Below are positions 1-64,000 of a DNA stretch of 64,000 nt, one piece after another; position 1 is the first letter of the stretch; every line of letters begins with the position of its first letter. The DNA is from Halarchaeum grantii (GTDB lineage Archaea > Halobacteriota > Halobacteria > Halobacteriales > Halobacteriaceae). Location of the stretch: positions 1 to 64,000 of the forward strand of contig NZ_BMPF01000004.1 in NCBI RefSeq assembly GCF_014647455.2, read 5' to 3'. Position numbers and translations under genes: made by a program. The notes beneath the pieces were generated by a model. That model worked only from the letters and a program-made list of their open reading frames with translations. It was not told the DNA's origin and did not search any database.

Positions 1-65
1 ACCAATCTTACAAGAGACACTCGCTACCGCTACACAACCGAGGTGTGAGGCTTAACTAAAGACGG

Positions 66-209
66 ATGACCCTGCATACGGGCAGCGGGACGAACACGGA
101 CGCCGACCTCTACTGGAACCGTGGCTCGGCCGTCTGGAACGATGGCGGCGACACCATCATCGTCACAACCGATACCGGCACCGAAGCCGCTCGCACCACA
201 TACGAATGA
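66..209 (+). pseudogene. lamin-tail-domain protein, C-terminal remnant
   Basis: The 47-residue reading frame carries the GSGTNTDADLYW and VWNDGGDTIIV pattern of the last strands of a lamin tail domain. In haloarchaea this domain often ends secreted metallo-beta-lactamase or ComEC-like proteins. A stop codon at 57-59 closes the frame just upstream, so the rest of the protein is missing here. Its stop overlaps the next start by ATGA at 206-209, which looks like an old operon with the DUF3006 gene. The reading is based on motif resemblance only; it could also be expressed as a short peptide. Confidence 0.5.
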
Positions 210-487
210 TCGACGATGGCACCTACACGGCAGTCCTCGATCGCTTCGAGGGCGAGCAGGCCGTCCTTGTCCTCGAACAGGACGGCCAGGATGTCACTGA
301 CTATCCAGTCCCAGCCGAGCGGCTCCCCGAGGCAGGCCGACAACAAGACGCAGTGTTCGACGTCGCCATTGAAGGCGGCGACCTCGTCGACATCACGTAC
401 GACCCCGGGGAGACGAAGTCCCGCCGTGAGTCCGCACAGCAACGCTTCGACCGTCTCTCGAAGCGACCACCGAAACGCGACGAGTAA
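206..487 (+). CDS. DUF3006 domain protein
   Basis: This is a small acidic protein of 93 residues with the pattern YTAVLDRFEGEQAVLVLEQDG near the N-terminus, then a VPAERLPE segment and a charged C-terminal tail. This matches DUF3006, a small beta-rich family often encoded just after ComEC-like or beta-lactamase-fold genes. The start overlaps the stop of the lamin-tail remnant by four bases, which supports ATG 206. With the upstream partner truncated, its role here is unclear and it may be an orphan. No signal peptide or membrane segment is visible. Confidence 0.7.
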   Translation: MIDDGTYTAVLDRFEGEQAVLVLEQDGQDVTDYPVPAERLPEAGRQQDAVFDVAIEGGDLVDITYDPGETKSRRESAQQRFDRLSKRPPKRDE

Positions 488-590
488 CAGCCATATCGCG
501 TTCGTGGAGTCCACCGATAGCGACACACCACCCACTTGCCGATGACTTCGACGCCGATACTTGAAAAGTGAAGACGAAGATACGAGGAGT

Positions 591-1451
591 GTGACGCGAT
601 ACCCTGATCGCCGTCGCGACGAGGACGTATTTCGGCCCAGAGGCGAAGCAACCCGAGAACCAGATCACGTCCTCCAAGACGAGAAGCCACACGACCAATT
701 AGCAAGTACCGGTTATCCCGAGCCGGGAGAAGCATCGTCGGCGTGTCTCGAGTGTGTCCAGTCTGTACCACCGACGAGTGAGCGATGTGCGTCGTGTCGC
801 CGTGAACACGCGGCGTCGAAGACACCGACTCAGGACGAAGGCGAACCAGAGCGGGAGTTCCTCCACCTCGTCTTCACGCTCGTCCGAGCACGAACGGAGT
901 ACGCAGCGCTCGCGAAGGGGACAGCCGCCCACTCACTCCTCGTCAAGAAGGGCGACACCGCGATCCACGAGTGCGAACTCGTCGCCGATGGTGATGGCTC
1001 GCCGTCGCGAACGCTCACCAACCACTGGGGCAGCCTTCCCGACGTCGTCCAGGTGGAGAGTGACGTCGGCGAACGCCTGCTTCACCAAGCGTGTGGCCGC
1101 ACACAGTGGAAGGACGACGCGGGCTGGGGCGGGCATGCGACGTACCTCTACGACCATGCCGGGGACGCAATCGACTCGCGGCAGCGACTCAGCACAGTGC
1201 GTGAGCAAGCAGAGGATGCTCTCTGGCTCGTTCCTGCACTCGCACTCCAACAGCCGTCGCGTCCCGATGATGCAGGGCAGCAGTCGGCCGCAACCCCAAC
1301 ACGGGAGACGCTGATGTGTCGACGCTGCGAGCGGGAAACCACCCATCGTTTCCGCGGCGCCGAAACCGGTCCAACCGACAAATGGGCCGGGCAGCCGATT
1401 TGGGACTGTCGAGTCTGTGGGACATCACGCCACGGCCCGAACCCATCGTAA
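591..1451 (+). CDS. haloarchaeal plasmid protein with two zinc-finger-like Cys clusters
   Basis: The protein has about 286 residues. The N-terminal region is charged and is followed by a CLEC...CASC cluster, a central domain (FLHLVFTLVRARTEYAALAK onward) and a C-terminal CRRCERETTHRF...WDCRVCG zinc-ribbon pattern. Similar haloarchaeal proteins have been deposited under the name 'biosurfactant protein 1', a label without clear functional support. GTG 591 is preferred because it gives a natural N-terminus (VTRYPDRRRDED); a TTG at 561 would add ten residues. The Cys pairs suggest zinc binding and possibly nucleic-acid contact. Function unknown. Confidence 0.6.
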   Translation: MTRYPDRRRDEDVFRPRGEATREPDHVLQDEKPHDQLASTGYPEPGEASSACLECVQSVPPTSERCASCRREHAASKTPTQDEGEPEREFLHLVFTLVRARTEYAALAKGTAAHSLLVKKGDTAIHECELVADGDGSPSRTLTNHWGSLPDVVQVESDVGERLLHQACGRTQWKDDAGWGGHATYLYDHAGDAIDSRQRLSTVREQAEDALWLVPALALQQPSRPDDAGQQSAATPTRETLMCRRCERETTHRFRGAETGPTDKWAGQPIWDCRVCGTSRHGPNPS

Positions 1452-1542
1452 CCCGGAGCGCAGATCGGCCGATGCGGTTTGATCCCTTAGACATTGTGTG
1501 GATACCTGTGGATTAACCAGTGGGGAGTGACAAAGGATAGTA

Positions 1543-3357
1543 ATGACTGAGACGTTTCTGACTGGAGATGAGGAATCTATTGATGAGCAAGGCCTCATCG
1601 CGGACGCTAGAGAGGACGTGTGTATTCTCCATATAGAAGACGATCAAAGCTTCTCCGAACTCGTCGCAACGTTTCTCCAGCGCGAACGCGACTACTTCAC
1701 AGTCAAGACCGAAAACGACCCCCAAGGTGGACTCAGCCGACTCGAAGAAGACGACGTGGACTGCGTGATCAGCGACTACGATATGCCGGGGATGAATGGC
1801 TTAGACGTCCTCAAACGGGTCCGAGAGAAGCATCCGGATATGCCGTTCATCCTGTTCACCGGTAAGGGTAGCGAGGAAATTGCCAGCGAAGCAATATCGA
1901 AGGGCGTCACCGAGTACTTGCAGAAGGGCGGCGGGACGGAACAGTACGAGGTCCTGGCCAACCGCATTGAACAAGCCGTGGCACGGAATCGGGCGGAGAA
2001 ACAAGTGACACGAGGGTTCCAGGCTATTGAAGCGGCACACGACGGTATCAGCCTCCTCGACGAAGACGGACAGTTCATCTACGTCAACGAGGCATACGCC
2101 GATATCACCGGGTATGACCGCGAGGAACTACTTGGCAAACATTGGGATCTCCTCTACCCGGAGAACGAACTCGACAGGGTCAATAAGGAGATGCTCCCCG
2201 AGGCCCGAGCGGATGAGTGGAAAGGGCGGACAATCTACACCCGAAAAGATGGCGACCCAGTCAAGGTCAACCACCGACTTGCCTACACGGAAGACGACAC
2301 ACTGATTTGCACAATCGCCGACATCCCAGAAGCTGAAGGGATACGAGAGGAGCTGTCGCTGAAGGAGCGCGCGATGGATGAAGCACCGATCGGGATAGTC
2401 ATTACGGACCCTAGTCAGGAAGATAATCCAATCATCTACGCGAACGACGGATTTGTTGCGCTGACCGGATACTCGCGGGATGAAGTCATCGGGCAAAACT
2501 GTCGGTTACTGCAGGGGGAGGAAACACGAGAGGAGCAGAAAGCGGAGATGCGAGAAGCCATTGATGACGCGGAGCCAGTCACCGTCGAACTGCGAAACTA
2601 TCGGAACAACGGCGAGTTATTCTGGAACCGCGTCAGCATCGCGCCACTTCTCGGCGAGAACGAAGAGCTAGACTATTTCGTCGGGTTTCAGCAAGACGTG
2701 ACTGAACGCCGTGCGGTACAAGAGCGGAACGAGGAATGGATTCAGACGATCCAGGAGCTCGGAGGGGTACTGGCGCATGACGTACAGACCCCACTCGATG
2801 TAATCCGGGGCCGACTGGAATTAGCGCGGGACACAGGTGACGTCGAACACCTCGAGGACGCAGAAGCGGCCCTTGATCGAGTGGAAGTTCTGACTGAGGA
2901 TCTGGCAGAGGTGATGCAAACCGGAGAGTTAGTAAATGAGAAGACGTCCGTCGACGTGTCCAGGTTGGTCAGGCATATATGGCGTACATTGGATGTAGGC
3001 GATGCGTCACTCGAAGTGGATACCGACATCCCCGAAGTGTATGCCGACGAGAAGGCGTTGCGGAGGATGTGTGAGAATCTGCTCGGGAATTCGTTGGAGC
3101 ATGGCGAGGAGGACGTAACGGTTCATGTTGGAAGACTAGACGAGGAGCCGGGGTTTTACGTCGAAGATGACGGCCCTGGAATTCCACAAGAGGATCGGGA
3201 AGATGTGTTTATGCCGGGGTTCACGACGAAGGAAGATGGCACTGGATTCGGAATGGTGAGTGTGGCGCAAATCGTTGCAGCACACGGCTGGCAGATTCGG
3301 ATACGGGACGGGATCGACGGCGGGACTCGGTTCGAAATATTCGCGACCACGATGTGA
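1543..3357 (+). CDS. hybrid sensor: receiver-PAS-PAS-histidine kinase
   Basis: This 604-residue soluble signalling protein has an N-terminal response-regulator receiver at about 26-145. The likely phospho-acceptor is Asp78 (SDYDMPG), with the LFTGKG threonine near 106 and a conserved Lys near 128. Two PAS domains follow at about 160-265 and 275-400. A dimerisation H-box (LAHDVQTPL, His412) precedes a C-terminal HATPase with an N-box near 511-516, DDGPGIP near 542 and GTGFGM near 566. No membrane segment is visible, so it probably senses a cytoplasmic cue through PAS (redox, light or a ligand). No partner regulator lies next to it. This architecture is common in haloarchaea. Confidence 0.92.
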   Translation: MTETFLTGDEESIDEQGLIADAREDVCILHIEDDQSFSELVATFLQRERDYFTVKTENDPQGGLSRLEEDDVDCVISDYDMPGMNGLDVLKRVREKHPDMPFILFTGKGSEEIASEAISKGVTEYLQKGGGTEQYEVLANRIEQAVARNRAEKQVTRGFQAIEAAHDGISLLDEDGQFIYVNEAYADITGYDREELLGKHWDLLYPENELDRVNKEMLPEARADEWKGRTIYTRKDGDPVKVNHRLAYTEDDTLICTIADIPEAEGIREELSLKERAMDEAPIGIVITDPSQEDNPIIYANDGFVALTGYSRDEVIGQNCRLLQGEETREEQKAEMREAIDDAEPVTVELRNYRNNGELFWNRVSIAPLLGENEELDYFVGFQQDVTERRAVQERNEEWIQTIQELGGVLAHDVQTPLDVIRGRLELARDTGDVEHLEDAEAALDRVEVLTEDLAEVMQTGELVNEKTSVDVSRLVRHIWRTLDVGDASLEVDTDIPEVYADEKALRRMCENLLGNSLEHGEEDVTVHVGRLDEEPGFYVEDDGPGIPQEDREDVFMPGFTTKEDGTGFGMVSVAQIVAAHGWQIRIRDGIDGGTRFEIFATTM

Positions 3358-3534
3358 GACACTCCACGCTGAGTTAGGTCAGTACCTACCGCTCACCGCC
3401 GACACGCAGCGATGGCACGCTGTGGGAGACACACCGTGTAGAAGTGCGAGGCCGACTTCGTTCAGCGGAACCAGTGGTGTGGAACAGCCGTAACTGAGTA
3501 TGCGTACATACTGCCGAAAGTGTATCCGGGAATC

Positions 3535-3936
3535 TCACTCAGCCTCACGGATGGTTTCTATCGCACGCTGGCGCTTTTCCACGATCTCATGGACGCGGTC
3601 TTTCTTATCCTCGATATCCTGTTGGTCACATATCCAGTACAGGTCAGTGTAAAACGCCACGAGTGCCTCGACTTCCTCGCCTGAGAGGTGGCCAATGTCA
3701 TCGGCGTTACTCTCGTAGACAACCGGTTTTTCGACCGTCTGAGTGAGTGTTTCGTAGTCGCCGCTCTCGGCCATCTCGTCGATGTACGACAGTGCAGAGA
3801 GTTCCGTTCTGAATGCGCGACGGAGATGAGCGAGTGCTGCGTGGCGGCGACGCCAGAACAGAAAGTACGATCCTGCGATTGTCGCGACTGCCCCAATAAT
3901 ACTTCCCAGGACCAGTCCGACGATTGCTCCCGCCAT
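3535..3936 (-). CDS. small membrane-anchored coiled-coil protein
   Basis: From ATG at 3936 the protein has 133 residues and opens with one hydrophobic helix (AGAIVGLVLGSIIGAVATIAG), followed by WRRR and a charged, helical cytoplasmic region ending in a likely coiled coil (KKDRVHEIVEKRQRAIETI). A TTG at 3993 would add 19 residues of no membrane character. The ATG is preferred because it starts directly at the membrane helix, leaving the positive residues inside. No known family is recognised. It stands alone, in opposite orientation to its neighbours. Confidence 0.55.
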   Translation of the reverse strand: MAGAIVGLVLGSIIGAVATIAGSYFLFWRRRHAALAHLRRAFRTELSALSYIDEMAESGDYETLTQTVEKPVVYESNADDIGHLSGEEVEALVAFYTDLYWICDQQDIEDKKDRVHEIVEKRQRAIETIREAE

Positions 3937-4179
3937 ACCCAATTTCCTCACGTCCGCAGGAAAGACGTGATGGCTTCCATCTACTCCTGACAATTTGTTC
4001 GCACGCTCTATCTCACGCTCACCGCCACCCTTCAGGAGTGCGACGACGGCGAGACACTCCAGATGTCGAGTGTAAATTGCCCAACCGCGCGAGAGATAGC
4101 CTGTATTCTGCGGTAGTCTCTGAGATGTTTATCACGCGGAGAGCGGCGACGCGCGCCCGAGGGGCGTGCGTCGGACTCG

Positions 4180-4674
4180 ATGATGCACATGCTCATCTAC
4201 GCGCTGGTAGAGGCATCGACGCGCGACGAAGCACTGGCGACAGGCACATCTGCGTTCGACCGACTGGTCGGCGTCGCCCCAGACGCCGACGCCGTGTTCG
4301 ACTACTACGTGACGTTCGACGAGACGGACGTCACCGGGGCGGGCCAAGCGCGGTGGGGTGAGCGGCCGGCCGCGGCGCCGATCGAGTCGGACGCCGGCGA
4401 AGACCTCCTCGAGGCTGGCTGGGAGGCGACCATCAAGGCGTTCGAACAGAACCTCGCGGCTGTTCGCGAGGGCCTGGACGAACTCAACGACGAGGCGATC
4501 ATGCACGATGAGGACCTCGTCCGGCATGCCTGCCACAACCTTGGCGCCTATCGCGGGCCCTCAATCGTCCTCTACGACGAACACGGACAGGGGATCCGCG
4601 ACCGGGAGCGGCTCGACAGGATTCTCGACGGCGTCGAGTCGTGCTGGATCGTCCCCGCCGACGTCCACTACTGA
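4180..4674 (+). CDS. conserved haloarchaeal plasmid protein of unknown function
   Basis: This acidic 164-residue protein starts LIYALVEASTRDEALATG and contains FDYYVTFDE and HACHNLGAYRGPSIVLYDEHGQGI. There is no membrane segment or signal peptide. Three ATG codons lie within the first four codons; the first at 4180 is used here. It ends three bases before the zinc-ribbon gene at 4677 and probably forms an operon with it. The leader just upstream (4151-4170) is rich in GCGC/CCGAGGGGC and resembles the C-rich leaders seen before other accessory genes in this part. The function is not recognised. Confidence 0.55.
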   Translation: MMHMLIYALVEASTRDEALATGTSAFDRLVGVAPDADAVFDYYVTFDETDVTGAGQARWGERPAAAPIESDAGEDLLEAGWEATIKAFEQNLAAVREGLDELNDEAIMHDEDLVRHACHNLGAYRGPSIVLYDEHGQGIRDRERLDRILDGVESCWIVPADVHY

Positions 4675-4676
4675 CG

Positions 4677-4856
4677 ATGGCGGGCTACACGACTCGTCGA
4701 CGGCCGCCGTGGCAGAAGCCGATCCCGAAAACCGCCTTCGGCTACTGTACGAGCTGTCAGGCGGTGCCGGCGGACCCGGTCTACGCCGCACGTGGCGATC
4801 AGCGCTGTGCGGACTGCTACTTTGAGGACGAACTCACTGAGACGAGCGACGCGTAG
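4677..4856 (+). CDS. small zinc-ribbon protein
   Basis: This is a 59-residue protein with paired CxxC knuckles (YCTSC and RCADC) 16-17 residues apart, the layout of a zinc ribbon. It begins at the ATG two bases after the preceding stop, so translation is likely coupled. Such tiny ribbons are common on haloarchaeal plasmids and may bind nucleic acid or proteins; no function can be assigned. Its stop codon lies inside a 24-base stretch (4852-4875) that recurs, with one mismatch, at 16204-16227 beside the replication repeats. Confidence 0.6.
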   Translation: MAGYTTRRRPPWQKPIPKTAFGYCTSCQAVPADPVYAARGDQRCADCYFEDELTETSDA

Positions 4857-4875
4857 ACACCCCGTGTGCAAAGTG
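4852..4875 (+). repeat. orphan ORB-like box, near-identical to the origin repeat at 16204-16227
   Basis: Bases 4852-4875 match 16204-16227 at 23 of 24 positions. The shared part includes ACCCCGT(G/T)TGCAAAGTG, the core of the box that flanks the predicted origin near 17.7-18.0 kb. The match begins inside the TAG stop of the zinc-ribbon gene, so it is not a shared protein motif. It may be an isolated Orc-binding site or the scar of a recombination. Confidence 0.5.
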
Positions 4876-4941
4876 TAAATATCCACCTAGATGGCGCTTT
4901 ACGCGCTCTTAGGCAGTATTAGGAATTCGACTGATGGCGTG

Positions 4942-4983
4942 TTAACCAACAATTGGCAGTAGGGTCGGGACTGTGTTGGTTAA
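4942..4983. repeat. inverted pair TTAACCAACA / TGTTGGTTAA, copy 1
   Basis: The left arm is 4942-4951 and the right arm 4974-4983, each a perfect ten-base reverse complement, separated by 22 bp. The arm centres lie 32 bp apart, about three helical turns. It sits about 85 bp before the DUF6166-type gene. Three further copies of the same design lie at 7262, 15643 and 16014. Confidence 0.8.
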
Positions 4984-5017
4984 ACTGGCCGAGCCGCGAC
5001 CGCCGTCGTGTTTGTCG

Positions 5018-5036
5018 CCCCCGAGAGGGGTGCGGG
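5018..5036 (+). promoter_or_regulatory. C-rich leader hairpin with GNRA loop, copy 1
   Basis: CCCC at 5019-5022, GAGA at 5023-5026 and GGGG at 5027-5030 can form a four-base-pair stem closed by a GNRA tetraloop, followed by TGCGGG. The same CCCC-GNRA-GGGG-TGCGGG layout is found before the ArdC gene at 8535-8552. Both lie about 36-40 bases before the start codon. Confidence 0.4.
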
Positions 5037-5066
5037 AGTGCCTGAGTGGTGCTCTCGAACCGAACG

Positions 5067-5450
5067 ATGAGTGGAACCTTCGACGACCACGCGACGGCAC
5101 AGACCACACACCACCAGGGCGAGATTCGTTACATTGGCTCCCGGGAGCAGGGCGAGACGGTCGTGACGACGCACCCCGGTGGGCAGCGCCTCGCACCGGA
5201 GCGCAGCCTCCGAATTGCCCGGCATAGTCCGAGCGGATTCGCCGTCGGCTATCGCGGCAGCGGCCCGGCACAGCTCGCACTCGCCGTCCTCCTCGACTAC
5301 ACGGACAACGCCGCGCTCGCCCGCGAACACTATCAGACGTTCAAAGATGAGGTCGTCAGCCAACTCGAGTACGGTGCCGATGGCACCTGGACGCTCACCG
5401 ACGCCGATATCGAGCACGTCCTCCCCGACGACGTCGCACCAACTGCCTAA
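5067..5450 (+). CDS. DUF6166-like plasmid protein
   Basis: From ATG 5067 the product has 127 residues. It contains IRYIGSREQGETVV, then a typical SPSGFAVGYRGSGPAQLALAVLLDY segment and an REHYQTFKDEVVSQL helix. These features match the DUF6166 family, found on plasmids and viruses of haloarchaea. ATG 5067 is preferred over 5046 because the extra seven residues overlap the leader and look non-coding. It heads a run of small plus-strand genes (5466, 5792). Function unknown; accessory replicon biology is an inference from distribution. Confidence 0.7.
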   Translation: MSGTFDDHATAQTTHHQGEIRYIGSREQGETVVTTHPGGQRLAPERSLRIARHSPSGFAVGYRGSGPAQLALAVLLDYTDNAALAREHYQTFKDEVVSQLEYGADGTWTLTDADIEHVLPDDVAPTA

Positions 5451-5465
5451 CCACCTCCACTGACA

Positions 5466-5729
5466 ATGTCCGATACGACTAATTCTTCGAGCGATGCGAC
5501 CGCCGACCAGCCGACCGAAACCCAGCACGTCGAACGCACCGACGTCGGCGTCTCAATCACCGTTCAACTCAAACGTGGCTCCGGAACGCGCGACGAAGAC
5601 AAAATCAAGGGCAAAGTGAAAGCCGAGACGCTCGCCGACGCCCAAGAGGACATGGACGTCCTTCGGGAGTATCTGCATCGGATCGCTGAGGATGCACGAC
5701 AGATCCAACCAGAAGTCAGGGACGACTAA
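5466..5729 (+). CDS. small acidic plasmid protein, DUF7389-like
   Basis: This 87-residue protein has a low-complexity Ser/Thr/Asp N-terminus, the pattern VERTDVGVSITVQLKRGSGTRDEDKIKGK, and a helical C-terminus. It resembles a widespread haloarchaeal plasmid family (DUF7389, assigned from memory). It starts 16 bases after the DUF6166-like gene and is likely co-transcribed with it. No enzymatic motif is seen. Confidence 0.6.
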   Translation: MSDTTNSSSDATADQPTETQHVERTDVGVSITVQLKRGSGTRDEDKIKGKVKAETLADAQEDMDVLREYLHRIAEDARQIQPEVRDD

Positions 5730-5791
5730 GGGCGAGCGTCAAGGACTCCGGTAGCGTTTGTCGTCGCCGCGAGCGGGTGAGGCGTACATTC

Positions 5792-6004
5792 ATGCCTGGC
5801 CAAAAGAGCGACGACGCGAGTGTTCTGACGCCCGAACAGCGACTCACACCGGAGAATCTCGACGTCCTCCGCGCGTGCATCGTGACGATTCCCGATATCG
5901 AGACCGCCCGAGCGTGTGTCGCCTACGAGAACGCGCATCAGAATCGTGAACCGATCCTTCGGCGGCTCGCACAGAGAGCGAGCGAACTTCGAGATGAGAA
6001 GTGA
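5792..6004 (+). CDS. small hypothetical protein
   Basis: The reading frame encodes 70 residues from ATG 5792: a charged N-terminus and a mostly helical body (LTPENLDVLRACIVTIPDIETARACVAYENAHQ). It follows the 5466 gene by 62 bases and ends 18 bases before the convergent PemK-like gene. No family is recognised. Codon use and acidic content fit a real haloarchaeal gene. Confidence 0.5.
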   Translation: MPGQKSDDASVLTPEQRLTPENLDVLRACIVTIPDIETARACVAYENAHQNREPILRRLAQRASELRDEK

Positions 6005-6022
6005 AGCATCACCTCCGAGTGG

Positions 6023-6403
6023 TCACCGACGCCGAAGCGTCCAGACGATTTCCTCAATAATCTGGTCGAGAAGTGCGTCGGTGATTCGGCCCTGCCACGG
6101 ATCGTCGATCGCGGCGTAGTCCGGTGGTGCTTGGATATTCGTGGCGCGTGGCGTATGGAGCGAGAGCGGAAGGATGTAGGATTGCTCGGGAGTGCCACCC
6201 AGCTCCCAATAGTGGTCGTAGAGTGGATGCGCGACGGCGTGGTCCGTCGTCGTGAGCGTACACCCAACAAACTGCTCATCTTCAAACGGGTGAGTTCGGG
6301 TACTGACGATGCAGAACATCCGGGAGACGTTCGCGCCGTTCTTGAACGGGTCGACCGTCCAGACGACGTCTCCCGGCTGGTAGTCACGGCCAGCTGCCTG
6401 CAT
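6023..6403 (-). CDS. PemK/MazF-like toxin of a winged-helix/toxin pair
   Basis: The product has 126 residues and a PemK/MazF-fold pattern: GDVVWTVDPFK at the N-terminus, RMFCIVSTRTHPFEDEQFVGCTLTTT in the core and a C-terminal DQIIEEIVWTL helix. MazF-type proteins are sequence-specific RNA endonucleases. The ATG overlaps the stop of the upstream winged-helix gene (TGATG), the coupling expected of a toxin-antitoxin operon. A related pair lies at 18962-19680, where GDVVYGDDPFK and AVTLTTKSW align. It is intact here, in contrast to the second copy. Activity is inferred. Confidence 0.75.
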   Translation of the reverse strand: MQAAGRDYQPGDVVWTVDPFKNGANVSRMFCIVSTRTHPFEDEQFVGCTLTTTDHAVAHPLYDHYWELGGTPEQSYILPLSLHTPRATNIQAPPDYAAIDDPWQGRITDALLDQIIEEIVWTLRRR

Positions 6404-6825
6404 CAGTGGTCCGAGGACTGCTGGGCAGCACGGTTCTCGCCGGACTGCTCCTCGTCGTCCGTCTCTGAGGGGTGTAGCTGATCCGGTTGTGCGTCCGCCC
6501 ACGCCTCTGCCTCCTCCTCACTCGCGATAAGAGGCCCATGCTCAAGTGTGAGCGTCGAGAGGAGATCGGAGAACCGAATCGCTTCCGCAACCCGACTGAG
6601 GTCGCGGGTGAGCGCCCAATGGTGCTTGCGGTGCCGAACGAGCCCTCTCTCCTTGAGCCGTGAGAGGTTCGACCCGACCGTGTTCGGATTGCGGTCGATC
6701 GCGGTCGCGATTTCACTCCGAGTGAACGCGGCATCGCGGTTCTCGAGGAGAAACTCGATGATGAGTTCAGCGGTCGTCCGCTCCGCCTCCTCGCCGTCTT
6801 CAAACTCCTCGATATCGATCGGCAT
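6403..6825 (-). CDS. winged-helix regulator, putative antitoxin of the PemK-like pair
   Basis: From ATG 6825 the protein has 140 residues. A winged helix spans about 15-75 (TAELIIEFLLENRDAAFTRS, then IDRNPNTVGSNLSRLKERGLV). An acidic, disordered C-terminal tail could wrap around the toxin. It precedes the toxin with overlapping TGATG. The upstream in-frame extension to 6942 overlaps the divergent gene's leader and was rejected. The related gene at 18962 has the same architecture (EIASQIGVDESAVSTALSRL). Autoregulation is likely for this class. Confidence 0.7.
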   Translation of the reverse strand: MPIDIEEFEDGEEAERTTAELIIEFLLENRDAAFTRSEIATAIDRNPNTVGSNLSRLKERGLVRHRKHHWALTRDLSRVAEAIRFSDLLSTLTLEHGPLIASEEEAEAWADAQPDQLHPSETDDEEQSGENRAAQQSSDH

Positions 6826-6929
6826 ACCGCCTAGTACGGTGTGCTGGTGGATAAGTGTGCGGGTGAATGGGTGTGCTTCCTGCACGGTCCAGTTTATCGA
6901 GCCACCCGAGAGGGCGGAGGCATTCAGTG

Positions 6930-7232
6930 ATGAGCGATACACCAGATCCAGAGATTCACCATCAAGCAGCGTTCAGTGACGATGGCGGGCTTGAAGTCCA
7001 GGAGTCGAGCGTCGAAACGTCTCTCGAGGATTTCGGCGCCGACGTCGACCATCGCGACCGTGAATCCCGACGCGATCGACCTGAGGCTAGCGAGTTCGGC
7101 GTCGACGACCGCCCCGAAGTACAAGACTCAAGTGAGTATGACGAGCAGGCCGCGCTCTTCCCCGACACCGACGACGACCAGCAGACGCTCACCGGCGAAA
7201 ACGCCGCGACACGCTGTCTCTTCGACGACTGA
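6930..7232 (+). CDS. small acidic hypothetical protein
   Basis: This is a 100-residue, strongly acidic and probably disordered protein starting MSDTPDPEIHHQAAFSDDG and ending with DEQAALFPDTDDDQQTLTGE and a short tail. It is divergent from the winged-helix antitoxin, sharing a 105-bp promoter region. No domain is recognised. An inverted TTAACCAACA pair lies 30 bases after its stop. Confidence 0.5.
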   Translation: MSDTPDPEIHHQAAFSDDGGLEVQESSVETSLEDFGADVDHRDRESRRDRPEASEFGVDDRPEVQDSSEYDEQAALFPDTDDDQQTLTGENAATRCLFDD

Positions 7233-7261
7233 TCACGATCCGATTGACAACCAGTATCTGA

Positions 7262-7303
7262 TTAACCAACAGAAAACCTGAGGTGATACAAATTGTTGGT
7301 TAA
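7262..7303. repeat. inverted pair TTAACCAACA / TGTTGGTTAA, copy 2
   Basis: The arms are 7262-7271 and 7294-7303 with a 22-bp spacer, the same geometry as copy 1. Each arm extends by one more paired base (ATTAACCAACA with TGTTGGTTAAT). It lies between two convergent genes, directly touching the stop of the PIN gene at 7304, so it cannot be a promoter element of either neighbour. Confidence 0.8.
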
Positions 7304-7855
7304 TTAGTCCTCGGGATACCCGTCAGCTTCGACGAGCTCGATAACGTCCCAGACCGTGAGGACAGAGATGTAGTCCTCGTAGTACGTATTCGAGAGAATC
7401 GCTCGAATTGTTGCTTCCGCGTTCCGGTCGTCCATGACGATTCCGATGGAGTCGTAGGCAGTCGAGGCGAGGAGCATGATTGCGGTGCCGGCGAGGCCAG
7501 CATCGGTCTTCCGCAATTCGTCTGGTGGCACATGCTCAATGTCGGCGAGACGTTGCTGGATGCGGTCCATCACGACTGCCGCCGTCGGACCATCATAGAC
7601 ACTCACACCCTCTTGCACGGGCTGGGCGGTGCTAATCCAGGACTCGGACTGCGCCTTGTGCAGCCAATCGGCACTGATCCAGCCCTGCTGCTCCTCGATT
7701 TCTTCGCAAACACGCTGACTCAGATAGAGCTGGATCCCGTTGCTCTTGACGTGATTTATGAAGGCCTGATAGCGATCGTGGCCAGGGCCGCCGAGCGTCC
7801 GGAGAAAGCTCGTATCCAAGACGAGTGCATTTGGCAGGGGCGAAATCGCGCTCAC
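7304..7855 (-). CDS. PIN-like domain protein, putative toxin
   Basis: This 183-residue protein shows the acidic motif order of a PIN-fold nuclease: Asp14 in ALVLDTSFLRTLG, Glu residues in CEEIEEQQG, an Asp in KTDAGLAGTAIMLLA and a final Asp pair in IGIVMDDRNAEA. PIN proteins are metal-dependent RNases and often toxins. Its start overlaps the stop of the upstream winged-helix gene by four bases, so the two are probably a coupled toxin-antitoxin-like operon. It is longer than VapC (about 130 residues), so it is a divergent PIN subgroup. Confidence 0.65.
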   Translation of the reverse strand: MSAISPLPNALVLDTSFLRTLGGPGHDRYQAFINHVKSNGIQLYLSQRVCEEIEEQQGWISADWLHKAQSESWISTAQPVQEGVSVYDGPTAAVVMDRIQQRLADIEHVPPDELRKTDAGLAGTAIMLLASTAYDSIGIVMDDRNAEATIRAILSNTYYEDYISVLTVWDVIELVEADGYPED

Positions 7856-8472
7856 GCGTCAACAACGTAGGGAGCGTCAGCGATCGTTCGCTCGTGGACG
7901 TCATCGCCATGGTTGGGGAATGCAGGGTCAACCGGACTAATGCGACCGATGATCGCTTCGATGGCCTGTGAGACTGCGATACCTGCGGCAGCGGGAACAT
8001 CAAGCGCCGCAGCAATGCCACGGCGTGTCTGCTCACCCCGAAGATACGCGTCCGTCTCACCGACCGCGTTGAGTAACGCCGCGTCCCCATAGCGCTCGCG
8101 GAAATACGCGATATCGTCGTTGGCCGTGCTTGCCCCATAGACCGCAATGATGACCGGTGAGACGACGAGTTCGCCGGTCTCTGTCTCCCACGTCCCGACG
8201 ACTGGCTCGACCGTCCAGAGCGCGGCGCCGTCCTCGTACTCATCACGTTCCTCGGCGACGCCGAGCTCAGCCAGCTCGTTCGCGTACTTGTACGCAGTGC
8301 TCTTCACGATACCCTGGCGGTCCATCGCTCGTTTCACCGTCGTCGGCGAGTTCAGGAGGAGATCAGTGTAGAAGTAGGCGAGATCGGCGTCTGTTAGGAG
8401 TCGCTGCACAGCGAAAAACATCGAGACGCCCGACTCGTCACGTCCGACGTCTCCAATCGGTGCACCAGCCAT
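7852..8472 (-). CDS. winged-helix protein paired with the PIN gene
   Basis: The product has 206 residues. An N-terminal winged helix spans about 20-95 (TDADLAYFYTDLLLNSPTTV, then KSTAYKYANELAELGVAEE), followed by a domain containing VVSPVIIAVYGASTANDDIAYFRERYG and an Ala-rich C-terminus. The family resembles haloarchaeal DUF7437-type proteins that precede PIN genes. It overlaps the PIN start (ATGA on the minus strand), which argues for a joint role as antitoxin or autoregulator. No metal-binding residues are apparent. Confidence 0.65.
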   Translation of the reverse strand: MAGAPIGDVGRDESGVSMFFAVQRLLTDADLAYFYTDLLLNSPTTVKRAMDRQGIVKSTAYKYANELAELGVAEERDEYEDGAALWTVEPVVGTWETETGELVVSPVIIAVYGASTANDDIAYFRERYGDAALLNAVGETDAYLRGEQTRRGIAAALDVPAAAGIAVSQAIEAIIGRISPVDPAFPNHGDDVHERTIADAPYVVDA

Positions 8473-8534
8473 TGTAGTCCATAGTACGCGAACTAGAGAC
8501 TAAAGGATTGCGCTGCCGCGAACAGGTTTGTTGG

Positions 8535-8552
8535 CCCCGGGAGGGGTGCGGG
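8535..8552 (+). promoter_or_regulatory. C-rich leader hairpin with GNRA loop, copy 2
   Basis: CCCC at 8535-8538, GGGA at 8539-8542 and GGGG at 8543-8546 form the same short GNRA-capped stem as at 5019-5030, again followed by TGCGGG. It precedes the ArdC-type gene by about 40 bases. It could be a translation-control or RNA-stability element. Confidence 0.4.
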
Positions 8553-8586
8553 CGCGCCCGCGAGGCGCGTCGTCGCGATCACATCC

Positions 8587-9522
8587 ATGAGTGACGCACA
8601 AACAGAGGCAGCAGTCGCGTTCGAGGATTCGAGCTCGCGAAGTGAATCGATGACCGAGACGATCGAGGCGTGGGTTGAGGACCTCATCACGCACGTCGAG
8701 GAGGCACGCGGAAGCGAGGCGTTCCAAGAGTGGCTGGACGTACAGAGTCGGTTCCACGACTACTCCTACCGAAACACTCTCCTGATCACCCTCCAGTGTC
8801 CGGAGGCGACGAAGGTCGCGGGCTACCGAGCGTGGCAAGAGGAGTTCGACCGATACGTCCAGGAAGGCGAGAGCGCCATCTGGATCTGGGCACCCATCAT
8901 TACGAAGCAATGCCCGGAGTGCGAGAACTCGCCGAACTACCACGAACGGAGTGATTGTGAGTACGACGAGACGCCACCGGAGGAGTGGTCAGAGGGACTC
9001 GTCGGCTTTCGGCCGGCATCGGTCTTCGACGTCTCGCAGACCGAAGGTGAGCCACTCCCCGAACTCGAGACGGCGGCGACCGGCGACGCCGGCGACCTCG
9101 TCGCAGTCCTCGAAGACGCAGCTTCGGAACTCGACGTCGAGGTGCGCATCGTCGACGCCGACGAGTGGATCCATGGGCAGGCAGAGGGTATCTGCAAGCC
9201 ACGTCAGTCAGACGAATCACCACTTGTTGAGGTTCGTGGTCGTGCGAATGAGGCTGACCTCGCGGTGACGCTCGTCCACGAACTCGCACACGCCCTCCTC
9301 CATGGCGCCATCAGCGACCCACTGGCGCGCTCCGAGCAGGAACTCGAAGCCGAGGCCGTCGCATACATCGTCGGCCGCCACTGTGACCTTGACACAAGCA
9401 ATTCGTCGTTCTACCTCGCTGCTTGGGCCGGCGACGATCCTGAGGCAATCCGGGAGCGATTCGGCCGAATCAGCCGGACAGCCCAACAGCTCATCGACGT
9501 CGTTGATTCTGAAACCGCATAG
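8587..9522 (+). CDS. ArdC-like N-terminal domain fused to ImmA/IrrE (M78) metallopeptidase
   Basis: This 311-residue protein has an ArdC-type N-terminal domain at about 20-150 (FHDYSYRNTLLITLQCPEATK, GYRAWQEEF, SAIWIWAPI). It carries a four-Cys insert (CPEC...C) and a C-terminal M78 peptidase with the HELAHALLHG zinc site and a downstream EAEAVAYIVG helix. ArdC proteins protect incoming plasmid DNA from restriction, and M78 peptidases cleave regulators. The combination suits a plasmid gene acting during DNA entry. Both domains look intact. Confidence 0.8.
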   Translation: MSDAQTEAAVAFEDSSSRSESMTETIEAWVEDLITHVEEARGSEAFQEWLDVQSRFHDYSYRNTLLITLQCPEATKVAGYRAWQEEFDRYVQEGESAIWIWAPIITKQCPECENSPNYHERSDCEYDETPPEEWSEGLVGFRPASVFDVSQTEGEPLPELETAATGDAGDLVAVLEDAASELDVEVRIVDADEWIHGQAEGICKPRQSDESPLVEVRGRANEADLAVTLVHELAHALLHGAISDPLARSEQELEAEAVAYIVGRHCDLDTSNSSFYLAAWAGDDPEAIRERFGRISRTAQQLIDVVDSETA

Positions 9523-9577
9523 CGACCCAAACGCCTCACACTAGAAGACGTCCTTTTCAGTCAACTATCCAATAGTA

Positions 9578-9895
9578 GTGAGCGCGAATGGTAGTGCACA
9601 CTACGCCGCCAGTAAACATGGGGTTATCGGGCTGACTCGACGGGCGACCGTTGATTACGCTGACGACGGCATTCGCTTCAACGCCGTCTGTCCTGGCGTG
9701 ATCGACACGCCGATGGTCCAACAGGCGGGTGAGGATAATGCTGAGGAGATGGACCGCATCACTGCAGGAATTCCTGCAAGGCGACTCGGTGAACCCGACG
9801 AGATAGCCGATACTGTCGTCTGGCTCTGTTCTGAGGACGCATCCTACGTGATGGGGCAACCGATAATTGTCGACGGTGGATTGCTCGTCCAATAG
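9578..9895 (+). pseudogene. short-chain dehydrogenase, C-terminal fragment
   Basis: The fragment begins at the catalytic YAASKHG motif and carries the normal C-terminal half of an SDR (FNAVCPGVIDTPM, then WLCSEDASYVMGQPIIVDGG). The whole Rossmann N-terminus with the TGxxxGIG motif is absent, and unrelated sequence lies upstream. It therefore cannot bind NAD(P) and is a truncated gene. It starts a decayed block that also contains an ArsC stub and an interrupted transporter. Confidence 0.8.
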
Positions 9896-10315
9896 CAGGA
9901 ACATTTGACCGGGATGAGTGTTCTGCTGCCGTTTTGGCAACGGCGGAGTACGCTCTCAGGCCCACCAAAGTCCGGCTTATTTCAACCTTCTTTTGTCGGG
10001 AATCCTACATCTAGAGAGCCAGAAGCAACTGTCTATCTCTGCCGCAAGAGGATCTACACCTCTGTCCGGGTCTCGTGGCGCACCTGTTATAGAAGTGCAG
10101 GCGCAAAATCCACAACTTCAGTCGTGGTTTTGCGCCGTAAGCTTGACTGGTCAACTAACCCTCGCGATCTTTGTGCGCAGAGAACCGGCAACTGACTCGG
10201 TGTTTGCCACGGCGAGAGCCGGAATCAAACAAGTCAGCTGACCGCACCACCCGACACAAAATCTAAGTACTACACGAGGGGAGAATCGATATTAGCGACC
10301 GCACTCCCCACCAAT
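9896..10315. other. intergenic stretch with a long hairpin, possible IS200/IS605-type end
   Basis: No gene is supported here. The notable structure is a stem of about 13 bp at 10100-10113 and 10124-10136 (GGCGCAAAATCCAC with GTGGTTTTGCGCC, one bulged T) closed by a ten-base loop, AACTTCAGTC. Hairpins with TTCAGTCGTGG loops are typical of IS200/IS605-like termini in haloarchaea, but no TnpA or TnpB frame remains nearby. It could instead be a terminator. Confidence 0.35.
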
Positions 10316-10513
10316 GTGGCAGATGCCGCGTACATCGTGGCAATGGGCTGTTCGATTGATGAGCTCGTGCCGGACGGCTGGGACGAAACGGCCGAACGGT
10401 GGGAGATTGAAGATCCGAGAGATGACGATTTAGATGCCGGTCGGAATCAGCGCGACGAAATCCGGCGTCGCGTCGGAGAGTCCTTTGATCGAATCGGGCT
10501 GTCGAATGAGTGA
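10316..10513 (+). pseudogene. arsenate reductase (low-MW phosphatase type), C-terminal stub
   Basis: The 65 residues read ADAAYIVAMGCSIDELVPDGW, then WEIEDPRDDDLD and a final helix. This is the C-terminal third of an ArsC of the low-molecular-weight tyrosine phosphatase fold, including the general-acid loop region. The N-terminal CxxxxxR catalytic loop is missing. It precedes the MFS gene by 16 bases, so the pair may derive from an arsenic-resistance operon. Confidence 0.7.
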
Positions 10514-10529
10514 CCACTAACCCAGTACC

Positions 10530-11894
10530 ATGAGTCAGGAACAAGTCTCAGTCGAAGCGGACGAAACGACGCTACTGGATACGTTCCGTCAGTTCTTCGC
10601 ACTCGAACGGGACGTGCTCGTGCTGTCGCTGGCGATGTTCGCGTTCAGTCTTGGCTTCCAGATGACCAGCCGATACATTCCCGAGTACATCGTCGCACTT
10701 GGGGCGTCCGGATTCGTTGTCGGCCTCTTCGGAACTGTCAGCAACATTGTCTCGGCGGTATTCCCGTATCCTGGCGGCGCGATTTCGGACCGTCTCGGGT
10801 CGCGGTATGCACTCACGCTGTTCGGGTTGATTTCGACACTCGGATTCGGGGTTTGGTCGATCGCGCCACATCTCGGCGTGGTAACCGTCGTCGGCGTCGA
10901 AATCCAGCCTTGGATCTGGATCTTCGTTGGCCTGCTGCTAGCACAGGGCTGGAAGTCGTTCGGGCTGGGTGCAACGTTCGCCGTCGTCAAGTAGGCAACC
11001 GACCCCTCAAAGTTGGCCGCTGGCTTCGCTAGCACTGAGACGTTCCGGCGAACGGCCTTCCTCATCGGGCCGGTACTCGCGGCCGTCCTCATCAGCTTCC
11101 ATCCGGACTTTACCGTGGGCTTTCAGTATATCCTCGCCGTCGCCGTCGTCTTCGGAATCATCGGAACAGTCGCTCAGCACGTCCTCTATGACGCTAATGA
11201 GGACTCCATCGGCGACTCTTTCGAGGGGCTGGCACAGATTCGGGCGGACCTCCGTGAGACGCCGTCAGCGCTCCGGCCGCTGCTCGTTGGTGACACGCTC
11301 GTCCGGTTCGCCAACGGAATGGTGTATGTTTTCTTCGTGCTTGTGATCACCCGATTTTACCGGGTTAGTTTCGAGACGACCGTCTCACTGGCTAGCTTCT
11401 CATACGCACTCGATCTCTCGCCAGAGGCGTTCTTCGGCTTCCTGCTCGGCATCGAGATGTTAATTGCCCTCATCTCGATGGCACCAGCTGCGAAAGTCGC
11501 CGAGCGAGTCGGCCTCAAACCCGTCGTCGCGTGGGGGTTCGCTGTCTACGCCCTGTTCCCCATCGTACTCATCAGTGGGCCAGAGGTTCTCACGTCGGTC
11601 ATGTCGCACCAGTGGGCGATGGTACTCATCTTCGCGTTCTCCGGGCTTCGGTTCGCTGGTCTACCCTCGCACAAGGCGTTGATCGTCGGTACGGCCGAGC
11701 AAGGTGCTAGCGGACGTGTGACTGGCACGTACTATCTGCTGCGGAACACGGTCGTTATCCCGAGCGCCGCGCTGGGCGGCTCTCTCTGGGAGTTCGTGAG
11801 CCCGAAAATCGCGTTCACAATCGCAGCAGTGATTGGGGTCGTTGGGACTGGCTACTTCCTCGCATTTGGAGAGGAATTCGAAGCCTACATCTAA
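10530..11894 (+). pseudogene. MFS transporter interrupted by an in-frame TAG
   Basis: Two segments in one frame, 10530-10994 (154 codons) and 11013-11894, together make a 12-helix major facilitator of 454 residues. They are separated only by TAG at 10992-10994 within AVVK-stop-ATDPSKLAAGF. The cytoplasmic MFS signature (GAISDRLGSRYALTLFG) lies in the first part, and substrate-side helices continue in the second. A single CAG to TAG change would explain it. The position after an ArsC stub suggests a former arsenic or multidrug exporter. Read-through or a sequencing error cannot be excluded. Confidence 0.8.
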
Positions 11895-12539
11895 ATCAAC
11901 CCAAGAAGTAATACAGCTATTGGGCTGACTACCCCTGTATCCCTCAGCTGAACTCCTTGCAAGGATCAACAAATTTGTGTCGGCATGTGGGGTACCTGGA
12001 CTGAACTCTCCTTGCTGAACACGACGGGGTTTGCGAACCTTTCTATGACACGCTGTTCGAAAACATCTACCCGGGTGTCGAACAAGGATCTGGAAGAAGC
12101 GGAAACGCCACGCTTCTGCTTATCTCTCGGCATTCCGAGGGCGTCAGCGCACTACGATCACAGTCCGTCCGCATATACGACGCGATGTCGATCTCGTCGC
12201 GCTCCAGCGGCATGAGTGCGTGGTGTTGTCTGTCGTTATCGAAATCGTGTAGAGACGGCGCACACATACCGGCACAGGTTTCACCACTGGTAGTGGCCTC
12301 ACACGGTAAGGGCTTGTTGTGGGTTCAACAGGTATCCATATCGAAGCAGGTGGCGAGTATGGAGCATCGCGTCAACCTACGCAACATTGTTGACGTCGGC
12401 CGTGCGGGCGGTGAAACGAGCAAAGAGAGGACACTGGCGTCGCAGGCGAGTTCGGATCGCTGTGGCAGTCAGCCGTCGAGTTCAGCGACAACATTCTCGT
12501 CGAAGACGCCCCGCGAGATCGGACTCACAATACAATCAC
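11895..12539. other. 645-bp stretch without a convincing gene
   Basis: Short frames here show no recognisable domain. One plus-strand frame ending at about 12252 (RRDVDLVALQRHECVVLSVV) looks like a worn C-terminal coding fragment but has no start. The region adjoins the decayed SDR/ArsC/MFS block and is probably degraded coding DNA. Confidence 0.4.
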
Positions 12540-12995
12540 TTACTCAATGTCAAGCTCGAATTGTTTGTTCTCGGCGACGGTGTTGAGGACGACGCTCGTC
12601 GAGGATTGCTTGATGTCGGCGTCGCCGAGTAGTTCCTTGATGAGCGTGTTCATGTCGTCGGTATCGCGGAATTTGCCGACCGCAATGAGGTCGTAGTCGC
12701 CCGTGATCTCGTAGACGGACATCATCTGTTTGTGTTCGCTGAGCCGGTCGGCAAGGTTGGGCAATGAGCCGCCTTCGGCCTTGAGTTGGAGGATTGCCGT
12801 GACGTCGTAGCCGAGTTTGCCGTAGTCGACGATTGGGGAGTAGCGCGTGATGACACCAGCATCCTCGAGATCACGCAGGTGGTTCGAAACCGTCGTCACA
12901 GAGACGTCGAGTTCTTCAGCAAGGTTGCGCAAACTCGCACGCCCATTCCCGAGAAGAGCGTTGACCAGCTGTGTATCGAAGTTCTCGTAGGCCAT
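12540..12995 (-). CDS. Lrp/AsnC family transcription regulator
   Basis: This 151-residue protein has an N-terminal helix-turn-helix ([20 protein letters not shown]) and a C-terminal RAM/AsnC ligand-binding fold ([20 protein letters not shown], with a final STSVVLNTV strand). Such proteins form octamers and regulate amino-acid or metabolic genes. It lacks the TRASH metal-binding extension of the two Lrp proteins in the metal island. It stands alone, reading toward the decayed region, so its targets cannot be inferred. Confidence 0.9.
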
Positions 12996-13068
12996 ATCGA
13001 GGGCATGTAAGAAGAGAACTAATGTATGCCGGATCTACCTACCATTTACCCCGCTATGACTTGTACAT

Positions 13069-13503
13069 TTAATCGAATTTCTGTCGACGTGCCTCAAGTG
13101 CTTTTTCGACGATGAGGTCGGTGACTTCGGGAATGGTGCGAGCGATTGCGTCGTCAAGCTCGCGACCCGTGATGTCTTTGACGCCGTGGTCGCGGAGTTT
13201 GCGTTTCACCTCGAAGTCGAGCGCTTCCTCCCATTCGTCCCAAGATTCTGGCCGGGGATAGACGGCTTTCTGCTGGACGGCGTCGAACTCGAATGCGGGA
13301 CCGGATTCGGCCGGGTCTACCTCAGGTGAGGTACCTGAGGTGGCTGAGTCAGCTGAGGTATCTGTGGTAGCTGGCTCTGGTCCAGTACCCGAGACAGCTG
13401 CCGCATCTGAGTCAGATGCCGAGTCCGTCACCGATCGATCGGCTTCCGTGTCCTTCTCGTCGTCATCAACGCCAATGCTGGCGAAGCGGTTGTCGTCAGG
13501 CAT
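13069..13503 (-). CDS. ParA-partner protein (putative ParB-like or centromere-binding)
   Basis: The product has 144 residues: a conserved N-terminus (PDDNRFASIGVDDD), a long Ser/Thr/Ala/Asp low-complexity linker at about 20-75 and a C-terminal helical domain (WDEWEEALDFEVKRKLRDHG, then ITGRELDDAIARTIPEVTDLI). It starts inside the last codons of parA (eight-base overlap), a coupling seen in partition operons. The DNA encoding the linker is itself rich in CTGAGGTA-like palindromes (13322-13375). No ParB HTH is recognised, so the assignment rests on context. Confidence 0.65.
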   Translation of the reverse strand: MPDDNRFASIGVDDDEKDTEADRSVTDSASDSDAAAVSGTGPEPATTDTSADSATSGTSPEVDPAESGPAFEFDAVQQKAVYPRPESWDEWEEALDFEVKRKLRDHGVKDITGRELDDAIARTIPEVTDLIVEKALEARRQKFD

Positions 13504-14329
13504 CAACATCACCTCGTTCGACGATATCCGCAAGTTCATCCAGTCGCGGCAGCTGGTCGTTCTCCGGGTCGTACGCAGCGAGCGGTTTCCCCTCACGATA
13601 TGCACGGCCGAACGCGACCCGCTTTCGAAGTCCCGGCCCAGGAGACTCGTCAAACTGCTCGGAGCGCGCAAACTTCGGAAGGCGATCAGCCCACGGGGAG
13701 TCTTCGATATCGCGAATAATGCGTTTCTCCTCCCCGTCGCCCTCGAGAATATTGGGAACGAGTGCAAGGACGTGCACGTCGATACCGCCCTCGTTGCGGA
13801 GCGGTTGGAGTTGCTGTTCGACCATCCGCTGGAACCCCGAGATTGACGCTTCTCGCATCTTCAGTGGAACGAGGACATGTTCGGTGCCGACAAGCGCCGA
13901 ATCAGAGAGCGGCCCGATGCTCGGTGGGCTGTCAATGATGATGTAGTCGTACTCGTCGCCGAGCAACGGATCAATGATGTAGTTGCGCACACGCGTGACT
14001 CCGTATGCGCTTGTCCGAAGCTGGTTCTCGACCTCATCAAGGTCGCGATGGCTCGGAATGACGTCCATCCACTCAGTGTGACGGATGAGGTCGTGGATTT
14101 CGACGTCAGAATCTGCATCCCAGACATCGCCGAGGTTCGCATCCGCCTCGTAATACTCCTCGAGGCCAACACCTTCGGTGGCGTTCCCCTGCTGGTCGAG
14201 GTCGACGAGGAGAACGTCGTGGCCACGTGCATCAAGTCGTTCGGCGACGTTGATCGCGACAGTCGTCTTTCCGACGCCGCCCTTCTGCAGGGCGACGGTC
14301 ACCGCCCGTGGTTCTACTGAATCGGCCAT
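13496..14329 (-). CDS. parA: ParA-family partition ATPase
   Basis: This 277-residue protein has the deviant Walker A KGGVGKTT at 16-23, switch I DLDQQGNAT at 43-51 and the Walker B region DYIIIDSPPSIGPL. It lacks the N-terminal HTH of type Ia ParA and so resembles type Ib/soj-like proteins. Such ATPases move plasmid copies along the nucleoid with a centromere-binding partner, here the overlapping 13069 gene. The promoter region carries nested palindromes at 14377-14416, likely operator or centromere sequence. Confidence 0.92.
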   Translation of the reverse strand: MADSVEPRAVTVALQKGGVGKTTVAINVAERLDARGHDVLLVDLDQQGNATEGVGLEEYYEADANLGDVWDADSDVEIHDLIRHTEWMDVIPSHRDLDEVENQLRTSAYGVTRVRNYIIDPLLGDEYDYIIIDSPPSIGPLSDSALVGTEHVLVPLKMREASISGFQRMVEQQLQPLRNEGGIDVHVLALVPNILEGDGEEKRIIRDIEDSPWADRLPKFARSEQFDESPGPGLRKRVAFGRAYREGKPLAAYDPENDQLPRLDELADIVERGDVDA

Positions 14330-14376
14330 ACCGAACCCACAGTAGCCAACATAGTAAAGCTACCTACGCCACCCAC

Positions 14377-14416
14377 CCCACCTAAGGTACCTAAGCTAGC
14401 TAACTCAGATGAGGTG
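14377..14416. promoter_or_regulatory. nested palindromes upstream of parA (putative operator or parS)
   Basis: CCACCT near 14377 pairs with AGGTGG near 14411. Between them lie the palindromes AGGTACCT and TAGCTAGCTA. Related palindrome-rich sequence (AGGTACCT, TCAGCTGA) also occurs within the coding region of the partner gene at about 13322-13375. Repeats of this type are expected where a partition protein binds. Position about 50-90 bases upstream of parA fits autoregulation. Confidence 0.4.
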
Positions 14417-14533
14417 GTTAGAGAGGTTGAAAAGGGGTACAGAGGCGTGAAATGCTAGCTAGGCAGCGCACTCGTATCCAAGAGTCACCCCAGCGGAACC
14501 ACCATGCGGTCTCTCCTCAAAGATCAATCGAGA

Positions 14534-14724
14534 CACCACACTATTTCATACCAGATTGGGTATCAACCCCATATAAAATCAGCCACCGCGCTATTTCATA
14601 CCAGATCTCGCGAAGGGCAGGTTCAAGCTTAAAGAACAGCACCCCGCCGTTTCATCCCAATCAGAGCTAGAGCCGCAGACGGGTTGAGTTAAAAATACAC
14701 CACCCCCACTATTTCATACCAAGT
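14534..14724 (+). repeat. iteron-like direct repeats, CACC-C-CTATTTCATACCA
   Basis: Three strong copies of CACC(A/G/C)C(A/G/C)CTATTTCATACCA start at 14534, 14584 and 14701, and a degenerate fourth lies at about 14639 (CCGTTTCATCCCA). The spacing is roughly 50-62 bp. They lie between parA and the Orc1 C-terminal stub. Iterons of this kind mark plasmid origins or incompatibility loci, so this may be a second, perhaps dead, origin. Confidence 0.65.
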
Positions 14725-14742
14725 GCGAGAGTGTCCCATACA

Positions 14743-15126
14743 TTACTTCCACGAATCAACACTGGATTGCGTCTGCGTGGCCTCACGAGCCGTTGATTGT
14801 TGGCCCGCAAAGGACTCAAGCTCGTCAATGAGTTCTGTCGAGAGGAGGTCGGACCTTTCAGGCATCCCTGACGGTTCTGTCTCACCGAGGACGCGGAGTA
14901 TCATCTCGTAGTCAACCGTATCGAGTTCGTAGACGTATCCGGACTTCCCAGGGCCGCCATAGTTGTCCTTGCGGTTGAGCAGGCCTAGCTGGTACATTTC
15001 CTTGAGGTAGTCCGCTACCCGCCGCTTCGACGTCGTCTTATCAAGGAGTTCGCCCGAGAGCTGCTTGTACTTCGGGTAGAGGCTTTCACGGCTGATCGGC
15101 GTCTCGTCACGGATATCGTGCAACAT
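14743..15126 (-). CDS. Orc1/Cdc6 C-terminal winged-helix stub
   Basis: The 127 residues resemble the C-terminal winged-helix domain of archaeal Orc1/Cdc6 (DETPISRESLYPKYKQLSGE, TTSKRRVADYLKEMYQLGLL, GYVYELDTVDYEMILRVLGE). Upstream of ATG 15126 the frame stays open to 15222 with more Orc-like residues (RDRIYEVTSDFDEQQKVTLS) but has no usable start. The AAA+ ATPase is absent. It is therefore a truncated initiator. As a free winged helix it could still bind the adjacent iterons and compete with the full-length Orc. Confidence 0.65.
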   Translation of the reverse strand: MLHDIRDETPISRESLYPKYKQLSGELLDKTTSKRRVADYLKEMYQLGLLNRKDNYGGPGKSGYVYELDTVDYEMILRVLGETEPSGMPERSDLLSTELIDELESFAGQQSTAREATQTQSSVDSWK

Positions 15127-15308
15127 GATGACGCTGAGTGTTACTTTCTGCTGCTCGTCAAAGTCAGATGTGACCTCGTAAATCCGATCGCGTTCCTTCT
15201 CCTCCTGATCTCTCTTCTCCTGTTACTGGCTGGTTCGATACCGCTGTCCCTACTCATCCACACGGGAAAACAAATCAATAGGGGTGTCTGTCTCCCCCTT
15301 CTCGATAC

Positions 15309-15629
15309 CTACTCCCCATCCTCAACAGGGCCCTTGTATTTCGAAGTGACCTTGTCCCCCTCTCGCCACTGCCAGTAGTAGTAGCGGTTGTCGTTAATCT
15401 CCTTGATGGTAAGCGTCGCTCGCGTCGGAACGTCGTCCGGGAGCTCTTCGGGGCGGTCCGCTACTTCGTCTTGGTCGTCCTCTGCAAGCCGAGCCTCTCG
15501 CTCACGGTACTCGGCAAGCGCGTCAGCATAGCGCTCAACCGCTCGGAGTTCCTCCGCCGAACAGCCCTCCAGTGATTCGACGAGGTCACTCGAGAGTTCC
15601 TGTGGTGGTGTCGGTGGTGAATCGGACAT
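15309..15629 (-). CDS. conserved haloarchaeal protein, DUF6788-like
   Basis: The product has 106 residues from ATG 15629. A helical N-terminal half (SSDLVESLEGCSAEELRAVE) is followed by an acidic linker and the conserved C-terminal block TIKEINDNRYYYWQWREGDK with SKYKGPV. This block is typical of small haloarchaeal and viral DUF6788-like proteins. An inverted TTAACCAACA pair lies about 15 bases upstream of the start, where it could act as an operator. Confidence 0.6.
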   Translation of the reverse strand: MSDSPPTPPQELSSDLVESLEGCSAEELRAVERYADALAEYREREARLAEDDQDEVADRPEELPDDVPTRATLTIKEINDNRYYYWQWREGDKVTSKYKGPVEDGE

Positions 15630-15642
15630 CGTATGGGGCGCC

Positions 15643-15683
15643 TTAACCAACTGACACGGAGATTGCTTAGGTGTGTTGGTTAA
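15643..15683. repeat. inverted pair TTAACCAACT / TGTTGGTTAA, copy 3
   Basis: The arms are 15643-15652 and 15674-15683 with a 21-bp spacer. Pairing extends outward to CCTTAACCAAC and GTTGGTTAAGG. One arm differs at the innermost base (T for A). It lies just upstream of the minus-strand 15309-15629 gene. Confidence 0.8.
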
Positions 15684-15785
15684 GGCCCTGGAACAGCCAT
15701 CAAACCACGAACAGACATCTTCCAGAGCCGGCTTAGGTCGCGGTTTGTACCTGTCTTCTTGTTAGCTGTTACACTCTGATGCCGT

Positions 15786-15953
15786 ATGTCGGATCTTGTC
15801 GTTAAGGCTGCGGTGAAGGATGCACTGGCAGAGAAGAACGTCGCCGGTGATTTCTACGCGGCGCTGGACGAGGAAGTCGAAGAGCTCCTGGAGGAAGCAG
15901 CGGCACGCGCTGAGTCGAATGGGCGTAAGACCGTCCAGCCGCGCGACCTCTAG
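15786..15953 (+). CDS. histone-fold NFYB/HAP5-type small protein (DUF1931-like)
   Basis: This 55-residue protein reads LVVKAAVKDALAEKNVAGDF, then ALDEEVEELLEEAARRAESN and RKTVQPRDL. The pattern is a single histone fold of the NFYB/HAP5 (DUF1931) type found throughout haloarchaea, ending in the typical TVQPRDL motif. It probably dimerises and binds DNA, acting as a small architectural or regulatory protein. It is flanked on both sides by the TTAACCAACA inverted pairs at 15643 and 16014. Confidence 0.8.
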   Translation: MSDLVVKAAVKDALAEKNVAGDFYAALDEEVEELLEEAAARAESNGRKTVQPRDL

Positions 15954-16013
15954 ACAGGGTCTCGACACTCTTTTCACTTGACGCTCGCCCGCTAGTTGGG
16001 CGTTCTCCCTATA

Positions 16014-16056
16014 TTAACCAACAGCGACCTGGTTTTCACGTTCTCTCGTTGGTTAA
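16014..16056. repeat. inverted pair TTAACCAACA / GTTGGTTAA, copy 4
   Basis: The arms are 16014-16023 and 16047-16056 (nine of ten paired, innermost base C) with a 23-bp spacer. A worn reading frame starts directly at its right edge. Confidence 0.75.
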
Positions 16057-16228
16057 CTCTCCTACCGGGGAGTTTCGGGAAGGCAGCTATCTGGCCGCGG
16101 GACACGTCCGTATCGGATTTACGTTAGTGCCCCAGCGCGAGAGCGGCGCCGGCGTGTCAACCAAGTACTTTGGAACGGTCGCCGGCAAGGACGGCTTCAA
16201 AATCGTAGACACCCCGTTTGCAAAGTGA
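16057..16228 (+). pseudogene. 3' remnant of an unknown protein gene
   Basis: From the right edge of the inverted pair an open frame without a start codon reads SPTGEFREGSYLAAGHVRIG and STKYFGTVAGKDGFKIVDTP, ending in a TGA that lies inside the first CCCCGTTTGCAAAGTGA box. Codon use is that of a normal haloarchaeal gene. The family is not recognised. The 5' part appears to have been removed at or near the 16014-16056 site. Confidence 0.4.
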
Positions 16229-16327
16229 GATTGACAGCGGACTTCCACAAGAAGGGGAGGCCCCGTTTGCAAAGTGAGATTGACAGCGGACTTCCACAAG
16301 AAGGGGAGGCCCCGTTTGCAAAGTGAG
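16212..16327 (+). repeat. 49-bp tandem repeats carrying the origin box
   Basis: CCCCGTTTGCAAAGTGAG occurs at 16212, 16261 and 16310, with two identical 31-base intervening sequences, giving two full 49-bp units and a partial third. Because the intervals are identical this is not a CRISPR array. The same box flanks the AT-rich core upstream of orc. These boxes may bind Orc and titrate or activate it. Confidence 0.85.
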
Positions 16328-16343
16328 CAGTCGAAGTCTGCCG

Positions 16344-17699
16344 TTAGGAAGCGAACTCCTTGAGATTCGATCGGGCAATCGTTTTAATCGTCTCTTCGTC
16401 CTCGATAATCTCCGAAAGGAGAGGGTCATCCTTCGCAATAATTTGAACGATCGATTTTGGGTTGAGATGAGGAAACGCGTATTCTGAGAACATCCCCTGC
16501 TCGTTCCCACGTCCACGTCGGTTATTCTTGATGACCTCGTACGTCGAGAGCTCCCGCATCCACCGCAGATAGCTGTGCTTCGAGCGCACCTCCGAGTTCG
16601 ACTGTTCCTGAACCCATCGATACAGTGTGTATCCCACAGAAGAAGGGACACAGTTCGAACGAAGGATCGGTTCTCGTTCCAGAACCGGATCGCCATGAAT
16701 CGCGACGAGAGCTGTCGCGAGGAGAGAAACTTGCTTCTGATGGGAGACTTTCTCGACGATATCGGCGACGTAGTTCTTTTCGACTTCATCACGCGCCTGC
16801 TCCACGTGCCGTTCAAGAACCATGTCGTCCTCAAGGCGGTTGACGATGTTACCAGCTTCACGGAGGAGATCAATGGCAAATCGAGCGTCACCCTCCCCCT
16901 GAGCGCTAGCGGCAGCGACGAGCTCAATTACGCCGTCACCGAGAACACCCTCTCGGAAAGCATCACGGCGGTATTCGAGGATCTCGGTTAGTTCGTACGC
17001 ATCGTAGTCATCGAAGGAGATTTCAGAGGGATTGAACGTGCTGGCGGTCCGAGAGTTGAGTCCATCCATGAGGCTCCTCGGACTATTCGTCGTCACGATC
17101 AGAGAGATAGAGGAGTCCATGTTCCCGATCCGTTTCGATCGAGTAAGATTGTAGAGAATATCCGAGAAGGCGGGAACTTCGTCCTTGGCGCGTGTCTCAC
17201 CGACCAGGAGGTCCAGTTCGTCGAGGACGACGATAGCGAGGTCAAGATGTTCGTCGATGATTTCGAAGATACGGTCGTACTTCGAGCTGGTAGAGATACC
17301 GCGCTTTGCGGTCTGCTCGAGGTTGAGACTCGCTTCAAGAGAATGCGCGATCTGGTGTACAGCCTCGTGTTCCGATTTCTTGTGTTTTCCGTTGACCTCA
17401 ATATACTCGATTTCGATGCCTCTCTCGGCGCCGATTTCCATCGTCTTGTTGGCGACGGTTCCGGCACAAAGCGTCTTCCCGGTCCCAGACGGACCACGTA
17501 GGAGCATATCCTCTGGGTGCTCGTCGTGGAGAGCAGGCTTGAGAGTATTAATGATGAGATTGAGCTGTTCATCACGACCGACGATGCGGTCTTCATCGAC
17601 GATGGTCTCTGGTTCGATGAGATCCTTGTTTCGGAAAACGGAGTGATAGTCTCCGGCTAACTGCTCCGAGATGGAGAGCGGTCCTGACTCATCAGACAT
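16344..17699 (-). CDS. orc: Orc1/Cdc6 replication initiator
   Basis: This 451-residue initiator has Walker A GPSGTGKT at 69-76, Walker B AIVVLDELDLL at about 155-165, sensor 1 LIVTTNSP near 203-210 and a C-terminal winged helix from about 310. It is full length, with all AAA+ motifs intact, and should recognise the CTCACTTTGCAAACGGGG boxes around it. A partial box (CTCACTTTGCAA, 17714-17725) lies 15 bases upstream of the ATG, consistent with autorepression. It is the probable main replication initiator of this replicon. Confidence 0.95.
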   Translation of the reverse strand: MSDESGPLSISEQLAGDYHSVFRNKDLIEPETIVDEDRIVGRDEQLNLIINTLKPALHDEHPEDMLLRGPSGTGKTLCAGTVANKTMEIGAERGIEIEYIEVNGKHKKSEHEAVHQIAHSLEASLNLEQTAKRGISTSSKYDRIFEIIDEHLDLAIVVLDELDLLVGETRAKDEVPAFSDILYNLTRSKRIGNMDSSISLIVTTNSPRSLMDGLNSRTASTFNPSEISFDDYDAYELTEILEYRRDAFREGVLGDGVIELVAAASAQGEGDARFAIDLLREAGNIVNRLEDDMVLERHVEQARDEVEKNYVADIVEKVSHQKQVSLLATALVAIHGDPVLEREPILRSNCVPSSVGYTLYRWVQEQSNSEVRSKHSYLRWMRELSTYEVIKNNRRGRGNEQGMFSEYAFPHLNPKSIVQIIAKDDPLLSEIIEDEETIKTIARSNLKEFAS

Positions 17700-18032
17700 A
17701 CACAGGACATCACCTCACTTTGCAATAACCCTTTCGACGATATGCAGAGTTAGGCGGATACCCTCACCCCGTTTGCAAAGTGAGCCAGGGGACAAGAAGA
17801 GATGGCAGTTGGAACAGAGCAGAAAACCATATAGGTATAACTATTGGTAATCAGTAAACGGTTCCAGGTACTGCAGTACGGATTTAGTTTATCTACCATA
17901 TACATAAATCCTTCTCTAATTCAGGGTCACTTCAGCTGGTCATCAAGGGTCATTCTCGTGGATTACCTGCTTACACCCGCACCGGGTCATCTACCGCTCG
18001 TTCTTTTTCGCTAGCTCACTTTGCAAACGGGG
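17700..18032. other. predicted replication origin: AT-rich core between inverted ORB boxes
   Basis: CCCCGTTTGCAAAGTGAG at 17767-17784 faces its exact reverse complement at 18015-18032. The interval contains an AT-rich run at about 17818-17925 (TATAGGTATAACTATT and TTTATCTACCATATACATAA), suited to duplex opening. A half box lies at 17714. An AT-rich core flanked by inverted origin-recognition boxes next to orc is the standard haloarchaeal origin layout. Three further boxes lie beyond the 3' end of orc at 16212-16327. Confidence 0.8.
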
Positions 18033-18065
18033 AGGGGGTGGAAAACGGACATCACTCAACAACGA

Positions 18066-18205
18066 CTACATTGGAAGTCGACCATCCGGCCGTGGGACTC
18101 GTCCGTGCTTGATTTCGTGGTCGACGCGACGGAGATGCTTGCAACCACCGTCGGGTTCGCGCTGTTGGTAGTCCGGACAGGAGCACGTCTCGGCGACGAA
18201 CCTCG
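18066..18205 (-). pseudogene. SWIM zinc-finger protein, C-terminal fragment
   Basis: The minus strand encodes AETCSCPDYQQREPDGGCKH and LRRVDHEIKHGRVPRPDGRL, the CxC-xn-CxH signature of a SWIM zinc finger. Upstream it runs into the transposase fragment on the other strand, so the N-terminal part is lost. The element insertion probably truncated it. Confidence 0.5.
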
Positions 18206-18510
18206 ACGTCGACGACGAAACGTTGTCAGATCGGAGTGAGACGGAGGGGATAATTAATCGATATAGCCGTCGCTGGGGCATCGAGAACAGCTATAAGACG
18301 ATCAAGGATTGCCTCGCAATGACCACGAGTAAGAACTTCTCAGTGCGGTGGTTCTACTTCGGATTCGCCGTCCTACTCTACGATATGTGGCTGCTCGTGG
18401 ACTTCGTCATCCAAGTGAGTTTAGACTGCGTCGAGCAGCGGACGAAGCCTCGCCTCCCTGCGAGGCGGTTCCTCGAGTTCGTTCGCTCGTCGCTGCTCGT
18501 CCCACCGTAA
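18180..18510 (+). pseudogene. IS4-like transposase, C-terminal fragment
   Basis: The frame reads VSATNLDVDDETLSD, then INRYSRRWGIENSYKTIKDC, LAMTTSKNFSVRWFYFGFAV and a C-terminal tail with ARRFLEFVRSS. The YxxRWxIExxYKxIK signature carries the third catalytic acid of IS4-type DDE transposases (YREK motif). The first two catalytic Asp regions are missing. This is the 3' end of an insertion sequence that has lost its 5' part. Confidence 0.7.
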
Positions 18511-18961
18511 CCTCGTGAAGAGGCCGGTGTGAGCGGGTGGCGAGAGGCATCGCTATCGACTCGTCGAGAAAAATCACCGGTTTTGCAACGAACTCGGTTT
18601 TCCGGTCGGTTTCTCGGAGGCTGAACGGGCTCGATCGGGGTAACAGAGGCACGAATCGTCGAACCATGGGCCAAATTTCGCGGGTTCTCGTGCACATTCG
18701 GAGCGACTGGGGTATCTATAGTTCCGAACGACAGAAATTGTGCACGAGATCCGTGACTAGCTCTCGGTCGAAATGGTCCTGTACGCCCTTCCCACTGAGA
18801 ACTCGAAACCACGACAAACTGGTAAGCCTACACACCACTGAGAATGCACACCGACAAAATCTGTGCATGAACCTTGCTCATGCTGAATCGGGAACTCACT
18901 CTACTTTCACTCATCTCACGTCTAACACTCTTATCGATGGATGTCCTAGTAGCACACAACA
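18511..18961. other. 450-bp intergenic stretch after the transposase remnant
   Basis: No gene is supported. An inverted repeat CTCGTGCACA (18687-18696) and TGTGCACGAG (18739-18748) encloses 42 bases. It may be an element end or an operator. The rest is probably the decayed 3' flank of the insertion sequence and the promoter of the winged-helix gene. Confidence 0.4.
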
Positions 18962-19333
18962 ATGTCCATCGACAGGAAAACGTTCGAGAACGCGAGCGAG
19001 GACGTGCTTGAGGACCTCTCTGCTCCTGAACTGGTGCTCGGCTTTCTCGCAGCTCACGAGGTTCGGGCGTTCAAGGCTCGCGAGATCGCGTCCCAAATCG
19101 GCGTCGACGAAAGCGCAGTTAGTACGGCGCTCTCGCGGTTGAAGGACCGTGACCTCGTCGAACACAAGGCAACGTACTGGGCGGTGACCGACGACGAGGA
19201 GCGCCTCGAAGGATACAGCGGCTACGGACGGGCGACCACGCTGTTCAACGAGCAGCTCGGCGAGGAAGATACGGAGGCATGGCGTGAGCACGCACCCGAT
19301 GAACCACACCCGAGCGTTGAGGATGAACAGTGA
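18962..19333 (+). CDS. winged-helix regulator of the second PemK-like pair
   Basis: This 123-residue protein has a winged helix at about 20-80 (ELVLGFLAAHEVRAFKAREI, then GVDESAVSTALSRLKDRDLV) and an acidic C-terminal tail. It shares the architecture of the 6403-6825 protein. Its TGA overlaps the GTG start of the following toxin-like gene (GTGA), so expression is coupled. Its toxin partner is broken, so it may persist as an orphan antitoxin. Confidence 0.75.
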   Translation: MSIDRKTFENASEDVLEDLSAPELVLGFLAAHEVRAFKAREIASQIGVDESAVSTALSRLKDRDLVEHKATYWAVTDDEERLEGYSGYGRATTLFNEQLGEEDTEAWREHAPDEPHPSVEDEQ

Positions 19334-19680
19334 CCGCTGGAGAGACGCTTATTTTCGAGCGTGGCGATGTCGTCTACGGGGATGATCCATTCAAAGGCGA
19401 AGAAGACGCGCGTCCCTGGCTCGTTCTCTCGAACCACGACGGGCGTCCGTTCCACGGCGAGCAGTATATCGCGGTGACGCTCACAACGAAATCCTGGATG
19501 GACGGACTGATCAAGATTCCAGAGGGGAGTTGGCGTCGTGGTGGGACCCCGGATGACAGTCGAATCGTTCCGTGAGGTGTCCAATCGATCGACCACGAAG
19601 ATATCGACTTCTGGCAAGGCTGTCTTGCCAGCGATCTCGTTGATCAGGCGGTGGCTGCGCTCGTCGAAGAACTACAATAG
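19330..19680 (+). pseudogene. PemK/MazF-like toxin with a TGG to TGA nonsense codon
   Basis: The frame encodes GDVVYGDDPFKGEEDARPWL, then HGEQYIAVTLTTKSW and GGTPDDSRIVP. TGA at 19573-19575 interrupts it, after which the same frame continues GVQSIDHEDIDFWQGCLASD and LVDQAVAALVEELQ to TAG 19678. The continuation is clearly the missing C-terminal helix, and a Trp (TGG) is expected at the stop. The toxin lacks its last 35 residues and is probably inactive. GTG 19330 overlaps the antitoxin stop. Confidence 0.8.
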
Positions 19681-19886
19681 CTTCTTCGCGGTTTCGCTTG
19701 AGCAGAGGTGGTGAAATGGCTTAGATAGGCATGCGAGCTGAATATCACACGTAGCTATCATTCGTACGGAGCGCGAACCTAGTAAGTAAAAAGACAGCCT
19801 GTGTTTCCTGACCCACGTCAACTGTGGCATTCGTTAGCTATTTCAACGGAATGGGAAGTATTATCTGTCCCCTAAATGTCGATTAA

Positions 19887-21002
19887 GTGATGCGACCGGA
19901 GAAGACGTTTCTCTTCCACGACGACGGCGGACCCGAGAAAAATACCGTCCACGCACTACTAAAAACACTACACGATACACACCCGAAAACCACTCTTGAC
20001 TTCCTACGAGCGGCAACCCACGACGATCCAACCGACTGGGGAACCGACCTCCATTTCGGATACCGAAGTGAAGTCACAACAAGCGACCCACAAGACGAAC
20101 CTCGCTACCTCGTCGGCCTCTCAACTAATAACCGCCTTCTCCGAGGCGAACCTGGAGACCAAGACAGTCAGATTGACGCCCGAATCCAAGCCTATGAGGG
20201 TGAAGAGCGAAAGGCGACGATCTTCATTGAAGCCAAAGTCGGCTCAAATACACTCAATGAAGGCCAACTTCGAAGATACGCGAAGGATTTCGATATCACC
20301 GAAATCAAAGACGATACGTCGTGGACACAAATCCAATGGGCAGATGTCTATACAACACTCCGGGACCATATTGACTCAGAGTGTAACGACCAACGGCTAC
20401 GTTCAGAATGGACTGTTAACGAGTATCTGCTCTCCGAGCTCACAGACTGGCTCCGCTCTACGGACCAGATTCAGCGCCGTGTCGGAGAAAGCGCAATCAA
20501 TAACTCACATCCGAAGTACCTCAACGTCGGTGTAAACGATGATTCTGAGTACTACATTCAGTTTGCTGCAGAATCCTACGGTGAGTCCACCCAGTCGGGG
20601 ACCGCAACGATCACTGAACCTGTTTGGAAACGCTTCCTGAACAAAATTGACGAGGACACCCGCCGAGCGACCTTTGGCGTCCCAACTGAAAACCAGCCAG
20701 AGCCCACTCCTGATCTCACAGCGCTCCGTAATTGGCTAATTTCAAGTCAGGGATATCAGGAAAAAGACTTCCAAGACAAAGGTCGACGCTGGGCGTGGGA
20801 AATTGACCGCGAGAACTACCCGTTGAAAATCAAGTTCCGGCGCGACGATCATCTCTGGGTCCGCACCAAACCGAACGTCCATTATTGTCCGAACTTAGCG
20901 CCTGACGAGTTTGAGGCTGTCTTTGATGATATCCCTCTCTCGCTTCGGGAAGATGTATTCATCAACGGCAATCTCTCTCCACTCTGGACCGCGACCAACT
21001 AG
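19887..21002 (+). CDS. PD-(D/E)XK nuclease-like protein, possible defence gene
   Basis: This 371-residue soluble protein has a nuclease-like core in its N-terminal half: Asp in QIDARIQAYEGEERKATIFI, then the EAK triad (IFIEAKVGS) and GQLRRYAKDF, as in PD-(D/E)XK restriction-like enzymes. The C-terminal half (about 250-371) may bind substrate (WAWEIDRENYPLKIKFRRDD). No methyltransferase or helicase lies nearby, so it is not an ordinary restriction system. Codon use is more AT-rich than its neighbours, suggesting recent transfer. Function in DNA defence is an inference. Confidence 0.6.
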   Translation: MMRPEKTFLFHDDGGPEKNTVHALLKTLHDTHPKTTLDFLRAATHDDPTDWGTDLHFGYRSEVTTSDPQDEPRYLVGLSTNNRLLRGEPGDQDSQIDARIQAYEGEERKATIFIEAKVGSNTLNEGQLRRYAKDFDITEIKDDTSWTQIQWADVYTTLRDHIDSECNDQRLRSEWTVNEYLLSELTDWLRSTDQIQRRVGESAINNSHPKYLNVGVNDDSEYYIQFAAESYGESTQSGTATITEPVWKRFLNKIDEDTRRATFGVPTENQPEPTPDLTALRNWLISSQGYQEKDFQDKGRRWAWEIDRENYPLKIKFRRDDHLWVRTKPNVHYCPNLAPDEFEAVFDDIPLSLREDVFINGNLSPLWTATN

Positions 21003-21104
21003 ACTCTCCTCGAAACAGCTCTGTTGAAACCACCGGACGCTACCAAGTCAATGGAAACCGTTCGTTAGGTACGCCCTCAGTACGTAACACTCGGCGTCGA
21101 TATT

Positions 21105-22614
21105 CGCTAGTTGTCCGCTCTCTCGATAACGACGGCAGCAAAAGTCTATCCTCACGCGATAAGGGCGGCAAAACGAGACGAAAAATGCTTCTGACGCTGA
21201 GGAGCGTTGAGATAATCTCAAACATCTGCCTGTTTTCGCTACGTCCGTCGCTCAGACTGCTCTCAAAACAGAGCTGTCGCTCTCCGTCAACCTCGCTTCA
21301 GGCGAAGCGAGGTGGCTCAGCCGAGTCCGTGGTCATATCCTGACGGTAGTCCTTCCCCGTTTGTCCGATGCTTCTTCTTCCAACCGAGTTCCTCGTCCAA
21401 CACTCGTTCGATCCCGTGGAGAAACACCGCGCTGAACGCAAACTCTACCGGGAGTGCTCGCCCGCCACGCCGTGGCCGGGCGAGCACGGCCCACTCTAAC
21501 ACGACCCACAGCTGTTCCAACAGAAATCCGACACCCACGTAGAAGAGCCGAATTGTCGTCGATGGCGTTGTCGTCAGAGCACGCGCTTCGCGGAACTTCT
21601 CGTAGCTCTTCTCGATCCATGACCGATGGTTGTAGATCGCCGCTACTTGCTGCGGCGTGCGGTCTTCCAGACCGTACGCCGCGTACCCGATCTGTTTGAG
21701 TCCTGACTTCCCACGATCACCGTTGTGGTACGTGACATTCACCGCCAGCGGATACGTCTGCTCGTGCTCTTTCCCCTCACAGATCGTCTCTTCGGTCATG
21801 TGTGACGCTGCCGCCGAGAGCTTCTCCCGGAGCGAGTCTTTCCCGGTCTTGACCGGAAAGACTGGCGGCGCTGTCTCCCGAAGGACGCCAATCAATTCAC
21901 CGGCGTAAGCTGCTCTATCCATGAGAATCTTCTCGGTCTCGAACGGATACTGCTCGACGCGGGCGAGCACGCGCTCGACCGCGTCGGCCTTGCTGTCATC
22001 GCCGTCAACTGGTTCGATTGCCAGCGTCAGTGGCTTCCCTTGGGCGAGGACAAACGCTGTGCAGTAGCGGTGGCACTTCGTCGTGCCATCACGAGCTTTC
22101 ATTCGGCGGATCTCGTCTTCGTCGTCTGGATACCCGTGGAACGGGTTGTCCATGAAGTCGAGGCAGATGGTTCTCGACCTCTCACGGTCGAGAATCGTCA
22201 TTGCCAGCAACGCAAGGACATCGTTGACAGTATCAAGCATCGACTCCTTCTCCAAGGTGTGTAACCAGTCCATCACTGCCTTCCGATCTGGTGTGTCTTC
22301 GGTGTTCTCTGTGACTGCGTTGACAGAGGTCGTGTCAACGGCAGCCCGTAGCACGACCTCCATGATCTGTTCGGAATCGAGGGGTGATCCCTCGATTCCG
22401 TCCATTGGTATCAGCTCAAGCAACTCCATGCTAAGAGACTTTAGCTGGCTGTCCGAAAGGAACTCGTCCGGATCTGTGATGATGCGTTTGAGTTTTGGTA
22501 GCCTCATCACGCATCTATCCGGACAGCGACTGAATCACACGAGCGATTCAGTCGCTTCGTACTGACCACTATGTGTCAGCAATCAGCCTCTTGAGCCAGA
22601 GCGGACAACTAGCG
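21105..22614 (-). mobile_element. ISH3-family insertion sequence, complete
   Basis: Perfect 17-bp terminal inverted repeats lie at 21105-21121 (CGCTAGTTGTCCGCTCT) and 22598-22614. They are flanked on both sides by the direct repeat ATATT (21100-21104 and 22615-22619). The 1510-bp length, 5-bp target duplication and single transposase gene of about 400 codons fit the ISH3 family. An 11-bp perfect hairpin (22526-22536 with 22545-22555) lies upstream of the transposase start and may limit its translation. The intact ends indicate recent movement. Confidence 0.88.
21317..22510 (-). CDS. ISH3-family transposase
   Basis: This 397-residue DDE transposase has ICLDFMDNPFHGYPDDEDE (first catalytic Asp), EKILMDRAAYAGELIGVL (second Asp) and a C-terminal YNHRSWIEKSYEKFREARAL block with the final Glu. 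It fills most of the ISH3 element and appears intact. The start MMRLPKLKRI is supported by the position just inside the element, downstream of the leader hairpin. Confidence 0.88.
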   Translation of the reverse strand: MMRLPKLKRIITDPDEFLSDSQLKSLSMELLELIPMDGIEGSPLDSEQIMEVVLRAAVDTTSVNAVTENTEDTPDRKAVMDWLHTLEKESMLDTVNDVLALLAMTILDRERSRTICLDFMDNPFHGYPDDEDEIRRMKARDGTTKCHRYCTAFVLAQGKPLTLAIEPVDGDDSKADAVERVLARVEQYPFETEKILMDRAAYAGELIGVLRETAPPVFPVKTGKDSLREKLSAAASHMTEETICEGKEHEQTYPLAVNVTYHNGDRGKSGLKQIGYAAYGLEDRTPQQVAAIYNHRSWIEKSYEKFREARALTTTPSTTIRLFYVGVGFLLEQLWVVLEWAVLARPRRGGRALPVEFAFSAVFLHGIERVLDEELGWKKKHRTNGEGLPSGYDHGLG

Positions 22615-22695
22615 ATATTTCTTCCGAGAGGGGAACTGACGGTGATAGACGCACGGTCTGTATTTCAAGAACTGGTCGATGAACTCTTCACTGAG

Positions 22696-23433
22696 CTATC
22701 CTTGCTTATCGTCGATTCTTCGAACGACGTTTTCTGCGAGCTGTTCAAAGCTCACAGAGTCTGGTTTGACATCCACGCCAATGTCCTCTGTATGGAGCGC
22801 ACGTTCCGTAGGTGCCCCAATCGCCCCAACGGTCGTCTCCTTTAACTCCCGTTGCAATGCAGAAGTACTGTTTCGTTCAGTTGCGATATCGAAGAAGTGT
22901 CTCACCGTTTTCGGGGAGGTGAATAGTATCCCGTCTAACTCACCCTCTACAGTAAGTGAAACCGATTGACCTGCGGTACTCGGTCGCTCTAAACGATACA
23001 GATGGGTTTCGTGGACAACTGCACCGGCTTCTTCTAGCCCTTGAATCAGCACGTTGCTTCCATGTGCGCTTCGAGCGATTTCGATGGTCTGCCCTTCAAC
23101 ATGGTCAGACAGCTCCTCGACGAGACCAGCGGAAGTAAACGTCGAGGGAACAACGTTTACTGAGTACTCTCGTTCTCGTAATGCGGTAGCAGTCTGTGGG
23201 CCAACAGCACACACCGTCTCTCCCTCTGAACGCCATCCCTGCTTCACAGCGAGTTCCACTCCGGTCTTGCTCGTGAAGATGCAATAGTCCGCTTGATGAG
23301 GAATCTGGCCGGTCGGACAAATGGTCAGCATCGGATCTTCGACTGGCGAAACACCCAGCGATTGAAGATATCGGACTGCCTCGACGATACGATTATCGTC
23401 CGGGCGGAGGACGGCGACCTTCGGCTTGGGCAT
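22696..23433 (-). CDS. hemD: uroporphyrinogen-III synthase
   Basis: This 245-residue protein matches HemD: PKVAVLRPDDNRIVEAVRYL at the N-terminus, YCIFTSKTGVELAV, VGPQTATALRE and, in the second domain, LDGILFTSPKTVRHFF and AIGAPTERAL. HemD closes hydroxymethylbilane into uroporphyrinogen III, the precursor of haem, sirohaem and cobalamin. It stands alone without other tetrapyrrole genes, so it is probably an extra or relocated copy on an accessory replicon. Whether the chromosome has another hemD cannot be seen here. Confidence 0.88.
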   Translation of the reverse strand: MPKPKVAVLRPDDNRIVEAVRYLQSLGVSPVEDPMLTICPTGQIPHQADYCIFTSKTGVELAVKQGWRSEGETVCAVGPQTATALREREYSVNVVPSTFTSAGLVEELSDHVEGQTIEIARSAHGSNVLIQGLEEAGAVVHETHLYRLERPSTAGQSVSLTVEGELDGILFTSPKTVRHFFDIATERNSTSALQRELKETTVGAIGAPTERALHTEDIGVDVKPDSVSFEQLAENVVRRIDDKQG

Positions 23434-23526
23434 AATAGATGATCTGTTGCTGATGGACTTGTTTGTACCGAGAGTGCAGCGACCGATCCCGAGCGATTGA
23501 AACCAATCACCAAGCTATCTAGCGGT

Positions 23527-24501
23527 ATGGACGAAGACGACTCTCACGAGCACGTTGTCCCCGGGAGTGGAGAGAAACTGAACACGTCGGACGTTCACGG
23601 TTACGACTTCCGCGGGGAGTTCGACTTTCACGAAATGCTAGATTCCTATGCGACGACGGGGTTCCAGGCGACGCAGCTCGCGGAGGCCATCGACATCGCC
23701 GAACGCATGCAGGAGGTGGACGCCACCGTCTACCTCACGTTCACGTCGAACATCATCTCATCGGGACTGCGCGAGGCCGTCGCATACCTCGTGCGGGAGG
23801 GGTACGTGGATGTACTCATCACGACGTCCGGATCGCTGACCGAAGACGTCATCAAGACGGCGAGACCGTTCAAAATGGGGAAGTGGGATGCAGACGAGGC
23901 AGCGCTTCGAGAACGAGGAATCAATCGGCTTGGGAATCTCTTCGTCCCCTCCGATCGGTACGTATGGTTAGAGGAGTATCTCTACGACTTCTTCGATGAC
24001 TTCTTCGCGGAGGAAAAGGTTCGGACGCCGACAGCGTTCGCACGCGAATTAGGAGAGACGCTCGACGACGAGGATTCAGTGTTGAAGCAGGCTGCGGACA
24101 ACGACGTACCGGTGTACTGCCCGGCGCTGACGGACTCTGAAGTCGGTAACTTCCTGTACTACTACCGACAGGGATACGACTCGGAGGTCGGCATCGAGAT
24201 ACTGGACGACTACGACTCACTCATCGAGGATGGATTGCTAGCGGACACAACGGGCCTCATCGCGGTTGGTGGTGGCGTGCCGAAACACCATGCGATCATG
24301 ACGAATCTCTTCCGGGGTGGAGCGGATTACGTCGTCTATATTTCGACGGGGATGGAGGGCGACGGGTCGCTGTCAGGAGCGCCGCCGAACGAGGCGGTCT
24401 CCTGGGGGAAAATCAAGGAAGAGCAGACTAATTACACACAGGTCGAGGCAGAGGCAACACTCGTTTTCCCGTTGCTTGTGGCGGAAGCATTCAAACAATA
24501 A
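23527..24501 (+). CDS. dys: deoxyhypusine synthase
   Basis: The protein has 324 residues from ATG 23527. It contains the NAD- and spermidine-site motifs of deoxyhypusine synthase: TFTSNIISSGLREAVAYLV, VLITTSGSLTEDVIK, PVYCPALTDSEVGNFLYYY and GLIAVGGGVPKHHAIMTNL with the catalytic Lys. The enzyme modifies the lysine of aIF5A. ATG 23497 would add ten residues but is less likely. Finding this essential housekeeping gene on an accessory replicon, divergent from hemD, is unusual. It is cut off from downstream sequence by the IS1595 element seven bases after its stop. Confidence 0.9.
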   Translation: MDEDDSHEHVVPGSGEKLNTSDVHGYDFRGEFDFHEMLDSYATTGFQATQLAEAIDIAERMQEVDATVYLTFTSNIISSGLREAVAYLVREGYVDVLITTSGSLTEDVIKTARPFKMGKWDADEAALRERGINRLGNLFVPSDRYVWLEEYLYDFFDDFFAEEKVRTPTAFARELGETLDDEDSVLKQAADNDVPVYCPALTDSEVGNFLYYYRQGYDSEVGIEILDDYDSLIEDGLLADTTGLIAVGGGVPKHHAIMTNLFRGGADYVVYISTGMEGDGSLSGAPPNEAVSWGKIKEEQTNYTQVEAEATLVFPLLVAEAFKQ

Positions 24502-24507
24502 TATTCT

Positions 24508-25458
24508 TACGCTCATCTGTAGCAGTGAATACTTCCTTGTGAGTGGAGTTCGTAGCTGGCCCCAAGATGGTCAGCAGAGAGAGCGTGGACGAGGTCTTTC
24601 TGCCTGATAAGGACGATTGTCTGGAGTATCTCCGGGAGCAGCGATGGCCAGAGGAGGTGACGTGTCCGCACTGCGAGAGTGCGGACACGATCAAGAAGGG
24701 GACGACGAGAAAGGGCGCTCAACGCTATCGCTGTCACAACTGTGACAGCATTTTCAACGATCTTACCGAGACCATATTTTCCGAGCACAAGCTTTCACTC
24801 CCGGAGATGTTCCATATCATCCGAGGGATGGAAGAAGACAAGACAGCAGAGATAACTCAGGAACTTGACCGAACATACAAGACGGTCTTGGACTTCGTCC
24901 ATGAAGTCCAAGACGCTCTCGACGACGATCCAGAGTTTGATCTCACTGGTGTTTGTGAAGCTGACGAGGTCTACGTCGTGGCTGGTGAGAAGGGTCTTGA
25001 CCAAGATTAGCCGCGTGATCGTGGGCTCAAAAAAAGGGACGCGGAACCTTCGAGTCAGACAAACCGCCAGTCGTGACACTCGTCCGTCGGAGCGACGGAC
25101 GAGTTCGGTTCCTCGTTCGTGGGGATCTCGAAGACGTAGACGAAGACATCGTCGAATACGGTGATGAAGACGATCCGGCGATCCTCTGCACGGATCAGTA
25201 CACCATCTACGACGGAATCGACGAGTACGACGAGATTGATGGCCATCTTGCCATCAATCACGACGAACACTACGTCGTCGGTGATGCTCACACGAACAGC
25301 TGTGAGAACCGCCACAGCTTCCTTCGCAACTGGTTGCGAAGGTTCCGAGGCGTCTCAAAACACCACTTACAGGGCTATCTGAACTTCTTCAGTCTCACAC
25401 TCAACACAGACCGGTGGTTCGAGAAAATCCTAAGTACTGACTTCTACAGATGAGCGTA
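24508..25458 (+). mobile_element. IS1595-family insertion sequence, decayed
   Basis: Perfect 15-bp inverted ends TACGCTCATCTGTAG (24508-24522) and CTACAGATGAGCGTA (25444-25458) bound a 951-bp element. The flanks (AATATTCT and GAGTCAAT) do not match, so no target duplication remains, which suggests a deletion or recombination beside it. The transposase inside is broken by a stop and a frameshift. Confidence 0.85.
24567..25453 (+). pseudogene. IS1595-family transposase, stop plus frameshift
   Basis: The first part (to 25010) has a Cys4 zinc ribbon (CPHCESADTIKKG, then RCHNCDSIF), a helical linker and the first catalytic region GVCEADEVYVVAGEKG. TAG at 25008-25010 interrupts it where SPRDRG is expected. 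A one-base loss in the A7 run near 25030 shifts the frame, which resumes as FESDKPPVVTLVRRSDGRVR and runs through CTDQYTIYDG and VVGDAHTNSCENRHSFLRNW to 25453. Both lesions must be repaired for function. Confidence 0.85.
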
Positions 25459-25607
25459 GAGTCAATATTCCACGACTCTTCCGCTCGATTCTCTGTCCAG
25501 ATTGACTCAATGTCGTTCCGGAAGCCGACCAAGTGAGTGCCGTCAAAGATCTCCGACAGCTCCTGCTCCGCTTTACTAAGCTGAGACCGGAACGGTTTGT
25601 CGGCCAT
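25459..25607 (-). pseudogene. 5' fragment of an unknown gene truncated at the IS1595 end
   Basis: The minus-strand frame from ATG 25607 reads ADKPFRSQLSKAEQELSEIF, then DGTHLVGFRNDIESIWTENR with a few more residues before entering the element end at 25458. Its codon use looks genuine. The C-terminal part is not found on the other side, where dys ends seven bases from the element. The function is not recognised. Confidence 0.45.
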
Positions 25608-25716
25608 CTACAACAGTCAATTGGACGCCATATAGCAAAGGCGTTGTCCCGAGAGAGCAACTAGAATGAATCACCGGAGAGAGCCCGGTATAGACCTGAA
25701 CGAATTAGTTGCCTTC

Positions 25717-26283
25717 TTATTGATCATCCGTTGGTTCCTCCCAGGGAATATCTCGCTTGTGCACTACAGCGAGCTTTGCATCGTCGTCATCTTCCATTGC
25801 ACTAAGACCGCGCTGGACGAGAGTATGAACATGGCCAGCGGACTCTGGAAACGAAAATTGGTCTCTTTCTGCATCGGCCCGGGCCTCTAAATAGTGGAGA
25901 TACAGGCGGAACGTCGTATCTGCCCCGATCGGCCACCAAATCGTCCCGATCTGACCATCCACCTGCGAATCCCAATGATTCAATAGTTCACGGACATCGC
26001 CAACGAGCTCCTCGCCGGATGTACGAAGTCGAAGGGAGCTTCCTCTGTCACGCTCCATATCCTCGATTGCATCCCGAAGAAATGGCTCGGACTCCAAAGC
26101 AGTTGGTGAGGATTGATCAGCTTCCAGCAGTTGTTCTAACGCCATAATTTCTTCACGTCGAGCGGCTACGGTGTAGGCGACATTGTACTTCTCATCGGGG
26201 AATATCTCGTGTTGGTCTGGCTGTTGGGTCTCTGGGACGGTGTCCCCAGTTGATGAACTAAATAGGGTTTCAAACAGGCCCAT
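25717..26283 (-). CDS. hypothetical protein
   Basis: This 188-residue acidic protein has a helical N-terminus (YTVAARREEIMALEQLLEAD), a central GSSLRLRTSGEELVGDVREL block, TIWWPIGADTTFRLYLHYLE and an acidic tail. No membrane segment, signal peptide or known domain is recognised. It stands alone between the IS1595 element and a 410-bp non-coding stretch. Confidence 0.5.
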   Translation of the reverse strand: MGLFETLFSSSTGDTVPETQQPDQHEIFPDEKYNVAYTVAARREEIMALEQLLEADQSSPTALESEPFLRDAIEDMERDRGSSLRLRTSGEELVGDVRELLNHWDSQVDGQIGTIWWPIGADTTFRLYLHYLEARADAERDQFSFPESAGHVHTLVQRGLSAMEDDDDAKLAVVHKRDIPWEEPTDDQ

Positions 26284-26695
26284 ACAGTTCGTCCGAAAGC
26301 CACCGATAAGTACTTCGTGCTAAGAAGAACGTGAGATGATTCAGGTTGGTAGTGTGCCGAGACTCGGGCAGGTCCTCGTCCCTGAATTCTCGGGGCCTCT
26401 TCCCACCGACCGAACTCAGATTGCTGATATTCCGGACAGTAGGACGGTAGACTGGTCGAATCAAGTTCTATCACTCCAATAAACGTCAGATAATTTTTGA
26501 TTTGTAGGTTCCTACCTTCCGAACCTGTGCTTCGCAAATCGACGATTCGATATAGCGATATATGATTTATCCCCTATTCTGACTATAGGCGCCGTTTTCG
26601 ATTGGAGTTGTGGAGACTCACGTAGTCTCCACAAGCACCAGAATTATTAGGAAAGCAACTGAATAGCTGAGACGAGTGAATATGGGGGGCTTAGA
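26284..26695. other. 410-bp non-coding stretch before the recombinase
   Basis: No gene is supported. Its only marked structure is the perfect palindrome at 26608-26634. The stretch is more AT-rich than its flanks and may hold the promoter and attachment region of the recombinase. Confidence 0.4.
26608..26634. repeat. perfect 11-bp inverted repeat upstream of the recombinase
   Basis: TTGTGGAGACT and AGTCTCCACAA are exact reverse complements separated by five bases (CACGT). The structure lies about 60 bases before the recombinase start. It could be the recombination core or an operator for the recombinase. Confidence 0.6.
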
Positions 26696-27949
26696 TTGAC
26701 CATCTCGGGCAGTTCGGGCGATGTCCGCTGGAGCCTACTGGAGTACGACGAACTCGCCGACGCCTACCAGGAACACGTCGAGCCGGAATTCCGTGCAGAC
26801 GGCCACGACCCAACGGCGGAAAAACCGACGCACGCGTGGCTGCGAGAGAACGGCTTCCGCACGCTTCTCTACACGCTCCGGGAACATCACGACACCACCT
26901 TTGGCACGTTCTGGAGCGAGAAGCTCGGCTACAGCGAGAACGAAGCCGCCGAGGGCTACGAGTGGGCTGTCGACGACGAGGCGACTGTCGAGGCGCTCGA
27001 GTCCTTCCTCGATTCGCGGCGGAATCGAGGCGACCTCTCCGAGTCGTCGATTAAGGCGCTCCGGGGCCGGCTGAATCGATATGTGCGCGCGTACTACGCT
27101 GCGACGGGGGAGGACGCGGTACTTCGACGCGTGGACCCTGGGGGAGACGTCCCCGCGCACAGGGCGACTGACGCCGCTTGGGCAGCTATCGACCGCCTCG
27201 ATGCCGACGACGACCTCGCCGACCGGACTGTCGCCCGCATCCACGAAGCGGCCTCGCACTGGTACGACTATCTCCTTCGCCGGCAGCGGGCGAGCGTGAA
27301 CCCCGTCACCGGCGTCGGCGAGGAGTACAACTGGGACCGCCAGACCGACGGCGACCCGGTCGCGCTCGACGCTACGCACGTGCGTGCGCTCACCAACGCG
27401 ACAGAGACGGTGGCAGAGCGCCTGCTCGTAATCGCACTCTGCGGCTGGGGGCTCCGATCCGGCGAGGTCGCAGGCCTCCACGCCTCGCAGTTCGCACTCG
27501 ACGCCGACCCGCCCTTCGTCGCCTTCGACGAACGGAAGAACGGCCCCGGCGAGGTCTCCCTCCTCTATGGCGTCGATGTCTTGGAGGACCGCCTCACCGA
27601 ACTGAGCGAGCGTGAGGAGTGGAACGGCCACCTCTTCCCGTCCTCACAGTCCTCGAGTGGCCACATCGCAAACCAAACTGTCCGTAATCGGTTCGCCGAC
27701 CTCGTCACCCGCACCGGCCTGCCTTCGGAGATCGGCGGCGAGCCCCCGGTCCCCCAGATGGGGCGTCGGTTCTGGTACTCGGCGTACTCCGAGGCCGTCG
27801 AGGACGTCGCGGAGAGTATCGAGGAGATCGCCGCCGAGCAGGGCTCGAGTGACTCGACAGTCGTCCTCGAAAACTATCTCTCCGACGAACGCGCCCGCCA
27901 ACTCCGTCGCGAGCATATGCGTGAGCAACTCAGGGAAGCCTTCGACTGA
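26696..27949 (+). CDS. tyrosine recombinase / integrase
   Basis: This 417-residue protein has an N-terminal core-binding SAM-like domain (LRENGFRTLLYTLREHHDTT, SSIKALRGRLNRYVRAYY) and a catalytic domain with Arg in LCGWGLRSGEVAGL and a C-terminal VVLENYLSDERARQLR holding the likely nucleophile Tyr. The usual HxxR box reads PQMGRRFWYSAY, so the His appears as Gln. The start is a TTG; an upstream ATG (about 26683) runs into a stop. It probably integrated or rearranges this region. The metal island begins about 1 kb downstream. Confidence 0.85.
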   Translation: MTISGSSGDVRWSLLEYDELADAYQEHVEPEFRADGHDPTAEKPTHAWLRENGFRTLLYTLREHHDTTFGTFWSEKLGYSENEAAEGYEWAVDDEATVEALESFLDSRRNRGDLSESSIKALRGRLNRYVRAYYAATGEDAVLRRVDPGGDVPAHRATDAAWAAIDRLDADDDLADRTVARIHEAASHWYDYLLRRQRASVNPVTGVGEEYNWDRQTDGDPVALDATHVRALTNATETVAERLLVIALCGWGLRSGEVAGLHASQFALDADPPFVAFDERKNGPGEVSLLYGVDVLEDRLTELSEREEWNGHLFPSSQSSSGHIANQTVRNRFADLVTRTGLPSEIGGEPPVPQMGRRFWYSAYSEAVEDVAESIEEIAAEQGSSDSTVVLENYLSDERARQLRREHMREQLREAFD

Positions 27950-28067
27950 TGCTGTCTCGCAGGGCAGCCGGCGCAATCGCGCTGGTGGTGTTCGCACTCG
28001 CTGGCTGTGCGGGTACGACGACACCGTCGCCATCGTCGAGGTCATCGAAGTGAGCGTGGGATGTCGC

Positions 28068-28316
28068 TAGTCGGTGGAGGGACAGAGGGACTCCATTTCG
28101 GCGACGAATTGGCGGGTCCGTGCAAGGAGGGAGTCGTCGGCTCGAAGCCGCGGTCGTAGCCTGTGCGGCGTGAAAGTAGGCGTAGTACAGGCGGTTGATG
28201 ACGACCGCGTCGGAGAGGTTCGCGTTCCGTGCGCCCTCGGCGTCCGAGAGCGCTTAGCGTGCTTGGCGGAGTTGGTCCTCGACTGCGGCCGCCCCGGGCG
28301 CGTCGTCGTCAGGCAT
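28068..28316 (-). pseudogene. HEPN-domain toxin remnant
   Basis: From ATG 28316 the frame reads PDDDAPGAAAVEDQLRQAR, hits TAA, then continues ALSDAEGARNANLSDAVVIN and RLYYAYFHAAQA, the core HEPN helix. It then shifts frame to ADDSLLARTRQFVAEMESLC and ends at 28068. About 50 residues before the last helix are missing, including the expected RxxxxH region. The start overlaps the MNT gene by eight bases, the usual MNT-HEPN arrangement. Stop, frameshift and deletion together make it non-functional. Confidence 0.7.
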
Positions 28317-28701
28317 ACGCACGCCCCTCGTCGACGACGGTCCGAACGAACGGGTTCCCCTCCTCACGATAGCGCTCGAACGTCGACTCGGAGAGAATGT
28401 GGAGCTCGACGAGCGGGCCGTACTCGAGCATTACGTCGTACGCGATATCTCGGAGGGAGTCGGCGACGGCGTCGTGATTCACATCGTCGCGTAGAACGAC
28501 GAGGACGTCGACGTCACTCGACCGGCCGCTCGCCTCGCCACGAACAGTCGACCCGAAGACGTACAGCTCGGCGAGGTCGTCGCCGTAGCCGGACCGCGCA
28601 CGCTCGACGAACGCCGACGCTGCCTCCTCGTGGACGCCGTCCGGGAGCGCTTCGTCCGCGGTCATACTGCTCATACGCCTGACTACACGCTCCGTCGTCA
28701 T
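28309..28701 (-). CDS. MNT-type nucleotidyltransferase, antitoxin of a HEPN/MNT pair
   Basis: This 130-residue protein has the minimal nucleotidyltransferase signature LYVFGSTVRGEASGRSSDVD with the GSxxRG...SDxD metal site, and a downstream LVVL strand. In MntA-HepT systems this enzyme adenylylates and silences the HEPN RNase. The partner HEPN gene follows with an eight-base overlap but is destroyed. The antitoxin therefore survives without its toxin. Starts at residues 10 and 13 are also possible. Confidence 0.8.
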   Translation of the reverse strand: MTTERVVRRMSSMTADEALPDGVHEEAASAFVERARSGYGDDLAELYVFGSTVRGEASGRSSDVDVLVVLRDDVNHDAVADSLRDIAYDVMLEYGPLVELHILSESTFERYREEGNPFVRTVVDEGRAYA

Positions 28702-28912
28702 TATCTTTCCCCGACCGGCCGTTGATTACAGAGAAGACGGGTTGCTTGGTAGTCTGATAATTCTAAGTACGGTTCTGGGTAGGTAGAGCGATTCGGGCTA
28801 TTTTCTTAGTGCTTGTAGTGTGGTATTGTCGGGGACAGACAAGTATATAATACGATAATTGGCCGGAACACCCAGAAAAAGCCCTCTTGATGGGACCAGA
28901 AAGGAAAGGGCC

Positions 28913-31195
28913 TCAGTTAGCGGGTTGTGCCTCCGTAGATGGTGTCCCGCCTGAAAGATTGGGGATAGACAGATCGGCGCGGCGGAGCAGCTGTGCGTTG
29001 ATCGCGACAATTACTGTACTCAGCGACATCAAGAGCGCACCCACGGCGGGGGACAGCAGAATACCGAGCGGAGCCAATACGCCTGCTGCAAGCGGAATGG
29101 CGAAGACGTTGTAGCCGGCCGCCCAGATGATGTTCTCTTGCATCTTCCGGTAGCTCGCCTTGCTGAGCTTCACCAGCCGTACCACGTCCATCGGGTTGTT
29201 CTGGACGAGGATAACGTCGGCCGATTGGACGGCGACGTCAGTGCCGCTCCCGATTGCGATGCCGACATCGGCACGCGTCAGCGCCGGCGCGTCGTTCACG
29301 CCGTCGCCGACCATCCCCACGAGCTTGCCCTGGTCTTGGAGCTCCTGAACTTTCTTGTCCTTGTCTTCGGGGAGGACCTCCGCGAATACCGTATCGATAC
29401 CTAGCTCGTCAGCAACCGCATTAGCGACATCCTGAGAGTCGCCGGTCAGCATCGCCACCTCGACACCGAGTTCGTGGAGGGCGTCGACGACGCGGAAACT
29501 CTCCTTGCGGATCACGTCGGCCATCGCGAACGCGGCGATCAACTCTCCCTCACGAACGAGATACACCACGGTCTGGGCGTTCTCACCGGCCTCGTCAGCG
29601 AACCGCTGGAGATGGTCGGGGATCTCGCTATCGAGTTGGGTCAACAGATTCGGCCCGCCAACGTACACTTCGTTTCCGTCAACGCTCGCTCGGACGCCTC
29701 GACCTTTGATTGCCTCGAAGTCGCCCGCGTCAGGTGTACTGAGACCATGCTCATCGGCGGCCTCGCGGATGGCCCGCGCGATCATGTGCTCGGAGTCGCT
29801 TTCGACGGCCGCCGCTAGGGCGAGCGCGTCGTCCTCGTCGACGCCGTCGACGGTCGCCATGTCGACAACGCCGTGTTCGCCTTCGGTGAGCGTCCCCGTC
29901 TTGTCGAAGATGATTGCGTCCAGATTCCTCGACTCTTCCATTGCGATGCGGTCGCGAACGAGCATCCCGTTGCGAGCCGCGAGTGACGTGTTGATGGCGA
30001 CGACCAGCGGGATGGCGAGCCCAAGGGCGTGCGGGCAGGCGATGACGAGCACCGTGACGACGCGCTCGATGACCGTCGTGTCGAACGAGATCGCGAGCGT
30101 CCACGCGATTGCGGTCACGACTGCGGAACCGAGCGCGACGTAGAACAGCCAGCCGGCCGCGCGGTCGGCCAACACTTGCGTCTTGGACTTGCTCTGCTGG
30201 GCCTCCTCAACGAGGCGCATGATGCCGGCGAGCGTCGTCTCTTCGCCCGTTGCAGCGACGCGGACGCGGAGACTGCCGTCGCCGTTGATCGTCCCGCCGA
30301 TAACCTCGTCACCGGGCTCCTTCGAAACCGGTTTCGACTCACCGGTGATCATCGACTCCTCGACGTCCGACTCTCCTTCCTCAACGACACCGTCCGCAGG
30401 GACACTTGCACCCGGCCGGACGAGCACGAGGTCACCCTCGGAGAGGTCACTGACGGGGACTTCCTCGGTCTCTCCCTCGTCAGTGATGCGCTCGGCGGTG
30501 TCGGGCATCAGCTTCGCCAGTTCGTCGACGGCGCTCGAGGCACGGCGGACCGACCGCATCTCGATCCAGTGCCCCAAGAGCATGATGTCGATCAGCGTGA
30601 CGAGCTCCCAGAAGAACGCCGACTGTGTGGGGAAAACTACGCTTGCGAGGCTGTAGACGAACGCGACGGTGATCGCCATCGAGATCAACGTCATCATCCC
30701 CGGCGACCGGTCTTTCAGCTCCGGGAGTGCCATCTGGAGGAATGGAACGCCACCGTACGCGAAGACGATGACCGCGAAGACAGGGTTGATCCACTCGCTC
30801 CCCGGGAATACAGGGACGGAGAAGCCGAGCCACCCCTGCAGCATTTCGCTGTACAGGAGAACGGGAATCGACAGGAGCGTCGAAACGAAGAAACGCCGCC
30901 GGAACATCTGCTCGTGGCCTTCGTGCATCCCGCCATGGCCCTCACCGTGTCCTTCGTGGGAACCGTGGCCGTGCCCGTCGCCCTCGTGTCCGGCGTGTTC
31001 GTGCTGCTCGTGGGACGCCATCTCACCTGCCGCAGCAGGGTGAGCTTCCTCCTCTAGTAGCTCCTGTTCTACCCCTTCCTCGTCAGATTCCGCGACCGCT
31101 TCATCGTGCTCACCGTGTTCGTGCTGGTGACTGGTGGTGTCCGGCTGGTCCTCTCCTCCCGGGGAATTCTCAGTTGTATCTTTGTGGTCGTCCAT
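28913..31195 (-). CDS. copB: CopB-type P1B ATPase (CPH motif), copper exporter
   Basis: This 760-residue ATPase has an acidic and then His/Gly-rich N-terminus at about 25-105 in place of HMA domains, the actuator TGES near 283, the transport motif Cys387-Pro-His389 in helix 6, Asp431 in DKTGTLTEG and the GDGVND hinge near the C-terminus. CPH with a His-rich N-tail defines the P1B-3/CopB subgroup, which exports copper or silver. All catalytic residues are intact. The promoter region holds a weak copy of the island motif (TTGAATCTTCGG near 31233). It lies downstream of an HMA chaperone gene on the same strand. Confidence 0.93.
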
Positions 31196-31341
31196 GAGTC
31201 ATGTTCTCTATTGAGGTGGTTCCGCCGGCTTCTTGAATCTTCGGCCCTGAGACCGTACAGCAGGACCAGCGTAGACGAGCTCCGAAGACAACAGTTAGTC
31301 GTCGTCTCGAAGCGACTTGTGCTATCCGCAGCGCACGATAC

Positions 31342-31539
31342 TCAGGCGTGAGCGGTGTATCCCGCGTCTTCGACGGCCGCCACGAGGGCCGTGACCTCTG
31401 CCTCACCGTCGACACTTGCCTGTTCACTCTCCCTGTCGACGGTCACGGAAGTCACGCCAGTGACCTCTTCAAGGGCCTCTTCGACCGTCTGCTCACAGTG
31501 ACCGCACGACATTCCTTCCACGGTGATGGTCGTCGTCAT
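31342..31539 (-). CDS. HMA-domain copper chaperone (CopZ-like)
   Basis: This 65-residue single HMA domain starts TTTITVEGMSCGHCEQTVEE with Cys12 and Cys15 and ends VAAVEDAGYTAHA. CopZ-like chaperones hand Cu(I) to ATPases, here most likely the CopB or CopA protein of the same island. ATG 31539 places the beta strand directly at the N-terminus; ATG 31551 would add four residues. It precedes copB by about 150 bp on the same strand. TTAGATTCCAA at 31613 lies upstream. Confidence 0.9.
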   Translation of the reverse strand: MTTTITVEGMSCGHCEQTVEEALEEVTGVTSVTVDRESEQASVDGEAEVTALVAAVEDAGYTAHA

Positions 31540-31612
31540 ACAGAGGTACATACGGCTCCCTCTCTTTAGCGGATTTCCCCTTCGATTATACTGGTCTCTT
31601 GGGGGTCAAACT

Positions 31613-31623
31613 TTAGATTCCAA
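31613..31623. promoter_or_regulatory. putative metal operator TTAGATTCCAA upstream of the HMA gene
   Basis: This copy of the TT-G(A/G)(A/T)TCCAA motif lies 74 bases before the chaperone start at 31539. It matches the boxes upstream of copA (37746), a second HMA gene (37057) and the thioredoxin gene (52457). Confidence 0.45.
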
Positions 31624-31684
31624 GTGATACGTGCAGCCGAAACGAACCAAATTTCAGATTCAGCAACTGACGATGCGGGAAGAC

Positions 31685-32080
31685 TCAGGTACCGTTGTGG
31701 CGCTCCAGATACGTCTTCGCCGCTAAAAAGACGTATAGTGCGCCGATAGCCCGAATACCCGAGCGGAATCGCTCGTTCCATTCGACCGACTCCGGACGCT
31801 CGTACAGGAACGCGGTGGCAAATCTTCGATACAGATCGGGAAACAGGAAGACGATAGCGCCGAACACACCGGTAAGATTCATCAGCCACGCGTATGCTCG
31901 CCCATTGAGGAGGGAAATCGCAGCTATCAGAACGCCCTCAGACCGGATAGCTGGGCGGACCCACCCTCTCACTGTTCCCCCGCTTCGATTCGCAATCGCA
32001 AGTTTCTCGAAGAGACTGACGATTTTGTCCGGGAACAGCGCTGAGAGAGCGCCAAGGACACCCACGAGTGTTCGAATCAT
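31685..32080 (-). CDS. small membrane protein
   Basis: The product has 131 residues from ATG 32080 with three or four hydrophobic segments (TLVGVLGALSALF, GVLIAAISLLNG, LTGVFGAIVFLFP, AIGALYVFLAA) separated by basic loops. It is an integral membrane protein of unknown family. The frame stays open upstream to 32731, but that stretch is a shadow of the opposite genes and is rejected. It probably has its own promoter. Confidence 0.6.
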   Translation of the reverse strand: MIRTLVGVLGALSALFPDKIVSLFEKLAIANRSGGTVRGWVRPAIRSEGVLIAAISLLNGRAYAWLMNLTGVFGAIVFLFPDLYRRFATAFLYERPESVEWNERFRSGIRAIGALYVFLAAKTYLERHNGT

Positions 32081-32217
32081 ACGATACTGTACGACCGGTA
32101 CGGACATAATTCCCGCTGCGACCCTACACTGGTGAGAATAAGGGGAATCCGAACAATAGCGACTTCGAATGAGGAACAACGCCCAGAGGCCGCTTCTCGA
32201 ATGAACGTCCCGAATCC

Positions 32218-32493
32218 TCAGGGGTTCGGGGCATACAGGGCGTAGAGAATCGACAGCATCCCGGCGGCGGTGACGAGTGCTGCGACGAATCCTGCTTCGA
32301 AAATCGACACTTGGAGGAGTTCGAAGAGCACGCCCTCGAGGAGGCCGCCGAGCCCGACCAGCGCGAAGCCAGCCGCGACGTACAGGAGTAACTGCGTGTG
32401 ATGCCGTTGGTATCCGCGATAGGCCTGGTAGGCGATCACCAGCGCCAGGGCGGTCGTGAACAGCTTGCCGATGACGAATAACGTGTGTTCCAT
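32218..32493 (-). CDS. three-helix membrane protein, DUF7521-like
   Basis: This 91-residue protein has three hydrophobic helices (FTTALALVIAYQAYRGYQR, LLLYVAAGFALVGLGGLLEG, FVAALVTAAGMLSILYALYA). It is similar to small haloarchaeal DUF7521-like membrane proteins that follow winged-helix regulators, as here: the start lies three bases after the regulator's stop, so the two form an operon. Function unknown; membrane sensing or transport support are possible. Confidence 0.65.
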   Translation of the reverse strand: MEHTLFVIGKLFTTALALVIAYQAYRGYQRHHTQLLLYVAAGFALVGLGGLLEGVLFELLQVSIFEAGFVAALVTAAGMLSILYALYAPNP

Positions 32494-32496
32494 GAG

Positions 32497-32847
32497 TCAG
32501 TCTCCCCGCATTTCCTCGAAGATGGACGTAATCCGGTCGGCGGGGTCCGGCCGAACATCGATCTGCACGTCGAAGCCCTCTGCTTGGAGGAGTACTTCGA
32601 CACGCTCGAGTCGCGCCTCGTACTCGCTGTAGTGCCGTCCGCCGGGGTCGACGTGCGTGTACTCCTCGAGGAGGCCCTGCTCGACGAGGCGGGTGACACG
32701 CCGCGAGACGGTCGGGCGTGACATATCGCATTCCTCGCTGAGCTCCTTCGCGGAGAGTCGGTCGGTCTTCGTCGCCACGAGGATGTTGCGGGCGTACTCG
32801 TCGTCGAGTGTGGCGAAGATGTCCGACGGGTCGGCCTCCTCAGTCAC
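32497..32847 (-). CDS. ArsR-like winged-helix regulator
   Basis: This 116-residue DNA-binding protein has a winged helix at about 10-75 (FATLDDEYARNILVATKTDR, LSAKELSEECDMSRPTVSRR) followed by a C-terminal helix that may dimerise. No Cys metal site is present. It is divergent from the DoxX gene at 32962 and shares a 115-bp promoter region with it, so it is the likely regulator of both directions. Confidence 0.8.
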   Translation of the reverse strand: MTEEADPSDIFATLDDEYARNILVATKTDRLSAKELSEECDMSRPTVSRRVTRLVEQGLLEEYTHVDPGGRHYSEYEARLERVEVLLQAEGFDVQIDVRPDPADRITSIFEEMRGD

Positions 32848-32961
32848 ACGTCCGTACTCGCTACAGGAGGGTAATATAGCCCGCCGGTTTTCTGACTCAG
32901 AACGCCGGCTCGCTATTATATCGTCTCTACCCGCCTACTGATAGTTGAAGGTGCAATAATT

Positions 32962-33522
32962 ATGTCCACACTCGACTCCGGCATGAACCAGCTTGAGAGC
33001 AGAGTCGGCGGCCTGACCGTCGGCGGGAAAGTCCACAGCCTCAGCGCGTGGTTCGTGCTGGCGCTCCGTCTCATGATGGGCTACGCGTTCGCGTACTCCG
33101 GCTTCACGAAGATCACCGGCGAGTTCGCGGCCGGCGGCTACCTCTCGAACGTTGCGGCGACGAACGGCAACCCGCTGGCGGGCCTGTTCGCGTGGATGGG
33201 TTCGACGCCGTGGTTTGTCGAGTTCGCGAACGTCGCCGTGCCGTACGGCGAGCTGTTCATCGGCCTCGGCCTCCTCGTCGGCGCGTTCGTCCGCCTCGCG
33301 GCGTTCTTCGGCGCGCTGATGATGCTCATGTTCTACTTCGGCAACTGGGACATGGGTCACGGGTTCATCAACGGGGACTTCGCGTACATGCTCGTGTTCC
33401 TCGCGGTCGCCGCGTTCGCCGCGGGCCGCATCCTGGGCCTCGACCAGTACATCGAGAACTACGACGTCGGCGGCGAGACGCTCGTCGAGCGCTACCCCGC
33501 CCTCGAATACATCCTCGGCTAA
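32962..33522 (+). CDS. DoxX-family membrane protein
   Basis: This 186-residue protein has four membrane helices with the DoxX pattern: LRLMMGYAFAYSGFTKITG, VAVPYGELFIGLGLLVGAFV, RLAAFFGALMMLMFYFGNW and MLVFLAVAAFAAGRILGLD. DoxX proteins are linked to thiol/sulfur redox and membrane quinone functions. It is followed by a SHOCT gene 29 bases downstream. A second DoxX gene at 43203 belongs to the same subgroup. Confidence 0.85.
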   Translation: MSTLDSGMNQLESRVGGLTVGGKVHSLSAWFVLALRLMMGYAFAYSGFTKITGEFAAGGYLSNVAATNGNPLAGLFAWMGSTPWFVEFANVAVPYGELFIGLGLLVGAFVRLAAFFGALMMLMFYFGNWDMGHGFINGDFAYMLVFLAVAAFAAGRILGLDQYIENYDVGGETLVERYPALEYILG

Positions 33523-33550
33523 CCACGCCGAGACCGTTGGGAGTACAACA

Positions 33551-33949
33551 ATGCAAAATCCAATTCAAGCACGCGGGATTCGTTCTCTGGGATTCATCGT
33601 CGTTGGGGCACTGACTCTGGCCGTCGTCGCCGGAATGGCGCTAACGCACGCGACCGTCCCAGAATCAATGATGTGGAGCTGGCACGACGGCATGTGGAAC
33701 AGCGGCCACATGGCCGGCTGGGGTGGCTGGGGCTGGGGGATGATACTGTTCGGGCTCCTGTGGATGGCACTTCTGATCGCCCTCCCAGTCTACGCCGTTT
33801 ACTGGCTGACAACGCGGTCCCCTACGGACGGCCATACTGATGACAGCGCACTCGCTGTTCTCCAAGAACGGTACGCTCGTGGCGAAATCGACGACGAGGA
33901 GTTTGATCACCGTCGCGCCCGCCTGGTGTCCGACGACGATCGTTTCTGA
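33551..33949 (+). CDS. Met/His/Trp-rich membrane protein with C-terminal SHOCT domain
   Basis: The product has 132 residues. Hydrophobic helix 1 lies at about 12-32, followed by an outside loop rich in Met, His and Trp (MMWSWHDGMWNSGHMAGWGG), helix 2 at about 62-82 and a C-terminal SHOCT motif (LAVLQERYARGEIDDEEFDH). The Met/His loop could bind copper. It is one of four SHOCT proteins in this island and follows the DoxX gene as a likely operon. Confidence 0.8.
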   Translation: MQNPIQARGIRSLGFIVVGALTLAVVAGMALTHATVPESMMWSWHDGMWNSGHMAGWGGWGWGMILFGLLWMALLIALPVYAVYWLTTRSPTDGHTDDSALAVLQERYARGEIDDEEFDHRRARLVSDDDRF

Positions 33950-33960
33950 CCGCGTTGGTG

Positions 33961-36744
33961 TTACTGTCTGAGGAGGCGTCTGAGGACGTAGTGGAGGATT
34001 CCGCCGTGTTCGATATAGGTTACGGCGGCCGGCGTGCCGACCTGTGCTGTGACCGGGAACTCGACAGTCGACCCGTCCGCACGCTCGGCGATAACGGTCA
34101 GTTCGTCCATCACGTCGAGCCCGTCATCGAGGCCGTGGATCGTGAAGACCTCCGACCCATCCAGACCGAGAGATTCCCACGAGTCGCCATCATCGAACTG
34201 CAGGGGAAGCACACCCATGCCGACGAGGTTGTCGCGGTAGATGCGCTCGTAACTCTCGGCGATGGTTGCGCGGACACCGAGCAGGTCCGTTCCTTTCGCC
34301 GCCCAGTCCCGGCTAGACCCAGTTCCGAACTCCTCGCCAGCCATCACGACGAGCGGTATCCCCTCGTCCCGATAGCGGCGACTGGCTTCGAACACCGTGG
34401 TTTGTTCGTCGGTCGGGTGGTGGATCGTGTAGCCACCCTCGACGTCGTCGAGCATCTCGTTCTCGATTCGGACGTTGGCGAACGTCCCCCGCATCATCAC
34501 CTCGTGATTGCCCCGACGTGCGCCGTAGGTGTTGAACTCGTGTGGCTCGACACCGTGATCGAGCAGCCACTGACCTGCGGGGAGGTCGGGACCGAACGGG
34601 CCGGCTGGACTGATGTGGTCGGTCGTAACGGTATCGCCGAGCGTCAGTAGACAGCGTGCGTCCTCGATATCGGCGACGCCGGGTTTCTCTACCGGGAAGT
34701 CCTTGAAGAACGGCGGTTCACGGATGTATGTCGAGTCCTCATCCCACTCGTAGACGTCACCCGTGGGCGCGTCGAGAGCAGCCCATCGCTCATCGCCCTC
34801 GAACACGGAGGCGTACTTCTCCTCGAACATCTCCGGAGAGACGTTCTCGTGGATTGCGGCCTGCACGTCCGCTGCGTCCGGCCAGATGTCCGCCAGATAG
34901 ACTGGGTTACCCTCATCGTCAGTGCCCAGCGGCTCGTGTTCGAGATCGATGTCCATCCGCCCTGCGAGCCCGTAGGCGACGACGAGCGGCGGGCTCGCGA
35001 GGTAGTTCGCGCGGATCTTCGGGTGGATACGCGCCTCGAAGTTCCGGTTCCCGGAGAGAACGCTCGTCGTCCAGAGGTCGTGGTCGTCGATTGCCTGCTC
35101 GATGGGATCGGGAAGCGGCCCAGCGTTACCGATACAGGTGGTACAGCCGTAGCCGACGACGGCGTACCCGAGCTCTTCGAGATACGGAAGCAGCCCCGAT
35201 TCTTCGAGATACTGCGTGACGACACGGCTACCCGGTGCGAGACTCGTCTTGACGTACGGCGGGACGTCTAGGCCTTTCTCGACGGCGTTCTGGGCGAGCA
35301 GTCCAGCAGCGATCATCACCGACGGGTTCGACGTGTTCGTACAGCTCGTGATGGCGCTGACGAGGACGTCTCCGTGTCCGATTTCGACCGTCTCACCGTC
35401 GAGGTCGACCTCGACACGTTTGGTTAACGGGTGCAGTTCCGATTCGGGTTCGACCTGAACGCCACCGTCGGTCTCCGCATCAGCTGCACCACCCTCACCG
35501 AGCCACCGCTGCAAGGCGTCCTCGTCGACATCATCGAGGTCGTCCTCGAACTCCCCGTGGAGAAGTCCCCGGAAGCTCTGTTTCACGTCCCCCATCGGAA
35601 TCCGGTCCTGTGGCCGCTTGTGTCCGGCCAGACTCGGTTCGACTGTCGAGAGGTCGAACTCGACGACCTCAGTATATTCTGGTTCCTGTTCCCCGAACAG
35701 CCCTTGGGCTTCGAGGTACTCGCGAACGAGGTCGACGTGGTCGGGATCACGCCCGGTGAGTTCGAGATACTCGAGCGTCTGCTCGTCGACCGGGAACATA
35801 CTGATCGTCGAGCCCTGTTCGGGCGCCATATTGGCGATCGTGGCCCGGTCGGGGACTGTGAGATTCTCCACACCGGGACCGAAGAACTCCACGAACCGGT
35901 CGACGACGCCGACCTCGCGGAGTCGTTCGGTGATGTGGAGCACGAGATCCGTAGCCGTCGCGCCCTCGGGTAATTCGCCTTCGAGACGGACGCCGACGAC
36001 CTCGGGGAGTTTCATCGTGACCGGTTGACCGAGCATCGCCGCTTCCGCTTCGATGCCGCCGACGCCCCAACCGACCACACCGATGCCACCGATCATCGGG
36101 GTGTGGCTGTCCGTGCCGACGAGCGTGTCCGGCAGGAGCCAGTTCTCGCCGTCTTGCTCGCGGGCGTGGACGACCCGACCCAGATGTTCGAGATTCACCT
36201 GGTGGACGATACCGGTCCCCGGCGGGACGACGTTGAAGTTCTCGAAGGCGTTCTGCGCCCACTTGATCGCGCGATACCGTTCGGCGTTTCGCTCGTACTC
36301 CAGTTCGACGTTCTTCTCGTAGGCGTCCTCGGAGTCGAAGTAGTCGACCTGGACGCTGTGGTCGATCACGAGATCAATAGGAATCTCCGGTTCGACCAGG
36401 GTGGGATCTCGGTCTTTGCGGTCGACCTCGGATCGAAGGGCCGCCAGGTCGACGACTGCGGGTACACCGGTGAGATCTTGCAGGACGACTCGTGATGGAG
36501 AGAACGGAACCTCTGCGTCCGGTACGTCTGGCTTCCAGCCAGCAGCATTCTTGACATCCGCTGCAGTAACAGTTTCGCCGTCGGCGTTCCGGAGCACCGA
36601 CTCAAGCAGAATACGGATGCTCACAGGGAGCGTGTCGAGGTCACAGAGCCCCTGCTCTTCGAGTGCTCGAAGATCGGCCATCTTGTACGTCGTCCCGTCG
36701 ACGTCGAGCTCGCGGACGGCATCGAACGGAAGTGTATCAGTCAT
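33961..36744 (-). CDS. acn: aconitate hydratase
   Basis: The protein has 927 residues from ATG 36744. It shows the AcnA pattern: GTDSHTPMIGGIGVVGWGVG, ISCTNTSNPSVM with the first cluster Cys, the GCTTCIGNAGPL pair of cluster Cys residues and the C-terminal swivel (AGEEFGTGSSRDWAAKGTDL). It interconverts citrate and isocitrate with a [4Fe-4S] cluster. It lies inside a copper island, where exposed Fe-S dehydratases are the main target of Cu(I). It may be an extra, damage-tolerant copy. It converges on the SHOCT gene with 11 bases between them. Confidence 0.95.
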   Translation of the reverse strand: MTDTLPFDAVRELDVDGTTYKMADLRALEEQGLCDLDTLPVSIRILLESVLRNADGETVTAADVKNAAGWKPDVPDAEVPFSPSRVVLQDLTGVPAVVDLAALRSEVDRKDRDPTLVEPEIPIDLVIDHSVQVDYFDSEDAYEKNVELEYERNAERYRAIKWAQNAFENFNVVPPGTGIVHQVNLEHLGRVVHAREQDGENWLLPDTLVGTDSHTPMIGGIGVVGWGVGGIEAEAAMLGQPVTMKLPEVVGVRLEGELPEGATATDLVLHITERLREVGVVDRFVEFFGPGVENLTVPDRATIANMAPEQGSTISMFPVDEQTLEYLELTGRDPDHVDLVREYLEAQGLFGEQEPEYTEVVEFDLSTVEPSLAGHKRPQDRIPMGDVKQSFRGLLHGEFEDDLDDVDEDALQRWLGEGGAADAETDGGVQVEPESELHPLTKRVEVDLDGETVEIGHGDVLVSAITSCTNTSNPSVMIAAGLLAQNAVEKGLDVPPYVKTSLAPGSRVVTQYLEESGLLPYLEELGYAVVGYGCTTCIGNAGPLPDPIEQAIDDHDLWTTSVLSGNRNFEARIHPKIRANYLASPPLVVAYGLAGRMDIDLEHEPLGTDDEGNPVYLADIWPDAADVQAAIHENVSPEMFEEKYASVFEGDERWAALDAPTGDVYEWDEDSTYIREPPFFKDFPVEKPGVADIEDARCLLTLGDTVTTDHISPAGPFGPDLPAGQWLLDHGVEPHEFNTYGARRGNHEVMMRGTFANVRIENEMLDDVEGGYTIHHPTDEQTTVFEASRRYRDEGIPLVVMAGEEFGTGSSRDWAAKGTDLLGVRATIAESYERIYRDNLVGMGVLPLQFDDGDSWESLGLDGSEVFTIHGLDDGLDVMDELTVIAERADGSTVEFPVTAQVGTPAAVTYIEHGGILHYVLRRLLRQ

Positions 36745-36815
36745 AGTATCTACACCTGGGATTGGCAGTCGTATCAATCCCTCTCCGAATCCGATTCGAC
36801 GAGAATCGGGATTTG

Positions 36816-37013
36816 TTACGCAGAGGCATCGTATCCAGCGTCTTCGACCACAGTCACAAGCTCATCCCGTTCAGCGGACCCCTCGACCGTCGCGGATTCT
36901 GAGTCACGATCCGCAGTAGCGGACGTAACCCCCTCAACTTCTTCGAGTGCCTCTTCGACGGTCTGCTCGCAATGTTCACAGGTCATTCCTTCGACGGTGA
37001 TTGTCTGAGTCAT
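36816..37013 (-). CDS. HMA-domain metal chaperone
   Basis: This 65-residue HMA domain (TQTITVEGMTCEHCEQTVEE, then VVEDAGYDASA) has the CxxC copper site at about 11-14. It is very similar in length and sequence to the 31342 chaperone, likely a duplication. It lies between aconitase and the divergent Lrp-TRASH gene. TTAGAATCCAA lies 44 bases upstream of the start. Confidence 0.9.
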   Translation of the reverse strand: MTQTITVEGMTCEHCEQTVEEALEEVEGVTSATADRDSESATVEGSAERDELVTVVEDAGYDASA

Positions 37014-37056
37014 ATCCATTCGTAGATAGGGGCGAGTATTCTATGTGGTTTTCTGC

Positions 37057-37067
37057 TTAGAATCCAA
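37057..37067. promoter_or_regulatory. putative metal operator TTAGAATCCAA upstream of an HMA gene
   Basis: The box is 44-54 bases before the start of the 36816-37013 chaperone and about 80 bases before the divergent Lrp-TRASH regulator. It could serve both promoters. It matches the copA box at ten of eleven positions. Confidence 0.5.
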
Positions 37068-37147
37068 TGTTGTCGCAGCCCTAGATCACCGATTTCGAAG
37101 GTGTGTTGTGGGCAACAATAATGTATCCTGCGAGACGAAGCGGTCGT

Positions 37148-37738
37148 ATGCGCAATTTGGATGAAACCGACTTAGAAATCCTCTCGTTACTCGCTGATGA
37201 CGCCCGCCGCCCGTTCAGCGATATTGGCGAGGAGGTCGACTTGTCGGGGCCAGCCGTTTCTGACCGGGTAAAGCGATTACAGGAAGCTGGCATCATTAAC
37301 AACTTCACGATTGACGTCAACCGGGCTCATCTCCGAGCTGGTGTACCGGTATTTATTCAGGCCGAAATCGGCTCAGCGTCGTTGGAGGCCGCCCGCGAGC
37401 GGGCTCGAGAGTCAGATGGCGTTGAACACGTCTTCACGACCTCCGAAGGAGATCTTTGGTTCTATGCCCGTGTTGAAGCCCAGAACGTACGTCAGTGGGT
37501 AGATGGACTCTTTAACGAGATCGATGTAGCAGATTACACCGTCACACTAATTGACGAGCTTGAATGGACGCCGTCCGTTGATGGCGTCGAATTTGCACTC
37601 ACCTGTGCTGAATGTAACAATACCGTTGATAATCAAGGTGAAACGACGAGAATCGACGGAGAGATCTATCACTTCTGTTGTCCGTCCTGTCTCACACGGT
37701 TCGACGATCGGTATCAGCGACTCGAAGAGGGAGCGTAA
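37148..37738 (+). CDS. Lrp/AsnC regulator with C-terminal TRASH metal-binding domain
   Basis: The protein has 196 residues from ATG 37148. It has an N-terminal HTH (RRPFSDIGEEVDLSGPAVSD), an AsnC-like middle and a C-terminal TRASH domain with CAECNNTVDNQG...YHFCCPSC. TRASH domains bind copper or related metals. Lrp-TRASH proteins are known copper-responsive activators of haloarchaeal copper ATPases. It lies 94 bp upstream of copA in the same direction, so copA is its most likely target. Confidence 0.9.
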   Translation: MRNLDETDLEILSLLADDARRPFSDIGEEVDLSGPAVSDRVKRLQEAGIINNFTIDVNRAHLRAGVPVFIQAEIGSASLEAARERARESDGVEHVFTTSEGDLWFYARVEAQNVRQWVDGLFNEIDVADYTVTLIDELEWTPSVDGVEFALTCAECNNTVDNQGETTRIDGEIYHFCCPSCLTRFDDRYQRLEEGA

Positions 37739-37745
37739 CGCTGTC

Positions 37746-37758
37746 TTTGGAATCCAAA
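37746..37758. promoter_or_regulatory. near-palindromic operator TTTGGAATCCAAA upstream of copA
   Basis: The 13-mer is a perfect palindrome around its central A (TTTGGA-A-TCCAAA), 75 bases before the copA start and just after the Lrp-TRASH stop. It is the best-formed copy of the island motif and suits a dimeric regulator. Confidence 0.6.
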
Positions 37759-37832
37759 TTTTCCTGCAGTCGAAACCCCGCCTCTCGAAGCAGTAAATCG
37801 CCTAAACCTAGACCCCGTATAGTAGAACAAGC

Positions 37833-40439
37833 ATGACAAGCCAAACAATCCATCTTGATATCACGGGAATGTCCTGCGCCAACTGTTCGGCGACGATCCA
37901 GGACACTCTCGAATCGCTCGACGGGGTATCGGAGGCGGATGCGAACTTCGCCACCGACGAGGGTTCCGTCACCTACGACCCTGAAGAGGTATCGCTCAAA
38001 GAAATCTACGACGCGATCGACGAGGCCGGGTACGGCGCAGTCTCTGAGACGGTAACGATTGCCATCTCCGATATGACCTGTGCCAACTGCGCCGAGACCA
38101 ACCAAACCGCTCTTGAAAATATTCCGGGCGTCGTTAATGCGGAGGTCAATTACGCAACCGACGAAGCACAGGTCACCTACAATCCTGCGGAAGTATCTAT
38201 TGGTGCGCTGTACGATGCTATCGAGGAGGCTGGCTACTCGCCCGTCCGCGAAGATGGTGCCGACGAAGAGTCGGGCCAGGACGCACGAGATGCCGCCCGT
38301 CAAGCCGAAACTCGGAAACAACTCAGGTTGACCCTCTTTGGGGCAGTGTTATCGGCACCGTTGCTCTTCTTCCTCATCGACAATTATCTGCTCGGTGGCG
38401 CGATCGTCCCTGAAGCCGTCTTCGGTGTGGAACTTGGCTGGGTTGAGTTCCTCCTCGCCACGCCGGTACAGGCGATCCTCGGCTGGCCGTTCTATAAGAA
38501 CTCGTACAAGGCGATCGTGAAGAACGGCCGCGCCAATATGGACGTGCTGATTGCGATCGGTTCAACAACGGCCTATCTATACTCTGTGGCAGTCCTTGCT
38601 GAACTCATTGCAGGTGGACTTTATTTCGACACGGCAGCCCTCATCCTCGTGTTCATCACGTTGGGTAACTATCTCGAAGCTCGGTCGAAGGGCCAAGCGG
38701 GTGAGGCCCTCCGAAAGCTCCTCGAAATGGAAGCCGAAACGGCGACCATTGTCCGCGAGGACGGCAGTGAAGAAGAAGTTCCACTCGAAGAGGTCACAAC
38801 TGGTGACCGGATGAAAATTCGTCCAGGTGAGAAGATTCCCACAGACGGTGTCGTTGTCGACGGTCAGTCTGCCGTCGACGAGTCAATGGTCACTGGCGAA
38901 TCTGTGCCTGTCGAGAAAGAGGAGGGCGATGAGGTCGTCGGCTCGACGATTAACGAGAACGGCGTCCTTGTCGTGGAGGCGACGAAGGTTGGAGAAGACA
39001 CGGCCCTCCAACAGATCGTCCAGACAGTCAAGGAGGCCCAGTCGCGCCAGCCCGACATCCAGAATCTCGCCGACCGCATCTCCGCGTACTTCGTGCCTGC
39101 GGTCATCGCGAACGCCCTTCTCTGGGGTGTCGTCTGGTTCCTGTTCCCCGAGGCTCTCGCTGGCTTCGTCGACTGGCTCCCGCTGTGGGGTCAGGTTGCT
39201 GGCGGCCCGGCCCCGGTCGGTGGGACCGTTTCAGTCTTCGAGTTCGCGATAATTGTCTTCGCGTCCTCGATCCTCATCGCCTGTCCCTGTGCGCTGGGGC
39301 TGGCGACGCCCGCAGCGACGATGGTCGGGACGACGATTGGTGCCCAGAACGGCGTCCTGTTCAAGGGCGGTGACATCCTCGAACGCGCAAAAGACGTCGA
39401 CACGGTCGTCTTCGACAAGACGGGCACCCTCACGGAGGGTGAAATGGAACTCACCGACGTGGTCGTCTTTGATAGCGATGGAAATGTGGTGACTGACGGT
39501 GGCGAGCCGACCCCAGATGGTGGACAGCTCAGCACCCGTGAGCGCCTCTCAGAGGATGATGTGCTTCGACTGGCGGCGATAGCTGAAAGCGGCAGCGAAC
39601 ACCCGCTCGCCCGTGCAATCGTCGAAGGGGCCGAAGAACGCGGCCTGGACGTGACTGAGCCTGACGACTTCGAGAACGTTCCGGGCCACGGGATCAAAGC
39701 AGTCATTGGTGACAGCGAGGTGCTGGTCGGCAACCGCAAGCTGCTGCGGGACAACGGGATCGACCCCTCTCCCGCTGAGGAGACGATGGAACGCCTCGAG
39801 AACGAGGGGAAGACGGCGATGCTGGTCGCCTACGAGGGGGAGCTCGTGGGTGTGGTCGCCGACGCCGACACAGTGAAGGAAAGCTCCAAGCAGGCTGTCA
39901 CAGCACTCCAAGAGCGGGGAGTTGACGTGATGATGATTACGGGCGACAACGAGCGAACTGCCCGTGCGGTCGCTAAACAGGTGGGTATCGACCCGAAGAA
40001 CGTCCGCGCAGGAGTCCTTCCTGAGGACAAGTCCAACGCGGTCGACAGTATTCAAGACGAGGGCCGGCAGGCGATGATGGTCGGTGACGGCGTCAACGAC
40101 GCTCCGGCACTCGCGGTCGCACACGTCGGGACAGCAATCGGCTCCGGCACCGACGTCGCCATCGAAGCTGCAGACGTCACGCTGATGCGAGACGACCCGC
40201 TCGACGTGGTAAAGGCGATCCGAATCTCAGACGCGACACTCCAGAAGATCAAACAGAACCTCGTGTGGGCGCTCGGTTACAACACGGCGATGATTCCGTT
40301 AGCGTCGCTCGGCCTCCTCCAGCCCGTGCTCGCTGCAGCAGCAATGGCGTTCTCGTCGGTGTCGGTGCTGACGAACAGTCTCCTGTTCCGGCGGTACACC
40401 CCCGATCACGACTACAAGCTCTTCGGATTTCTTCGCTAA
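37833..40439 (+). CDS. copA: CopA-type P1B ATPase with two HMA domains, Cu(I) exporter
   Basis: This 868-residue ATPase has two N-terminal HMA domains with Cys15/Cys18 (MSCANC) and Cys83/Cys86 (MTCANC), an actuator with TGES, the transport motif Cys484-Pro-Cys486 followed by ALGLATPAA, Asp528 in [10 protein letters not shown] and [13 protein letters not shown] near the end. This is the P1B-1 (CopA) class exporting Cu(I) from the cytoplasm. The second HMA reads [14 protein letters not shown], slightly off consensus. It is preceded by an Lrp-TRASH regulator and a palindromic box and followed by a small wHTH gene. Confidence 0.95.
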
Positions 40440-40456
40440 CCGTCACCTCTAGATCA

Positions 40457-40681
40457 ATGTCGAATATTTCCCGGCACACGGTTCGAAGGTACCTCGTCGA
40501 GACAGCCAGTAGCGAACCGACATACCTCCGGGCTCGCGAGATTGCCAGCGACCTCGACGGATCTCCCAAGGCAGTCGCGCAGTATCTCAGCCAGCTCCAG
40601 GACGAACTCACAATCGTTTCACTCGAACAGTGGGGGCGCTCGAAAAGCACGACGTGGCGATTGGAGGTGAACGGGTCGTGA
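40457..40681 (+). CDS. small winged-helix protein (DUF7123-like)
   Basis: This 74-residue protein has a single winged helix (HTVRRYLVETASSEPTYLRA, REIASDLDGSPKAVAQYLSQ) and ends KSTTWRLEVNGS. It resembles the haloarchaeal DUF7123 family. It starts 17 bases after copA and its TGA overlaps the GTG of the DUF63 gene, so copA, this gene and DUF63 appear to form one operon. It may adjust expression of the operon. Confidence 0.75.
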   Translation: MSNISRHTVRRYLVETASSEPTYLRAREIASDLDGSPKAVAQYLSQLQDELTIVSLEQWGRSKSTTWRLEVNGS

Positions 40682-41679
40682 GTACTGTCACCCGCCGCGT
40701 CGAGACTGTCCTTCCGGAGACCGGCTCACGCGAGTGGTGGGCGCTGTACCTGCTGGCCCCGCTCGTCCTCCTCGGTGGGGGCATCCTCGTGTTTCCGACG
40801 TTGGTCTACGACCGGTTCATCTGGCAGTATCTCTGGGGACCAGTCGTCGCCGATGCGGCCGGTCAGCCAGTCACGCACGAGGGGGTTCGTGCTGTCCAGG
40901 GCTACAACGCGGTGAACACGGTAATCTACCTCGCGGCAGTCGTATACAGCCTCCCCGGACTACGTGCGTATCTCGACCAACTCGACGTCACGTTCGACGC
41001 ACGACTGGCCTACGGGTTCGCTCCGATCATCATCGCAGGTGGGGCGATGCGCGCCCTCGAGGATCTCGGGCTGCTCGGGGACTACGCGGTGTGGTTCATC
41101 ACGCCATCGATTTACATCGTCGTCACCGCTGTCACCATCCTCGCGCTCGGTGTCGGTGCACTCTTGCGTGACCAAAATATCGGATCTATCCCGCTAACAG
41201 TCGGGCTCGTCGGGTCGGTGTGGGCTGTCGGGGCCGTCTGGTGGGCTGTTTGGCACGGCCTCTCGACATCGACCCCACTCCGCCTATGGGTTCCTGTCGC
41301 GACGACGGGGATAGCGCTCGGCGTAACCGCACTCTACTACTGGGGCGCGAGTTTCGTCAATATCACACACCTTCGACACCCGCTAATTCTGCTGGCCGTT
41401 TTCGGCCAGTTGTGGGACGCTGCGCAGAATCTCATCGGTGTGACGTTCCTCGGCTACTCCCCAAAGCTGGTCGTGACGAATCTCGTGTACCAGGCGACTG
41501 GATTCTCCGGATCGACGTTCGTGCTGAAACTCGTCGTGACTGTCGGCATCGTGTGGTATCTCGCCGATGCGAAAGAGGAGATGAATCACACGTGGTGGTG
41601 GCTTATGACGTTCTTCATCGGAGCGATCGGACTCCCGATGGGCGTTCGTGGGTCACTTCGGATGCTGTTGGGAGCTTAA
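40678..41679 (+). CDS. DUF63 family membrane protein
   Basis: This 333-residue protein has about eight to nine membrane helices and the DUF63 markers VQGYNAVNTVIYLAAVVYSL, YGFAPIIIAGGAMRALEDLG and TPSIYIVVTAVTIL. DUF63 is an archaea-specific family of unknown function. The GTG start overlaps the previous stop (GTGA). Its place in a copA operon hints at a link with metal or membrane stress; that is inference only. Confidence 0.88.
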   Translation: MSTVTRRVETVLPETGSREWWALYLLAPLVLLGGGILVFPTLVYDRFIWQYLWGPVVADAAGQPVTHEGVRAVQGYNAVNTVIYLAAVVYSLPGLRAYLDQLDVTFDARLAYGFAPIIIAGGAMRALEDLGLLGDYAVWFITPSIYIVVTAVTILALGVGALLRDQNIGSIPLTVGLVGSVWAVGAVWWAVWHGLSTSTPLRLWVPVATTGIALGVTALYYWGASFVNITHLRHPLILLAVFGQLWDAAQNLIGVTFLGYSPKLVVTNLVYQATGFSGSTFVLKLVVTVGIVWYLADAKEEMNHTWWWLMTFFIGAIGLPMGVRGSLRMLLGA

Positions 41680-41707
41680 CGATGGCCTCAAAGATTGGCA
41701 AAAACCG

Positions 41708-42883
41708 ATGACACGAACGTCCAAAATTGCGGTAATAGGTGGAGGGATGGCCGGGCTTGCAGCAGCTGCTGGATTCGACGACGCTGGATTCGTCGTCGAA
41801 CTATATGAGCGGCAGTCCTACGATAGCAAACGCGTTAATTGCGGAGAAGCGATGACAGCGGTATCGAAGATCCCACTCGAGCCGACTGTAGAGAACGGCT
41901 TTCTCAATCCGCTGCCAGCGATGGAAGTGGAGGTGTATGACGGAATCGACGCCGATCGCCACCGCACTGGAGCCGGCACCTTTCCTGCTGCGGATACATA
42001 TATAACGGACCGAAATGTCGTTGAGCAGTCCTGGGCAGAACAACTCTCAGAGAAGGGTGTTGACATCCACGAAAACCAGTCTATCACACGGACAGATTTC
42101 CACGAGTTCACCGATGAGTATGATCTCGTCGTTGATGCAACCGGTCAGCCATCACTCTCTAGTAAAGCGCTCGGAACAACCAACGAGTATTCAGGATATA
42201 TGGTAGCGCTTAACAGTGATGTCGAAGGGGACTTCACCGAGTTGTACCCGAACAGCCGGATAATTCTGGAGAACTATACAGGGTACTCGTGGGCATTCCC
42301 GAAGACATCGCAACGAGCCAACGTTGGTATCGGCTGGACGGTCAGTGACCGGCCTAGTGATTATATGAAGGCATTGAGGGAAGCCTGTAAGCGGAATGGG
42401 TGGCCAGTCCCGTCGCAGGAACGGACGAACGTCGCAATCATTCCCGAGGGACCAAGCCTTGATCCCGACAGAACCTATCTACCGGAGCATTCCGTCGTAC
42501 GGGTGGGTGATGCTGCAGGTATCGCAAACCGACTCACCGGAAAGGGGATCTCACAGGCCGTTGAATCGGGATTCTTGGCCGCAGAGTTGGCTAACAGCGG
42601 CCAATTACACAATTTTCCTGACAGTTTATATCAGAGGATGAAAACGGAGTACATTTTCGCCACAGTTGTGAGATACTTTCTTGAAACTCGTAATCCCAAG
42701 GTTCTGGGAGCAGCAATTCGTGCCGCTGCCGGGATCGATATTGAAGACGTTGACCGGTCTCCGAGTACAGTTCTACTGCGTCTCCTCCGCCACCCTGTTT
42801 TGTTTGCCCGTATTTTCTCGAGACGACGAGTTTTAAACCGTGTCTATGGAGGAATGACTAACCAATGGGAGTTGATTAATTGA
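41708..42883 (+). CDS. FAD-dependent oxidoreductase, geranylgeranyl reductase-like
   Basis: The protein has 391 residues from ATG 41708. The N-terminus is an FAD-binding Rossmann fold (IAVIGGGMAGLAAAAGFDDA), with YERQSYDSKRVNCGEAM, a middle VDATGQPS and a C-terminal FAD motif VVRVGDAAGIANRLTGKGIS. This is the pattern of geranylgeranyl reductases, which saturate archaeal lipid chains, and of related halogenase-like oxidoreductases. It follows DUF63 by 28 bases. Its codon use is less GC-rich than the genes around it. Confidence 0.82.
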   Translation: MTRTSKIAVIGGGMAGLAAAAGFDDAGFVVELYERQSYDSKRVNCGEAMTAVSKIPLEPTVENGFLNPLPAMEVEVYDGIDADRHRTGAGTFPAADTYITDRNVVEQSWAEQLSEKGVDIHENQSITRTDFHEFTDEYDLVVDATGQPSLSSKALGTTNEYSGYMVALNSDVEGDFTELYPNSRIILENYTGYSWAFPKTSQRANVGIGWTVSDRPSDYMKALREACKRNGWPVPSQERTNVAIIPEGPSLDPDRTYLPEHSVVRVGDAAGIANRLTGKGISQAVESGFLAAELANSGQLHNFPDSLYQRMKTEYIFATVVRYFLETRNPKVLGAAIRAAAGIDIEDVDRSPSTVLLRLLRHPVLFARIFSRRRVLNRVYGGMTNQWELIN

Positions 42884-43202
42884 CATCCGCTCGAGTTAAA
42901 TTCTCAGAATCTGTTAGCTACTGGGAGGATCGGTAAGTACAGAGGATTAAATCAGCAAATGGAGTCCCTCAAGCGAATTTTCCGAGATCCAGAATTCGGT
43001 GGGCTCGGCTTCATCAGTGTTCCCGCTTACACGCCCCAGCACACAATCAGTCCGTAGAGGGTGACCGAATTCCTTCTTGAGAATCATCCAACTCACCTCG
43101 GATATCCGCGTTCCTGAAATGAGCCCCGACTCTTAGAAATCACGAACACCATCAATCTTTTTTACTACATCTGACAAAATCAGCCGTGAGGTGAAGTATG
43201 CC
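42884..43202. other. 319-bp intergenic stretch
   Basis: No gene or strong repeat is seen. It contains the promoter of the DoxX gene, with an AT-rich block near 43150-43175 (TTTTTTACTACAT). Confidence 0.4.
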
Positions 43203-43736
43203 ATGTCAACTCAATCCATCCGTACGAATTTTCTCGGAACCGAGACGTCGTTCTCGGTCTCGGGAGCCTGGTTGTCGTATTGGATCCTGCTGCTCCGGCT
43301 GACCGCCGGGTGGTGGATGCTCCACGCTGGCCTTGACAAAATCTGGGCGTGGCCCTTCGACGCCAGCTGGTTCGTCGGCGGAGCCGCTCAGGGCACGATT
43401 CTCGCCCCCTTCGTCACGCCGTTCAGCGACGGCATCCTGTTGGCGTTCGTCAACGTGGCGGTACCGCTTGGGCAAACCGCCATCGGTCTCGGGCTGATAC
43501 TCGGTGTCCTCACGAGGACCGCCGCCTTCTTTGGTGCCTTCATGATGCTGTTCTTCTACTTCATCAACGGCTACGGTGGCGGCTGGGCCAACGGTATGGT
43601 CACGGGTGAACTCCTTGGGATCATGGTCTTCGGAACCATTGTGGCACTTGGAGCGGGCGGCGTCCTGGCAGTCGATAACCGCCTGCGTGAGATGGAACTG
43701 TTCGAGAACACGCGATTACGGAAACTCCTCGGGTGA
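43203..43736 (+). CDS. DoxX-family membrane protein
   Basis: The protein has 177 residues from ATG 43203 with four membrane helices (YWILLLRLTAGWWMLHAGLD, AFVNVAVPLGQTAIGLGLIL, FGAFMMLFFYFINGYG, GIMVFGTIVALGAGGVLAVD). It shares its layout with the DoxX protein at 32962. It is followed six bases later by a two-helix membrane protein gene, suggesting a small complex. A role in thiol or sulfur redox at the membrane is assumed from the family. Confidence 0.85.
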   Translation: MSTQSIRTNFLGTETSFSVSGAWLSYWILLLRLTAGWWMLHAGLDKIWAWPFDASWFVGGAAQGTILAPFVTPFSDGILLAFVNVAVPLGQTAIGLGLILGVLTRTAAFFGAFMMLFFYFINGYGGGWANGMVTGELLGIMVFGTIVALGAGGVLAVDNRLREMELFENTRLRKLLG

Positions 43737-43742
43737 CTACCA

Positions 43743-44030
43743 ATGAGTGACTTATCAACGGCAGACCAAATCGCCATGTACGTCGGCGGTGGCCTGGTTG
43801 TCTTGGGCGTCGTCGTGATCGGCCTGCTCGACATGCTACTGGGAGCCGGGCACCCAGTCGATAGCGAGGGAGCAATCGAACACGCTGCAGTGGTCCCCAT
43901 CGACATTAGGGCGGGCATCATCCTGCTCGGCTTGGTGATTTGGGGACTCGTCGCCGTTTACAAGTTTGCCGCAGGGTCGGCACCGTCGGGATCGACTACG
44001 GGCCAAACCCCATCCGGCATGGACGACTAG
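43743..44030 (+). CDS. small two-helix membrane protein
   Basis: This 95-residue protein has two hydrophobic helices (MYVGGGLVVLGVVVIGLLDM, IRAGIILLGLVIWGLVAVYK) and a Ser/Thr/Pro/Gly-rich tail. It probably partners the preceding DoxX protein, from which it is separated by six bases. No family with known function is recognised. Confidence 0.65.
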   Translation: MSDLSTADQIAMYVGGGLVVLGVVVIGLLDMLLGAGHPVDSEGAIEHAAVVPIDIRAGIILLGLVIWGLVAVYKFAAGSAPSGSTTGQTPSGMDD

Positions 44031-44294
44031 TTCAACAACTCAGTCCGTGGAGCCATTTGCCAGTTAACTTTTCGCGTTGCTCGCACTAACGTCCATCTGA
44101 TGCACCTAAACGTGAAGACAAACACGATTTTTAGGAGTAGCCCTGTCGTTTCTTGGTTTTCCTTCTGGTCAGTACGCGCGCTTTATTCAGCAGAACGAAC
44201 TTAACACTCTTTGGTTTGGTAGAAGAAACGGGGATTAATACACAATTAGAATTTCCGAATTTAAGACTGAAATTAGTATATTACAAATAATATT

Positions 44295-45293
44295 TCAATA
44301 TAGCCTTGACTTCCGATTCTGGTTTGTCTTTCGAAGAAAGGTGTACGGGTGTTTTTTCAATTCAGCTGTCCTTCGGTTAATCGTTAGAACGGGGTAATCT
44401 GCTTCCTCGATCACTTGAGCTGCGACGCTTCCCTGTAATAGCCGACGAATGCCAGTCAATCCTCGTGTCCCCATTGTAACAAGGTCGATGTCAGTCACCT
44501 CAGTGTATTTGAGAATCTCCTGCTGAGGTTGACCAAAGCTCAACGTAGTTCGGACAGGAACGTCCAAGGTCGCTGCCTTCTCCGTAATGTCCTCCAAGAG
44601 CCGAGTTCCCCGCTGTTCCCAAGAGTCAGTGACCTCTTCCCACGTGAATCCAGGCCGACTCGAATAGGACTGTTCGGAAATGATAAAAAGTCCATGTAGG
44701 GTTGCATCATACCGTTTAGCAATTTGTAGCCCATGTTTGAAGGCCACAGATGCCTCGTCGTATCCATCCGTAGGCACGAGAATATCTGTGAACTGACTAG
44801 TAGATAACTCTCCTACCGGATCAGAGGGATCCATATCAGGTATCGTCAAGACAGGAAGAGAGATATTTTGAATGATGTGGCTGGAGACGTCTCTCCGGAG
44901 AATTCGTGCTAATCTAGTCTGTGTAGGTTTCTGGTGGACAAGCAAATCGATATCATTCTCCTCAGCGTATTCCCGAATAACACCTGGAGAGTGCCCACTA
45001 TCCACTGCTGGTATCACATTGAGTCCGAGCGAGTGGGCCTGATCCACCACGGGTTCAATTACCGCTGCTGCGTCCCATTCCTCTTGTTTAGTGACTTGAT
45101 CGGATTCCACCTCCGTGCGTTCCTCATCTTGAATATATAACACGTGGAGAGCCGCATCATACGTTTCTGCAAGTGATAGGCCATATTGGACCACTGAGTC
45201 CCTTATATCAGCTCCGTAGAGTGGAATGAGGATCTGGTTGTACAGGTTGATGTCCGCACCTTCTCGAACTTCTAGATGGCTGGGGGAGTTCAT
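44295..45293 (-). CDS. tandem universal stress protein (UspA)
   Basis: This 332-residue protein has two Usp domains. The first spans about 20-155 (NQILIPLYGADIRDSVVQYG), the second about 168-310 (DILVPTDGYDEASVAFKHGL). The second ends in the ATP-binding signature LVTMGTRGLTGIRRLLQGSV with AAQVIEEADYPVLTI; the equivalent first-domain loop (KPTQTRLARILRRDVSSHI) lacks the GxxG pattern. The gene is AT-richer than its surroundings. TTAAGAATCGAAA near 45332 resembles the island operator. Confidence 0.88.
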   Translation of the reverse strand: MNSPSHLEVREGADINLYNQILIPLYGADIRDSVVQYGLSLAETYDAALHVLYIQDEERTEVESDQVTKQEEWDAAAVIEPVVDQAHSLGLNVIPAVDSGHSPGVIREYAEENDIDLLVHQKPTQTRLARILRRDVSSHIIQNISLPVLTIPDMDPSDPVGELSTSQFTDILVPTDGYDEASVAFKHGLQIAKRYDATLHGLFIISEQSYSSRPGFTWEEVTDSWEQRGTRLLEDITEKAATLDVPVRTTLSFGQPQQEILKYTEVTDIDLVTMGTRGLTGIRRLLQGSVAAQVIEEADYPVLTINRRTAELKKHPYTFLRKTNQNRKSRLY

Positions 45294-45409
45294 ACATATC
45301 TATACGTAACGACGATTTACCGTGCTTTCTGTTAAGAATCGAAACCGGGAGAACAGTCTCTGGGGTGGTGACTTGAGGCTTTTATCGCAAGTAACTCGCT
45401 ATAGCACGT

Positions 45410-45528
45410 CTATTTCGAAAAGAGTGGAGACGTCGTTTGGAGTCGCATCAGTTCGACGAGAGCGTATTTCCCACAGTTTCGAGGAGTGAAGTGTCGGAGT
45501 CGGTGCGACGAGTCATGCTCTGGGTCAT
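45410..45528 (-). pseudogene. possible cysteine synthase, 5' remnant
   Basis: From ATG 45528 the frame reads TQSMTRRTDSDTSLLETVGN and then T before shifting; a neighbouring frame continues LVELMRLQTTSPLFSK. The pattern SLLETVGNT(P)LVEL is the start of PLP-dependent cysteine synthases. A small deletion at the proline codon would explain the shift. Nothing of the remaining 270 residues is present. The surrounding stretch of about 450 bp (45294-45749) has no other gene. Confidence 0.4.
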
Positions 45529-45749
45529 GTTGGGCGCAATTTAAGGCCGATATGCTCGTTGACGGAAAACCGTCACGGCAGCACCCTCGACCGATGAGGG
45601 TCGCCACATAGAGACGAATACGGGACTCTGACCTTTGGGGTTTCCTCCTCAGAACTGAAAGTCACCTTCCCCGTCGTGCTTGAATCCGTTCTCAATACAC
45701 AGGAAAGGTCGACGTACAATTGAATACTTCCGAGCCAAGTGACGAGCAT

Positions 45750-46244
45750 ATGGAACGGGCCGTAACTCGTCGCGAACTACTACGGGTCGGTGCGACGACA
45801 GTCGCACTCGGAACCGCCGGTTGTTTGGGGTCATCGAGTGGGGATGAGTGGGATATCGAGGGAACGCTAGCGGTGACGAACGCCCAACAATACAGTTCAC
45901 CAGGCTGTAGCTGTTGTGGAAAATATGCGTCGTACCTGCGGGAACAGCTCGACACGACGCTCGGGGAAACCGAAACCGAGGACGTGACGGATCTCAAGCG
46001 CCAACACGGTATTCCATCGGATCTACAGAGCTGTCACACACTCGTCCTCGACGAGTACGTCGTCGAAGGACATGTTCCTGCCGAGGTTATCGCGACGATG
46101 CTCGAGGAAGAGCCGGCGATTGACGGCATCGCGTTGCCCGGGATGCCGGCTGGATCGCCGGGGATGGGCGGGACGAAGTCCGACACATTCACCGTCTACA
46201 AACTCGGCGGCGGAAAGACAGGTGACGTGTACACCGAAATCTGA
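45750..46244 (+). CDS. DUF411 metal-binding lipoprotein
   Basis: The product has 164 residues from ATG 45750. The N-terminus combines a twin-arginine motif (TRRELLRVG) with a lipobox ending at Cys25 (GTAGC), so it is likely exported and lipid-anchored. The mature part has SSPGCSCCGKYASYLREQLD with Cys53, Cys55 and Cys56 and the DUF411 continuation (SCHTLVLDEYVVEGHVPAEV). DUF411 proteins occur in copper-resistance loci. A TTG at 45720 is a weaker start. Confidence 0.88.
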   Translation: MERAVTRRELLRVGATTVALGTAGCLGSSSGDEWDIEGTLAVTNAQQYSSPGCSCCGKYASYLREQLDTTLGETETEDVTDLKRQHGIPSDLQSCHTLVLDEYVVEGHVPAEVIATMLEEEPAIDGIALPGMPAGSPGMGGTKSDTFTVYKLGGGKTGDVYTEI

Positions 46245-46296
46245 ACAGAAAACACCTGGTCAAGATACTTTGGGACGGCAGTCGACACCCTAAACA

Positions 46297-46668
46297 ATGA
46301 TTCGACGACTCCTCCACGATCTCGGATACGTGCTTGCATACGTCCTTTTCCTCGGCGCGAATACGCCAGAATCGGTCGTTACCCGTCTTCGCATCGCCTA
46401 TCGCCTTGTCGGTGTCCGGATCGTCGAGACGCCACAGGTTGATTCGGTCGAACGGACGATCTTCCTGTGTCCGTACCGAAATCTGGGCACTACGTGGGTT
46501 AGGGAGAAGTGGATCTGTCACGACATCCTGGACCGCGTCGACGACGGATACGTGACGTATCTCCGACGGCACAAGGGAATCGACTACCAGCGTCCTCGCG
46601 GGTGTGCCGACCTCGCGTACTGCGACGAATCCGAGTACTGCTATTCGGAGGTTTCCGAACTCGAGTAG
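46297..46668 (+). CDS. Cys-rich hypothetical protein
   Basis: This 123-residue protein has a short hydrophobic N-terminus (LGYVLAYVLFLGA) and several conserved-looking Cys residues (FLCPYRNL, WICHDILDRV, RGCADLAYCDESEYCYSEV). The arrangement could bind a metal or cluster. It lies between DUF411 and a methyltransferase, seven bases from the latter, so they are likely co-transcribed. No family is recognised. Confidence 0.6.
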   Translation: MIRRLLHDLGYVLAYVLFLGANTPESVVTRLRIAYRLVGVRIVETPQVDSVERTIFLCPYRNLGTTWVREKWICHDILDRVDDGYVTYLRRHKGIDYQRPRGCADLAYCDESEYCYSEVSELE

Positions 46669-46675
46669 GTGGCCG

Positions 46676-47557
46676 ATGGATCAGAGTACTCTCCGCCACC
46701 GAATCACCGACCAGTTTTCTTACCGCGGCGAGCGAGCCGATATCTGGCGGGCGTTCGACCTCCTGTTCGATACTGACGAGTTCCTCAATCTCGGCTACTC
46801 GGAGTGGTACCAGCCACATATAGCCGGTTCGAGTCAACGTCGCCTCGTCACGGAAGTCGGCTCAAGGGTCGCGTCGCATCTACCCACAACCGACGGAGTG
46901 CGCCTCCTCGATGTCGGCTGCGGTCGGGGGGGTCCAGCCCTCCACCTCGCCTATCAGTTCGGCTTCAACGTCACTGGTGTCGACCTCGTTCCGTACAACA
47001 TCCAGATGGCAACCGAGAACGCACGGGGTAAGCACCTCGATTCCGAGTTCATCATCGGTGACGCGACACAACTCCCGTTTACCAGGGACTCGTTTACCGC
47101 GTGTACAGCCATCGACGCACTCGTATACCTCCCCGAGCGGAATCGCGTTTTCGCTACAGTCGCAGATACCCTCGAACCCGAGGGGGTTCTCGTAGTCTCC
47201 GATCTCGTGATGCAGTCAGACGTGACTGAAACGGAACGGAGATTGGTCGATTCATTTGCGGATGCGTGGGATATGCCGTCCTTGGGTACTGTTGAAGGAT
47301 ACAAAGCTGCTCTCGACGAGACGAGCTTTGAGCTCAAAGCGGTCGAAGATATCACGAAACACAGCGTCGGACGCTTCCGAAAGTGGACGACGCTGTACCT
47401 CCAGCTACTCACGAGCCCGCTCCGGGCTCTCATTGAACGACTGTTAGGAGCGTATGATCTCGATCCCCCAGCGATTACTGAGCAGGTACGGAAGGCTCAC
47501 CACGCGCTGCCGTTCCTGCGACACGTTATCTTCGTTGCGGAACTAGAGACTACTTGA
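46676..47557 (+). CDS. SAM-dependent methyltransferase
   Basis: The protein has 293 residues from ATG 46676. It has class I methyltransferase motif I (RLLDVGCGRGGPALHLAYQF), motif II (VTGVDLVPYNIQMATENARG), IIGDATQLPFTRDSFTACTA and a C-terminal membrane-proximal region. It is similar in outline to gamma-tocopherol/sarcosine-type methyltransferases. The substrate is unknown. It may form an operon with the preceding Cys-rich protein. Confidence 0.85.
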   Translation: MDQSTLRHRITDQFSYRGERADIWRAFDLLFDTDEFLNLGYSEWYQPHIAGSSQRRLVTEVGSRVASHLPTTDGVRLLDVGCGRGGPALHLAYQFGFNVTGVDLVPYNIQMATENARGKHLDSEFIIGDATQLPFTRDSFTACTAIDALVYLPERNRVFATVADTLEPEGVLVVSDLVMQSDVTETERRLVDSFADAWDMPSLGTVEGYKAALDETSFELKAVEDITKHSVGRFRKWTTLYLQLLTSPLRALIERLLGAYDLDPPAITEQVRKAHHALPFLRHVIFVAELETT

Positions 47558-47906
47558 CTGCTACTTGCACGGCGCAAGAAAGAATCGGATCGTCACGTCG
47601 ACGCTTGAGCATCCACGAATTTGGATGGACCTGTGGGGTCTTCACTGCTCGTGATTGTCGTGTGGTGGATCGTGACCCATAGGTTTAGAATTGGTTCAGA
47701 CTCCAGTATTTATATAGGACACAGATAGGAATCCGTTGGTATACTCGAACGATAGTTCGGGATTGTGAGGTACTAACCGTTGATTGTGGAGTCAGAAAAG
47801 CCAAACCGTGCAGCACGGCTCAAATCGCTATGTATCCCGACTTTGGATTGCTAAGAACAAATTGCTTGATTCAGGCCCTCGTACCATTGATGTGGGGTGA
47901 AACCGA
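47558..47906. other. 349-bp intergenic region with promoter elements
   Basis: No gene is seen. A TATA-like TATTTATATAGG lies near 47706. TTTGGATTGCTAA at 47842-47854, a variant of the island operator, lies 53 bases before the YHS gene. Confidence 0.4.
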
Positions 47907-48047
47907 ATGGCAACTGATCCAGTCTGTGGAATGGACGTCGATGAAAGTGATCCGGCGGCCACAGCTGAGTACGACGGTCAGACGTACTACTTCTGTGCCG
48001 AGGGCTGCAAGGAGACGTTCACCTCGACACCGGAGGAGTACGTCTAA
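47907..48047 (+). CDS. stand-alone YHS/TRASH-like metal-binding peptide
   Basis: This 46-residue protein reads ATDPVCGMDVDESDPAATAE, then YYFCAEGCKETF and ends PEEYV. It is a complete YHS domain with the DPVCGM and FCxxxC metal ligands. Free YHS peptides are thought to bind Cu or other soft metals and may act as chaperones. It lies 59 bases before an Lrp-TRASH regulator in the same direction. Confidence 0.85.
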   Translation: MATDPVCGMDVDESDPAATAEYDGQTYYFCAEGCKETFTSTPEEYV

Positions 48048-48106
48048 CCGACACACCCCACACCTGCGTCGTAGCTCCCCCACACCCACCCCCATTCCGC
48101 CTTTCG

Positions 48107-48709
48107 ATGACCCAACCAGAACTTGACGACACGGATCGCGAAATCCTCCGTCTTTTAGCGGAGAACGCGAGACGACCCTACAGCACTATTGCTGAGGCTG
48201 TAAATCTTTCACCCCCGTCCGTTTCAGCACGCGTCCGTCAGTTGGAGCAAGAAGATGTCATTCGTCGATTCACCGTTGATCTCGACCTCACACAGTACGA
48301 AAACCGGATACACGTCATGGTACGCCTCCAGCCTGAGCTCGGAAAGACGGATTCTCTTCGAGAATCGATCCTCGAGACCCCAGCCGTAGAACACGTATTC
48401 ACAACTGCGGAGGGCGAAATCGTAGCTGTTGCGACGCCGCCGCGGAATACAGTCGGAAACTGGGCGCAGCAATATCTACCACTGACTGACGTGCGGCGAT
48501 ACGACGTACAACTGCTGTCGAACGCTGCTCAATCAGCGTATGCCGAGGGGACTGAATCCGCACTCAAATGTGCAAATTGCGGAACCACTGTCGGTGAAGA
48601 CGGACTAGCCACCCGTGTCGGTGGTTCACTCCAGCAGTTTTGCAGTGAGAACTGTGAAACAACGTATAGGGAACAGTATACAGAAAGTCAAGAGAAATCT
48701 GATGCTTAG
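48107..48709 (+). CDS. Lrp/AsnC regulator with C-terminal TRASH domain
   Basis: This 200-residue protein has an HTH (RRPYSTIAEAVNLSPPSVSA), an AsnC-like middle and a C-terminal TRASH domain (LKCANCGTTVGEDG...FCSENC). It has the same architecture as the 37148 protein, so the island carries two metal-responsive Lrp regulators. Likely targets are the adjacent YHS gene and the ABC exporter 110 bp downstream. Confidence 0.9.
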   Translation: MTQPELDDTDREILRLLAENARRPYSTIAEAVNLSPPSVSARVRQLEQEDVIRRFTVDLDLTQYENRIHVMVRLQPELGKTDSLRESILETPAVEHVFTTAEGEIVAVATPPRNTVGNWAQQYLPLTDVRRYDVQLLSNAAQSAYAEGTESALKCANCGTTVGEDGLATRVGGSLQQFCSENCETTYREQYTESQEKSDA

Positions 48710-48817
48710 AGTCTAGCATTAGCTGTATACTCAATTCCTGATTGCTTACGAGTTTGCTGCAAATAGTTTTGATTTGAAACAGTAATCGCAGTGAATTAGA
48801 AGCGTGTGTATACACCT

Positions 48818-49549
48818 ATGGAAGCGTCCACAACCACCAAAGGAGAAGCTACAAGCAACAAGGTACTCGTCCGTGCTAATGAGATTGAAAAAACGTACGG
48901 ATCGAGTTTTCCATTTACGCGGTCAGTGACCGTCCTCACCGATGCCGATCTCGAAATTCGGACGGGGGAAATCGTCGGGATCGTCGGCGCGAACGGGTCG
49001 GGCAAATCCACGCTCATGAACATCCTCGTCGGTGTCCTCGAACAGGATTCCGGAACAGTCGAACGGACGGGAACCGTTGGCTGGTGTCCACAGGAACCAC
49101 TGCTTTACGACCGCTTGACGGTCGGAGAGACGTTCCGACTGTTCGGTTCCGGATACGGAATGACCGCCGAAGAAATCGACGAGGCCAAACACCGCTTGGC
49201 GTCGAAACTCGATTTCGAGCAGTACCTTGACTACCGAATCGACCAACTCAGTGGTGGAAACCGGCAGAAAATCAATCTCAGTATCGCCCTGATGCACGAT
49301 CCGGACGTCCTCATGCTGGACGAGCCCTACACTGGATTCGACTGGGAAACGTATCTCACGTTCTGGGATCTCGCCGAGGAACTCGCTGCCGACGGAACAG
49401 CTGTCACGATGATTTCACACCTGATCGAAGAGCAAAGTCGTCTCGACCGCATCTATGAGGTTCGTGACGGACAGGTCTACGACGTGACTGACCAGGAAGG
49501 CGAGACTGATGCAACGGCCAGTGAACGGGGGGAAGAGACCGATGAATAG
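48818..49549 (+). CDS. ABC transporter ATP-binding protein
   Basis: This protein of about 243 residues has Walker A GIVGANGSGKSTLMN, a Q-loop (GWCPQEPLLY), signature LSGGNRQKINLS, Walker B VLMLDEPYTG and the His switch MISHLIEE. Together with two following permeases it forms an ABC-2 type exporter. ATG 48818 is chosen; GTG 48806 would add four residues. The operon lies next to an Lrp-TRASH regulator, so the cargo may relate to metal stress, but this is not shown by the sequence. Confidence 0.92.
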   Translation: MEASTTTKGEATSNKVLVRANEIEKTYGSSFPFTRSVTVLTDADLEIRTGEIVGIVGANGSGKSTLMNILVGVLEQDSGTVERTGTVGWCPQEPLLYDRLTVGETFRLFGSGYGMTAEEIDEAKHRLASKLDFEQYLDYRIDQLSGGNRQKINLSIALMHDPDVLMLDEPYTGFDWETYLTFWDLAEELAADGTAVTMISHLIEEQSRLDRIYEVRDGQVYDVTDQEGETDATASERGEETDE

Positions 49550-50279
49550 GGTTTGGACGGGGATTCGGGCGAACGTCTCCACCTTCCTCAGAACCCCCCT
49601 GAATGTTGTCCTAGCACTTCTCCTTCCGATTGTCGTTATCGAAGGCTGGGGACAAGCAATGGCTGGGTTACCAAGTATGCCGACGGTCGAGGCGATTCCG
49701 ATCGAGCTAGGTCGCCTTCTCGGAGCGATATTCGGGGTCGCCATCATTGCCGGCCTGATGGGACTCGCGCAGATGATTAGTGCGCGTGCAGCCGATCGGC
49801 GACTCGTTCAGACAGGCTATCCACCCCGAACACTGCTTGCGACTCGATTAGCGGCGCTCGGAGGAGTGACCGTTGTCGTGGCTGCCGTGAACTACGGCGT
49901 TCTCTGGCTGACGATTTCACCGGGAGCCCCTGTCCTGACGTTCGTATTCCTCGTACTTGCCGGCCTCGTCTATGCGTTTCTTGGCGCACTCGTCGGGGCG
50001 CTCCTTCCACGACTGTTCGAAGGCTCGCTCGTCGTGGTGTTCCTTGCAATGATGGATGCGTTCCTCAGTGGCGACAGTCCGCTGGCCGCCGACGTTCCCG
50101 AGTTCGTGGAATACTTCCCGCTCTATCATCCAAAGGAACTCCTTCAGGAGGCGATGTTCCAAGGCACATATACGACGGGTGATCTCGGCTTCGTCGCCGG
50201 ATACCTGCTAGTCCTGCTTGTACTCGTCACCGCAGTGTTCGGAGTGACGATGCGCACCAGTGGTGGGTGGTCCGCATGA
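49542..50279 (+). CDS. ABC-2 type transporter permease
   Basis: This 245-residue protein has six membrane helices (TPLNVVLALLLPIVVIEGWG, LLGAIFGVAIIAGLMGLAQM, VLTFVFLVLAGLVYAFLGAL and others) and cytoplasmic RAADRRLVQTGYPPRTLLAT coupling region. It starts eight bases before the end of the ATPase gene and overlaps the next permease by ATGA. It pairs with the 50276 protein as the second membrane half. Confidence 0.88.
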   Translation: MNRVWTGIRANVSTFLRTPLNVVLALLLPIVVIEGWGQAMAGLPSMPTVEAIPIELGRLLGAIFGVAIIAGLMGLAQMISARAADRRLVQTGYPPRTLLATRLAALGGVTVVVAAVNYGVLWLTISPGAPVLTFVFLVLAGLVYAFLGALVGALLPRLFEGSLVVVFLAMMDAFLSGDSPLAADVPEFVEYFPLYHPKELLQEAMFQGTYTTGDLGFVAGYLLVLLVLVTAVFGVTMRTSGGWSA

Positions 50280-51028
50280 GTCGTACGACAACGGCGTTCA
50301 CAATCGGCATCAAAGAACAGGCGCGAAACTACGTCCTCGTCGCTCTACTGGTCGTCCTACCGGTCTCGTTCATCACGTTGGCGTTCGCAGTCACCCAGGA
50401 CGTCGAGATGCCGGTTCGGACGCTCGTCGACGGTGAGACGGTGACGGTCATGCGAGGGATGCCTGAGGTCCACGGCGTGATTATGACGCCGATTACGAGC
50501 GCCCTCATCGCGGGACTCGCCGGGTTGTTCCTGATGCGAGAAGCCAAAGACACAGACGGTCGTCTGGCAGTCGCCGGCTATCGTGCACGACAGGTAATCA
50601 CTGCCCGGTTTGGGGTCCTCGCAGCAATCACTCTCATCGTTACCGGCGTCTCAGTCGGCGTGATGCTCGTCGATTTCCAGCCTGAGCATCTCTGGTGGTT
50701 CGTCGCAGCGATGCTCGTCGTCTCGGTCACGTATGGTCTCATCGGGATGCTCGTCGGGGCCGTTTTCGACCGCCTAGCCGGGATGTGGCTAATGCTGATT
50801 CTCCCGATGCTCGATATCGGACTCTTCCAGGATCCGCTGTTCATCCAGTCCGAGCCCGAATGGTGGATGAAACTACTCCCCGGCTATTGGCCCGTCCGTG
50901 TGATGGTCGATACCGGACTCACAACGGACGTAGATACGACTCTCTCATTGGTGTGGGCTACTGGATACCTCCTCCTCGTAGCTGTCCTCACAATCGGCGT
51001 CTACTACCGAATTACACAGGAGAAGTAA
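50276..51028 (+). CDS. ABC-2 type transporter permease, second subunit
   Basis: The protein has 250 residues from ATG 50276 and six helices (YVLVALLVVLPVSFITLAFA, ITSALIAGLAGLFLMREAKD, LWWFVAAMLVVSVTYGLIGM and others). The layout is the same as in the preceding permease, with DGRLAVAGYRARQVITARFG as coupling region. The start overlaps the previous stop by four bases. It probably forms a heterodimeric channel. The 284 bp after its stop hold no supported gene. Confidence 0.88.
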   Translation: MSRTTTAFTIGIKEQARNYVLVALLVVLPVSFITLAFAVTQDVEMPVRTLVDGETVTVMRGMPEVHGVIMTPITSALIAGLAGLFLMREAKDTDGRLAVAGYRARQVITARFGVLAAITLIVTGVSVGVMLVDFQPEHLWWFVAAMLVVSVTYGLIGMLVGAVFDRLAGMWLMLILPMLDIGLFQDPLFIQSEPEWWMKLLPGYWPVRVMVDTGLTTDVDTTLSLVWATGYLLLVAVLTIGVYYRITQEK

Positions 51029-51312
51029 GATCAGGCCAGTAGACTACTTACTCCGGTAACTGTAGGGGAGAAGACCCAAACAGCACTATATCCAGCTTCG
51101 CTCAATTGGATAGTTTGACTCGGATTTCACTACGACCGTCTGATCGGGCAAACGGTTCGGTGGACTCTGGTTGCTGCTGTGTCCCTCGTTCTCTGGGCAC
51201 CGATGAGTGCGGCTTACGTTCCGCGGAGAAGTGCCGCGGCGTAGGAACAGGTCTTCGAAGGACTCCTGAGCGAGGGACCTCAGGCGTGTAGAAATGGCGA
51301 CGACACCGCGCC

Positions 51313-52059
51313 TTACCGAGATGGGTCTTCACTCCCAGTCTCCAACCGTTCACGACGCTTCTGGAACTCTTCTTCGTCGATCTCGCCTCGTGCGTAACGA
51401 CGTTGGAGGGTTTCCATAGCGGAATCGTCACTCTCTGGAGGTGCATCGCCTCGACCCATTGCCCAGTAGAGGAAGCCGCCGACCAGCCCCAGCATCCCGA
51501 GTGCCCCGCCGACGAACGGCAGCCCACCGAACCATCCACCGTTCCGGCCGTGCATCATCCCTGGACCCATCATTCCGCCATCGGTACTCCCACTGCCGTC
51601 GACGTCCGAGCCGACGGCAACGGCGCCGTTCTGGACGATCGTTTCGCTGTCTGGGACCTCGCCGTCCGGGATCGGGCTGTCTTCAGCTGGACCGCCAGGG
51701 CTACCAACGACGATGCGACCGACCATGCCGACCGTCTTGTGAGGGATGCAGTAGTAGTCGTACGTTCCGGGCACCTCGAACGTGTGCTCGAAGCTCCCCT
51801 GCGAGATGGTCCCGCTGTCGAAGGCGGTGGCGTCGGCGGGAACGCGGTCCGGATAGGCCGTCGCCGAGTGAGCTCCGGCTGCTATCTCGAAGCGGACGGT
51901 CGTGCCAGGTTCGACGTGGAGCCCGATCGGGTCGAAGTAGTTGTTGCCCATCTTCACGACGGGCGTCTCCTGTGCGGCGACTGGTTGGGTGAATCCCGCA
52001 CTCGCGACTGTGCCAGCACCGAGCGCTCCCAGGAACTGGCGTCTACTGTAGTCTGTCAT
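51313..52059 (-). CDS. Tat-exported cupredoxin fused to a membrane SHOCT tail
   Basis: The protein has 248 residues from ATG 52059. It has a Tat signal (SRRQFLGALG), then a halocyanin/plastocyanin-like domain at about 32-120 with copper ligands His64, Cys104, His107 and Met112 (YYCIPHKTVGM). A Gly/Met/His-rich linker (DGGMMGPGMMHGRNGG) precedes a membrane helix at about 190-208 and a C-terminal SHOCT motif (METLQRRYARGEIDEEEFQK). Fusion of a type-1 copper domain with SHOCT is unusual. It could carry electrons or buffer copper outside the cell. Confidence 0.88.
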   Translation of the reverse strand: MTDYSRRQFLGALGAGTVASAGFTQPVAAQETPVVKMGNNYFDPIGLHVEPGTTVRFEIAAGAHSATAYPDRVPADATAFDSGTISQGSFEHTFEVPGTYDYYCIPHKTVGMVGRIVVGSPGGPAEDSPIPDGEVPDSETIVQNGAVAVGSDVDGSGSTDGGMMGPGMMHGRNGGWFGGLPFVGGALGMLGLVGGFLYWAMGRGDAPPESDDSAMETLQRRYARGEIDEEEFQKRRERLETGSEDPSR

Positions 52060-52078
52060 TGTAGCTGGTTGGCTTCTG

Positions 52079-52387
52079 TTATCCACGGATGATGCTGGCG
52101 AGCCGGTTCGTGAGTCCGGGCGATTGCTGGCCGGCGCTCTCGATGGCAGCCTCCAATTCGTCCCGGTCGACGATGCCGATGAACTCGGCCGTCTGTTCCC
52201 CGTTTGCATACACGAGCGTCGTTGGCGTCTTTCGGACACCGTACTCCTCGGCCGTCTCCAGATCGGTCTGGATGTCGACCTCCCGGAACTCGACATCCGG
52301 ATACGCATCTTCGATACCCTCGTTTTTCTCTCGCTGCGTTGCGCACGCTCCACAAGTCTCCTGTGTGAACAGGATAACTTCCGTCAT
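52079..52387 (-). CDS. thioredoxin-like protein
   Basis: This 102-residue thioredoxin fold has the active site Cys12-Gly-Ala-Cys15 (FTQETCGACATQ) and cis-Pro loop VRKTPTTLVYANGE. No signal peptide is seen, so it acts in the cytoplasm, possibly reducing Cys ligands of the metal-handling proteins. It ends 20 bases from the cupredoxin gene start and is likely co-transcribed. TTCGGATTCCAA at 52457 lies about 70 bases upstream. Confidence 0.88.
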   Translation of the reverse strand: MTEVILFTQETCGACATQREKNEGIEDAYPDVEFREVDIQTDLETAEEYGVRKTPTTLVYANGEQTAEFIGIVDRDELEAAIESAGQQSPGLTNRLASIIRG

Positions 52388-52456
52388 AGTAGCTAGTATG
52401 GTCTTATGCTTTTAGCACACTTCTATTCACATCCGAAAGCTGTGAGGGTCACAGAT

Positions 52457-52468
52457 TTCGGATTCCAA
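52457..52468. promoter_or_regulatory. putative metal operator TTCGGATTCCAA upstream of the thioredoxin/cupredoxin operon
   Basis: The box lies 70-81 bases before the thioredoxin start, the same distance as the box before copA. It matches the TTTGGAATCCAAA consensus at most positions. Confidence 0.45.
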
Positions 52469-52510
52469 GGGGCCGGACGTGAGTAACGCCGGAGGTTGGT
52501 GGTCGGACCG

Positions 52511-52864
52511 TCACTCCGAGCGTTCGAGCTTGTTCCGACGCGCCTCGAACTCTTCCTCGGTGAGATCTCCGCGGGCGTATGCCATACGCAGCTCCTCCAT
52601 TGCGGGATTCCGCGACGACTGCGATGCCGTCACGCGACGGAAGACGAGATATCCGCCACCGAGCAGGAGGAGGAGGAAGACCAGCTGGACGAGCATCCCG
52701 ACGAGTGGCCACCAGCCGCTGGTCGTCCCGTATCCACCCATCATTCCACCGTATCCCATCATCCCGCCGAATCCCATCCCCATCGTGAGCAAGGGGAGGA
52801 CGATGATCGCCCCGAGGATGAGGAGGACGATGGTTGTGGTGTCGAGTTGGTTTGATGATGTCAT
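52511..52864 (-). CDS. Met/Gly-rich membrane SHOCT protein
   Basis: This 117-residue protein has helix 1 (TTIVLLILGAIIVLPLLTMG), a loop MGFGGMMGYGGMMGGYG rich in Met and Gly, helix 2 (PLVGMLVQLVFLLLLLGGGY) and a SHOCT tail (EELRMAYARGDLTEEEFEAR). It resembles the SHOCT proteins at 33551 and 53380. It starts three bases after the DUF302 stop, in one operon with it. The Met-rich loop is a candidate Cu(I) site. Confidence 0.8.
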   Translation of the reverse strand: MTSSNQLDTTTIVLLILGAIIVLPLLTMGMGFGGMMGYGGMMGGYGTTSGWWPLVGMLVQLVFLLLLLGGGYLVFRRVTASQSSRNPAMEELRMAYARGDLTEEEFEARRNKLERSE

Positions 52865-52867
52865 GGT

Positions 52868-53284
52868 TCAGATCTCGGTCGATGATTCGAGTTCGTCCGC
52901 GACGCTGGCGAGAACGCGTTCGAACCGGTCGTGGACCTCGTTCGCGATCGAGTCGAGTGCCTCGTTGTCGGCGATGCCGACGAGCTGTTGTGGGTCGACG
53001 GCACTCACCATGACCTCGCCGCCGTCGGTTTCGTAGACAATGACGTTACACGGGAGGAGTGCGCCGAGTTCGATCTCTTCGTTCAGGCCCTCGTGTGCCA
53101 GCCCCGGGTTGCACGCACCGAGGATGCAGTACTGTCGAAACTCCTCGCCGAGTTTCTCCTCGAGCGTCGCTTGGACGTCGATGTCACAGAGGACGCCGAA
53201 TCCTTCGTCTTTGAGCGCCGCAATCGTCGTGTCGACGACGTCGTCGAACTCACCGGTGACTGAAGTCTGTATTGTGTATTCCAT
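52868..53284 (-). CDS. DUF302 domain protein
   Basis: This 138-residue protein has the DUF302 pattern: VVDTTIAALKDEGFGVLCDI, YCILGACNPGLAHEGLNEEI and GALLPCNVIVYETDGGEVMV, VSAVDPQQLVGI. DUF302 proteins are small and often encoded with copper or sulfur-oxidation genes; the conserved Cys residues (CILGAC, PCN) could bind metal. It is cytoplasmic, with no signal. It is followed directly by a SHOCT gene. Confidence 0.9.
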   Translation of the reverse strand: MEYTIQTSVTGEFDDVVDTTIAALKDEGFGVLCDIDVQATLEEKLGEEFRQYCILGACNPGLAHEGLNEEIELGALLPCNVIVYETDGGEVMVSAVDPQQLVGIADNEALDSIANEVHDRFERVLASVADELESSTEI

Positions 53285-53379
53285 GAAGTATCATACCCCG
53301 TCTACGGGGTTAACGGTTGGGTGCCGCAACGGCGGCCGTTGGGAATATGATGTATCGGCTGGAACAGCAGCTGCTCCAG

Positions 53380-53733
53380 TCATCCGGTGCGTTCGAGCTG
53401 TTCTCGCCGCCGATCGAATTCGTCATCCGAGAGCTCTCCGCGGGCGTAGCGCTCACGGAGAACCGACAGCGACTGCTCTTCGTTCCCACCGGAGCCTCGA
53501 TTGAGGAGCGCATAGACAATGTAGAGCGGAACGGCGATGAGGAGCCCCATCCAGAGGAACCCCCAGAGCCCCATCGCTCCACCGAAGAGGCCCCAGCCGC
53601 CCCCCATCATGCCGCCGCCGTAGCTCCCACTACCGTGGGCAACAGCCGGTCCAGTCGCCGCAACTAGCAGCGGGACGGCGAGGATCGCGAGTCGCCGAGC
53701 AGTGCGTCCGATGTGAGTGGTGAGTTGCGTCAT
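53380..53733 (-). CDS. membrane SHOCT protein with signal peptide and GGMMGGG motif
   Basis: This 117-residue protein has an N-terminal signal-like helix (LAILAVPLLVAATGPAVAHG), a GSYGGGMMGGGWGLFGGAMG outer segment, a second helix (WGFLWMGLLIAVPLYIVYAL) and the SHOCT tail (SVLRERYARGELSDDEFDRR). The GGMMG motif is shared with the SHOCT protein at 52511 and the cupredoxin linker. It is part of a run of minus-strand genes from 54111 to 51313. Confidence 0.8.
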   Translation of the reverse strand: MTQLTTHIGRTARRLAILAVPLLVAATGPAVAHGSGSYGGGMMGGGWGLFGGAMGLWGFLWMGLLIAVPLYIVYALLNRGSGGNEEQSLSVLRERYARGELSDDEFDRRREQLERTG

Positions 53734-53790
53734 TATCTTGCGTTGGTGAGTTGTGGTGTTCGATTGGAGCGATCGAAACGGCCAGAGCCG

Positions 53791-54111
53791 TCAGCAGTGG
53801 CCCTGCCCGTACATCCCGCCGTTGTAGCCGTCGTCAGCCCCGTCGTGGTATTCCCCGTCAGCCATGTCCTGGGCCATCTCGTCGACGGTCACACCCATGT
53901 GCGACTCCATCCACTCGACGCTACCCGGGCCCATGTGTTCGGTCATCTGTGCCTCCATCCAAGTGGCCCATTCATCTGCGGTGGCATTGTCCGTAGGCGC
54001 GTCGTCAGCGGTCGTTGCGTTGTCGTGTGCGCTGACTGCCGGTGCGGCGAACGCGAGTCCGACAATCGCGAGCGCCACGAGCAGCCACCGGCCGAGTTTG
54101 AAGTTGGTCAT
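53791..54111 (-). CDS. secreted Met/His/Asp-rich protein
   Basis: This 106-residue protein has a Sec-type signal peptide (RWLLVALAIVGLAFAAPAVS-AHD). The mature part is rich in Met, His and acidic residues (WMEAQMTEHMGPGSVEWMES, HMGVTVDEMAQDMADGEYHD) and ends GGMYGQGHC. It has no known domain. The composition fits an extracellular copper-binding protein. It is the first gene of the minus-strand series that includes the SHOCT and DUF302 genes. Confidence 0.7.
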   Translation of the reverse strand: MTNFKLGRWLLVALAIVGLAFAAPAVSAHDNATTADDAPTDNATADEWATWMEAQMTEHMGPGSVEWMESHMGVTVDEMAQDMADGEYHDGADDGYNGGMYGQGHC

Positions 54112-54279
54112 TGTCTCTCTCCTCGGTTACTCGTAGGCCTGCTCGGGAGTTATCGACATGGGTGTGAATCCATACAGGAGAACGTTCGAGAACGTCTATA
54201 ACATCTTCTAACCGTTTTGCTCGAGGGAGACCGTTCATACCTACGGAATTCGAGAGGGAGAGCGCCCGATAGATAGCGA

Positions 54280-54879
54280 CTATTTTCCCGGTTGTTGCTG
54301 CCGAAGGTCATCACTCGGATACACACGATAGGTCCGACCCTGTCGTTCCCGATACAGCAGACCTCGCTCCTCGAGTGAACTCACGGTCTGGCTTACTTTA
54401 CTCTTCGAGAACTCAGATCGATCCCGAAGTTCAATCTGCGTGATTCCGGGGGAGTTCAGGACGGGTTCGAGGACGCGTCGTTCATCATCCGGTAAGAGAT
54501 CGAGAACGCGTGCTTGGGGGTCCGATTCAGGATTGATAGACGTCGCCGGTGCAGCGTCATCATCCATCGACGTAGCTGTTGCCGCCGATGTCTGTGCAGG
54601 ATCGACAGGCGCCGTTGTGTCGGCCACTTCTGGATCGGTGAGTTCTCCCCGGACCACGTAATAGACGCCACCGATAACGCCAGCAACCAGCAGGGTTCCA
54701 ACCACGTACCAGAGGGGGTCTGGGCCGTGCATCGTTCCCATAGATGAACCCATCATTGACCCCATCGATTGCTCGATAGCCCGACGCTGTTGATAGGCCC
54801 GCCAACTGAGTACCCCGCCGGCCAGGAGAACGAACCCGAGAAGCACACCGACGACAGTATCTGCTCGACGGCGATTCAT
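54280..54879 (-). CDS. membrane-anchored winged-helix regulator with Met-rich outer loop
   Basis: The protein has 199 residues: helix 1 at about 8-26, a loop with SMGSMMGSSMGTMHGPDP at about 38-55 (Met39, 42, 43, 47, 50 and His51), helix 2 at about 57-76, an acidic linker and a C-terminal winged helix at about 125-195 (PGITQIELRDRSEFSKSKVS, QTVSSLEERGLLYRERQGRT). Haloarchaea have membrane-bound wHTH proteins of this type. The Met-rich loop facing outside suggests a one-component sensor of extracellular copper. It is upstream of the SHOCT/DUF302 series it may control. Confidence 0.8.
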   Translation of the reverse strand: MNRRRADTVVGVLLGFVLLAGGVLSWRAYQQRRAIEQSMGSMMGSSMGTMHGPDPLWYVVGTLLVAGVIGGVYYVVRGELTDPEVADTTAPVDPAQTSAATATSMDDDAAPATSINPESDPQARVLDLLPDDERRVLEPVLNSPGITQIELRDRSEFSKSKVSQTVSSLEERGLLYRERQGRTYRVYPSDDLRQQQPGK

Positions 54880-55004
54880 ATGACAGCCCCGAGTTGCGGG
54901 ATTTGACTATTCATACCGTCTATTTGAGCGCAGTAGGTGTGACAATTGCGGATTGAAACTGTGATGATGAACCCCATCACAGCGGATGAACCACAGTGCG
55001 ATCA

Positions 55005-56399
55005 TCAGTGGTCATGATCGTGATCGTGGCTCGATATTTGCGGGCTTTGATTAGTAAATTCCGTTGGTTCTTCTTCGAACGTACGCTTGCATTTCTTTGA
55101 GCAAAAATAGTACGTCGTCCCATCGTGGGACGCACTCGGGCCCTCATCGTCGGTTCGCATCCCGCACACCGGATCTCGATACTGACCTGGTGCGCCGAGT
55201 CCCCGCCGGTAGACATACAGAAGGAACCCGGAGAGCGCAAAGGCGATAATATTGAGGTAGAACGTGTAGTTGAGCTCGAAGTACGTCTGTTCAGTCGCCG
55301 TCTCGCCGCCCGCCAGATCTGGAACGATACCCAGCGCGTCGAACAGCAGCTCCATGAGGAAGCCGGTGAACGCCATCGTGACGAAGAAGACGCCGAGGAT
55401 GTACAGCATCACCTTCCAGCCGTAGTACTTCCGGTAGACGTTCAGGACGGGCACGGTGATGAGGTCGGCGTAGACGAACGCGATGATCCCGGCGAAGCTG
55501 ACGCCACCACCCCAGAGCGCGACGGCGAACGGGACGTTGCCCATACTGCCGACGAAACTGAGGACGGCGATGATGACGCCCATGACGGCGTTCTCGGCAG
55601 TCACGAGCAGGCCGTCGCCCTGAATGAACAGCGTGTTCCACACCCACTGCGGGACGAAGACGATGACGAACCCAGAAATAAGGAAGCCGGCGACGATGTC
55701 TTTCCAGATCATCGACCACTCCTTGCGGTACTGATTCCCGACCTTGTACCAGCCACCCCACGACAGCAACTCGTCACGCCACCCGCCGCTACTCGACGTC
55801 TCCTGGCGATAGGTCTCCATACAGCCCTCCGAGCAGAATTTGAGCGTCTCACCGCCGTCGGTCGTGAGCGTGTACTCGTCTTTCCCCTCCATCCCGCAGG
55901 TGGGATCTTCCGTGACGCCCGCCTGGCGGTCGCGCTCGTTGAGCTTCTCGCGGACTTCGTTAAACAGGTTTTCGGGAAGCGTGAGGTGGACGATGGCGGC
56001 CATGACGGCGATGAGAATCAGGCCGCCGAGCAGTTCCGCGACGAGGAACTCCCAGCCAAGCAGGATGAGAATCATCAGCCCTAGTTCGACGATGAGGTTC
56101 GTCGACGCGAACATGAACGCGAGGAAGTTCACCGCGTGCGCCCCCTTCTTGAACAGGCCCTTCCCGATGGCGACGGCGCCGAAACTACAGCCACTGCTTG
56201 CTGCTCCGAACACAGTCGCCTTGGTAAGTCCAGTTAGATCGCCCTCACCCAGCACCTGTGCCATCCGCTCCTTCGAGACGTAGACCTGGACGAGACTCGT
56301 AATCGTGAGGCCCATGATGATCGCCCACGCCGCCGTCCAGAGAAATCCGACACCGATACGAAGGGATTCAAGAACTCCGTCGATTATCGTCGCCTGCAT
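55005..56399 (-). CDS. DUF318/ArsP-type permease with two YHS/TRASH modules
   Basis: This 464-residue protein has eight to nine membrane helices of the DUF318 permease family (AAWAIIMGLTITSLVQVYVS, AASSGCSFGAVAIGKGLF, DIVAGFLISGFVIVFVPQWV). A TRASH-like insert lies at about 163-195 (DPTCGMEGKDEY...FCSEGC), a C-terminal YHS domain at about 410-440 (DPVCGMRTDDEG...FCSKKC), and a terminal HDHDHDH tail. The SGCSFGAV motif contains a Cys that may lie in the pathway. The metal-binding modules suggest export of a soft metal or metalloid. Confidence 0.85.
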   Translation of the reverse strand: MQATIIDGVLESLRIGVGFLWTAAWAIIMGLTITSLVQVYVSKERMAQVLGEGDLTGLTKATVFGAASSGCSFGAVAIGKGLFKKGAHAVNFLAFMFASTNLIVELGLMILILLGWEFLVAELLGGLILIAVMAAIVHLTLPENLFNEVREKLNERDRQAGVTEDPTCGMEGKDEYTLTTDGGETLKFCSEGCMETYRQETSSSGGWRDELLSWGGWYKVGNQYRKEWSMIWKDIVAGFLISGFVIVFVPQWVWNTLFIQGDGLLVTAENAVMGVIIAVLSFVGSMGNVPFAVALWGGGVSFAGIIAFVYADLITVPVLNVYRKYYGWKVMLYILGVFFVTMAFTGFLMELLFDALGIVPDLAGGETATEQTYFELNYTFYLNIIAFALSGFLLYVYRRGLGAPGQYRDPVCGMRTDDEGPSASHDGTTYYFCSKKCKRTFEEEPTEFTNQSPQISSHDHDHDH

Positions 56400-56727
56400 A
56401 GGTGTATCATTGTAGGGATCATCTATTGCGGTTTTGATTAGAATATACTGCCTATGAGGGTATCAGTACTATGGCATCGTAACCGTCGGCCATAGATGAT
56501 CTATCGTGAAGAGGGGAAAACATTGCAAACCTCCACAAGCTCCACGGAATCCGACTTCAGATTCAAAAGGGGAATCTGATTAAATCACGCCGACGTATTA
56601 GAGGCTAATGGGACCAGTAGAGACCGATGATATCCCAAATGAGGGGAACACCACCTGGAAGAACAGCCTTCGCCGGCCTGCTCGGTTGTCCAGTACGGTA
56701 ACTGTCACATCCACTTCCTAATTTACG
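56400..56727. other. 328-bp divergent intergenic region with an inverted repeat
   Basis: No gene is seen. TCAGATTC (56557-56564) and GAATCTGA (56572-56579) form an inverted repeat with a seven-base spacer and resemble the half-sites of the island operator. It lies about 160 bases before the permease and 150 before the amidohydrolase gene, so it could act on either. Confidence 0.4.
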
Positions 56728-58194
56728 ATGGCTGTCGATCTGGCAATCCATGATGCACTCGTTCTCACAGCCGACGAGCGGAACCGCCTGTACGAGCGCG
56801 GCACAGTATGCATCACCGATGGCTGTATCGAAGAAGTCCGACCATCACGTGCAGGAGACGGAGAATTAGAAGCGTCCACCGTTATCGACGGGAACGGGAA
56901 ACTGGTGATGCCGGGGTTGGTGAACGCCCACACGCACTTGGAGATGACACCGCTCATCGGTGCGTTTAGCGAACTCGAGCTGACGGAGATGCTTGGGAGT
57001 GGGACGGCCTTGTTTAACAGATTAGGGAACGGCGAATTCGAGTACCTCGTCGAGGCAGGCGTCGAGCTCGCAGCGCTCAATTTCCTCTTGGGCGGTGTCA
57101 CGACCGTGAACTCGATGGACGCACGGCCTGCCGCAGGTGCAGAGGCGTTCGGGGAAGCAGGGCTCCGCGGATTTTTCGGCCCGGCGATCTCGGACCTCTT
57201 CTGGGACCAACCAGTCGATCAGCAGTTCTCCCGTGCTCGCGAGTTCGTCGAAACGTACCACGACACGTACGACGGCCGAATCAGGGCGACGATCTGCCCG
57301 CACGACGACTGGTCGTGTACCCGGCAGCTGTGGGAACGGACCGCATCCCTCGCCGCAGAGTATCCGGACCTGCTCGTCCACACGCACTTGCTCGAACTCG
57401 AGGAGAGTAACACGATGGCACGAGCGAACGGTGGCGAGGACTCGGTAGGATTGCTCGACGACGTTGGACTCCTGGACGACCGACTGGTCGCTGCTCACTT
57501 CCGCCTCGGCGACGAAGAGGACATCCAGCGAACCGCCGAGGCGGACGCGGCTGTTGCGCACTGCCCGTCCGTCTTCTGTTACTGGAATCCGGACGGGGAG
57601 ACGCAGTGGACGCCCGTTCCCGAGCTTCGAGCCGCCGGCGTCGACGTCGGAGTAGGGATTGACGACCACTACTGGCACGACTCGTACAGCATGTTCGGTG
57701 AAGCGCGGCAAGCTCGGCTGGCGGCAAATCTCAAGCGTTCAGCCGGGCAGTTCGACTCGATGGAACTGATACGAATGCTCACTATCGAGGGCGCACGCGC
57801 GCTGGGGATGGGCGACGAGATCGGCAGTATCGAAGCGGGAAAGCGCGCGGATATTATCCTCCTCGACGTCGACAAACCGAAGTTCACGCCACTGACCAAC
57901 GTTCCCGCACACGTCGTGAACAACGCGGTCCCGGCCGACGTCGAGACAGTGATCGTTGACGGCGACGTCGTCCTCCGGAATGGTGTGCCCGAGACAATGG
58001 ACTCGGACGACGTGCGACAGCGAGTAAATCAGGCTGTCGAACGCTTCATGGACGAGACAGGCTGGGAGTTAGACATTGGTGGTAGTGAACCGCCGACCAG
58101 CATCGAGACTGTACGGGACCTCCCAAAGCGTGGCCCTGCGCGACTCCTGACTCGCCTCGCGATGCAATCCGCGCGTGATCGGTTCTCCTTCTAA
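56728..58194 (+). CDS. amidohydrolase, chlorohydrolase/deaminase type
   Basis: This 488-residue TIM-barrel amidohydrolase has the metal ligands HTHLEM near 72-77, LLVHTHLLELEE near 215-226, VAAHFRLGDEED near 254 and a later GIDDH Asp region. It resembles TRZ/ATZ and SAH/5'-methylthioadenosine/5'-deoxyadenosine deaminases. The C-terminal part has the usual GSIEAGKRADIILLD and the composite beta domain. The exact substrate cannot be read from motifs. It stands alone in the metal island. Confidence 0.85.
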   Translation: MAVDLAIHDALVLTADERNRLYERGTVCITDGCIEEVRPSRAGDGELEASTVIDGNGKLVMPGLVNAHTHLEMTPLIGAFSELELTEMLGSGTALFNRLGNGEFEYLVEAGVELAALNFLLGGVTTVNSMDARPAAGAEAFGEAGLRGFFGPAISDLFWDQPVDQQFSRAREFVETYHDTYDGRIRATICPHDDWSCTRQLWERTASLAAEYPDLLVHTHLLELEESNTMARANGGEDSVGLLDDVGLLDDRLVAAHFRLGDEEDIQRTAEADAAVAHCPSVFCYWNPDGETQWTPVPELRAAGVDVGVGIDDHYWHDSYSMFGEARQARLAANLKRSAGQFDSMELIRMLTIEGARALGMGDEIGSIEAGKRADIILLDVDKPKFTPLTNVPAHVVNNAVPADVETVIVDGDVVLRNGVPETMDSDDVRQRVNQAVERFMDETGWELDIGGSEPPTSIETVRDLPKRGPARLLTRLAMQSARDRFSF

Positions 58195-58223
58195 GACCCT
58201 GCCAGCGTAGGGGTGGTTCCCCC

Positions 58224-58748
58224 TCAGGAATTTCTGTGGGCGCGAACGAACGCACGTCGCAGGACGGTCAGAAGAACGTACGTCTCGTACTTCTGGGTCT
58301 GGCAGTGCTCGCAGGGCTGCATATCCTCGACGATCTCCTCAATAGCGTCGTCGTACTCGTCGGTGAGCGTAGTGAGCGCGTCCGTGATCTGGGGCTGGGC
58401 AGCGTCGATCATCTCCTCGACGGCGGCGTCGGCCGAATCTGGTAGTGAGTACGAGAGGACGATCGTGTTCGCGTGGTAGTACTTCGTCGTCCCACCACGC
58501 CCCTCCTCGAAGCGAACGACGTCGACGAGGCCCGCATCCCGGAGCTCGTTGATGTGATGGCGGACCGTGTTCTCCGTCCGGTCGATGCCGCGATCGTCGA
58601 GGCGTTCGTGGACCTCGGTCGCAGTTAGGGCTTCCTCGGACAGAATGTCGAGGACCATCGCCCGCATCGGCTCGTCGATGGCGTCCGAAATCCGAGTGTC
58701 TCGCACCGCGATGTCGTCGAGACGGTGGTCGGTATCGGAATCACTCAT
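58224..58748 (-). CDS. ArsR-like winged-helix regulator with C-terminal CxxC
   Basis: The protein has 174 residues from ATG 58748. It has an N-terminal winged helix (AMVLDILSEEALTATEVHER, ENTVRHHINELRDAGLVDVV), a wing with GRGGTTKYY, a long helix and a C-terminal CEHCQTQKYE with a possible metal site. It is divergent from the HMA/CPG-ATPase operon starting at 58950 and is its likely metal-responsive repressor. The ATG at 58901 would extend into non-coding sequence and is rejected. Confidence 0.82.
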   Translation of the reverse strand: MSDSDTDHRLDDIAVRDTRISDAIDEPMRAMVLDILSEEALTATEVHERLDDRGIDRTENTVRHHINELRDAGLVDVVRFEEGRGGTTKYYHANTIVLSYSLPDSADAAVEEMIDAAQPQITDALTTLTDEYDDAIEEIVEDMQPCEHCQTQKYETYVLLTVLRRAFVRAHRNS

Positions 58749-58949
58749 ACGAGGACTGAGCGCGAGCACGCGGGAAAAGGTAGCGGGGCAGGAGTCGGGT
58801 AGGTGTCTGTCGAGGTATCCAGTACAGGATGGACCCGCGATAGCGAAAGCCCTAGACGACCCGTTTGACTGTTCCAACGACTCGTATCCGAATTCAAACA
58901 TATCATATAAAAAATACTTATTGAGGTACGGGCACTATCTCAAACTGTA

Positions 58950-59165
58950 ATGAGCGACACAACCCAATTCCGCGTCCTCGACTTCGACTGCCCGACCTGC
59001 GCGAGTACCGTCGAACGCGCCCTGTCGAACGTCGACGGCGTCCAGCACGTCGAAGTCCACTACGCGACCGGCCGCGTCGAGATCGAGTACGACGACAGCG
59101 TCGCTGACCCCGACGCCTTCGCAGAGACCATCGAAAACCAGGGGTACACTCCCCAGCCCGCCTAA
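58950..59165 (+). CDS. HMA-domain protein, detached metal-binding partner of the CPG ATPase
   Basis: This 71-residue HMA domain starts SDTTQFRVLDFDCPTCASTV with CxxC at about 14-17 and ends NQGYTPQPA. It lies four bases before the ATPase that lacks its own HMA domain, so the pair reads as a split version of one protein. A TATA-like ATATCATATAAAAAATA sits about 40 bases upstream. The Asp before CPTC differs from the Met of the two CopZ-like chaperones and may favour a divalent ion such as Zn(II) or Cd(II). Confidence 0.88.
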   Translation: MSDTTQFRVLDFDCPTCASTVERALSNVDGVQHVEVHYATGRVEIEYDDSVADPDAFAETIENQGYTPQPA

Positions 59166-59169
59166 CACT

Positions 59170-61089
59170 ATGAACAAACAATCGATCACGCAGTACTACC
59201 GGAACCACCGGAAGGCCATCGTCACGGCGACAAGCGGCCTGCTGTACGGCGGTGGCTGGAGTCTCGGCTACCTCACGAGTTTCGAGATGGCAAGCGCCGC
59301 CATCCTCGTCCTCGCGACGGTCGTGGGTGGCTACGACATCGCCAAGACCGCTTACCACGAGGTCACCAACCGGACGCTCGGCATCAAGACGCTGGTGACG
59401 CTGGCCGCCATCGGTGCTATCGTCATCGGGGAGTACTGGGAAGCCGCCGCCGTCGTCTTCCTGTTCAGCCTTGGCAGCTACCTCGAAGGCCGGACGATGC
59501 GGAAGACCCGGACGGCACTTCAGGAGCTACTGGAGATGACGCCCGACACGGCGACCGTCCGTCGCGACGGGACACTCCAAAAGGTCTCCGCCCGCGATGT
59601 CGAAGAGGGCGAAGTCGTCGTCGTAAAGCCGGGCGGGAAGATCCCGGTCGACGGAACCGTCGTCGACGGCGAGAGCGCAGTCAACCAGGCGCCGGTCACC
59701 GGCGAGAGCGCGCCCGTCCACAAGGCCGACAGCGACGAGGTGTACGCCGGGACGGTCAACCAGGAGGGCGCGCTAGAAATCCGGACGACGGGAGCGGGAT
59801 CGGATACGACTCTCGAACGGATCATCCGTCGCGTCGAGGAGGCCCAGGAGGCTCAGTCGCCCACGGAGAGTCTCATCGACCGGTTCGCGAAGTACTACAC
59901 GCCGGCCGTCATTGCCCTGGCTATCGGCGCGTACGCGGTCACGCAGAACGCGATCCTGTCGCTGACGCTGCTGGTCATCGGCTGTCCGGGCGCGCTGGTC
60001 ATCGGGCCACCGGTCAGCATCGTCTCGGCCATCGGTAACGCCGCCCGGTCGGGCGTGCTGATGAAGGGCGGCGAACACCTCGAACGCGCCGGCAAGATCG
60101 ATCTCGTCGCCTTCGACAAGACGGGGACGCTCACGAAGGGCGAGACCACCGTCTCCGGTATCGAGGGGTTCGGCGTCGCCGCCGCCGACGTCCTCTCGCT
60201 CGCAGCGACCGCCGAGAAGAAGAGCGAACACCACCTCGCGGACGCCATCGTCGACATGGCCCGCGAACGCCAGACGGCTGCGACGGACGGTGGAGCGACG
60301 GTCGCCCAAGCGGACGATACGGACGTGGGGCGCAGGTCGGTCCCCGATCCCGACGACTTCGACGTGGTCGCCGGCAAGGGCGTCATCGCCCATGCCGATG
60401 GCCAGGAAGTCGTCGTCGGCAACCGCGCGCTGCTGGACGACCGCGACGTCGATGTCCCCGATCGGGTCGCCGACTACGTCCGCGAGCGTGAGGGGCGCGG
60501 CGAGACAGTCGTCCACGTCGTTCGGGACGGGGACATCATCGGCGCGATTGCGATGCGGGACGAGCTCCGGGAGGCCGCTCCTGGGGTCGTCGCGGCGCTC
60601 CAAGACGCTGGCATCGAGACGGTGATGCTCACCGGCGACAACGAGCGGACGGCCGCTGCCGTTGCCGAGGAGGTCGGTATCGACGAGTACCGTGCCGAAC
60701 TCCTCCCCGAGGACAAGCAGTCCGTCATCGAGGGCTACCAGGCCGACGGCCACGTCGTCGCGATGGTCGGCGACGGCATCAACGACGCGCCATCGCTGGC
60801 CACTGCCGATGTCGGCATCGCGATGGGTGCTGCGGGAACGGACACCGCTATCGAAACGGCTGACATGGCGTTGATGGCCGACGACCTCGAACGCATCCCG
60901 TACGCGGTCAAACTCAGCAAGGCGACGCGCTGGAACGTCCTCGAGAACGTCGGGCTCGCGGTGCTGACCGTGACCGTCCTCCTCGCGGGCGTGCTCACCA
61001 GCTACGTCACCCTCGCGTCGGGAATGCTGGTCCACGAGGCCAGCGTCCTCCTCGTCATCCTCAACGGGATGCGACTGCTCCGCTACTGA
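59170..61089 (+). CDS. P1B-type metal ATPase with unusual CPG motif
   Basis: The protein has 639 residues and no N-terminal HMA. TGES lies near 176-180, the membrane motif is Cys272-Pro-Gly274 (VIGCPGALVIGPPVSIVSAI), Asp316 is in [11 protein letters not shown] and MVGDGINDAPSLATADVGIA near 525. P1B pumps normally have CPC, CPH, SPC, TPC or CPA-like motifs; Gly at the third position removes a metal ligand. Overall it resembles the Zn/Cd/Pb group. It is coupled to the HMA gene four bases upstream and the FmdE-like gene 28 bases downstream. Confidence 0.9.
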   Translation: MNKQSITQYYRNHRKAIVTATSGLLYGGGWSLGYLTSFEMASAAILVLATVVGGYDIAKTAYHEVTNRTLGIKTLVTLAAIGAIVIGEYWEAAAVVFLFSLGSYLEGRTMRKTRTALQELLEMTPDTATVRRDGTLQKVSARDVEEGEVVVVKPGGKIPVDGTVVDGESAVNQAPVTGESAPVHKADSDEVYAGTVNQEGALEIRTTGAGSDTTLERIIRRVEEAQEAQSPTESLIDRFAKYYTPAVIALAIGAYAVTQNAILSLTLLVIGCPGALVIGPPVSIVSAIGNAARSGVLMKGGEHLERAGKIDLVAFDKTGTLTKGETTVSGIEGFGVAAADVLSLAATAEKKSEHHLADAIVDMARERQTAATDGGATVAQADDTDVGRRSVPDPDDFDVVAGKGVIAHADGQEVVVGNRALLDDRDVDVPDRVADYVREREGRGETVVHVVRDGDIIGAIAMRDELREAAPGVVAALQDAGIETVMLTGDNERTAAAVAEEVGIDEYRAELLPEDKQSVIEGYQADGHVVAMVGDGINDAPSLATADVGIAMGAAGTDTAIETADMALMADDLERIPYAVKLSKATRWNVLENVGLAVLTVTVLLAGVLTSYVTLASGMLVHEASVLLVILNGMRLLRY

Positions 61090-61117
61090 CCACGAGACAC
61101 GATCACAACCACAACTC

Positions 61118-61771
61118 ATGACATCGAATTCGACTGCGACTGACACGACCCAGACGAGAACCAATTGGCAGGTCGACTACGACGCCGACCCGATCGAAAT
61201 CCGCGACCCCGTCGCGGAGGCCCTCGGCGTCCTCGAACCGGGCGAGCCGTTCGTCGTCACCTACCGGGACGCGGTGAAAGAAGCCGGACACTCCTGTCCG
61301 ACAGCCTCGGGTGCCTATCGGATCGTCCAGCTCGGGCTCGACGCCCTGTATCCCGACGACTATCCAGTCCGGAGCGAAATCGAGGTCCAGACGGCCGGCC
61401 CGCAGGACGATGCCGCGTACGGCGTGATGAGCCGCATCATCTCGTACGTGACTGGCGCGACCGGCGATGACGGATTCAGCGGGCTCGCCGGCGGCTATGG
61501 CGGCCGCCGCGACCTCCTGCGCTTCGACGCGTTCGACCCGGACACGGCGGACCCGACGTTCCGGTTCCGGCGAACCGACACGGACGAGACCGTCGAAGTG
61601 ACCTACCACGTCAGCGACGTTCCTGACGGTGGACCCGCAATCGGGAACCTCCAAGGGATTCTCGACGAATCGGCAACTGACCAGCAACGAGAGGCTTTCG
61701 CTGACGCCTGGCGCCGCCGGGTACAGGTCGTCCTCAGCGACGACTCGCTGTTCACCGTCGACGCGGTGTGA
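61118..61771 (+). CDS. FmdE-like protein
   Basis: This 217-residue protein contains AVKEAGHSCPTASGAYRIVQ and LGLDALYPDDYPVRSEIEVQ, a pattern like the GHxCP metal site of FmdE family proteins (first named for formylmethanofuran dehydrogenase subunit E). Methanogenesis genes are absent, so a metal-related role is more likely, as it follows the HMA/CPG-ATPase pair within the same run. His and Cys of GHSCP are candidate ligands. The assignment rests on a short motif. Confidence 0.5.
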   Translation: MTSNSTATDTTQTRTNWQVDYDADPIEIRDPVAEALGVLEPGEPFVVTYRDAVKEAGHSCPTASGAYRIVQLGLDALYPDDYPVRSEIEVQTAGPQDDAAYGVMSRIISYVTGATGDDGFSGLAGGYGGRRDLLRFDAFDPDTADPTFRFRRTDTDETVEVTYHVSDVPDGGPAIGNLQGILDESATDQQREAFADAWRRRVQVVLSDDSLFTVDAV

Positions 61772-61804
61772 ACGCGACGGTCTACCCCTCTCACTCGAAA
61801 TAAG

Positions 61805-62662
61805 TTACTGCGGTACACTATCGATCTCCTCAAGGGCCTCAGTAGCGACATCACCTAACTCACCAGCCTCGATATGCGAGTACCGCTCACGAACCATCTC
61901 CTCAGAATTATCGAGATATCGGGCCGCCACAGTATATCCGAATGCCCGGACCAGAACCTCGCCCATGCCACGACGGCCACCGTGCGGAGCAAGATAATCG
62001 TGTTTCGGATGGTCGATGTCGATCTCCGCGGCCTCCGAGAGTCGTTGGAGAATCGACCGTGCGCCGTCCGTCGTGATCGACGGCGGCCGAATGTCCACAT
62101 CGAGCGCCAGCAGCAGGTCGCGAGCGTACTCCGCACAGCGTTCAATGATTGCTTCTGGGCGTTCCCCTCGTTCGGCGAGGTTTTCCCGGACGAGCCCTGC
62201 GAGCGTCCGTTGGTCGAACGTCGGAAACACCGGCCAGCGCTCCGTTGGTGGGTCCATCAACTGGCGATAGCTTCGCAACGGCGAGATCACCGGATCGGGA
62301 AGGCTCGCGGCATCCCATTGCTGTTTCTTCCGGTAGACGTCCATACTCCCGTCGTCGACGGAGAGGTCCTCCCAGCGGACGCCGCGCCGGCGCGGGTCGT
62401 TCGGATCGCGGAGGAGTTCGCCAACGCGGACGGCGGTGTACGCGAGGACAAACACCAGCGCCCGGTCACGAGCCGCCTTCAACGCCGCGTAGCGTGCTCG
62501 CTGCTTGTCGAGGGGATCAGTATCCTCCGGGAGTGTCGTGTACGCCTCGACGGCGTCGCGGGCCCGTTCGTCGACGTGACGGGTGAGGGCGTGGCGCTGT
62601 TCGGACGTCCAGGCCTGCTGGTCGCCGGGCTTGCGACCGTCGTCCTCCGGCAGCGGCGCCAT
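61805..62662 (-). CDS. tyrosine recombinase, N-terminally truncated
   Basis: The 285 residues contain an intact catalytic domain: Arg79 (TAVRVGELL), a beta-strand Lys (YRKKQQWD), His227 and Arg230 (PHGGRRGMGE) and Tyr261 (VRERYSHIE). Upstream of ATG 62662 the frame stays homologous in style to about 62734 (FQWCGWCVNEGYLEAHYAQR) and then meets a stop at 62750-62752, so most of the DNA-binding N-terminus is missing. The break lies at the edge of the IS4-like element. The remaining protein may be inactive in synapsis. Confidence 0.85.
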   Translation of the reverse strand: MAPLPEDDGRKPGDQQAWTSEQRHALTRHVDERARDAVEAYTTLPEDTDPLDKQRARYAALKAARDRALVFVLAYTAVRVGELLRDPNDPRRRGVRWEDLSVDDGSMDVYRKKQQWDAASLPDPVISPLRSYRQLMDPPTERWPVFPTFDQRTLAGLVRENLAERGERPEAIIERCAEYARDLLLALDVDIRPPSITTDGARSILQRLSEAAEIDIDHPKHDYLAPHGGRRGMGEVLVRAFGYTVAARYLDNSEEMVRERYSHIEAGELGDVATEALEEIDSVPQ

Positions 62663-62734
62663 CGCACTCGCTCGCTGCGCGTAGTGGGCCTCAAGATATC
62701 CCTCGTTGACGCACCAGCCACACCACTGGAAGTT

Positions 62735-64000
62735 GAGACTACAGTAGGTTTAGTGGGGCTGTAGTGCGTGGTTTTGACCGGATCGATGACTGGAGACTGC
62801 TTCAGAACCCTCTCTAAACGACCATTATTGTTGAGGTTCCTACCATATGGACGGTTTTCTGCAACTCTCGGTAGCGTTGCCACTCAGACGACCCTCTATC
62901 ACGGGTAGAGCACCGTACTACCCGATTCCGGTCTGCTTCTTCATCAGCGTGAGCGTATTATCGGCCGTCACAATGGGCGAGTGTTCGTACTCACCCGTCA
63001 ACTCGACCTGGACGAGCAAATCGACCGCTCGCCAAATCGAGTACAAGAGACACGCGAACGCGAAGTAGAAGAACCGGAGCCCGAAATCCGTGGACGTCGT
63101 CGCAGCCATGAATCGCTTGATCGATCGATAGCCGCTCTCAATCTCCCAGCGATAGCCATACTCGCTGAGGAATCCACCGCCACGGTTGGACATGAACACC
63201 GAGTACTGTCGATAGTCGTCGTGTTCAGAGTCTTCTTTCCGGCGGTAGATTAGCGTCGTCTCGTGCCACTCATTCTTGTCGAGATGGAGTTTGCGGTTGG
63301 TCTCGTACCGGTCTTGATCGCGCTGGAGCAACCGTTTGGCTTGGGCTTTCTCGCTGGCCTGCATCCGCTTCGGGACGACGTAGGAGAGCCCACGCTGACT
63401 GATCATCTCCAGGATGTGCTGGCTGTCGAATTCCCGATCCATCAGCACGTTATCGACGTGAACGAGATCCTCGGCAGAGTTGAGCAGATCCTCGACGATT
63501 TCCTTGCGGGACTCGCCTTTCCGTACCGGGCGGGCATCAAGGACGAGTGGGACTGCGTTACCGACCAACTGGACTGTCGCCCACTGGTAGGCGTATTCGT
63601 CAGTCTTCTCCTTCGTCCCGATAATTTCGTCCTCGTGGCCCGTCCTATCGCCGGTAAAGGGATCATCCTCAGTGATGTCGATCGCGACGATGCCTGCGCG
63701 GAAGAACTCCTCTGTCTCCGCGAGCTCGTTGATGAGCTGTCGGAGTGCCTGTCGGTACATCTCGCGACTCTGCTCGATGGAGAAATCTCGAATCTGGTCG
63801 CGATGACCGTGTCCGAGTGGCGTTCGATCACGCGTCGACTCGAAAATGAAACTGCGAGCGCCCTCGTTGGCGGCCAAATTCTCACGGAGTCCCAAGTAGG
63901 TCTGTAAGCTCCAGTAAGCGTTCTCGGGAATCTCACAGTCCTCACCACGATTGAGCGAGAACGCGGGGAACACGACGCGACTGACGTGGTCGGTGATCTT
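62735..64000 (-). mobile_element. IS4-like insertion sequence, runs past the window end
   Basis: It contains the transposase below plus about 180 bp of 3' flank. The left boundary is placed where the recombinase homology stops, near 62735; the other end is not in the window, so terminal repeats cannot be compared. Insertion into the recombinase gene would explain its truncation. Confidence 0.5.
62918..64000 (-). CDS. IS4-family transposase, 5' end outside the window
   Basis: At least 361 residues are encoded; the frame is open to the window edge (KITDHVSRVVFPAFSLNRG). Catalytic Asp lies in GIVAIDITEDDPF and VLMDREFDSQHILEM, and the Glu in the YREK-like block EYGYRWEIESGYRSIKRFMA. The C-terminus FFYFAFACLLYSIWRAVDLL is typical of haloarchaeal IS4-type enzymes. 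It resembles in its last block the fragment at 18180-18510, though they are not the same element. Confidence 0.88.
   Translation of the reverse strand, partial: KITDHVSRVVFPAFSLNRGEDCEIPENAYWSLQTYLGLRENLAANEGARSFIFESTRDRTPLGHGHRDQIRDFSIEQSREMYRQALRQLINELAETEEFFRAGIVAIDITEDDPFTGDRTGHEDEIIGTKEKTDEYAYQWATVQLVGNAVPLVLDARPVRKGESRKEIVEDLLNSAEDLVHVDNVLMDREFDSQHILEMISQRGLSYVVPKRMQASEKAQAKRLLQRDQDRYETNRKLHLDKNEWHETTLIYRRKEDSEHDDYRQYSVFMSNRGGGFLSEYGYRWEIESGYRSIKRFMAATTSTDFGLRFFYFAFACLLYSIWRAVDLLVQVELTGEYEHSPIVTADNTLTLMKKQTGIG

Follow-up and report, generated by a model that had tools for sequence, protein, structure and literature searches.

In Haloarcula hispanica, the ARS activity of each origin depends on its own adjacent cdc6 gene, according to PMC3936714. 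The same paper describes oriC2D, an ORB-rich element downstream of cdc6E that has no origin activity and reduces replication from oriC2, likely by titrating Cdc6E, and reports poor replication of an oriC2 plasmid in a strain that had lost oriC2-cdc6E and still had oriC2D. Two further origins of H. hispanica are broken, as described in PMC4441112. In oriC4-cdc6G a 203-bp loss removed the promoter and 75 bp of coding sequence and the origin is silent, and the disrupted oriC5-cdc6H includes a stand-alone winged-helix fragment, Cdc6H_C (HAH_4250). Decay of this kind is already known from salt-loving archaea. A literature search returned nothing on replication origins of Halarchaeum and, in the titles and opening lines of abstracts that it covered, no report of an array retained after the natural loss of an origin.

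Herein we analyze a stretch of 64,000 nucleotides from Halarchaeum grantii (contig NZ_BMPF01000004.1, positions 1 to 64,000), referred to as the window. We propose that part of it is very probably a disrupted orc/cdc6-adjacent replication origin, of which the downstream repeat array and the tail of the orc gene remain. The replicon that carries the window is probably a plasmid, as its counterpart in Halarchaeum sp. CBA1220 is one.

Results

The repeat array and the Orc remnant

The initial annotation had described repeats next to a C-terminal stub of an Orc1 protein, with a full Orc and different boxes 1.2 kb away, and this arrangement is borne out by the positions of the repeats, by a match of the stub to Cdc6_C and by the presence of a second Orc (Table 1). 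The forward strand has three exact copies of the 13-mer CTATTTCATACCA, at 14541, 14591 and 14709, together with the degenerate form CCGTTTCATCCCA at 14647; the start-to-start spacing of the four is 50, 56, and 62 bp. These are the only three places with the exact 13-mer in the 3.02-Mb assembly. No 13-mer was found three times within 200 bp in any of 100 first-order Markov simulations of the window, and in the real window such clusters are formed only by this repeat family and by the boxes of the second Orc. With up to three mismatches the whole-window count is unremarkable (7 against 5.2 expected, with 27 of 100 shuffles reaching 7), and because this tolerant count is ordinary it is clustering and exactness that carry the signal. 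No further copies were found in the genome, where two single one-mismatch matches compare with three for a reversed control pattern. All four repeats are in the forward orientation, and AT content within the remnant reaches at most 0.62 over 60 bp, so the inverted ORBs and the AT-rich trough that are seen in relatives are absent here.

Table 1. Features of the H. grantii locus, in window coordinates.
Feature	Position	Strand	Remarks
ORB-like repeat 1	14534–14553	+	Core TTTCATACCA as in CBA1220, G-string half altered
ORB-like repeat 2	14584–14603	+	Core same as in CBA1220, G-string half altered
ORB-like repeat 3	14640–14659	+	Degenerate, TTTCATCCCA; likewise in CBA1220
ORB-like repeat 4	14702–14721	+	Identical to CBA1220
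Stretch homologous to last 153 residues and stop codon of 550-aa Orc	14743–15204	-	Residues 398–550
127-aa ORF	14743–15126	-	Only translatable form of the stub; without the first quarter of Cdc6_C
Junction	15205–15312		About 100 bp unmatched, replacing about 1.9 kb of CBA1220 (locus L004, about 6725–8670: Orc N-terminus, upstream repeats, AT-rich stretch)
Conserved 107-aa protein	15309–15629	-	Beside Orc genes in several haloarchaeal replicons
Three downstream boxes of second Orc, CCCCGTTTGCAAAGTGAG	16212–16327	+	Starts at 16212, 16261, 16310
Second Orc, intact, 451 aa	16344–17699	-	97% identical in CBA1220 and H. acidiphilum
Upstream boxes of second Orc	17767–18032		One forward (17767), one inverted (18015)

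Directly adjacent to the array there is no intact orc/cdc6 gene with AAA+ and winged-helix domains, only the last 153–155 residues of one. The open frame below 15222 gives a Cdc6_C (PF09079) match with an E value of 6e-8, and BLAST homology to the intact Orc stops at 15204, not at 15222. The first matching residues, EEKERDR, correspond to Orc residue 398, with the profile match beginning at 395. The stop-free open frame over 153 codons and its strongly conserved core might suggest a functional stub protein that binds DNA and is a competitor for the repeats, but we consider this very improbable. The sole usable start codon is the ATG at 15126, inside the winged-helix domain, and upstream of it there is no ATG, GTG, or TTG before the stop codon. 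The 127-aa product that would result loses Cdc6_C positions 1–24, matching positions 25–87 of 96 with 22.9 bits, below the Pfam cut-off of 25.1, compared to 33 bits over positions 2–87 for the full 153-residue homologous stretch. Structure models were of too low confidence to decide the matter, with mean pLDDT values of 48.3 for the 127 residues that lack the first helix and 59.6 for the 153 residues. The upstream region with the native promoter has also been deleted (see below). Hence a regulatory role of the stub is unlikely, as a product made from its only start codon would lack the beginning of the winged helix.

An intact counterpart in Halarchaeum sp. CBA1220

A search of plasmid DNA revealed one close relative of this region, plasmid pCBA1220-02 of Halarchaeum sp. 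CBA1220 (NZ_CP054709.1), which aligns with the window at 83% identity in two collinear blocks, window 14479–15204 and from 15335 onward. Between the two blocks, pCBA1220-02 contains the rest of a 550-aa Orc (termed herein the first Orc) and its upstream region. This Orc is flanked by four downstream repeats, to which the four repeats of the window correspond, and by four upstream repeats, three in the same orientation and one inverted. The window is therefore a case in which a collinear intact homologue exists and a segment is missing: it is short of approximately 1.9 kb that in CBA1220 comprises the N-terminal 397 residues of the Orc and its promoter side, together with the AT-rich stretch and the inverted repeat. 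The two loci share the order of array, Orc, 107-aa protein, 55-aa histone-fold protein and second Orc at about 83% DNA identity, and they differ in that CBA1220 has the complete Orc with its upstream origin and another ParA region to the left. An apparent ATPase gene fragment, noted by eye directly to the left of the repeats in CBA1220 (L004, about 5440–5985), is absent from the window.

To the right of the junction, BLAST identity restarts at 15335, and the next gene ends at 15309. Neither the plasmid collection nor the remainder of the genome contains a match to the 108 bp of the junction, apart from a 22-bp inverted match (20 of 22 positions) to CBA1220 (L004 5964–5985) that is possibly due to chance. 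While such an unmatched stretch might be expected if the assembly had joined two separate places, an artefact of this type is extremely improbable, as both sides are collinear with CBA1220 at the identity given above and the missing N-terminal part is found nowhere else in the 97%-complete assembly. Of this Orc the genome contains only residues 395–549 (92% identical to CBA1220), and none of its remaining Orcs exceeds 45% identity to the missing part.

Pairing of repeat and Orc type in relatives

A scan of genome contigs with an alignment of four Orcs yielded 13 loci, consisting of seven close relatives (48.5–99.5% identical) and six distant ones from other archaea (30–34% identity). Counting TTTCATACCA with up to one mismatch, overlapping matches included, within 1 kb of the gene, the close relatives have 6–12 copies near the gene and 0–2 elsewhere in the locus, compared to 0–1 for the six distant Orcs. 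The individual counts are 6 in Halarchaeum acidiphilum, 8 in H. nitratireducens, 11 in Halapricum sp. CBA1109, 10 in Natronocalculus amylovorans, 12 in Halobacteriaceae archaeon SHR40, and 6 in each of two near-identical MAGs, one of which is labelled Nitriliruptoria. All seven close relatives have an upstream copy that faces the others, located at -245 to -1188 (the last value being that of the MAGs, beyond 1 kb), and in the upstream 1 kb of all seven there is an AT-rich stretch of 0.72–0.83 AT over 60 bp. Downstream repeats are present in five of the seven and there are none within 1.5 kb in the MAGs (L065 and L066); in H. acidiphilum a single downstream repeat is seen, with the contig ending 42 bp past the gene.

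The usual form of the repeat in this Orc subtype is CCCCCACTWTTTCATACCA, i.e., with the G-string, a term taken from PMC3528665. The Natronocalculus repeats have no C-run and no G-string. In two more distant Orcs, those of genomes G212 and G244 (38–42% identical), no such repeat with up to two mismatches was found in the stretches scanned. Since the MAGs are without a downstream array over 1.5 kb and these two Orcs are without the repeat, the pairing is limited to the close family. The ORB-like repeats of the window match the type of the adjacent Orc, with the G-string half partly altered. The analysis defines an Orc subtype together with its repeat, which is useful for predicting origins and incompatibility groups of haloarchaeal plasmids. 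The Halarchaeum Orcs also have about 50 extra residues before Walker B relative to the Orcs of SHR40 and Natronocalculus (about residues 175–245 of the L063/L064 Orc).

Other identities for the repeats were rejected. A parS site for the neighbouring ParA does not fit, as these repeats also surround the full Orc where the adjacent genes are different, and as they are conserved in CBA1220 although its ParA has only 42% identity. No Rfam model matches at its gathering threshold in 13000–18500, which argues against an RNA element, and of a viral source there was no indication, with 51 stretches of viral contigs matching a pattern and none of them encoding a relative.

The second Orc module and its surroundings

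The second Orc is presumably the working initiator of the replicon. Upstream of it the AT peak is only 0.65 over 60 bp, below the values of the intact first origins. Searches with the first and the second Orc revealed no other Orc matches on the 181-kb contig of the window; elsewhere in the same genome there is another Orc-like stretch, with stop codons (contig C9, 56172–56601).

The 107-aa protein, which has no Pfam match, adjoins different Orc types in several genera (L005 7166–7489, L008 6981–7304, L067 4868–5146 and 7967–8287), and in Halapricum it is found on both sides of the Orc. In H. acidiphilum (L058 3094–4332) a third Orc type lies beside the 107-aa gene, in the place that the first Orc has in CBA1220. 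Between the two Orcs a 55-aa protein (window 15786–15953) shows a weak histone-fold match and is 93–96% identical in Halarchaeum relatives. Beyond the second Orc, 306 bp (window 18290–18595) are 95% identical to H. nitratireducens (L059 10777–11081) and by eye resemble a transposase fragment.

Distribution and history of the two modules

In a protein search with the CBA1220 Orc (412 plasmid records), only CBA1220 itself exceeded 60% identity. Among 391 genomes of the class, the full first Orc (E up to 1e-60) is found in six, stub matches (E up to 1e-8) in 13, and the second Orc (E up to 1e-130) in four, and apart from the genome of the window no sampled genome is in both the full-first-Orc and the second-Orc lists. 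Genome G001, which is outside this sample, has both Orcs on different contigs. Within the genus (four genomes), the full first Orc is present in two of the three genomes other than that of the window, at 93 and 99% identity to that of CBA1220, the stub is in the window genome, and G003 has neither. The second Orc is found in the window genome and in G001 (97%), with nothing above 31% in G002 and 40% in G003.

The two modules are neighbours in CBA1220. H. nitratireducens has the first module and lacks the second, and in H. acidiphilum, where the modules are on different contigs, the first directly adjoins the sequence found on the far side of the second in CBA1220. The second module of CBA1220 is flanked by 65-bp direct repeats (L004 9484–9548 and 11504–11568), which we take to be the 3′ part of a SWIM-like zinc-finger gene. 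H. nitratireducens has one copy (L059, about 3053–3117), bordered on the left as the inner CBA1220 copy is and on the right as the outer one is, and this single hybrid copy is compatible both with recombination between the two repeats and with a locus that had not yet received the insertion. Because the modules are found apart in other genomes and H. nitratireducens has only the first, the locus is likely a composite of separable modules able to lose either partner, the order of events being a reconstruction. H. nitratireducens would be the counter-case to the window, as the two have kept opposite halves, the first and the second module, respectively.

Decay or retention of the remnant

A comparison of the window with CBA1220 shows no difference over the 40 positions of the repeat cores, seven over the 40 positions of the G-string half and 38 over the 108 positions of the spacers. 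In the stub, parsimony with three sequences, after setting aside 15 sites with three states, assigns 21 substitutions to the window branch, 14 synonymous and seven nonsynonymous, and 56 synonymous and 12 nonsynonymous to the other two branches together. Of the seven, one nonsynonymous change on the window branch also occurs in H. nitratireducens. The nonsynonymous share on the window branch is not significantly above that on the other branches (Fisher p = 0.14), and 14 of 21 synonymous changes far exceeds the 23–28% of a neutral sequence (P 2e-5 to 2e-4); therefore most of the changes in the stub arose under constraint. By rough arithmetic, about a tenth of the window branch could have been neutral. 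The remnant shows little decay, a point against a broken origin, which leaves a recent deletion or the continued retention of some part as explanations. We infer that the origin was probably broken recently.

Another reading is that the four ORBs have been retained as a titrator that lowers the replication of incoming plasmids of the lost-origin type, a form of incompatibility. Like oriC2D, the array is the downstream one, and oriC2D kept in the H. hispanica delta-oriC2-cdc6E strain lowered the level of an oriC2 plasmid (PMC3936714). The cores have not changed over the divergence from CBA1220, an intact-origin plasmid exists in the same genus, and the intact gene is in two more of its genomes. 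The reading is nevertheless unlikely: oriC2D has 11 ORBs and the array only four, of which one is degenerate, the G-string half has changed at the seven positions noted above, and a recent deletion accounts for the intact cores equally well. Moreover, no second C-terminal-only copy was found among the 391 class genomes, where the three other stub matches of at least 48% are in open frames of 500–551 aa. It is similarly doubtful that the replicon, having dropped one of two adjacent origins, uses the titrating array of that origin for permanent incompatibility with plasmids of the lost type. As a titrating array, the repeats could act on such a plasmid, and if true this would be the natural counterpart of the engineered delta-oriC2-cdc6E strain.

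Discussion

We favor a broken origin with the following history. The intact form consists of an upstream origin, with inverted ORBs and an AT-rich stretch, followed by the 550-aa Orc and then by a downstream array in which these ORBs all point the same way. The upstream origin, the promoter side and the AAA+ part of the Orc were taken by a deletion of about 1.9 kb, with about 100 bp of unmatched DNA at the join, and the four downstream ORBs and the tail of the Orc gene remain. Without its Orc, the array would be unable to start replication, and the plasmid would presumably replicate from the neighbouring intact Orc module. As judged from the sequence, the remnant has probably lost its origin activity.

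Of the interpretations offered in the initial annotation, the fossil origin of a cointegrate plasmid is well supported, given that full-length Orcs with this C-terminus carry the repeats, that the CBA1220 locus is intact and that the two modules occur separately elsewhere. A search that it had proposed, for full-length Orcs with this C-terminus and matching iterons, found them, for example in CBA1220 and close relatives. A second origin is not supported, as the array that remains is on the non-origin side and the ATPase part of the initiator, the inverted repeat and the AT-rich stretch are gone. Nor does the anatomy lend support to the stub as an incompatibility or copy-number factor, with its start codon inside the domain and none upstream. 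With an intact close relative at hand, the locus documents the loss of one Orc origin from a replicon that had two of them next to each other.

The locus is very probably a broken origin of a known kind, with precedents in H. hispanica in the form of a silent origin, a winged-helix-only fragment and oriC2D. The disrupted origins of H. hispanica have in common with it an orc/cdc6 gene in which a segment was lost or became separated, a fragment with only the winged helix (Cdc6H) and intact homologues in relatives. The Cdc6H pieces, however, are about 123 kb apart in H. hispanica, whereas in the window the C-terminal piece is still next to its own ORB array and the assembly contains no N-terminal piece, and ARS activity was tested in H. 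hispanica while the loss of the origin in the window is read from the sequence. The array of the window is, like oriC2D, an ORB cluster in the intergenic region directly downstream of an orc/cdc6 gene, but oriC2D has eleven repeats and the window array four, and in the window the origin and the initiator to be controlled are gone. In this respect the layout of the remnant is that of the H. hispanica delta-oriC2-cdc6E strain with oriC2D kept, as described in PMC3936714.
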